A program made the translations under genes and the position numbers. The notes under the pieces are model-generated. The model was not told where the DNA came from. It worked only from the letters and a program-made list of their open reading frames with translations, and made no database searches. From a virus, in the IMG/VR virus record IMGVR_UViG_3300027848_000085, positions 1 through 26,075 of that record: a stretch of DNA of 26,075 nt; one strand, 5' to 3'. Shown here one piece after another: positions 1 to 26,075 of the stretch (position 1 is its first letter; the number at the start of each line of letters is the position of its first letter).

Positions 1-232
1 CCTTGCGTGACATCAGCCCGTCCGGGCCATCAGCATTGAAGCGGATCACCCAATCCCGCACGACCTGCAGCGTCACGCCAGCCGCTTTGGCCGCTTCGCT
101 CCGGCTGCTGCCGTCCAGGATCAAGCCCAACGCCAACAACCGCCGTGCCTGATCCAGATCGTCACATCGTCGGGAAAATCGGCTCAAATCCCTCGAAGTG
201 AAATCTGATCGAACACCAATCGCCGTCGCCAT
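1..232 (-). CDS. IS630-family transposase, N-terminal part (cut by window edge)
   Basis: Translation from the ATG at 230-232 gives about 77 residues before the window ends, so the C-terminal catalytic DDE domain is outside. The visible part is a DNA-binding region: a short N-terminal arm (MATAIGVRSDF) and a helix-turn-helix with LARRLLALGLILDGS-like spacing (the sequence reads QARRLLALGLILDG), then SRSEAAKAAGVTLQVVRDW and RFNADGPDGL. This order and the ending WVIRFNADGPDGL are typical of the winged HTH at the start of IS630/Tc1-like transposases, which bind the element ends. The start is supported by a GAGGAGG Shine-Dalgarno about 7 nt upstream. The gene points out of the window, so I cannot say whether it is intact. 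Confidence 0.8.
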   Translation of the reverse strand, partial: MATAIGVRSDFTSRDLSRFSRRCDDLDQARRLLALGLILDGSSRSEAAKAAGVTLQVVRDWVIRFNADGPDGLMSRK

Positions 233-318
233 CGCAAGCCTCCTCGTGCTTGCTCCGGTGAATCAGAAAATCAGCGCCTTGGAAATCCCCCATGAGTCAG
301 CCTCATCGGGATTTGGTA
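1..318 (-). mobile_element. IS630-like insertion sequence, one end only
   Basis: The transposase fragment plus its roughly 85-nt leader makes up one end of an insertion sequence. IS630 elements insert at TA, and a TA pair lies at 317-318 inside GGTATA, just beyond a stretch (about 290-316) that could be the terminal inverted repeat. The other end is outside the window, so the repeat cannot be matched and the exact boundary is a guess. The sequence from 319 onward is visibly more AT-rich, which fits a junction around here. Confidence 0.45.
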
Positions 319-477
319 TAAGCACCCTTTCTCTAAACCAAATCAGTCAGTTATACTACGCTCGCCAACCGTGATCCAGGCTCCCGATGAATAAGACGGG
401 TTAATGATGGTGTCGGTGAATATAGTGCTCCCCGCTGCCCTGGTCACAGCCACCCCGATAGGCGAGATGGATACGAT
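319..477. other. Intergenic region upstream of the 122-aa gene
   Basis: About 160 nt of relatively AT-rich DNA between the putative IS end and the 122-aa gene. A good -10-like hexamer TATACT lies at about 352-357, but no convincing -35 box is correctly spaced upstream of it. No tRNA, hairpin terminator or other gene was recognised. Confidence 0.3.
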
Positions 478-846
478 ATGAGCTTTGAACACCGCGCTCT
501 AATGAACCTTGAAAACGTCCCAACCCTCAATGTTCTGGTGAGCAACACTATGATCCTTGAGGAACTGGGGATCGACGCCGAATCCTACACCAAGGCACCC
601 GAAGAATTTCGGGGGGACATAGTCGACCATGTCTGTGAAGTAATCGACGAACGCGCCAGTTGGGGGGAGAGCTACACAGCCTGGGATGGCGCTGCTGAAG
701 AGGAGTTCTCGATCTCAGTGCGCAGCTGGGGCGGCATATGGTTCGTCACAGGGGGCGAACAGTTCGAGGGCTACTTCCTGTCAGAGGCCGAAGCCAACGA
801 CGCGGCGGTGGTCCTGGCGTTATGTTTTCCACCGCCAGAAGAATGA
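478..846 (+). CDS. Hypothetical protein, 122 aa
   Basis: I do not recognise this gene. The product is small, acidic and soluble, with no signal peptide or membrane segment. It is rich in Glu/Asp and aromatic residues, with a predicted helical first half (residues about 20-60) and a probable beta-rich second half around FSISVRSWGGIWFVTGG (about 76-92), ending in PPPEE. The ATG at 478 has only a weak ribosome site (GGCGAG about 12 nt upstream); a second ATG at 502 is possible. It lies between an IS end and a prophage scar, is codirectional with the topoisomerase gene further right, and converges on the remnant holin gene with a 14-nt gap. Its composition differs from the GC-rich phage genes, which fits separately acquired cargo. 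Coding status is likely but not certain. Confidence 0.6.
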   Translation: MSFEHRALMNLENVPTLNVLVSNTMILEELGIDAESYTKAPEEFRGDIVDHVCEVIDERASWGESYTAWDGAAEEEFSISVRSWGGIWFVTGGEQFEGYFLSEAEANDAAVVLALCFPPPEE

Positions 847-860
847 TTGATCCCACCGTA

Positions 861-1055
861 TCACCCAATCCGCGCCTTGGCCGTCTTCCGAAATACAACG
901 CTACTAATACCGGTCAGCGCCAGCACCACGGTCAGCACATCGGCCTGGCTGAGGCCATCCGGCAGTAAACCGAGCATGCCGGCCACGCCCCAGACGCTGC
1001 CGATGACGCCGGTCCAGATGGCCTTCGACGCCCACCAGGGTTTCAGATCTTCCAT
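861..1055 (-). CDS. Holin-like two-helix membrane protein, 64 aa (left copy)
   Basis: The product has a charged, Trp-rich start (MEDLKPWW), a first hydrophobic helix at about residues 11-31 (KAIWTGVIGSVWGVAGMLG), a short loop, a second helix at about 39-55 (DVLTVVLALTGISSVVF) and a basic C-terminus. This layout is that of small phage holins, which form lesions in the inner membrane to release endolysin. It is a paralogue of the protein at 9163-9357: 48 of 64 residues are identical by direct comparison. The ATG at 1055 was chosen because GGAGAA lies 5 nt upstream and because it matches the start of the right-hand copy. It follows the truncated endolysin and a terminator-like hairpin. It is intact as an ORF but probably a prophage remnant. 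The holin role is inferred from topology and position. Confidence 0.7.
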   Translation of the reverse strand: MEDLKPWWASKAIWTGVIGSVWGVAGMLGLLPDGLSQADVLTVVLALTGISSVVFRKTAKARIG

Positions 1056-1068
1056 GTCATTTCTCCAT

Positions 1069-1093
1069 AAAAAAGCCCGCAGGAAACGCGGGC
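1069..1093 (-). terminator. Terminator-like hairpin between endolysin remnant and holin (left copy)
   Basis: On the minus strand a 6-bp GC stem (GCCCGC with GCGGGC) closes a 7-nt loop and is followed directly by six T residues, the form of an intrinsic terminator. The T-run ends about 2-4 nt before the GGAGAA ribosome site of the holin gene. The same arrangement with a different stem sequence lies at 9372-9393. Confidence 0.75.
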
Positions 1094-1122
1094 GGTTGCA
1101 GGTTCGTGAAGGTGTTGGCCTG

Positions 1123-1493
1123 TCAGGCCTCGTTGGCGGACAGCGCCCCACTGGCGGCGAGCTGGACCGGCTTGGCAGTCGCAGGCGCCTTGCGGTAGAT
1201 CGGCTGGCGCACGGCAACGCAGCGGTCGCGGGCGATCCGGGTAATGGTCACGCCGTCGGACTGGTTGCCGCCGAGCACGCGGTAGGCGCCGTAGTCCTCG
1301 CCAACATAGAGTCCGACATGGCCGGAACTCTCAGCGCGGCGGAACACCAGCACATCACCGAGCTGCGGCTCATCGGCAGCTTTGCCGAACGTGGCCCAGT
1401 TCCGCGCCCAGAGCGGCCCGTCGACGACTGCCTTGCCAGCGCGCTTGGCGACCACGGCCATGAATAGGCCGCACCACGGGATGGCGTCGGCAG
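1123..1493 (-). pseudogene. Endolysin (TIGR02594-type), truncated 3' copy
   Basis: This matches the C-terminal 122 residues of the endolysin at 9440-9976, with 100 of 122 residues identical by direct count. It keeps the putative catalytic residues: Cys in PWCGLF, His in GHVGLYVG and Asn in GGNQSDGV. The first 56 residues or so are missing: similarity stops sharply at 1493, immediately before the sequence upstream of the topoisomerase gene. The reading frame stays open further right only because it runs antisense to the topoisomerase, and no appropriate start codon with a ribosome site was found at the junction. It is therefore called a broken gene left by a related prophage. Confidence 0.8.
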
Positions 1494-1542
1494 GTTCTGT
1501 TTGGCAAAAATTCGTCAGATGACAGCTTGCGGCAGGCTTGTG

Positions 1543-1571
1543 TTCACTATACGTTCTGCACGGAGTATACG
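1543..1571 (+). promoter_or_regulatory. Possible sigma-70 promoter for the topoisomerase gene
   Basis: TTCACT (1543-1548) and TATACG (1566-1571) are separated by 17 nt and resemble -35 and -10 boxes with four of six matches each. TATACG also occurs at 1549-1554, so the site contains a spaced direct repeat that could be an operator instead. The position, 26-54 nt before the ATG at 1597, fits a promoter. Prediction by eye only. Confidence 0.35.
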
Positions 1572-1596
1572 CAGCGCCTCTCTGACCGGAACTCAA

Positions 1597-3879
1597 ATGG
1601 CCGATCAAATCGTCATTACCGAAAAGACCAGCCAGGCGAAAGACGTGCGCGCTGCGATTGGCTCTCGCTATGGTGAAGTGCTCCCCGCCGAGGGTCATTT
1701 GTTTGATCTCGCGGAGCCCGAAGATGCGGTTCCTGAGTGGAAGCGTTGGTCGCCAATCCTGCTGCGCCCCGAAGGGCTCTACGCCACCCGGCCGGCACAC
1801 GGGGGCAACAAGGCGTCCAAGCTGAAAGCTATCCGCGAGGCGCTGCGGTCCGCCAAGCGGGTCTGGCTCGCCACCGATTGCGACCGCGAAGGCCAGCTTA
1901 TCGGGCAGGAAATTCTCGAGCACTACAATTACCGCGGCGAGGTGATGCGAGTGCTGTTCACCGCGCAAGATCCCCAGACCATCCGCGACGCGTTCAGCCG
2001 CGCCAAACCCAATTCAGAATATGCTAGGCTTTATGCCGCCGCGGTTGCTCGCCGCCAGGCCGACCAGATCTACAACCTGTCGCTAACCCGAACCGCGACG
2101 GTGATCCTGGGGAGAGGGTCCAAGGGCGTCATCGGGGTTGGCCGTGTAAAGACGCCGACACTCGCCATTGTATGTAAGCGCGAGCTGGAAATCCGCGACT
2201 TCGTCCCCGTGACTTATTTTGAGATCGTTGCCACCGCCAAGGTTGCGGGCGGTCAGTTCAATATGCGCCATGCACCGCAGGAGCGGATCCTCAAGCGAAA
2301 GGATGCCGAGATCGTCGTCAAGGCCGCATTGGACTTTGAGGGCCCGCTTGGGGTGCGCGTTGAAGACAAGCGCCAGGGTCCGCCCAAGCTGCATGATTTG
2401 CCCTCGCTGCAGAAGCTCTGCGCCTCGCGCTTCAGCTGGCCGGCTGCCAAGACGCTGGAAGTCGCGCAGGAGCTGTATGACGGCCAGGGCAAGAAGATCA
2501 TCACCTATCCTCGCGCCGAAGTGCGCTATTTGCCGGAAAACCTGATCGGCGACGTGCCCAAGATCGTGGCTGGCCTGCAGGTGGGCCAGTCATTCAAAAC
2601 TATCCCGGTGCCGCCATCGCCGGTGATCCGTAAGGGCTCAAACGGTTCGTTCCACGACAAGGGACTTGAGGGCGCCAGCCATCATGCCGTGATCCCCAAC
2701 GTCAATACGATCGACAGCCTGCGCGAAGTCTGGCCGCGTCTTTCCAACGACGAGAAGAAACTGTTCGACGTGATTGCCCGCGCGTATTTGGCCTCGCTCA
2801 TGCCGGACTTTCGCTATCGGCAAACTACCGCGACGATCGATGCCAACGGTTTTCCCTTCAAGGCGACCGGTCGCCAGCCGCTGGATCTTGGTTGGCGCGC
2901 CGCCTTTCCAGAATGGCAGCCGGCCGATGAGAAAAGCGACGATGCGCAATTGCTGCCGCAGATGAAAAACGGCGAGACGGCGCGGCTGCTGAACCCGACC
3001 ATCGAGAACAAAGAAACCCGCCCGCCGCCGCGCTATAACGAGGGCACGCTGATCGAGGCGATGCAGAACGCCTGGCGTTTTGTCGGCGATGAGGTTTTGC
3101 GCGACCGACTTAAAGAAGCCAAAGGGATCGGCACACCGGCGACACGCGCTGAAATCATAGGCGGGCTTAAGCGTCAGGACTTTCTGACCATTCAGGCCAA
3201 GAACATCGTTCCCACTGCAACCGGGCTGACTTTGTACGGCGTTCTTCGGACAGCGGATCCGGCGCTGGTCGATCCTGGCGTTACGGCACAACTCGAATGC
3301 CTGCTCGACGATGTCGTCGTTGGCAAACAAGAGATGGTCAGCGCCATCGATGCCGTATGCGACGTGGCGCTGCGCATCATCGGCAAGCTGAAGGATGGCG
3401 CGCCCGGTGGGTTGCCCCCCTTGTATGGGGCGGCCTCACTTAGTGGTGGCGGCGAGCGTCCCCCAACACCGGCGATGAAGCAGTATGCTATAACCCTAGC
3501 CCGCCAGAAACGCGCCAAACTTCCGGATGGCTATGCAGTGACTGGCTCCATCTGTAGCGGCTTCCTCGAACAGCACGCGCCCAAAAAGGCAGGCGCTAAA
3601 ACAGGCATGAAAAAATCTGCTAAGCCGCCAGCGGAGGATACGTCCACCCCTCGATCCACCATGCCAAAAAAGCGGACCCGCAAACCCAAAGCAAGTGTCG
3701 CCACGATTGTCGGCGTATCCCCTCCTGACATTCAGAAGGCCGAAAACAACACGCCGTTGCGAATTCCTTTCGGCAACAAGGAGGTCGCGCAGAAACTCGG
3801 CGCACGTTATGGCGCCGGCGGATGGTATGCGCCGCCGGGTGTCAATCTCCATCCCTTCAGCAAGCAGGGTTGGCTATGA
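1597..3879 (+). CDS. Type IA DNA topoisomerase (topoisomerase III-like, mobile-element type)
   Basis: The 760-aa product cuts and passes single DNA strands to relax or decatenate DNA. The TOPRIM domain opens the protein: Glu9 in ITEK, GHLFDL at 33-38 and the metal-binding ATDCDREG at 92-99. The VGRVKTPTL motif lies at 181-189. The catalytic Tyr304 is in ITYPRAEVRYL, followed by a conserved His in ASHHAVIPN and the GIGTPATRAEII motif. No four-cysteine zinc fingers are visible. Instead there is a region like those of MGE topoisomerases (TPAMKQYAITLARQKR), a Lys/Pro-rich linker, and a DUF5710-like module in the last 40 residues (IPFGNKEVAQKLGARY...GGWYAPPGV). Such tails are common on plasmid and ICE topoisomerases and primases. 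The ATG at 1597 was preferred to 1501 because conserved sequence begins at MADQIVITEK. It is opposite in strand to the prophage and is probably not a phage gene. Confidence 0.92.
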   Translation: MADQIVITEKTSQAKDVRAAIGSRYGEVLPAEGHLFDLAEPEDAVPEWKRWSPILLRPEGLYATRPAHGGNKASKLKAIREALRSAKRVWLATDCDREGQLIGQEILEHYNYRGEVMRVLFTAQDPQTIRDAFSRAKPNSEYARLYAAAVARRQADQIYNLSLTRTATVILGRGSKGVIGVGRVKTPTLAIVCKRELEIRDFVPVTYFEIVATAKVAGGQFNMRHAPQERILKRKDAEIVVKAALDFEGPLGVRVEDKRQGPPKLHDLPSLQKLCASRFSWPAAKTLEVAQELYDGQGKKIITYPRAEVRYLPENLIGDVPKIVAGLQVGQSFKTIPVPPSPVIRKGSNGSFHDKGLEGASHHAVIPNVNTIDSLREVWPRLSNDEKKLFDVIARAYLASLMPDFRYRQTTATIDANGFPFKATGRQPLDLGWRAAFPEWQPADEKSDDAQLLPQMKNGETARLLNPTIENKETRPPPRYNEGTLIEAMQNAWRFVGDEVLRDRLKEAKGIGTPATRAEIIGGLKRQDFLTIQAKNIVPTATGLTLYGVLRTADPALVDPGVTAQLECLLDDVVVGKQEMVSAIDAVCDVALRIIGKLKDGAPGGLPPLYGAASLSGGGERPPTPAMKQYAITLARQKRAKLPDGYAVTGSICSGFLEQHAPKKAGAKTGMKKSAKPPAEDTSTPRSTMPKKRTRKPKASVATIVGVSPPDIQKAENNTPLRIPFGNKEVAQKLGARYGAGGWYAPPGVNLHPFSKQGWL

Positions 3880-3989
3880 CCTCGCCCAATCCCGCTAATT
3901 GAAGCGCTGTCAGCAGAGCGTTTCCGCCCATATTCGCAAAATGGAAGCTGCGTTCCGCGCTCGACTGGCCACGGAAAACCAACATCTGC
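3880..3989. other. Convergent gap with a possible broken reading frame
   Basis: The region lies between the topoisomerase stop and the sulfotransferase stop. An ATG overlaps the topoisomerase stop (ATGA, 3876-3879) and opens a frame that ends at 3902. In the next frame a coding-like stretch LIEALSAERFRPYSQ runs from 3895 to a TAA at 3991-3993. A single extra base around 3894 would explain this as a frameshifted 5' end of a gene once coupled to the topoisomerase. No clear terminator was found for either flanking gene. Confidence 0.3.
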
Positions 3990-4709
3990 TTAAAAGGGCG
4001 GGTGAAACCAACGGGTAGCCATCATAACTTTTCCGGCCAAACCCGAAGAGTAGTAGGCCTGAACCAATTCTGCTTCCGCGATACTCAGCACGGGCAATGG
4101 CTTTGCTGCCGCATTGAGCTGCGGTATCTCGACGGTGGCGCCGTCACCACCGAACCTATCTACTATCCGCCTGAGTCCGACCTCGTATTCAGCAAAATTC
4201 AAGACGGTGGCGCCGGGGTGATACAACCATTCGGACTGCGACCGATAAAAACTGAGATTGCCTCCCCGCGGCTGAAAATGGACACCAGGAGCAGGTGGCG
4301 GTGGCAGAACCCCGAGGATGTCGCCCGGAGAAATGTCGTCGACAGCAGCGCGCAGTTCCGGCGATACGGCCTGCTTGTCGTTTTCAAACCACCTCCAATG
4401 GGGCTGAATACCGACGAACCGCTCCGGAAATAGCTGGATGAACGAGTTCGGCAGGCATCGTCTGTGGAACTCCACAGCTGAACAGAACCTCTCAACCGGA
4501 TCCCGCCAGAACGCATAAATTGAGGTTGGCGCGATCGTCTCGCCTGGGAATCGCGCCTCTGCCAGCTGGATCGCTTCCGGCACCGTTGGATGCCGGCCCA
4601 TCTCACCAAAAAGATCGACACCGATTTGCCCAAGCACGGCGCGGGCCGTCTGCGACCCGTTCTTCGGCACGCCGATGAACAGCGTCTGGCGGTCATGCGA
4701 AATGATCAT
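3990..4709 (-). CDS. Sulfotransferase family protein at the end of the tail-fibre module
   Basis: The 239-aa product looks like a PAPS-dependent sulfotransferase, which moves a sulfate group to a sugar, lipid or protein hydroxyl. The 5'-phosphosulfate loop is near the start (FIGVPKNGSQT, residues 11-21). The 3'-phosphate motif is at 68-77 (WRDPVERFCS), with the Arg, Asp-Pro, Arg and Ser pattern expected of the Sulfotransfer_2-type family. No signal peptide or membrane segment is seen, so it is probably cytoplasmic. It starts 5 nt after the stop of the propeller-containing tail gene and lacks a strong ribosome site, so it is likely translated by coupling as the last gene of the late operon. 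Its substrate is unknown; host surface glycan or a phage appendage protein are both possible. The fold assignment is fairly secure and the role is inference. Confidence 0.75.
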   Translation of the reverse strand: MIISHDRQTLFIGVPKNGSQTARAVLGQIGVDLFGEMGRHPTVPEAIQLAEARFPGETIAPTSIYAFWRDPVERFCSAVEFHRRCLPNSFIQLFPERFVGIQPHWRWFENDKQAVSPELRAAVDDISPGDILGVLPPPPAPGVHFQPRGGNLSFYRSQSEWLYHPGATVLNFAEYEVGLRRIVDRFGGDGATVEIPQLNAAAKPLPVLSIAEAELVQAYYSSGLAGKVMMATRWFHPPF

Positions 4710-4714
4710 GGCTG

Positions 4715-6106
4715 TCAGATCCCAGTCGTGGTGTTGGAATAGGAGCCGGCCGCGAAGCTGTAGGACGGCGTGGCCGAGGTCAGTGACCGGCTGAGCAGTG
4801 AGAAACTGCGGGTGGTCAGCGACGAGAAGGTCGTACCGATGCTGGGCGTGGAGGCGCTGTAGGTTACGCTCTGTGTCGAGGCGCCCGCCACGGACCAGGT
4901 GCCAGTTTTAGAGCCATCCGCCGGTACCTTGAACACAGCGCCGCACAGATCGTAGTAACCATAGGGTGCAAAATCCATCGTGGTATAGACGGAGAACACC
5001 ATCGCCGTGGAACTGACCGCCAGACCCGTGAAGCTAAAGGTGTTGGCCCCATTGCTGGTATCGAGACTGATCGAGCGTGCCAGCAGCAAGGTGCCATCAG
5101 TCGAAAACTGATAGATGTCCGCCCCGGCATAGATCGGCGCGAAAACCCGCAGACTGCCGTCCGGGCCCAGGTTTACCGAGCCACTGCCGTTGCTGGATGG
5201 CAGAGACAGCTGCCACTGGATGACAGCAAGCGAACTGATCTTGAGCAGACTGAGCGCGCCGTTGACGCCTGCCAGCCAGTAAATGTTGCTGCCGCTGTCG
5301 ACCACAACGCCGTAGCCGTAATCGTAGCCCGCGCTCCCGATCGAGCGCTGCCAGCTGACCGATGGGGTGGCCGTGTTGATGACGGTGATCAGGGCATCGG
5401 AGTTGCCTGCGGTCGAGGTCGAGGTGTTGCCCGACAGGACCAGCAGACTGCCGTCCGGACTGAGCGCCATCTGGCTGGCATATTCATTACCGGAGCCGCC
5501 GATCGACCGCTGCCACTGGAGTGTGCCAGCGCTGTTGTATTTGGCGATCAGCGCGTCGGCATTGCCAGAACCGCCGCTCGAGGTCGAATAGCCAGCGACA
5601 TAGACGTTGCCCGAAGCATCGACAGCCGAATTGTACCAAAGCTCTTGGCCGGAGCCATTGAGGCTGCGCTGCCATTGCAGGGTTCCCGAGGTGTTGAGCT
5701 TTGCCAGCCAGGCGAAGTAGTTGCTCGAATAATAGGCGCCGGCCAGATAGACATTGCCGCCGGGATCGACGCAGCCCCCGTTGATGAAGGGCCCGGACAC
5801 GGTCCGCGCCCAGATAAGCACGCCGTCGCGGTCCCATTTAAACACGGCGGTGCTTGCGCTGGCGTAGATGTTGCCGCTGCTGTCGGTGCCCAGGATCGTG
5901 AAATTGACCACGGTCGCGCCGAAGGTGGCATGCCAGAAGCTCTCGTTCGACTTGCCATAGAGGTTGGAGAGCGAGATTGGACCCGATGCGACACCGGCCA
6001 GCGCGCGCACGGCTGCTTCTCCGAGCGACGTCGTGGTGGTCGAGCTGCGGCCCAGTTCCACCGCGACATTCCCAAGCGATATGGGACCCGAACTCTGCAG
6101 CGTCAT
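4715..6106 (-). CDS. Tail appendage protein with phage-type N-terminus and beta-propeller-like repeats
   Basis: The 463-aa product begins with a module found at the start of many phage tail proteins: GPISLGNVAVELGRS, then AAVRALAGVASGPISLSNLYGKS (residues about 7-53). This is probably the virion attachment part. From about residue 55 to 350 there are repeated units of the type D-x-x-G-N-x-Y-x-A-G followed by a Lys/Asn strand and L-x-W-x-R-S; WQRSLNGSG, WQRSIGGSG and WQRSIGSAG mark three of them. This is the pattern of SBBP/NHL-like propeller blades, which often bind glycans. The last 100 residues are Ser/Thr-rich and may be a trimerisation or tip region. The start codon overlaps the previous stop (ATGA). 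Likely a receptor-binding or decoration protein on the tail. Confidence 0.75.
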   Translation of the reverse strand: MTLQSSGPISLGNVAVELGRSSTTTTSLGEAAVRALAGVASGPISLSNLYGKSNESFWHATFGATVVNFTILGTDSSGNIYASASTAVFKWDRDGVLIWARTVSGPFINGGCVDPGGNVYLAGAYYSSNYFAWLAKLNTSGTLQWQRSLNGSGQELWYNSAVDASGNVYVAGYSTSSGGSGNADALIAKYNSAGTLQWQRSIGGSGNEYASQMALSPDGSLLVLSGNTSTSTAGNSDALITVINTATPSVSWQRSIGSAGYDYGYGVVVDSGSNIYWLAGVNGALSLLKISSLAVIQWQLSLPSSNGSGSVNLGPDGSLRVFAPIYAGADIYQFSTDGTLLLARSISLDTSNGANTFSFTGLAVSSTAMVFSVYTTMDFAPYGYYDLCGAVFKVPADGSKTGTWSVAGASTQSVTYSASTPSIGTTFSSLTTRSFSLLSRSLTSATPSYSFAAGSYSNTTTGI

Positions 6107-6963
6107 GCGCGTGCCTCGAGGCGATCCACTTTGTCAGCCAGTTCCTTCACGGCCTCGATCAGCACGCCAACGAGGTTGCCGTAGGCAACGGACAGCAGCC
6201 CGTCTTCATGGGTCATGACCGCCTCGGGCACGACGGGCGCCAGTTCCTGGGCAACAAGACCGATACCGCGGCTGCCGGTGTCGCGACGGGTATAGGTCAC
6301 CCCGCGCAAGGCACGGACCCGGTCCAGGGCATTTGCGATCGTTTCGATGTCAGCCTTGAGCCGGGCGTCAGAATAAGCGGTGATGTCACCGGTCGCGGTG
6401 ATCGAGCCCGATACTGAGATGCTTCCGGTGAAGCTGTCGCCGGCCTTGTTGGCCGGCGTAAATCCAAGCGCCGCGATCACGTCGCCAGAGGTCATCGCCA
6501 AACCCGCCGTAACACGGCCTTTGGCATCAACCGTGACCTTGAGATAGGTCCCGGCGGTCGCCCCGCTGTTGGCCAGCGTCGCGGCAAAAGTCAGTGCGGC
6601 CGAGCCGTCGAAGGCGGCGCTGGTGCCGGTAATATCGCCGGTGAGCGCGATCGTCCGCCCCGTTGCCCACCTGGTCGCGGTTGCGGCATTGCCCGTGCAC
6701 GATCCCGACGAGCCAGTAATCGAGCCGCTGCTGGTTATATAACCGCTGGGATTGGTCGCATTGTAGGGCGTGAAGCCCAGCGCGGTCGTCACCAGGGCCG
6801 AGGTGAGATTGCCAAAGCCCACCTGCACGACGGTGCCGCCGGCAGTCTTCGAATAGAGCTTCTGGTCGACAAGATTGACCGCGAGTTCTCCTGCCTGCAG
6901 CGAGCCCGCAGCCGGGACACTTGAAGCAGTTGAAGAGCGTTTAAGCAGGATGGTGCTCGGCAT
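6103..6963 (-). CDS. Tail fibre protein with C-terminal peptidase S74 chaperone domain
   Basis: The 286-aa product opens with a short fibre head (ILLKRS...AGELAVN...KLYSKTAGGTVV) and continues through fibre repeats (LTGDITGTS, ATLANSGATAGTY, VTVDAKGRVTA, GFTPANKAGDSFTG). The C-terminal part from residue 198 is an intramolecular chaperone of the S74 family: SDARLKADIETI, LRGVTYTRRD, GIGLVAQELAPVVPEAV, YGNLVGVLIEAVKEL. The autoproteolytic dyad is visible as Ser198 and Lys203 in S-D-A-R-L-K, so cleavage is expected between Tyr197 and Ser198, releasing an 89-residue coiled-coil chaperone after trimer folding. Its start overlaps the previous gene's stop by one base (TGATG). Confidence 0.88.
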   Translation of the reverse strand: MPSTILLKRSSTASSVPAAGSLQAGELAVNLVDQKLYSKTAGGTVVQVGFGNLTSALVTTALGFTPYNATNPSGYITSSGSITGSSGSCTGNAATATRWATGRTIALTGDITGTSAAFDGSAALTFAATLANSGATAGTYLKVTVDAKGRVTAGLAMTSGDVIAALGFTPANKAGDSFTGSISVSGSITATGDITAYSDARLKADIETIANALDRVRALRGVTYTRRDTGSRGIGLVAQELAPVVPEAVMTHEDGLLSVAYGNLVGVLIEAVKELADKVDRLEARA

Positions 6964-8504
6964 CAGAAGGTTCCACCATCCAGCGTCACGCCATCGATCG
7001 AACCACCGGTGATCGCGACATTGCTCGCGGCCTGTGTGGACATGTTGCCGAGCCCGGAAATATCGGTGTTGGGGATCGTCGCGGACGCGGTGAAGGCCGA
7101 GGTGCCGTTGCCCTTGAGGTAACCAGTCAGAGTGGTCGCACCTGAGCCGCCCTTGGCCACGCCCAGAGTACCACCAAGGTTGCCCAGCGTGAGGCTCGCT
7201 TCATTGACGTCCAGGGTCGGATTGCCAGCAACGCCGTCCCCATTTGTCACCGTAATCCTGGTCGAGCCGGCCGTGAGCGCGCGTGCCGCAACCGTTCCAG
7301 AGCCCGTGCGGGCAATGATCCCGTTGGCGGCGAGATTGTGGAGAGTAAGCGCCTGGCCGGTGAGGCCGACAGTTGTGGCGGTGACCGCGATCCCGGTTCC
7401 TGCACCGACCTCAAGCGTGTTGCCGGTCTTGGTGAGGCCATTGCCGGCAACGATCTGCCCGGCGCCATTGAACTGGACGAAAGTGATCGCGGTGGTGCCC
7501 AGCGTGCCGCCAGCGTCGACGGTGCACAAAAGCCCGATGTCGGCGTTGACCGTACCTTGTTCGACAAAGAGATAGGCTGCGACATGCTCGTCCCAGGTCG
7601 AGAGATCGAGCGCCCGGGACCAGGTGCTCGCGGCAACAATGTAGATGCCGTTGGCACTGGCTGCGGTTTGGTCTTTTACCAGCACGCGGTCACCGGCCAC
7701 CAAAGCCACGCCGTCGATGGTCATGGTGCCTGAGAGCGAGGCAATATTGGAGGTGGACGCTGCTCTCACAGAGGCCTTGGGATCAAGCCCCTGGATCGTC
7801 AGGTCGACATAGTTCTTGGTCGCCGCATCCTGCGCCGCTGTGGGTTCCGCGAGGCCAGTAATGCGCTGGCTACCCATGCCCACATCCGCCGTTGGTGCGG
7901 CCAGCTGGTCGAGCCGGTTCGCGCGGACCCGGGCGTCGGTGTAATAGAGGTTAATGCCTTCCGACACGTCGCTGGTGGACAGGGTTATCGCGCCGGTACG
8001 CCCGGCGACCGAACTCACTGGGAACGTGATCGCGAGATTGCTCGCCGCCGTCACCCGGCCTTTAGCGTCAACCGTGATCTGCGAGGCCTGCGTGGCCGAG
8101 CCATAAGTTCCGGCGGTGACGCCGCTGTTCGCCAGGGTCGCTGCGATCATCGCATTGGCCGTACCGTTGAACGAGGCTGCGCCGGTTACATCTCCCGACA
8201 GTCCCAGCGTGCGCGACGTCGCCAGCGCAGTCGCTGTCCCGGCATTGCCCGAGATCGAGCCTGCGATCGTGCTCGAAAAGGTCTTGGTGCCAGCAATGGT
8301 TTGGTCGCCCGAGACCGAAACAAAACCACCAGAACCGCCGATAGCGATGACCGAGGTGGCGGTGCCGCCGGCGCCGCCCGTGCCGGTGCCATAATAGAGC
8401 GTATTGTCCTGCTCGTTGAACGCGAGCTCGGCATTGGCAAGCGATGCAGGAGCACCGGCACCGCCGCCCGCAGCGCGGCGCTTGATGCGTAGGGTATTGG
8501 CCAT
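6963..8504 (-). CDS. Tail fibre protein, 513 aa
   Basis: The protein has a basic start (MANTLRIKRRAAGG) and the module SLANAELAFNEQDNTLYYG, homologous to the start of the S74 fibre downstream. Further sections are Gly/Ala/Thr-rich beta repeats: GDQTIAGTKTFSS, GLSGDVTGAASFNG, ATLANSGVTAGTYG, QITVDAKGRVTAASN, YYTDARVRANRLDQL, then AAQDAATKNYVD at about residue 230, and LVKDQTAASANGIYIV, which resembles part of other phage fibre stalks. The C-terminus (GGTLGVAKGGSGATTLTGYLKGNG) is another common fibre motif. No S74 chaperone is present, so this is probably a stalk section that combines with the downstream fibre. It is joined to both neighbours by one-base TGATG overlaps. Confidence 0.82.
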   Translation of the reverse strand: MANTLRIKRRAAGGGAGAPASLANAELAFNEQDNTLYYGTGTGGAGGTATSVIAIGGSGGFVSVSGDQTIAGTKTFSSTIAGSISGNAGTATALATSRTLGLSGDVTGAASFNGTANAMIAATLANSGVTAGTYGSATQASQITVDAKGRVTAASNLAITFPVSSVAGRTGAITLSTSDVSEGINLYYTDARVRANRLDQLAAPTADVGMGSQRITGLAEPTAAQDAATKNYVDLTIQGLDPKASVRAASTSNIASLSGTMTIDGVALVAGDRVLVKDQTAASANGIYIVAASTWSRALDLSTWDEHVAAYLFVEQGTVNADIGLLCTVDAGGTLGTTAITFVQFNGAGQIVAGNGLTKTGNTLEVGAGTGIAVTATTVGLTGQALTLHNLAANGIIARTGSGTVAARALTAGSTRITVTNGDGVAGNPTLDVNEASLTLGNLGGTLGVAKGGSGATTLTGYLKGNGTSAFTASATIPNTDISGLGNMSTQAASNVAITGGSIDGVTLDGGTF

Positions 8505-8788
8505 CAGAAATTACCTCCGTCGACCAGTCTGGCCGCTTTCTCGTTGATCCATGTGTTGTTGGGGGATGAGTAAGTGAGCACGTCGCCGCCCTCGGGGGTG
8601 GCAAGCGCCACGTCAGAAAGATCGGTCAGCGCGCTCAGTGGCCCCGGCGGTCCAAGCGGCCCAGGGGGACCGGCGAGCCCGCGCGGACCCGATATCCCTG
8701 CGCTGGACACATCAAGGGTGACGCTGGTGCCATCACTCTCGACAAGGATGGTCTGGACCGTCTCGACGATCTGGAGTGCGGCGCTCAT
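8504..8788 (-). CDS. Small collagen-like tail protein, 94 aa
   Basis: A beta-prone first part (residues 1-33) is followed by six Gly-X-Y triplets at 34-51 (GPRGLAGPPGPLGPPGPL), which can form a collagen-like triple helix and act as a trimer clamp. The C-terminal section, LTDLSDVALATPEGGDVLTYSSPNNTW written in parts as LTDLSDV, GGDVLTY and NNTWIN, is a motif met in phage fibre proteins. The gene overlaps its neighbours (ATGA upstream, TGATG downstream), so it belongs to the fibre operon. Probably a connector or short fibre component; no enzyme activity is indicated. Confidence 0.72.
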   Translation of the reverse strand: MSAALQIVETVQTILVESDGTSVTLDVSSAGISGPRGLAGPPGPLGPPGPLSALTDLSDVALATPEGGDVLTYSSPNNTWINEKAARLVDGGNF

Positions 8789-9096
8789 TCGACGTCAAAT
8801 GTGAGGGTCGGCAGGACCTCACGCTCTCCGCTATCGTTCTCGAATCCCAGGGTCAGCCAGACCTTGCCGGCACCGGGCGCCAGAGGTGCGGTCTGCTCAT
8901 CGCTCCACAGCACTTCGATCTGGCCGCCCGATGCAGGCGTCAGGATGGCAAGCAAAGGCGGCGTAATGTTGGGGCTCTGATCTATGACCATCAGGGTCAG
9001 CCCCGAGATGTCCCGGGACAGCCCCGCGGCCTGACCGGCAAAGAAGGTGGCGCGCACGCGCTTGGTGCCGCCCCGGCGGATGGTCAGCCTGGTCAT
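8785..9096 (-). CDS. Small phage appendage protein, 103 aa
   Basis: This beta-rich protein begins MTRLTIRRGGTKRVRATF and ends GEREVLPTLTFDVE. The pattern, a basic start followed by alternating strands (SGLTLMVIDQSP, QIEVLWSDEQTAPL, GKVWLTLGFEND), resembles the small immunoglobulin-like or BppU-like N-terminal domains of phage baseplate/fibre proteins, though I cannot place it in a family with confidence. The ATG at 9096 has AGGTG 6 nt upstream. It is the first gene after the holin and its terminator-like hairpin, and it overlaps the next gene by ATGA. Confidence 0.6.
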   Translation of the reverse strand: MTRLTIRRGGTKRVRATFFAGQAAGLSRDISGLTLMVIDQSPNITPPLLAILTPASGGQIEVLWSDEQTAPLAPGAGKVWLTLGFENDSGEREVLPTLTFDVE

Positions 9097-9108
9097 GGTC
9101 GCACCTGT

Positions 9109-9144
9109 TTTTGAAAAAGGGTGGCGGAGGCCGAAGCCTCCGCC
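9109..9144 (-). terminator. Terminator-like hairpin with UUCG loop downstream of holin
   Basis: On the minus strand a perfect 9-bp stem (GGCGGAGGC with GCCTCCGCC) closes a TTCG tetraloop, an unusually stable loop. ACCC and then five T residues follow. The T-run is displaced by four nucleotides, so termination may be partial. It separates the holin gene from the distal fibre genes. Confidence 0.65.
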
Positions 9145-9162
9145 TTGCTAGGGTCGCTGCGA

Positions 9163-9357
9163 TCAGCCGATCCGGGAGGTCGCCGTCTTGCGGAACAGGA
9201 CACCGCCGATGCCGGTCAGCGCCAGCACAACGGTCAGCACATCGGTCTGGCTCAGGCCTGCTGGCAGGATGCCGATAGCGCCGGAAACGCCCCAGAAGCT
9301 GCCGATGATGCCAGTCCAAATGGCCTTCGAGGTCCACCAAGGTTTGATTTCTTCCAT
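9163..9357 (-). CDS. Holin-like two-helix membrane protein, 64 aa (right copy)
   Basis: It starts MEEIKPWW, crosses the membrane at about residues 11-31 (KAIWTGIIGSFWGVSGAIGIL) and 39-55 (DVLTVVLALTGIGGVLF), and ends in a basic tail (RKTATSRIG). Size, two helices and position just after an endolysin gene fit a class II-like holin that permeabilises the inner membrane at lysis. The ATG at 9357 has GGAGAAC upstream with about 5 nt spacing. Terminator-like hairpins lie on both sides (9372-9393 and 9109-9144), so expression may be set separately from the rest of the late operon. The holin role is inferred; a purely structural membrane protein cannot be excluded. Confidence 0.72.
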   Translation of the reverse strand: MEEIKPWWTSKAIWTGIIGSFWGVSGAIGILPAGLSQTDVLTVVLALTGIGGVLFRKTATSRIG

Positions 9358-9371
9358 GTCAGTTCTCCAAT

Positions 9372-9393
9372 AAAAAACCCGCCAAAGGGCGGG
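9372..9393 (-). terminator. Terminator-like hairpin between endolysin and holin (right copy)
   Basis: On the minus strand a 6-bp stem (CCCGCC with GGCGGG) closes a 4-nt loop and is followed directly by six T residues. The holin ribosome site begins a few bases later. Such a site inside a late operon implies partial read-through or antitermination. The left copy at 1069-1093 has the same form with another stem. Confidence 0.75.
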
Positions 9394-9439
9394 CGGTGGT
9401 CCGGCTGCGCGAAACGTCAGCGGATGGGTTGCGGGCGGC

Positions 9440-9976
9440 TCAGGCCTCGTTGACGGACAGGATGCCGCTAGCCGCGAGATGCACGGGCTTCGCTGTCAAA
9501 GGAGCCTTGCGATAGGGAGGCCGGCGCACAGCGATGCAGCGGTCCTTGCCGATCCGGGTGATGGTCACGCCGTCAGACTGGTTGCCGCCCAGCACATGGT
9601 AAGCGCCGTAATCCTCGCCGACATAAAGCCCGACATGGCCAGATGCCTGACCGCGGCGAAACACCAGCACATCGCCCAGCTGGCCTTTGTCGGATGCCTT
9701 GCCAAACTTGGCCCAGTTACGCGCCCACAGCGGTCCCTCAACGATCGGTTTGCCGCCGCGTTTGGCGACGACAGCCATGAATAGGCCGCACCAGGGGATT
9801 GAGTCGGCAGTGAATATCTTGGCGAGGCTGGTTTCTTTGGCCCAGTCCAGAATGACGGGATTGTTGGCGGGCCCAGACACTTCGAGGGTGCCATAAAGCT
9901 TGCGGGCTTCATCCAGCATCCGGGGTAGCGGACGCAGGTCATCGATCCAGCCATAGGCTGGTGGCAGCGGGTTCAT
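9440..9976 (-). CDS. Endolysin, TIGR02594/NlpC-P60-like cysteine peptidase
   Basis: The 178-aa product is expected to cut peptidoglycan during lysis. It begins MNPLPPAYGWIDDLRPLPRML; a family-typical first part (EARKLYGTLEVSGPANNPVILDWA) is followed by the catalytic motifs Cys63 (IPWCGLF), Arg/Trp-rich WARNW, GQLGDVLVFRR, His114 (SGHVGLYVG) and Asn132 (LGGNQSDGV). This series is typical of the TIGR02594 family, related to NlpC/P60 and CHAP peptidases. No signal peptide or membrane anchor is seen, so export should need the holin. The ATG at 9976 was chosen over an upstream start because AAGGAG lies 8 nt before it. It follows the 74-aa membrane protein gene by 20 nt and precedes a terminator-like hairpin and the holin. 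Confidence 0.85.
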   Translation of the reverse strand: MNPLPPAYGWIDDLRPLPRMLDEARKLYGTLEVSGPANNPVILDWAKETSLAKIFTADSIPWCGLFMAVVAKRGGKPIVEGPLWARNWAKFGKASDKGQLGDVLVFRRGQASGHVGLYVGEDYGAYHVLGGNQSDGVTITRIGKDRCIAVRRPPYRKAPLTAKPVHLAASGILSVNEA

Positions 9977-9996
9977 GGATATTCTCCTTGGGGAGG

Positions 9997-10221
9997 TTAG
10001 CGTTCTGAAAAGCCTTTGAAGGCTGCAAATATGATGGCCCCGGCTGTAACCAGCGTGGAGAGCCATTTGACGAACCGGACGACGCCGGTCGCGGTATTCC
10101 AGGCATCAAGCAGGTCTTTGAGCTCCTTGCGGACCGCTTTCAGGTCCTCCTGCATGGCCTCGAGGTCCGCCCGGATCAGCGCCATTTCGACAGCAGCGTC
10201 GCGTTCGGGATTGTCTGCCAT
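9997..10221 (-). CDS. Coiled-coil plus membrane-anchor protein, 74 aa (XhlA-like)
   Basis: The first 45 residues are strongly charged and helical (DAAVEMALIRADLEAMQEDL, then KAVRKELKDLLDAW), the pattern of a coiled coil. A single hydrophobic helix follows at about residues 50-70 (FVKWLSTLVTAGAIIFAAF) and the protein ends KGFSER. This layout resembles XhlA-type hemolysin/holin-accessory proteins that sit at the membrane near phage lysis genes. The ATG at 10221 overlaps the upstream stop by one base (TGATG), and the gene lies 20 nt before the endolysin. A lysis accessory role is likely by position, but sequence alone does not prove it. Confidence 0.68.
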   Translation of the reverse strand: MADNPERDAAVEMALIRADLEAMQEDLKAVRKELKDLLDAWNTATGVVRFVKWLSTLVTAGAIIFAAFKGFSER

Positions 10222-10802
10222 CAGCGTATCCTCCCGATGATCGCGATATCGGACGGGGCAATATCCAGCACATGTCCGGCTGCAAGATCGAAGTCGGTCT
10301 GCCGCTGCCGGTCGCCCGTGACATAATGGGCAAACAGCGCGCCAGGATCGAGGACTGCAGGCCCGGTCACCACCTCGAAGTGGTAGTGGATGTCCGGCGC
10401 GCGTTGGAACTTCTTGACCACGCAGCACAGCGTGAAATCATCGTGGAACTGCCGGGTGAACTCGCCAGATGGCAAATAGCCACCGCCGTTCTCGACGTTA
10501 TGGCAGCCAGGCGTCCACACCTGCGTGATCGGGCCATCAGGGCCTTCGAACACATATTCTGCCCATCCGCTCACGGCGACCGACGCATGTTCGCACAGGG
10601 TCCAGGCGACGCCTGCATCGTACATCTCGGCGATGGTAGGGTTGAGCTTTGGCGGCACAAACTCGAGCATCGGCCAAAGCCGCCAGGAGTTGGCTCCCCG
10701 GCGGAAGGTGAACCCGTTTTTGAAAACCCCGTAGTTGATCTCGAGGTCGTCGTTGATGGCGATCACCTCGTCGGTGACCGTAGGCCGGCGGTCTGCCTGC
10801 AT
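10221..10802 (-). CDS. Hypothetical phage protein, 193 aa
   Basis: I do not recognise a family. The protein is soluble and acidic, with no signal or membrane segment. It is rich in Trp, Tyr, His and Cys (SWRLWPMLEFVPP, WTLCEHASVAVSGW, VWTPGCHNVENGGGYLP, DFTLCCVVKK, IHYHFEVVTG). The first half suggests a beta-sandwich. The Cys and His residues around 98-99 and 126-127 could bind metal, but no standard motif is seen. Its ATG has AAGGGGA upstream. It lies between a fibre-like protein and the lysis genes, so it may be a tail-tip component. Confidence 0.6.
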   Translation of the reverse strand: MQADRRPTVTDEVIAINDDLEINYGVFKNGFTFRRGANSWRLWPMLEFVPPKLNPTIAEMYDAGVAWTLCEHASVAVSGWAEYVFEGPDGPITQVWTPGCHNVENGGGYLPSGEFTRQFHDDFTLCCVVKKFQRAPDIHYHFEVVTGPAVLDPGALFAHYVTGDRQRQTDFDLAAGHVLDIAPSDIAIIGRIR

Positions 10803-10813
10803 GTATTTTCCCC

Positions 10814-11722
10814 TTAGCTGACCGTGACCGACACAACTTCGCGCATCGTATGCGTACCCGACTGGCCTCCGGACGCGGCGATCGCAGCGCCGCCTTGGCT
10901 GGAGGCAAGGTTGAACGTGTCGGTCGCTGCGTTGATGACGAAGTAGGTCGTGTTGGCGAGGATGCCGGTCGGGAGCACCCCGGAGGTCGTGAACTGGACG
11001 CGCTTGCCGTTTGTCAGACCGTGGCCTGCAGAAGTGACGGTCGCCGGAGTGGCGATGGTAATGGTGACGGCACGCGGCAGGAGGGACGCAAATGGGTTGC
11101 CGCTAAGAGCACCGTAAGCCTCAAAGGCGGTGATCGGGTCCTTGTAACCATAGCGTGTGCCAGAGCCGGTGCCGGTGAAACTGAGCGCTGCGCCGCCGAG
11201 GGTCGCGGCGATTTTGAACGCGCTGGAGCTCATCACCGACTGCACGAAGTACATCGTGAAGGCTGTGATCCCGGTGGGCATGCCGCCTGTGCAATAGAAC
11301 TGGACCGGATCGCCCACAGCCAAACCATGCGAGGTCCAGTTGATGTTGTTGGTCGGCGAAGGGCTGAACGTGATCCCGGTCACAAAGGTGGCCCAGGCGA
11401 CCGAGCCTGCACTTAAGGTAAAAATGGTGCCGTTGATGCGAAGGCGGCTTGGCTGGAGCGCCGCATTGTAGCCGTCCAGGCCGATCAGCGTCCGCGAGGT
11501 TGCGGCATAGAAGTCGTAGTCATGGACGACCGCGCGAATGGTGCGGCCCTGCCACGTGGCCGGTGTGAAGTTTCCGCCGCCAAGAGATGTGAAATAACCG
11601 CCGTCGGCGCCGTACTGCTCCACCGCGCTGTATTTGTCGGCAAACGAGTAATAGCTGACGGGCAGATCAACCTGCCGCTCATCACTGCCAGAGCCGAGCA
11701 GGATCCCAAGCACCCCGGACAT
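10814..11722 (-). CDS. Tail fibre-like protein with two HGL-type beta domains, 302 aa
   Basis: The start at 11722 (MSGVLGILLGSG) was chosen because it overlaps the preceding stop by one base (TGATG); the longer frame upstream is antisense-like sequence in another gene. The N-terminal 100 residues include YYSFADKYSAVEQYGADGGY and TWQGRTIRAVVHDYDFYA. Two copies of a domain common in phage fibres follow: SHGLAVGDPVQFYCTGGMPTG with YFVQSV...FKIA, and AGHGLTNGKRVQFTTSGVLPTG with YFVINA...FNLA. Each is a roughly 70-residue beta module ending in a GG-rich strand. It probably forms part of the tail-tip appendage. Ends MREVVSVTVS. Confidence 0.75.
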   Translation of the reverse strand: MSGVLGILLGSGSDERQVDLPVSYYSFADKYSAVEQYGADGGYFTSLGGGNFTPATWQGRTIRAVVHDYDFYAATSRTLIGLDGYNAALQPSRLRINGTIFTLSAGSVAWATFVTGITFSPSPTNNINWTSHGLAVGDPVQFYCTGGMPTGITAFTMYFVQSVMSSSAFKIAATLGGAALSFTGTGSGTRYGYKDPITAFEAYGALSGNPFASLLPRAVTITIATPATVTSAGHGLTNGKRVQFTTSGVLPTGILANTTYFVINAATDTFNLASSQGGAAIAASGGQSGTHTMREVVSVTVS

Positions 11723-12810
11723 CAGCTGAGCCCAGTGCCCGAGACGAACCAGACGTTGGTCTCGACCTTGATGAGCGTTGCCAGCCCACGGACCGCCAGC
11801 GTCCGATTGCCGGTGCTTATGGTGCCGGCCTGACAGAGGGTGACGCCCGAGCCTTGCGCGATCGTGATGGCTGCGCCGCCGTTGTTGATGATCGTGATGG
11901 TGGTGCCAACTGGAAAGCCCACCGTGCCATTGGGCGGGACCGTGATGGTCTGGGCCGCTGAGTTGAGCGAATAGATATGCTTGCCGTTGTCGGCAGCGAC
12001 CAACTGGTAGGACGCGCTCTGGGCATTTTGCGGCACTTCGCGAAAGCCGATCGACCAGGCCGAGCCGCCAGCATCGCTGACGGTCGACCCCGTCGCGGCG
12101 CCCGAGATCGTCTTGCTGGTCAATGTTTGAGTGTCGGTCGTGCCAACCGCTGCACCCGAGGGTGCCGACTTGCCTGACCACGCCGCAAGGTTGGCGCTGT
12201 AGCCTTGCACATTGCTGCCGATGGCGAGCCCGAGATTGCTGCGGGCGGTTGCTGCGTCACCTGCACCGGTGCCGCCATTGGCAAGTGCGATAGTGCCGGT
12301 GATCTTGGCGCCCGCCAGCGAAGTCAGCCAGGTGGGATCCGCATAGGTGCCTGTGGTGAGCACGGCATTGCCCGAAACCGAGGGAGCCGAAAGCGCCACG
12401 GTCCAAGCTGCAATCGTGCCGCTGCCGCCCACCATGGCGACGTTGACCACCAGCGCCCCGGTGCCCGATGTGTAGGCGGTAATCTGTCCATGCATCCAGT
12501 TGGCCGGCGTCGCCGTCGACGTGATCGTCACCCACTGGCCCACCACGAAGGCTTTGGCAGTCTGGACCGTGAGCGACTTTGAGCCCGTACCGATGGCAAG
12601 CGAGGTCGTGCTGGTTGCACTGGTGCCGGGCGCATTGACCGCCGTTGCCGCGCTGGCGGCCGCACTGGTCGCATAGCCATTGGCCTCAACGGCCAGCGCG
12701 TTGGCTTCGGTGCCGAAGGTCGGCAGCGCGCCAAGAAAGTCGTCCGCGCGCGCAGAGAAGTTCGCCGCATCCGTCCGGGACGGCGGCGTTGGCAAAGCTG
12801 TGATAGGCAT
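11722..12810 (-). CDS. Tail fibre/stalk protein, 362 aa
   Basis: The N-terminal part, PITALPTPPSRTDAANFSARAD and an Ala-rich helix (ANALAVEANGYATSAAASAAT), is a common opening of phage fibre proteins that dock on the tail tip. Later sections include KITGTIALANGGTGAGDAA with ARSNLGLAIGSN (about residues 169-200), TDTQTLTSKTISGA (about 225), and a C-terminal beta domain with YQLVAADNGKHIYSLNSAAQTITVP, which resembles fibre knob domains. The ATG at 12810 has GAGGTG 7 nt upstream, so it is translated independently of the gene before it. Probably anchors or forms a side fibre. Confidence 0.78.
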   Translation of the reverse strand: MPITALPTPPSRTDAANFSARADDFLGALPTFGTEANALAVEANGYATSAAASAATAVNAPGTSATSTTSLAIGTGSKSLTVQTAKAFVVGQWVTITSTATPANWMHGQITAYTSGTGALVVNVAMVGGSGTIAAWTVALSAPSVSGNAVLTTGTYADPTWLTSLAGAKITGTIALANGGTGAGDAATARSNLGLAIGSNVQGYSANLAAWSGKSAPSGAAVGTTDTQTLTSKTISGAATGSTVSDAGGSAWSIGFREVPQNAQSASYQLVAADNGKHIYSLNSAAQTITVPPNGTVGFPVGTTITIINNGGAAITIAQGSGVTLCQAGTISTGNRTLAVRGLATLIKVETNVWFVSGTGLS

Positions 12811-12830
12811 GAATTACACCTCAGGGATGA

Positions 12831-13724
12831 TCAGGTGAGCCCCTCGATGGTCAGGCTGCAATAGCTGACCGTCGGGTAGGCAAGGTCGATCGAGAACTCT
12901 TTGTAAAAGCCGTAGACGGTGAGGCTCTCGAAGCTTTCGGAACCGATCCACAGCACTGGTGATGCGCGCAGTGACGCAAGGGTGCGGGCAACATCATCGA
13001 TGGCGCTGGTCGGCATGACCACGCGCGCCGTCATGCGCTTGGCAAAGGCACGCTCGACCACCGAGGTGACCCCGAACTGATCGGTCTCCTTGCGGCTGTA
13101 GTCGATGATGCCGATGTCGGCGCCGTGCTCGGTGTCGCCAATGGTGAACTGCCGGCCGACCAGCAGCGTGCCGCAAGAAACCAGATCATTGGGATTATCC
13201 CGGATCATCGTGACCGTGAGAACACCGGCCTCGTAGACCGGCACATCGAGGAACAGCAGGCTCGACTTGCGGCCCACGGGCTCAAAGAACCAGCTGAACC
13301 AGTTGTCGATGGCCGAGCCGCCGACATTAAAGCTCTGGGTCTTCGAATAGAGCGGTGACCCTGACACCGTCAGCGTCAGCGTGGCGCTTTCTGCGTTGGT
13401 GTCGATCAGAGCAACGCCGTCCGTTGCGCCGGGTGCCAGAACCACCTGCAGCGAGCCTGCGCGCGTTGTGGCCGTGCCTACGCGGTCATCAAACATCGCC
13501 CAGCGGTTGGTCGGGCCGATGTCGAGCCACTTGGTCGGATCGCTGGCCGGGTTGACCCCGGTTGATGCAGCCAGGGCCTCGTAGCGCCGGTGGGTGGCGG
13601 TCAGGATGACCCGGGCGGCGACAGCATAGGCCGTGCCGGAGCCCCAAGCAGCATAGTCGGTTTCCGGGGCCGTGCTGCTGGACAGCATGGCGTCGGTGAT
13701 GGTCGTCGGGCGGATCAACTTCAT
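12831..13724 (-). CDS. Tail protein with an N-terminal carbohydrate-binding-like module, 297 aa
   Basis: Residues about 23-80 have the spacing of small chitin-binding type modules found in phage tail proteins: YAAWGSGTAYAVAARVI, RRYEALAASTGVNPAS, WLDIGPTNRWAMFD. A central beta-rich domain follows. The C-terminal part (DTEHGADIGIIDYSRKETD, TSVVERAFAKRMTARV, GFYKEFSIDLAYPTVSYCSLTIEGL) looks like a structural tail domain. The gene directly follows the tape measure (ATGA overlap), where distal-tail proteins usually lie, so it may cap the tail tube and carry the fibres. No protease or lysozyme motif is visible. Confidence 0.65.
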   Translation of the reverse strand: MKLIRPTTITDAMLSSSTAPETDYAAWGSGTAYAVAARVILTATHRRYEALAASTGVNPASDPTKWLDIGPTNRWAMFDDRVGTATTRAGSLQVVLAPGATDGVALIDTNAESATLTLTVSGSPLYSKTQSFNVGGSAIDNWFSWFFEPVGRKSSLLFLDVPVYEAGVLTVTMIRDNPNDLVSCGTLLVGRQFTIGDTEHGADIGIIDYSRKETDQFGVTSVVERAFAKRMTARVVMPTSAIDDVARTLASLRASPVLWIGSESFESLTVYGFYKEFSIDLAYPTVSYCSLTIEGLT

Positions 13725-16700
13725 GCTGCAACCCGTGTGGAAATGGCATCGCCGTCGGGCGTGACCCGCTCCAGAATGCGTGCAGTTTTGCTGGTCCCGG
13801 ACGCGATCGTGGCTGCAGCGATCCGCTGTTCGTCACGAAGGTCGGACATTTCTTGCCGGAGTGCCTTGAGTTCATCGATCATCGCGGTCTGCCCGTCATT
13901 GGCCGGGACCGTCGCCGCGCCGATCTGGTTGGCAGCGAACTGGTCCCACCAGTTGGGCGTGGTGGCGGCAGATGTCGCAGCAGCGGGATCCGTCCTGCTC
14001 GCCTGATTGATAATCGCCAATGTCTGTTCGAGGCTCGCCGCGGTCAGACCCTGAAGCCGTGCCAGATCTTCGGCTGACCGGGCGGTGTTGGCTGCGACCG
14101 AGAGCAGAGCCTGGCTCAATCCTGGCAGCATTTTGGCCGCTTCCTGGTCTCCAGCGCGCGCGAGCATCGAGGCGTTATTGAATGCAGCGAGCGCCGATGC
14201 ATAATTTGTCGGGTTATCACTCATCACGCCCCGGATCCGCTTAATCTCCGCGATCAGCCCCTCGGTGATCTGGGCCCATGCATTGCGGAGCTTCTCCGCG
14301 GCATTGGCGGCATCCTCGGCAGCCTTTTGCTGGTCTTCGAGCGCCCAGACCTGTTCCTGCAGTGCCTTGTTGGACGCATCGATCTGGGCAAGGTCGAGTG
14401 CTCGCAGTGCCGCAGTATCGCCCTGTAGTTCCAGCGTCCGCCGCTCAAGTGAAAGCCGCTCATCAAGAATGGCAGCGGCACTGGCGGCATCCTGCGCTGC
14501 GCCCACAAGACCAGCAAACGCCGGGGCGAGCTGGATCAGCGCTGCATAGGCGGCCTGTCCTGATGTCGTGCTAAGATCCTGTGCTTCAACCAGCGCTCGG
14601 AAGCCTGCGATGCTGCCGGGAAGCGCAAGTCCGAGGCTGTCAAAGACCCTGGCCATCTGCGCGGTCTGCGCTGAGGCCTGCTCGGCCTTGGTATAATAGA
14701 GGGCAAAATACTCACCCGTGGCAGACGCCAAGTCGCTGGCGGAGCCGAATAGGTCGAAGAGGTTCATCTTCTCGCTGAGGCTGAGACCCACAACCGAGCT
14801 GCCCAGCAGGCTGAGCGAACTGGTGACCGCCTCGATGCTGGAAGCTACGCGAACCAGCGTCTCAAAATAGCCTTCGCCAACTTGTCTAAACTGCTCGAGG
14901 CCCGGCACCGCAGTGCGGGCGAGATTATCGGCTGCAGCGCCAAAGACTGCGGTCAGCTTCTCCTGGATCTCCGCGCCGGTCAGCCCCTTCAAATCGATCT
15001 TACCGATGTTGACAACAAAGCCGGAAAGGCGGGACTGAACCTCGCCGAGCGACATACCGAGAGGGCCGGCGGCTGCCGAGATCGCGCTGTAGAAGCCTTC
15101 GAAGATCAGGCTGAACTGGCGTTCGAGTTCGGCGTCAGCCGCCGTGTATTGCGTAGAGTAGCTCGAGCCGGTGCTGATCCCGAGGAACTTCTTGGTCTTC
15201 TTGATGTCGGAATAATAGCTCGCGTCATAGCCGCCCGACATGATCGATCCGAGCGACTGCGCGCCGCCATAGATGCCCTGGCCAACGATGCTGGTCTTGG
15301 TGCCGAACAGGGCGGTGACGATGCTGCCGAGGACCTTGCCCAGACCGCCCAGCAGCTTGGCGCCCAGAAAGCCAATGGCAGCGCCAATCGGCCCGGCGAC
15401 CGCCATGCCGATGCCGGCACCAATCAGCGAGCCTGTCTTGCTGCTGGCAAAGTTGGAGATGCCGGTCAGCATTGAATTGGCTGTGCCCAAAAGCCCGGTG
15501 AGTTTGGCGCCGGTCTGGATACCGGCGGCCGATCCTTCCATGCCGTTGGTGCGAATGATCAGATTGGTGAGCCCGCCGATATTGGCCTCGATGCTCTTGA
15601 GTGATGTGAGCATGGCAGCGGAATAGCGCATGGTCAGCGTGTCGACCTCGCGCAGATGGTCGATCGCCTTGGCAATGCTCTCCGATTTGGCGGCGCTGTC
15701 GCCAAAGACAGTACCGGTGCCGTCATTGGCAGGCGTGGGCTTGGTGCCGCCACCGCCAAAGGCCCCGCCGATTGCAATGCCCAGCGAGGCTATCACGGCG
15801 GCGGTGGCGGCCCCTGCGGCAATGTTGAGCGGAAACGGCAGAGAGCGGATGGCATTGACCACGGCTTCGACCGCTTTGATCCCGGTGGTTATGATTGAAT
15901 TGCCCTGTTCGACGCCAGCCCGCGCCGTGTCGGAGACCGCCATGGCTGTGTCGCTGGTCACCTTGGCCGTCGTCTGCGCGCCGATCAGGCCAATTTTCAC
16001 CGCAGCGTTTTTGATCGCGATGGCGAGTTCAAAGGCGCGGAACACCTTCTCGGCAGCAGCCATGGCTTTGAAGCCATCCGAACCGTCTTTGAAGAACCCC
16101 TTCGCGGCTGAGGCGAGGTTGCCATAATGGTTGATCTCGGCCGAAGCTTGGGCTGCCCGCGCGTCAGCATATTGAAACGAGGTGCGTCCGTACTCCCGCT
16201 CGGCATCGGCGACGCGGCTAGCGGCGGCTGCCTGGGCTGAAGCAAAGCGGGTGATCTCGACCGTGATGGCGCCGATCGCGCCGCCGACCGAGCCAAAGGC
16301 ATCAGCCATATTGCGCGCCGCCACTTCTGTAGCGGAGACCATGTCGTCGAGGCTCTGCAGGAACTGGTCCTGATCTTCTCGAGCGAAACCGGCCTCCATC
16401 AGACCAGTGCGTGCTGCGCGATATCGCTCCCAGGCCTCGGCCCCGCGTTCGAGAACGATCTGCTCGCGTTCGGCCTCGATAGTAGCAAGCGCCTGCGCCC
16501 GGGCCGACTGGCCAAGCAAAGCGACCTGCTGTTCAAGCGGGGCAACCGTCTGGCGCAGGAACTCGGACGTGGCGAACACGCGGGTGGCCTGTTCCCAGGC
16601 TTCGCCCGCCTCAAGAATAGCGATGCGCGCCGCGTCGGTTGGCGCCTTCAGCGCCGCCATGGCGACTTCCATGCGTTTGATTTCAATCGGGGTCTTGCCG

Positions 16701-17926
16701 ATCTTGGCGGTTTCCATCGCGAGATTGGCGGCAAACTGCTGGGCTGCTTGCAGCGCGCGTTCGGCTTCACTTTCCTCGCGGCTGTTTCGGCCACTTGCCG
16801 TTCGGCCCGTCCGGTCGGAGCGATCAGCCCGGATTCCGGCAGCGTCAGCGGCTAGCCGCTCGCGGGCAGCTTTCAGGCTGTTCTCCCGCCACTGGGCCGA
16901 GAAGGCGTCCATCATGCCCATGGCATCGCCAAAGGCCGAGGTGAACTCGTCCCGGACCTGAGCGCCCATCCGCGCTGTCGATCCAGCAAAGCTGTTTTCC
17001 ATGCGCGATAGCGCAACACTCTCGATCTGGCCTATGGTCGCGAGGCCCACCCGGTCGAGCACCGGATTAACCCAGCTTGCCAGCCAGTTGAGCGCGGCAA
17101 TCGCCTTGTTGGCGAGATATTCGATGCCAGCGATAGCGAGATTGGCAGCGCCAACGGCTGCTTCACCGATCACGCCCGGCAGCGATGACCAGATAATCCG
17201 GATCGCGTTGAACCCGCCAACCCAGCCAGCATAGAGGACCGCGACAGCATATTTGCCGGCTTGGAGGATCGCTTCAAAGGCGACGACCGCCCAATCTTTT
17301 AGGGTGGAAAACACCGGACCAAGGTTCAGACCTTCGCTAACCGTCCGCCAGAGACCGCGCATGACGTCACCAGCGGTGATCCCGACCGGGCCCAGCTTCT
17401 CCATTTCCTTCGCGGTGAGGCCAAGGCTTGCGGCATATTTGTCGAGTTCACCCGACTGTTTGACGCTGGACTGGAACATCTTGAACGCGCCGAAGGCGAG
17501 CGCCGCCGCTGCGGCAGCCGCGAGCAAATACGGATTGGTGAGCGCGACCGCTGCCGCACTGGCGGCAAGTCCCAACACCGCCCGCGCCATCCCGCCGATA
17601 CCGACACCTGCCTGCATGGCGATCTGGCCGATCTGGCTGCCCTGCTGCATGAAAACCGTCATCGGCTTTTGGCCTGAGAACAAGCTCACCACCACATCGT
17701 TGAGCTGATAAGCGAGATTTTGCATCTGATGGCCGGCGAGCTTTGCCGAACCGCCCATGCGGGTCATGCCGCGCGAACCGACGGCTTCGATGGCCCGGTC
17801 CGCCTGGGCTGACGAAGCCACCACATCGCCCATTGCGCCTGCCACCGACCGCTTGATGTCAGCCATCTCCTTTTGGAGACGGGCGACGTTGGTGATCATC
17901 TCAATCTCGAGGGTGCCAGCCTTCAT
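13721..17926 (-). CDS. Tail length tape measure protein, 1401 aa
   Basis: The protein sets tail length by spanning the tube during assembly and is ejected into the host with the DNA. Residues about 60-110 carry the conserved region of prophage tape measures: HQMQNLAYQLNDVVVSLF, GQKPMTVFMQQGSQIGQ. Hydrophobic, Ala-rich helices follow at about 112-150, long helical and coiled-coil stretches fill the middle, and a Gly/Ala-rich membrane-like segment lies in the central part (SLIGAGIGMAVAGPIGAAIG, LGAKLLGGLGKVLGSIV). The C-terminus is again helical with a coiled coil (MIDELKALRQEMSDLRDEQR). The ATG overlaps the chaperone extension stop (ATGA) and has AAGGAG upstream. It is the largest gene here, as expected for a long non-contractile tail. 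Confidence 0.93.
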   Translation of the reverse strand: MKAGTLEIEMITNVARLQKEMADIKRSVAGAMGDVVASSAQADRAIEAVGSRGMTRMGGSAKLAGHQMQNLAYQLNDVVVSLFSGQKPMTVFMQQGSQIGQIAMQAGVGIGGMARAVLGLAASAAAVALTNPYLLAAAAAAALAFGAFKMFQSSVKQSGELDKYAASLGLTAKEMEKLGPVGITAGDVMRGLWRTVSEGLNLGPVFSTLKDWAVVAFEAILQAGKYAVAVLYAGWVGGFNAIRIIWSSLPGVIGEAAVGAANLAIAGIEYLANKAIAALNWLASWVNPVLDRVGLATIGQIESVALSRMENSFAGSTARMGAQVRDEFTSAFGDAMGMMDAFSAQWRENSLKAARERLAADAAGIRADRSDRTGRTASGRNSREESEAERALQAAQQFAANLAMETAKIGKTPIEIKRMEVAMAALKAPTDAARIAILEAGEAWEQATRVFATSEFLRQTVAPLEQQVALLGQSARAQALATIEAEREQIVLERGAEAWERYRAARTGLMEAGFAREDQDQFLQSLDDMVSATEVAARNMADAFGSVGGAIGAITVEITRFASAQAAAASRVADAEREYGRTSFQYADARAAQASAEINHYGNLASAAKGFFKDGSDGFKAMAAAEKVFRAFELAIAIKNAAVKIGLIGAQTTAKVTSDTAMAVSDTARAGVEQGNSIITTGIKAVEAVVNAIRSLPFPLNIAAGAATAAVIASLGIAIGGAFGGGGTKPTPANDGTGTVFGDSAAKSESIAKAIDHLREVDTLTMRYSAAMLTSLKSIEANIGGLTNLIIRTNGMEGSAAGIQTGAKLTGLLGTANSMLTGISNFASSKTGSLIGAGIGMAVAGPIGAAIGFLGAKLLGGLGKVLGSIVTALFGTKTSIVGQGIYGGAQSLGSIMSGGYDASYYSDIKKTKKFLGISTGSSYSTQYTAADAELERQFSLIFEGFYSAISAAAGPLGMSLGEVQSRLSGFVVNIGKIDLKGLTGAEIQEKLTAVFGAAADNLARTAVPGLEQFRQVGEGYFETLVRVASSIEAVTSSLSLLGSSVVGLSLSEKMNLFDLFGSASDLASATGEYFALYYTKAEQASAQTAQMARVFDSLGLALPGSIAGFRALVEAQDLSTTSGQAAYAALIQLAPAFAGLVGAAQDAASAAAILDERLSLERRTLELQGDTAALRALDLAQIDASNKALQEQVWALEDQQKAAEDAANAAEKLRNAWAQITEGLIAEIKRIRGVMSDNPTNYASALAAFNNASMLARAGDQEAAKMLPGLSQALLSVAANTARSAEDLARLQGLTAASLEQTLAIINQASRTDPAAATSAATTPNWWDQFAANQIGAATVPANDGQTAMIDELKALRQEMSDLRDEQRIAAATIASGTSKTARILERVTPDGDAISTRVAA

Positions 17927-18402
17927 TTTGCGCGCTCCTTCGACATCATCAGCGCCCGGAAGGCGTTGGTTACTTTCCGGGAGACTTCATCACGGTTTAG
18001 ACTGGTGGTGGCAGCCCAGGGCGGCGGGCAATCAGGTTCGCGGGCACGGACGGTCTCGGCGACGAACTCGGCCGACAATCGGCGCAAGAGGCGGGCAATC
18101 CACGGCTGCAGATCGTGCCCCATGCACTGCTGCCAGTGGCCTATAGAGCTCCACGAGATGGGTACTGCGCCCATGGCACCGGGATCGGTTGGGCCCACTT
18201 CCATCAGCCAATCAATCACCCAGGGGGTGCGGATGGCTGGGAAGTCCGGCGTCAGATTGTCGATAGCCATGCGCTGCAGCCGTGTCAGCGGTTCGCTGTC
18301 TGGCTCGGGCTTTGGGTGCTTACCCGATCTTGGCTTTGGCGCTGTGCCCAGCCAAGCCAGCTGCCGGACGTAGAGGCTCAGCTCTCTGCCGAGCTCTTCG
18401 TA
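17923..18402 (-). CDS. Tail assembly chaperone, -1 frameshift extension (gpT-like)
   Basis: This frame is open from about 18413 to a stop at 17923-17925 and has no start codon with a ribosome site at its upstream end. If read by a -1 shift from the upstream chaperone gene at the slippery site 18402-18408, it adds 159 residues and gives a 290-aa fusion. The added part begins YEELGRELSLYVRQLAWLG, then a Pro/Lys linker (KPRSGKHPKPEPDSEP), then MAIDNLTPDFP and a helical C-terminus. In lambda and many siphophages the G-T fusion binds the tape measure and guides tube assembly. An internal ATG at 18270 could give a separate 115-aa protein, but it lacks a good ribosome site. The stop overlaps the tape measure start. 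Confidence 0.8.
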   Translation of the reverse strand, partial: YEELGRELSLYVRQLAWLGTAPKPRSGKHPKPEPDSEPLTRLQRMAIDNLTPDFPAIRTPWVIDWLMEVGPTDPGAMGAVPISWSSIGHWQQCMGHDLQPWIARLLRRLSAEFVAETVRAREPDCPPPWAATTSLNRDEVSRKVTNAFRALMMSKERAK

Positions 18403-18794
18403 AAATTTGCCCAGTCATTGATGTGGGCAGCAACCTGGGCAGCGATGAACCCGATCGAGGGATCGGCATAAGCCTTACGGAAATGGTCCTGGCCTTCCAA
18501 CCCTTCTGCGGGCGGATAGGTGAAGCCATTGAAGCTGACCGTGCAGGCGGCCAGGAAGTCGGCCTGTTCGGCGAGCTTCTCCTCGGCCGACTGGTCCATC
18601 TTCCCGCGCTTCTTGATCTTGTCCATCAGCTGGTTCTGCTGGCGGGCCTGCGCGCGCTGGTAGACCTTCGAGCCCGGGCCGTAGACCGTGATCGAGAGGC
18701 GCTTGCCCTTGTCGTCGAATAGCGGGGCATCGTCGCCGCCGACCAATTCCAGGGTGGACGTATCGGTGGCGGCAAGCGTGGTGATATCAAACAT
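18378..18794 (-). CDS. Tail assembly chaperone (gpG-like), 138 aa
   Basis: The short product of the chaperone pair. It starts MFDITTLAATDTSTLELVGG, a strand-rich domain, then a basic, Gln-rich helical region (VYQRAQARQQNQLMDKIKKRGKMDQSAEEKLAEQ written in parts: VYQRAQARQQN, MDKIKKRGKMD, EEKLAEQADFL), then PSIGFIAAQVAAHINDWANF and the tail TKSSAES. It sits between tube and tape measure genes, as G/GT chaperones do, and carries the slippery site near its 3' end at Asn130-Phe131. CGGAG lies upstream of the ATG. The position and the frameshift give the function; sequence similarity alone would be weaker. Confidence 0.82.
   Translation of the reverse strand: MFDITTLAATDTSTLELVGGDDAPLFDDKGKRLSITVYGPGSKVYQRAQARQQNQLMDKIKKRGKMDQSAEEKLAEQADFLAACTVSFNGFTYPPAEGLEGQDHFRKAYADPSIGFIAAQVAAHINDWANFTKSSAES
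18402..18408 (-). promoter_or_regulatory. Programmed -1 frameshift slippery site
   Basis: The heptamer on the minus strand is AAATTTT, and it is in phase with the zero frame as A_AAT_TTT (codons for Ala-Asn-Phe), exactly the X_XXY_YYZ rule. Seven sense codons after this point the zero-frame stop is reached (18378-18380), while the -1 frame stays open to the tape measure gene. Confidence 0.82.
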
Positions 18795-18821
18795 GGAAAT
18801 CTCCGATTATGGCGGGGTAAA

Positions 18822-19283
18822 TTATGGGGCGAGCACTTCGACCACGCCGACACCGGCGGAATTGGTGGTGAGTTCAAGCGTCACGGTGGCAGTGGTGATC
18901 TGATCAACCGAGCCGACGTTGACCTTGAAGCTCATGACCTGCGCCTGGAAATAATACTTGTCGCCGTTCTGGGTGGTGACGAGGAAGCTGTGATCGGCAT
19001 CGGAGATCGATGCGGATTTGAGCAGGATCTGGCCGGTATCATCGGTGTCGAGACCCATCTGGATGGTCATTGTGCCCTGATTGAAGCTGCCCTTTTTCTT
19101 GACGACGCCGCGGCTGCCGACAGGGTTGAAGGTCACAAGGTTGAACTCGCGGCCGAACTCGCCAAGGTCAGACACTTCGCCGACCACCGTCATGGTGAGC
19201 GCGTTGTAGCCGGTGGGATCGAAGGTCGCAGGATTGGAAGCCGACACCTTCAACGTGGTGCCGGCGGAAGTCCGAACGGTCAT
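18822..19283 (-). CDS. Major tail tube protein
   Basis: The 153-aa product is expected to polymerise as stacked hexameric rings to make the non-contractile tail tube. It is strand-rich: MTVRTSAGTTLKVSAS, TMTVVGEVSDLGEFGREF, VKKKGSFNQGTMTIQMGLD, DHSFLVTTQNGDKYYFQAQV, TTATVTLELTTNSAGVG. This resembles the phage tail tube fold of lambda gpV/GTA MTP-like proteins. The ATG at 19283 is preferred to a TTG at 19316 because AAGGA lies 9 nt before it. It follows the DUF3168 gene after a 29-nt gap and precedes the chaperone genes. Stop TAA. Confidence 0.82.
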   Translation of the reverse strand: MTVRTSAGTTLKVSASNPATFDPTGYNALTMTVVGEVSDLGEFGREFNLVTFNPVGSRGVVKKKGSFNQGTMTIQMGLDTDDTGQILLKSASISDADHSFLVTTQNGDKYYFQAQVMSFKVNVGSVDQITTATVTLELTTNSAGVGVVEVLAP

Positions 19284-19312
19284 GGCAGTGGTTCCTTGAT
19301 TGTTGGTGAGGC

Positions 19313-19717
19313 TCAACGCGCCTCGTTGAATGAGACGCGCAAATCTTGCGTCTGCATGTGGATGCCGGTCTCCTCGTCGAGGAAATCAGGACCGGCGGAA
19401 TCGGTGTGGACGGTCACTTGCGCGATGCCGCCGATTGCGGGCATCTGGTCGGCCGCAGCAGCGCGAACCGCTGCGATGAGGGTCTTGGCTTCCGGATAAG
19501 TGCGCGCCAGCACGGTCACTTGCACGCGCTCCGTCACCCGGCGTTTGGCGCCTGGTGCCGGGATGTTCCGATCAACGCTACTTACCGACATCAGCGATAT
19601 CGCGGGCAAGTCTGTACCTTGCGGCAGACTGCCAGCAGAGATCCGCGCCACAGGAACAAGGGCCGTCACCCCGGTGTCGTTCACCAGGAGGGTGCGGACC
19701 GCAATGACCCCGTTCAT
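19313..19717 (-). CDS. DUF3168-family tail terminator protein
   Basis: The 134-aa product resembles DUF3168/gp17-like proteins that cap the head-proximal end of the tail tube and define its completion. Visible features are MNGVIAVRTLLVNDTGVTALV, DLPAISLMSVSSVDR, the strand RVTERVQVTVLARTY, the helix EAKTLIAAVRAAA and the end DEETGIHMQTQDLRVSF. This alternation of helix and strands is typical of the family. Its start overlaps the gp10-like stop (ATGA), and the tail tube gene follows. Confidence 0.8.
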   Translation of the reverse strand: MNGVIAVRTLLVNDTGVTALVPVARISAGSLPQGTDLPAISLMSVSSVDRNIPAPGAKRRVTERVQVTVLARTYPEAKTLIAAVRAAAADQMPAIGGIAQVTVHTDSAGPDFLDEETGIHMQTQDLRVSFNEAR

Positions 19718-20274
19718 TCGTCGATCTCGAGCTTGGGAGCTTTGAGATCACCAATCTGCACGCGGTGGGCGATATAGGCGCCCATGGCATTGACGGCTTC
19801 CTCGGCCTTCTGGTCGAGAGCGGGGCGCAGGAACGGTTTAGCCGCATGGCCCGGGTGCATGACGACGGCACCGACGAAGTTCTCGCCAATCTTCAGGCTG
19901 CCACGCTTCACCATCTTGTTGATTGTGCCGATGCTGACCTTGCGCGGGCCGCGGCGGGTTTCACGCACGGGTCGGTCAGCCTCAGAAACCGAGATCAGGT
20001 GCGGCGCGACGCCATATTCGATGAACAGGCCGAGATAGGAGCCTGGCCCGCGCAGTTTGACGTAGGAGGACAGCTTCGATCCCTCAGCCCGGGTGCCGAT
20101 GCCGATCGCCCTCTTGAGCTTGCCGGTCTTAACAGGGACATTGGCCTTGGCCTGTTGCTGGATCACCTTGGCGCCAGCGCGAAGCCCGCCGCGAATGACG
20201 TTGCGTTCGAGGTTCTTGGGCAGTTCATCGAGCAGGCGCAGCAATTCCGGGCCGCCCTTCAGCCGTATGGTCAT
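19714..20274 (-). CDS. HK97 gp10-like head-tail/neck protein
   Basis: The 186-aa product matches the HK97 gp10 family of neck proteins. Key parts are RLKGGPELLRLLDELPKN at the start, the helix GGLRAGAKVIQQQAKANVP, the family hallmark VPVKTGKLKRAI (about residues 46-57), YLGLFIEYGVAPHLI in the middle, and a C-terminal HPGHAAKPFLRPAL. The gene is coupled at both ends by ATGA overlaps with the head closure gene upstream and the DUF3168 gene downstream, the standard order in siphophage neck modules. Confidence 0.88.
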   Translation of the reverse strand: MTIRLKGGPELLRLLDELPKNLERNVIRGGLRAGAKVIQQQAKANVPVKTGKLKRAIGIGTRAEGSKLSSYVKLRGPGSYLGLFIEYGVAPHLISVSEADRPVRETRRGPRKVSIGTINKMVKRGSLKIGENFVGAVVMHPGHAAKPFLRPALDQKAEEAVNAMGAYIAHRVQIGDLKAPKLEIDE

Positions 20275-20624
20275 GGCGCGGCTCCTTCACTGGAGTTATC
20301 CTCGACCATTATCTCCATGGTTTCACGCCGGCCGAGTGTGGCCGGGCCGGAGATGATCTGGTGAATGCGATTATCGATGATGATCCGCATATCGGCAGCG
20401 AGACCCGCCAAATAACGGATGCGGATACGTGCAGGCCTGCGGCCGATCTGGATGCTATCGGCCAGACGCTCGGCCTTTGAGGGCAGAATGTCCTTCACCT
20501 CGGCCCAGACGCAGGCAAATTCGGCCCATGCCACTATTTCAGTGCCGTATTGCGGGTCGCGAGTGACCACCTTGCGCTCGATCCGGATGCGGGTGTCGAG
20601 CTTCGAGGCTAGATCCAGCGGCAT
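20271..20624 (-). CDS. Head closure / head-tail adaptor protein
   Basis: The 117-aa product has the pattern of the phage head-tail joining family (SPP1 gp16/HK97 gp9-like): LASKLDTRIRIERKVVTRD, QYGTEIVAWAEFACVWAEVKDI, the conserved SKAERLADSIQIG region, and RIRYLAGLAADMRIII. It closes the portal channel and joins the connector to the tail. The ATG lies inside the end of the connector gene (16-nt overlap), and the stop overlaps the next start (ATGA). Confidence 0.87.
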   Translation of the reverse strand: MPLDLASKLDTRIRIERKVVTRDPQYGTEIVAWAEFACVWAEVKDILPSKAERLADSIQIGRRPARIRIRYLAGLAADMRIIIDNRIHQIISGPATLGRRETMEIMVEDNSSEGAAP

Positions 20625-21151
20625 TTGAGTTGCCCCACGAGGCTATCGAAGGCGAGACAGGCCGCGCCTTCACGGTTTTCAAACATAGTGGCGACTTTGA
20701 CGAGGATTGCGGCTCTGGCGATCTGGAGATCGGGGGCCCTGTCGGCAAATCCGGCCGACAGGGTGATCTGGATTAGACCATCTGTGCCCAGTTCTGGCCA
20801 GGATTTGGCAGACACCGGACGAATGCGGGTAAATCCGTTGCGCCGCCGCGCGACATAATCACTCTCCGGCAGGGTGGTCGTGCTGCCGTTCACCGCAGTG
20901 TAGCGGATCTCGGCCACCATGCAGGGGCGAACCGGCACGGTGATTTCGTCTTCCCAGCCTTCCAGCTGCAATTCGAGGGCCTGTTCGCACAGCCTGAGCC
21001 CGGTTTGCAGTTCGAGTTCAGCCTGGGCAGCATCGAGCTTGGCGCCCAGCAGCAAATCCTCGTCTCGGCCATCGAGCCGCAATTGTTGGCGCGCTTCTTC
21101 GAGTGTCACGGCCCGGTCTTGCGGCGGTGCGATGACAACGATCTCGGACAT
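20609..21151 (-). CDS. Head-tail connector protein (gp6-like, TIGR02215-type)
   Basis: The 180-aa product forms the ring below the portal. The N-terminus has the helical pattern of the family (VTLEEARQQLRLDGRDEDLLLGAKL written in parts: VTLEEARQQLRL, DEDLLLGAKLDAAQAE), then LELQTGLRLCEQ, a beta section including VAEIRYTAVNG and DYVARRRNGFTRIRP, and the C-terminal helix ARAAILVKVATMFENREGA. These features fit phiE125 gp8/HK97 gp6-like connectors. Its start overlaps the stop of the 66-aa gene by one base (TAATG). Confidence 0.87.
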   Translation of the reverse strand: MSEIVVIAPPQDRAVTLEEARQQLRLDGRDEDLLLGAKLDAAQAELELQTGLRLCEQALELQLEGWEDEITVPVRPCMVAEIRYTAVNGSTTTLPESDYVARRRNGFTRIRPVSAKSWPELGTDGLIQITLSAGFADRAPDLQIARAAILVKVATMFENREGAACLAFDSLVGQLKCRWI

Positions 21152-21351
21152 TAGTCAGCCTTTGTACGGTGCGTTGAACCGGTCTTGCGGGTGACCGCAG
21201 GTGCGGGCGCGTTCTCGGCCACCTCGGCCGCCAGGCCGCGCTCGATGAGCAGCTTTCCAAAATAGTCATCGAGCTCGAAGGTCTGGCCAGTCAGCAGGTT
21301 GCCTGAACTGACCGAGCTGATGTGCAGGGTATCAAGGGCTTTAAGGATCAT
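21151..21351 (-). CDS. Small hypothetical protein between capsid and connector genes, 66 aa
   Basis: No family is recognised. Residues about 1-42 look like a small folded domain (MILKALDTLHISSV, TGQTFELDDYFGKLLIERGLA) and the rest is an Ala/Pro-rich, then basic tail (VTRKTGSTHRTKAD). Proteins of this size and motif pattern (LLxxGxxF-x-L-DD-x-x-x-x-LIERGLA) often lie between capsid and connector genes in HK97-type phages. The ATG at 21351 has AAGGA upstream, and a long hairpin lies between it and the capsid stop. Stop and next start share a base. Confidence 0.65.
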   Translation of the reverse strand: MILKALDTLHISSVSSGNLLTGQTFELDDYFGKLLIERGLAAEVAENAPAPAVTRKTGSTHRTKAD

Positions 21352-21374
21352 GGGTCGTTCCTTCCCGTGAACGA

Positions 21375-21400
21375 CAGGGGCCAGAATGCTCTGGCCCCTG
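21375..21400 (-). terminator. Long hairpin directly downstream of the capsid gene
   Basis: A perfect 11-bp stem (CAGGGGCCAGA with TCTGGCCCCTG) closes a 4-nt loop, 5 nt past the capsid stop. No T-run follows on the minus strand, so it is more likely a block to 3' exonucleases or a partial terminator than a full intrinsic terminator. Either would raise the capsid share of the operon transcript. Confidence 0.6.
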
Positions 21401-21405
21401 CGTCA

Positions 21406-22671
21406 TCAAGCAGCTGTCGCCGCAGTGGCAGCAGCCGCGAAGTCGCCCTTCACGAAGGCCTCGGGACGATAGACCGCGAGCGCGAGGCGCTCTTCGGCCA
21501 GCACCGTCACCAGGTTCTTGCGGAAGTTCTGGTCATCCTCAGTCGAGATCTCGACCACGGCGTCCATGCGGTCGAAGATTTGCGCGCCAAGCTGGAAGGC
21601 GCCGGTCAGGAACTTGCCGGTGGCCATCGACTGGGTGGGCACAACCGGCTGACCCCAGAGCGTCGGCGACAGGTTGCCCTGCGGATTGCCGATGATGAAC
21701 TGGCCGGTGGTGTCCTTCAGCAGTTCGATCGCCGCCCAATCCGCCGGATGCAACACCATGCCGGTGGACATCAGTTCCGAAAGTGCGGTCTGCAGCATGG
21801 CAAGCCGCAGCACGTCGATCCGGGTAACAGGCGCCGGAACCGTGATAGGCGGCGCAAAGGCCGCCGCCTGCGTGTAGATGCCATGCAGGTCGGTGCCTGT
21901 TCCGCCGCCGTTGAGCAGCTGGTTTTCTTCGACCAGCGCCAGGCCATAAGTCAGGCGGCCATCGATGTAGGACTGCAGCATTGGCACATCGTCGAGGATC
22001 TGGCGGGTGGCCAGAACCCAGTGGGCGATCGTGGTCACGCTACTGGTCACGACATCAAACTTGATGTCGGTCTGGGGCTTGGCGACGCCGCTGGTTTCAG
22101 AAACCGAGGCGGCGTTGTTGGTGAAGCCGCTTTCCTTGACGTACTGGACCGCGTTGCTGTTGGTGCGGCCAGGCGTCAGGAGGTCGCGCACAGTAAGACG
22201 GCGCTGTCCGGGCGTAACGATACCGGGCTGACGGTCAGGCACGATCAGATCACCGGCCGAACCATTGGCATCGGTGGTCAGCGCAGAAATGATCGCCTTT
22301 ACCTCGACGCTGGCACGGCCGCGTGCAGTCTTGCTGTTGAGGAATGGCTTGATGCTGTCCGACGTGACGACACGTTCGCCAAGGGTCTTGAACTGCGGGG
22401 GGCCGTCCTCTGCCACCCGGCGGGCGAGCTTCTGCTCGACCTCGTCGAGGCGTGCTTTGGCTTCATTGAGCGCGGTCAGCGCTTCGTCAGCCAGCTGCTT
22501 GGTGGCGGCGGAAAGTTCTTCGCCTTTAGCCGCCTTGCCCAGCGCTTCTTGTGCCAGCGCCTTGACGGCATCATGGCGGGTATCGAAGTCCTGTTTGACG
22601 GCGTCTTGCTGGGCAGCAAACGCGGCTTTCACTTCGCCGGCAAGCTGCTCGGCGCTTTTGGTATCAGTCAT
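21406..22671 (-). CDS. Major capsid protein, HK97 gp5 fold
   Basis: The 421-aa precursor builds the icosahedral shell. Residues 1 to about 128 are a charged, coiled-coil scaffolding delta domain (EQLAGEVKAAFAAQQDAVKQ, ADEALTALNEAKARLDEVE) expected to be removed by the prohead protease around residue 129, before LTTDANGSAGDLIVP. The mature part follows HK97 gp5 closely: RRLTVRDLL, FTNNA, HWVLATRQILDD, MLQSYIDGRLTYGLAL, LLNGGGTG, WGQPVVPT, FDRMDAVVEIS, EERLALAVYRP. Lys198, Asn386 and Glu393 align with HK97 Lys169, Asn356 and Glu363, the covalent cross-link residues. The ATG at 22671 is preferred to an upstream one because GGAG lies 9 nt before it and the delta domain begins here. Confidence 0.95.
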   Translation of the reverse strand: MTDTKSAEQLAGEVKAAFAAQQDAVKQDFDTRHDAVKALAQEALGKAAKGEELSAATKQLADEALTALNEAKARLDEVEQKLARRVAEDGPPQFKTLGERVVTSDSIKPFLNSKTARGRASVEVKAIISALTTDANGSAGDLIVPDRQPGIVTPGQRRLTVRDLLTPGRTNSNAVQYVKESGFTNNAASVSETSGVAKPQTDIKFDVVTSSVTTIAHWVLATRQILDDVPMLQSYIDGRLTYGLALVEENQLLNGGGTGTDLHGIYTQAAAFAPPITVPAPVTRIDVLRLAMLQTALSELMSTGMVLHPADWAAIELLKDTTGQFIIGNPQGNLSPTLWGQPVVPTQSMATGKFLTGAFQLGAQIFDRMDAVVEISTEDDQNFRKNLVTVLAEERLALAVYRPEAFVKGDFAAAATAATAA

Positions 22672-22696
22672 GGAAAATGCTCCGTAGGAGTTGGGA

Positions 22697-23356
22697 TCAG
22701 CCGCGGATTTGCGCGGCGAGAGCCGACAGGAAGTCGGTGGGGGACTCACTGCCGGACTCACTCCGGTGCAGCGATTTTAGGCCTCTGCCCGCGATTGCGG
22801 CGGCCTGGCTTTTCGAGAACCCTGCCTCACGCAGGAAGCTCTCAAACTCTGGAAGGGATGGCAGCACGCTGCCGTCGGTGACGGTTTTGACCGCGGTCAC
22901 CTTGGCCTCGATGTTCATCGGCATGGTGACGAGGCTGATTTCGCGAAGGTCGATCTTCTTGAGGCGCAGCACGCCGGCCTTGTAGGGATCAGGTGAAGCG
23001 CCTCCCTTGGGGATGGTGTAGCCGATCGAGAGGCCGCCCAATGCGCCGTGCTTGAGCTTGCCATAGGCGCGCTGAGCAACCGGATCGCCGTCCATGATCA
23101 GCTGGCCGCGCACGAACAGGCCGCGGTCGTCCTCGAAGATATCGCGCCAGACGCCGATCGGTTCGCGCTGATCGTGCTGCCACAGCATCGGGATCGACCA
23201 ACCCTCAGTGCGGGCCTTGCCGACACTTTCCCGAAATGCGCCGGGCTCAATCAGGTCGCCGCCCTGGTCGACATTGCCAAAGGTGGAAGCATAGCCTTCG
23301 AACTGGCCGGTTTCCTGAAGGTCGCTCGATTTGAGGGTCAGGGTGAGATGTTTCAT
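22697..23356 (-). CDS. HK97-type prohead maturation protease
   Basis: The 219-aa serine protease cleaves the capsid delta domain (and itself) after prohead assembly. It begins MKHLTLTLKSSDLQETGQFEGYASTFGN in parts GQFEGYASTFGNVDQGGD and IEPGAF; the putative catalytic His61 lies in MLWQHDQREPIG and Ser110 in ALGGLSIGYTI, with the conserved DLREISLVTMPMN at 136-148 completing the U35/S78 pattern. A C-terminal tail with LPEFESFLREAGFSKSQAAAI is typical. It overlaps the portal stop (ATGA), and the capsid gene follows after 25 nt. Confidence 0.93.
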   Translation of the reverse strand: MKHLTLTLKSSDLQETGQFEGYASTFGNVDQGGDLIEPGAFRESVGKARTEGWSIPMLWQHDQREPIGVWRDIFEDDRGLFVRGQLIMDGDPVAQRAYGKLKHGALGGLSIGYTIPKGGASPDPYKAGVLRLKKIDLREISLVTMPMNIEAKVTAVKTVTDGSVLPSLPEFESFLREAGFSKSQAAAIAGRGLKSLHRSESGSESPTDFLSALAAQIRG

Positions 23357-24612
23357 GGTCTTGGCTCCGATGGGGCATTCGCTTGCGTGGGCGGCAATGG
23401 TCCGGCCCCAGTGCTGATTTGAGTGATGGGCACATTTTGCATCTGCATGCGGGGGACATCGCCGCCCGAAACAGGCGCGAGGTTTTCAAGCGCGCGGACC
23501 TCGTTGATGGTCATCACGCCGTTGCTCAGCATCTGCTGGTAGAAGGAGGCCCGCGCGCCGCTATCGCCGCGCAGCAGGCCTTCCAGGTTGAACTCGATAA
23601 CGATCCCGGCTTGCCGGTCGGCAGGCGACAAGAGCTGCTTGGCGAGCGCCTGTTCGATGCGCTTGAGGCGTCGGCGCAGCGTGAACTTCTGGAACCCCAG
23701 CGTTTGCTGTTCGAGGCCGGTGCCCCAGCTGGTGGTCTTCTCGGTATGGCCAACCATGAAAGGCGGCACACCGAAGAACCGGCAAACTTCCTCGACAGAG
23801 AAGGCCCGGCTCTGCAGCATCTGTGCATCTTCTGGACTAATCGAGAGCTGAACCCAGTCCATGCCCCGGTCGAGCAGCATCGGCCGCCCGGCGTTGATGG
23901 CGCCCGCAAACTTCTCCTGCAGCAGTTCCTCGGCCTGCTTACGCTGGTCGAGGGTCAGTGTGTCGGCAGTCTTGAGCAGACCGGAAGGCCGAACCCCGTT
24001 GCGAAACGTGTCGCCCGATGCGCGTTCGATGGCCTGGGCCAACCCGAAGGTCTGGCGACCAAACGACAAGGTCGAAAGCCCGCCAAGCGGGTTGCCGCCG
24101 AAACCCCGGATGTGGAGCATATTCTCTTGGTCGACGACCGAACGCACGCCGTTGTCGGACCACTCATATTGCAGGCTGCCGTCGCGCAGACGGCGCACCG
24201 TCATGATTTCGGGCGCGATGGGCACGCTGAGCGCCACCACCCGGCCATCGCGAGAACGGATGATCTCGGCATAGGCGTTGCCGCCCAGTTCAATGCAGGC
24301 GCAGATGAACTCCCAGAAATCGACTGCGGTCTGATCGGCGTTCGGGCTGTCGTGCAGGATCCGGTATAGCGGATGGTCACTCGCGGCCGTCCGGGCGCCG
24401 CCCCGGGTCCGGTAGACCATGAGCGGCAGCGAGGCGATCGTGCCGGCAAGCAGGTTGACGCAGGCCCAAGCGGACGCGAGCCCCAGCACCGAGGTGGTGG
24501 AGACCACTTCGCCGGTTGTCGTTGTGCGGCCACCGACTGCCTGGGTAAGGCGCGGATCTGTGAGCCCGATGGAGCGCGCGACGTATCCGAGCGCTTTTTG
24601 GAATAGGTTCAC
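23353..24612 (-). CDS. HK97-family portal protein
   Basis: The 419-aa product forms the 12-subunit ring at one capsid vertex through which DNA is packaged. Recognised parts are SVLGLASAWACVNLLAGTIASLPLMVY at the wing (in parts LASAWACVNLLAG and SLPLMVYR), DHPLYRILHDSPN, FWEFICACIELGGNAYAEI, MLHIRGFGGNPLGGLS, ERASGDTFRNGVRPSG, the tunnel-region EEVCRFFGVPPFMVG and ASFYQQMLSNGVMTINEVRALENL. The start is GTG, and it overlaps the terminase stop as GTGA, so it depends on coupling. Length is close to HK97 gp3. Confidence 0.94.
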   Translation of the reverse strand: MNLFQKALGYVARSIGLTDPRLTQAVGGRTTTTGEVVSTTSVLGLASAWACVNLLAGTIASLPLMVYRTRGGARTAASDHPLYRILHDSPNADQTAVDFWEFICACIELGGNAYAEIIRSRDGRVVALSVPIAPEIMTVRRLRDGSLQYEWSDNGVRSVVDQENMLHIRGFGGNPLGGLSTLSFGRQTFGLAQAIERASGDTFRNGVRPSGLLKTADTLTLDQRKQAEELLQEKFAGAINAGRPMLLDRGMDWVQLSISPEDAQMLQSRAFSVEEVCRFFGVPPFMVGHTEKTTSWGTGLEQQTLGFQKFTLRRRLKRIEQALAKQLLSPADRQAGIVIEFNLEGLLRGDSGARASFYQQMLSNGVMTINEVRALENLAPVSGGDVPRMQMQNVPITQISTGAGPLPPTQANAPSEPRP

Positions 24613-26075
24613 GGCGAGAGGCTCTTCAGCCAGTCATCGATTGAGCCGGAGCTATCGCCTGCCATTGCCGCCCCCACTGCCATGCACAGCGCCACGGCTG
24701 CGTCGATCTTGTTGATTGCTCGCTGCTTGGAGAGCCATTTGTTGTCCCAGCGGTCGGTCTCGGTGACCGCCGACATCATTGCTGAAATCAGCACCGGATT
24801 GCGTTTGAGCCGGATGCGGCCTTCGAGGATCAGTTCCTCGAGATGCCGGAGAGACCCCGGCATCCACAGGCCTTCGGTCATCCCGTCCTGCGGTTTGCCG
24901 CGTTTGGTTCCGCCTTGCGGGTGCTCGATGAAATTTACCGACAGCCCGAGTTCACTGACTTCCTCTTCAAAGCGCCGAAAGGCGTAGCGGTCATAGGCCA
25001 CGGTCTCGACGCGGTAATCGCTGGTCATCTCAGCCAGCGCCTGTGCCACTTGGCGCAAGCTGATGTTCTCGCCTGGCGGTGCGTTCAGGAATCCGCCAGC
25101 GACCCAGACGTCGTAGGGCTGCTTGTCGCGCAGCACTCTGGCACTGAGCGTATCGCCCGGCGTCCAGACCTCGACCCAGGCATCAAAGCAGGGCTTGCCA
25201 TCCTTTTCGCCATTGCGCTGAACGCCGGCCAGTGCAGTCAAATCCCGGTTCTGGCTGAGGTCCAGCCCAAGCCAGACGGACTGGCCGCGCTTGGGTTCGA
25301 ATTCGGCCAGCAGGGGCTCGAGCGTCGAGCGCGCCATCCAGGCGGTTTCAGCATCGGTCCAGATGCAGAAATGCAGCCGTAATATCCCGTTCAACTGCCC
25401 CGGGATGGCTTTGGCCTGCGCCACAACCTCTGAGAGATATTGCTCGGTGATAGTGACGCCCAAGAGCGGGTTGGCCTTGATCCAGCAGGTAGGATCGGTA
25501 AGCGGATCATCGCCTTCGTCGAGCGCGCAGACATAACTGAACGTCGTGTCATCGATGACCTGGCCGAGGTAGGTCGGGTCCAGCACCGCATCGGGATTGC
25601 CGGATGCCACGCGGACCCCGTGTTCGTGCTCCTCCCAGGCGACAGAATTGCGGTTTGAGCCTGAATTGGTGATCATGAACAGCAGCGGATCGCGGCGGAA
25701 CTTGAAGCCGCGCTCGAGCATTTCGATGATCGAGCGGTCGGGTAGTTCGTGGACCTCGTCTGCCAGAACAAAATAAGGCCGGGGGCCTGACCCCGTTTTG
25801 CCCGTATCGCGCGACACCGGGCGGAAGAAGCTACCCGATGGCAAATGCGCGATGTTGAATTCGCGGCCCGGGCCGCCAGAGAACTCCAACCGCCTCGCAA
25901 GCGCCGGGGATTGGCGTACCATCTTCACCGCATCGCGGAACAGGATGTTGGCCTGTTCCTTCTTAGCCGCTGCGGCATAGATCTGGGCGCCTGCCTCCTT
26001 GCAGGCGGTCATCCCGTAAACGCCAATGCCGCCGGCAATCGGCGATTTGCCGTTGCCTTTGCCCTGTTCGATATA
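24609..26075 (-). CDS. Phage terminase large subunit (5' end outside window)
   Basis: The frame is open to the window edge, and the visible 488 residues lack the N-terminus. The ATPase Walker A lies at the very edge (EQGKGNGKSPIAGG), which shows the protein begins further right. Walker B follows at PYFVLADEVHELPD. The nuclease half starts at about WLGLDLSQNRDLTAL, with its first metal-binding Asp, and continues to YDRYAFRRFEEE and the terminal DKWDNKWLSKQ-like section (WDNKWLSKQRAINKIDAAVAL), whose Asp is the usual last metal ligand. It cuts concatemers and drives DNA into the prohead. This is the HK97-type TerL. The small subunit should lie just outside the window. Confidence 0.94.
   Translation of the reverse strand, partial: YIEQGKGNGKSPIAGGIGVYGMTACKEAGAQIYAAAAKKEQANILFRDAVKMVRQSPALARRLEFSGGPGREFNIAHLPSGSFFRPVSRDTGKTGSGPRPYFVLADEVHELPDRSIIEMLERGFKFRRDPLLFMITNSGSNRNSVAWEEHEHGVRVASGNPDAVLDPTYLGQVIDDTTFSYVCALDEGDDPLTDPTCWIKANPLLGVTITEQYLSEVVAQAKAIPGQLNGILRLHFCIWTDAETAWMARSTLEPLLAEFEPKRGQSVWLGLDLSQNRDLTALAGVQRNGEKDGKPCFDAWVEVWTPGDTLSARVLRDKQPYDVWVAGGFLNAPPGENISLRQVAQALAEMTSDYRVETVAYDRYAFRRFEEEVSELGLSVNFIEHPQGGTKRGKPQDGMTEGLWMPGSLRHLEELILEGRIRLKRNPVLISAMMSAVTETDRWDNKWLSKQRAINKIDAAVALCMAVGAAMAGDSSGSIDDWLKSLSP

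What the first reader, a model, noticed from the sequence alone, without database searches (positions are those of the whole stretch)
3990..4709. PAPS-type sulfotransferase coupled to the last tail-appendage gene
Both PAPS-binding motifs are visible and the gene is 5 nt from a propeller-bearing tail gene, so it is likely expressed late with the receptor-binding module. Sulfation by a phage of its own appendage, or of host surface glycans to block superinfection or adsorption to debris, would be unusual. The function is inference.
Basis: partly seen in the sequence, partly recalled or inferred. Interest (0 to 1): 0.6.

Follow-up and report, generated by a model that had tools for sequence, protein, structure and literature searches.

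The report
Phage sulfotransferase paired with propeller tip
The last phage gene of this tail operon encodes a diverged sulfate-transferring enzyme that, in related prophages of sphingomonad bacteria, is found right behind one particular propeller-shaped tail protein, which suggests (but does not prove) that sulfation helps that tail protein deal with its host receptor.

Summary
The gene is real: window 3990-4709 (-), 239 aa, 5 nt after a beta-propeller tail gene. It belongs to an isolated family of about 226 aa, found here only in Sphingomonadales prophages and metagenome phages. The PAPS-binding residues (K16, S19, T21, R69, S77) are invariant in 14 homologues. No curated family recognises it above its cut-off. 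Profile comparison ties residues 1-82 to Pfam Sulfotransfer_2 proteins (92-96% probability; controls <0.5%). The C-terminal 140 residues could not be tied to any family, and the AlphaFold model was unusable. The gene is under purifying selection: strong in the PAPS half (pN/pS 0.13), weaker in the presumed acceptor half (0.40). Linkage is specific: every intact close homologue of the propeller is followed by this gene. Relatives of the same phage with another tip, or a 41%-identical propeller, lack it. It probably relies on late tail transcription and host-made PAPS. Most likely it is a cytoplasmic PAPS sulfotransferase acting on a host envelope glycan seen by the propeller tip (receptor masking). 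Sulfation of the propeller itself is less favoured, because its sequence barely varies and does not track the enzyme. The substrate is unproven. Phage sulfotransferases are known; one tied to a receptor-binding cassette appears new.

The parts
3990..4709 (-). Diverged PAPS-type sulfotransferase gene (239 aa; family length about 226 aa)
4647..4667 (-). 5'-phosphosulfate-binding loop PKNGSQT (residues 15-21), presumed catalytic Lys16
   Evidence: invariant in 14 homologues; aligned with PKTGTHS of L042 and PKCAGTS of L225
4479..4505 (-). 3'-phosphate-binding motif RDPVERFCS (residues 69-77; Arg69 and Ser77)
   Evidence: Arg69 and Ser77 invariant; aligned with RNPFDRFIS of L042 and RDPLERFGS of L225
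3993..4043 (-). Non-family C-terminal tail (residues 223-239), read from sequence beyond the homology breakpoint
   Evidence: homologues end ...YYxxDLPL* and DNA homology stops here
4710..4714 (-). 5-nt gap between propeller stop and sulfotransferase start (3 nt in the other loci): likely translational coupling
4715..6106 (-). Beta-propeller tail-tip protein (463 aa; N-terminal 57 aa shared with alternative tip proteins)
   Evidence: SBBP 5.9e-8, phrog_8401 3.9e-20, AlphaFold pTM 0.70 with propeller matches, modular N-terminus
6103..6963 (-). Tail fibre with C-terminal S74 chaperone domain
   Evidence: PF13884 1.1e-13, phage tail fibre families
6963..8504 (-). Fibre/decoration-type structural protein, same conserved block
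   Evidence: phrog_2647 2.3e-49; same position in the sulfotransferase-carrying loci
8504..8788 (-). Short collagen-like tail protein, same block
   Evidence: weak tail-protein families, Collagen 0.0057, below the curated cut-off
8785..9096 (-). Small protein, first gene of the distal tail block
   Evidence: conserved position in related loci

Best explanation
The gene encodes a cytoplasmic PAPS-dependent sulfotransferase of a diverged, phage-restricted branch of the Sulfotransfer_2-like superfamily, translated together with the propeller tail-tip protein at the end of the late operon. It takes PAPS that the host makes with its CysN/CysC-type enzyme and most likely sulfates a host envelope glycan (or its cytoplasmic precursor) that the propeller tip recognises. 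This would change the receptor late in infection, or in any lysogen that expresses the gene, so that progeny and sister phages do not stick to debris or re-infect the cell. Shown: gene, motifs, homology of the N-terminal third, purifying selection, linkage to one tip type, an APS kinase in most carrier genomes. Inferred: catalytic activity, late expression, substrate, receptor masking.
For: Identity: K16, S19, T21, R69 and S77 are invariant in 14 homologues. All 14 members hit phrog_3347 (galactose-3-O-sulfotransferase) as best phage family, though sub-threshold (E 0.02-0.12). A profile of the family finds two chromosomal proteins, L042 and L225 (E 5.9e-4 and 6.6e-4), that are Pfam Sulfotransfer_2 (5.5e-17 and 6.7e-8). 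hhalign of residues 1-82 gives 92-96% probability, E 1e-7 to 1e-8, against 0.2-0.4% for reversed or shuffled controls. Function kept: pN/pS 0.28 overall, 0.13 in residues 1-110. Linkage: propeller directly upstream in L001-L016. A separate scan with the propeller returned the same 7 viral contigs, all carrying the gene. In 401 Sphingomonadales genomes the propeller occurs in 4 and all 4 carry the gene. In an anchor scan with a conserved upstream tail gene, 7 of 7 contigs with the full propeller have the gene and 0 of 7 assessable contigs with another tip, no tip or a diverged propeller have an intact copy. Substrate supply: APS kinase in 7 of 8 carrier genomes. Glycan rather than tip protein: the presumed acceptor half evolves faster (pN/pS 0.40) while the propeller is nearly fixed (0.11), and their distances correlate weakly. 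Precedent: RBP genes in Drexlerviridae are thought to lie with cognate superinfection exclusion proteins (PMC8594841).
Against: No family model reaches its cut-off for the window protein and no solved structure matches by sequence. The C-terminal 140 residues show no detectable homology to sulfotransferases, and the AlphaFold model is unusable (pLDDT 41.6). Linkage of neighbouring genes can arise from one acquisition and shared recombination; the loci are related and some are near-duplicates (L002, L010 and L011; L004 and L015). The faster C-terminal half could reflect relaxed constraint rather than changing acceptors. Nothing shows that the envelope glycans of these hosts are sulfated.
Confidence: 0.38

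Rival explanations
1. The enzyme sulfates the propeller (or another tail protein) during virion assembly, for example on Tyr or Ser/Thr, to tune receptor binding.
For: It sits directly behind the propeller gene and only with this propeller type. The propeller has 20 invariant Tyr, 14 of which are not Tyr in the propeller of L080, which lacks the enzyme; Tyr count 23-26 versus 17. A cytoplasmic enzyme made with its substrate would be convenient.
Against: No invariant Tyr has more than 2 acidic residues within 5 positions. The propeller is nearly invariant while the acceptor half of the enzyme diversifies, and their distances correlate less (r 0.38) than those of structural genes with one another.
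Confidence: 0.2
2. It is a lysogenic-conversion or metabolic cargo gene at the prophage edge that sulfates a host lipid, polysaccharide or small molecule for the benefit of the lysogen, unrelated to the tail tip.
For: It is the last or next-to-last phage gene before host DNA, and that host DNA differs between genomes; a serine recombinase lies at the other end in G001 and G002. Phage sulfotransferases are usually listed as auxiliary metabolic genes.
Against: No promoter-like site and a 3-5 nt gap suggest late tail expression, not lysogen expression. It is lost when the tip is exchanged, which cargo should not follow so strictly.
Confidence: 0.25
3. It is a hitch-hiking or decaying gene that merely travels with the propeller by recombination and has no present function.
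For: The C-terminal half is more variable; some copies are broken or truncated (L006, L018) and one relative keeps only residues 192-224 (L065).
Against: pN/pS is 0.28 overall and 0.13 in the PAPS half at synonymous divergence near 0.5, and all PAPS residues are invariant.
Confidence: 0.08
4. The protein is a non-sulfotransferase P-loop-like protein (for example another nucleotide-binding transferase or a tail chaperone) that kept only the PAPS-like N-terminal motifs.
For: Homology is limited to residues 1-82 and no curated family passes its cut-off. Small proteins behind tail-fibre genes are often chaperones (general knowledge).
Against: All PAPS-contact residues are invariant and the N-terminal half is the most constrained part. 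Two independent Sulfotransfer_2 proteins align through both motifs.
Confidence: 0.09

Closest known systems
Pfam Sulfotransfer_2 (PF03567) proteins, e.g. L042 and L225 in sphingomonad and other alphaproteobacterial chromosomes
   Same: N-terminal 82 residues with 5'-PSB loop, 3'-PB Arg/Ser and similar spacing
   Different: Below the Pfam cut-off; C-terminal 140 residues not alignable; the relatives lie in non-phage clusters (Asp/Asn hydroxylases, other sulfotransferases)
phrog_3347, phage 'galactose-3-O-sulfotransferase', and the short sulfotransferase of Stenotrophomonas phage DLP6 (AAY80_051)
   Same: phrog_3347 is the closest phage family, reached sub-threshold by all 14 members; DLP6 also encodes a short sulfotransferase
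   Different: The DLP6 gene lies in the replication region beside DNA polymerase and UvsX, not in a tail module
Receptor-binding protein plus superinfection-exclusion loci of Drexlerviridae (and T5)
   Same: Gene directly beside the tail-tip/RBP gene that is exchanged together with it (PMC8594841)
   Different: Those genes are described as exclusion proteins, not enzymes; here a putative cytoplasmic transferase with untested phenotype
Marine phage sulfotransferases reported as auxiliary genes (OM43 phages, Sulfotransfer_3)
   Same: PAPS sulfotransferase genes in phage genomes; function stated as unclear (PMC10580990)
   Different: Different Pfam family; no link to a tail-tip type reported there

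Membership tests
PAPS-dependent sulfotransferase superfamily | 5'-phosphosulfate-binding loop with conserved Lys near the N-terminus | tested here: met
   PKNGSQT, invariant in 14 homologues
PAPS-dependent sulfotransferase superfamily | 3'-phosphate-binding Arg and Ser 8 residues apart downstream of the loop | tested here: met
   R69 and S77 invariant; aligned to RNP..RFIS and RDP..RFGS of bona fide members
PAPS-dependent sulfotransferase superfamily | Sulfotransferase fold over the whole chain | tested here: inconclusive
   AlphaFold pLDDT 41.6; C-terminal profile comparison not significant
PAPS-dependent sulfotransferase superfamily | PAPS binding and sulfate transfer | not testable with these tools
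   needs biochemistry
Pfam Sulfotransfer_2 (PF03567) | Score above the curated cut-off | tested here: not met
   no hit for the window protein; best E 0.06 among 14 members
Pfam Sulfotransfer_2 (PF03567) | Homology to accepted members | tested here: met
   residues 1-82 only: hhalign 92-96%, controls <0.5%
phrog_3347 phage sulfotransferase | Significant profile match | tested here: not met
   E 0.02-0.12 over all 14 members; best 4.8e-4 in a single-record search
RBP-linked superinfection-exclusion module | Gene adjacent to the RBP gene and exchanged together with it | tested here: met
   that the propeller is the receptor-binding protein is itself inferred
RBP-linked superinfection-exclusion module | Exported protein that blocks the receptor (as in T5; general knowledge) | tested here: not met
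   by inspection of the translation: no hydrophobic N-terminal segment or lipobox, and the PAPS loop begins at residue 15; no signal-peptide predictor was run
RBP-linked superinfection-exclusion module | Exclusion phenotype | not tested
   needs phage and host assays

The most novel reading that the evidence does not exclude
A receptor-binding-protein cassette that carries its own sulfation enzyme: tail-tip type and envelope (or virion) sulfation are exchanged as one module, an enzymatic form of receptor-linked superinfection exclusion based on sulfate instead of acyl or glucosyl groups.
Probability: 0.35. Interest if true: 0.75.

Novelty: new variant of a known kind. Interest (0 to 1): 0.5.

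Why it matters
A published survey states that the function of phage sulfotransferases remains unclear (PMC10580990). This family gives a concrete hypothesis, because its presence depends on which tail tip the phage carries. If receptor-linked sulfation is confirmed, it would be a new way for a phage to alter its receptor, and it would make envelope sulfation of sphingomonads (environmental bacteria) testable with laboratory lysogens.

Tried and rejected
Direct family hits (Pfam, NCBIfam, PADLOC, PDB by sequence) gave nothing for the window protein. AlphaFold on the 14-member alignment failed (pLDDT 41.6), so no fold search or PAPS docking was done for it. Annotated phage and plasmid records hold no relative. 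Scanning viral contigs with the family alignment added no new contig, and a scan with L042 found none. Stop-codon read-through into a propeller-enzyme fusion was considered because the gap is 3 nt and in frame in the other loci; rejected because the window has a 5-nt, out-of-frame gap. Long att repeats were sought around four prophages and not found. Sulfotyrosine-like sites in the propeller were sought and none was convincing. A Pfam survey of sulfotransferases in 81 genomes found only 3 chromosomal genes.

Full report
What is there. The window is a virus record (G000, 26,075 bases) holding the structural half of a siphovirus-like phage: terminase, portal and capsid at the right, tape measure, distal tail genes, then the gene in question. 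The ORF 3990-4709 (-) is intact, 239 aa, and starts 5 nt after the stop of the propeller gene 4715-6106. The propeller gene is supported by SBBP repeats (5.9e-8), a phage propeller family (phrog_8401) and an AlphaFold model with pTM 0.70 that matches propellers in the PDB and in phages. The gene before it is a tail fibre with an S74 chaperone domain.

Family. tblastn-confirmed relatives were found in 7 viral contigs and 11 genome contigs, labelled mostly as Sphingomonadales (Sphingobium, Novosphingobium, Sandarakinorhabdus, Erythrobacteraceae and Sphingomonadaceae bins). L002, L010 and L011 are the same or nearly the same sequence, as are L004 and L015, so the distinct set is smaller than the count. 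None is in annotated phage or plasmid records. A profile search of 401 genomes of one family and 385 of the class found known carriers plus only two remote chromosomal proteins, L042 and L225. Homologues are about 226 aa; the window's last 17 residues are not family sequence, and DNA homology stops in the last codons.

Is it a PAPS sulfotransferase? Both motifs are present; a pattern of both with suitable spacing occurs once in a million shuffles. K16, S19, T21, R69 and S77 are invariant among 14 members. No curated model passes its threshold for the window protein; all 14 members reach phrog_3347, a phage galactose-3-O-sulfotransferase family, at E 0.02-0.12. The bridge is L042 and L225: the family profile finds both (E about 6e-4), both pass the Pfam cut-off for Sulfotransfer_2, and hhalign links residues 1-82 of the family to them with 92-96% probability (E 1e-7 to 1e-8) while reversed or shuffled profiles give 0.2-0.4%. 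Residues 83-226 could not be linked, and AlphaFold failed on the shallow alignment. The enzyme assignment is therefore good for the PAPS-binding part and open for the acceptor part. I put about 0.85 on a PAPS sulfotransferase (judgement).

Selection. Median pN/pS is 0.28 for the enzyme (0.13 in residues 1-110, 0.40 in 111-226), 0.11 for the propeller and 0.08 for a tail gene further upstream, at synonymous differences of 0.4-0.5. The gene is kept by selection; the presumed acceptor half changes faster.

Linkage to one tip type. The propeller lies directly upstream in L001-L016 (L017 has no upstream DNA and L018 is rearranged). A separate scan with the propeller alone returned the same seven viral contigs. 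In 401 Sphingomonadales genomes the propeller was found in four, all carriers. A less biased test used a conserved gene 8 kb upstream as anchor. Of the resulting loci, seven have the full propeller and all seven have the enzyme, complete or cut by a contig end or rearrangement (L051, L052, L056, L057, L062, L063, L095). Among related loci with enough downstream sequence that lack this propeller (L060, L065, L066, L067, L070, L080, L094), none has an intact enzyme. Five of these carry a tip of about 155 aa that shares only the first 57 residues or so with the propeller. L070 passes from the fibre directly to the next gene. L080 has a 41%-identical propeller and no enzyme. L065 keeps residues 192-224 as a remnant, which shows loss together with exchange of the tip. 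A simple exact test on 7/7 versus 0/7 gives about 3e-4 (my arithmetic), but the loci are related (L060 and L067 are near-identical in this region), so this is descriptive.

Expression and supply. The gap is 3 nt (TGA-CCC-ATG or a close variant) in the other loci and 5 nt in the window, and no sigma-70-like promoter was found nearby, so translation coupled to the late tail transcript is likely (inference). Host DNA begins a short distance after the gene, in several loci after one further 125-aa gene, and differs between genomes; a serine recombinase lies at the opposite prophage end in two genomes (by eye). Seven of eight carrier genomes encode an APS kinase within ORFs of 640-730 aa, consistent with CysN/CysC fusion (the fusion is my reading of the ORF length), so PAPS should be available.

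Mechanism. Three readings remain: host glycan modification linked to the tip (receptor masking), modification of the tip protein, and prophage cargo. Dependence on the tip type and the likely late expression speak against plain cargo. The near-invariant propeller, the weak distance correlation (Mantel r 0.38, p 0.07, against 0.65-0.77 between structural genes) and the lack of acidic sulfotyrosine contexts speak against the tip protein as substrate, without excluding it. I therefore prefer a host envelope glycan as acceptor, with the precedent that RBP genes in Drexlerviridae are thought to lie with cognate superinfection exclusion proteins (PMC8594841). No step from activity onward has been shown.

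Known or new. Phage sulfotransferases are known: DLP6 carries one in its replication region, marine phages carry Sulfotransfer_3 genes of unclear function (PMC10580990), and they are listed as auxiliary genes elsewhere. My literature searches found no report of one tied to a receptor-binding cassette; only open-access papers were searchable. I rate it a new variant of a known kind.

Noticed in passing
window 861-1500 (-) with 1501-3879 (+): A second holin/endolysin fragment (resembling the pair near 9440) abuts a DUF5710-bearing type IA topoisomerase gene; the endolysin seems to lose its N-terminus at the junction, as if a second prophage remnant or a mobile element joined here.
   Followed up: partly
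window 2-232 (-): Helix-turn-helix transposase-like fragment (IS630-like by eye) running off the window end.
   Followed up: no
L004:10689-11057 (+): A conserved 125-aa protein of unknown family follows the sulfotransferase after about 8 nt in many loci; it also occurs in relatives without an intact enzyme (L065, L070, L086, L087), so it is independent of it.
   Followed up: partly
L006:10001-10944: The sulfotransferase is fused after residue 151 to a second copy of the S74 fibre end and propeller start at the contig end: recombination or an assembly artefact.
   Followed up: no
L060:14905-15372, L065:16168-16632, L094:16173-16640: Alternative tip proteins of about 155 aa share the propeller's first 57 residues (a putative attachment domain) with an unrelated C-terminal domain: modular tail-tip exchange.
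   Followed up: partly
L225:645-3266: Three sulfotransferase genes in a row (two Sulfotransfer_2, one Sulfotransfer_1) in an alphaproteobacterial chromosome, possibly a sulfated-polymer cluster.
   Followed up: no
L211:2220-10811: Cluster with a large protein resembling a TonB-dependent receptor, a TPR protein, two Asp/Asn hydroxylase-like proteins and a sulfotransferase; a possible peptide-modification locus of unknown role.
   Followed up: no
window 16198-16294 (+): ARAGORN tRNA-Pro call lies antisense inside the tape-measure gene and is probably false; Rfam gives no hit.
   Followed up: partly
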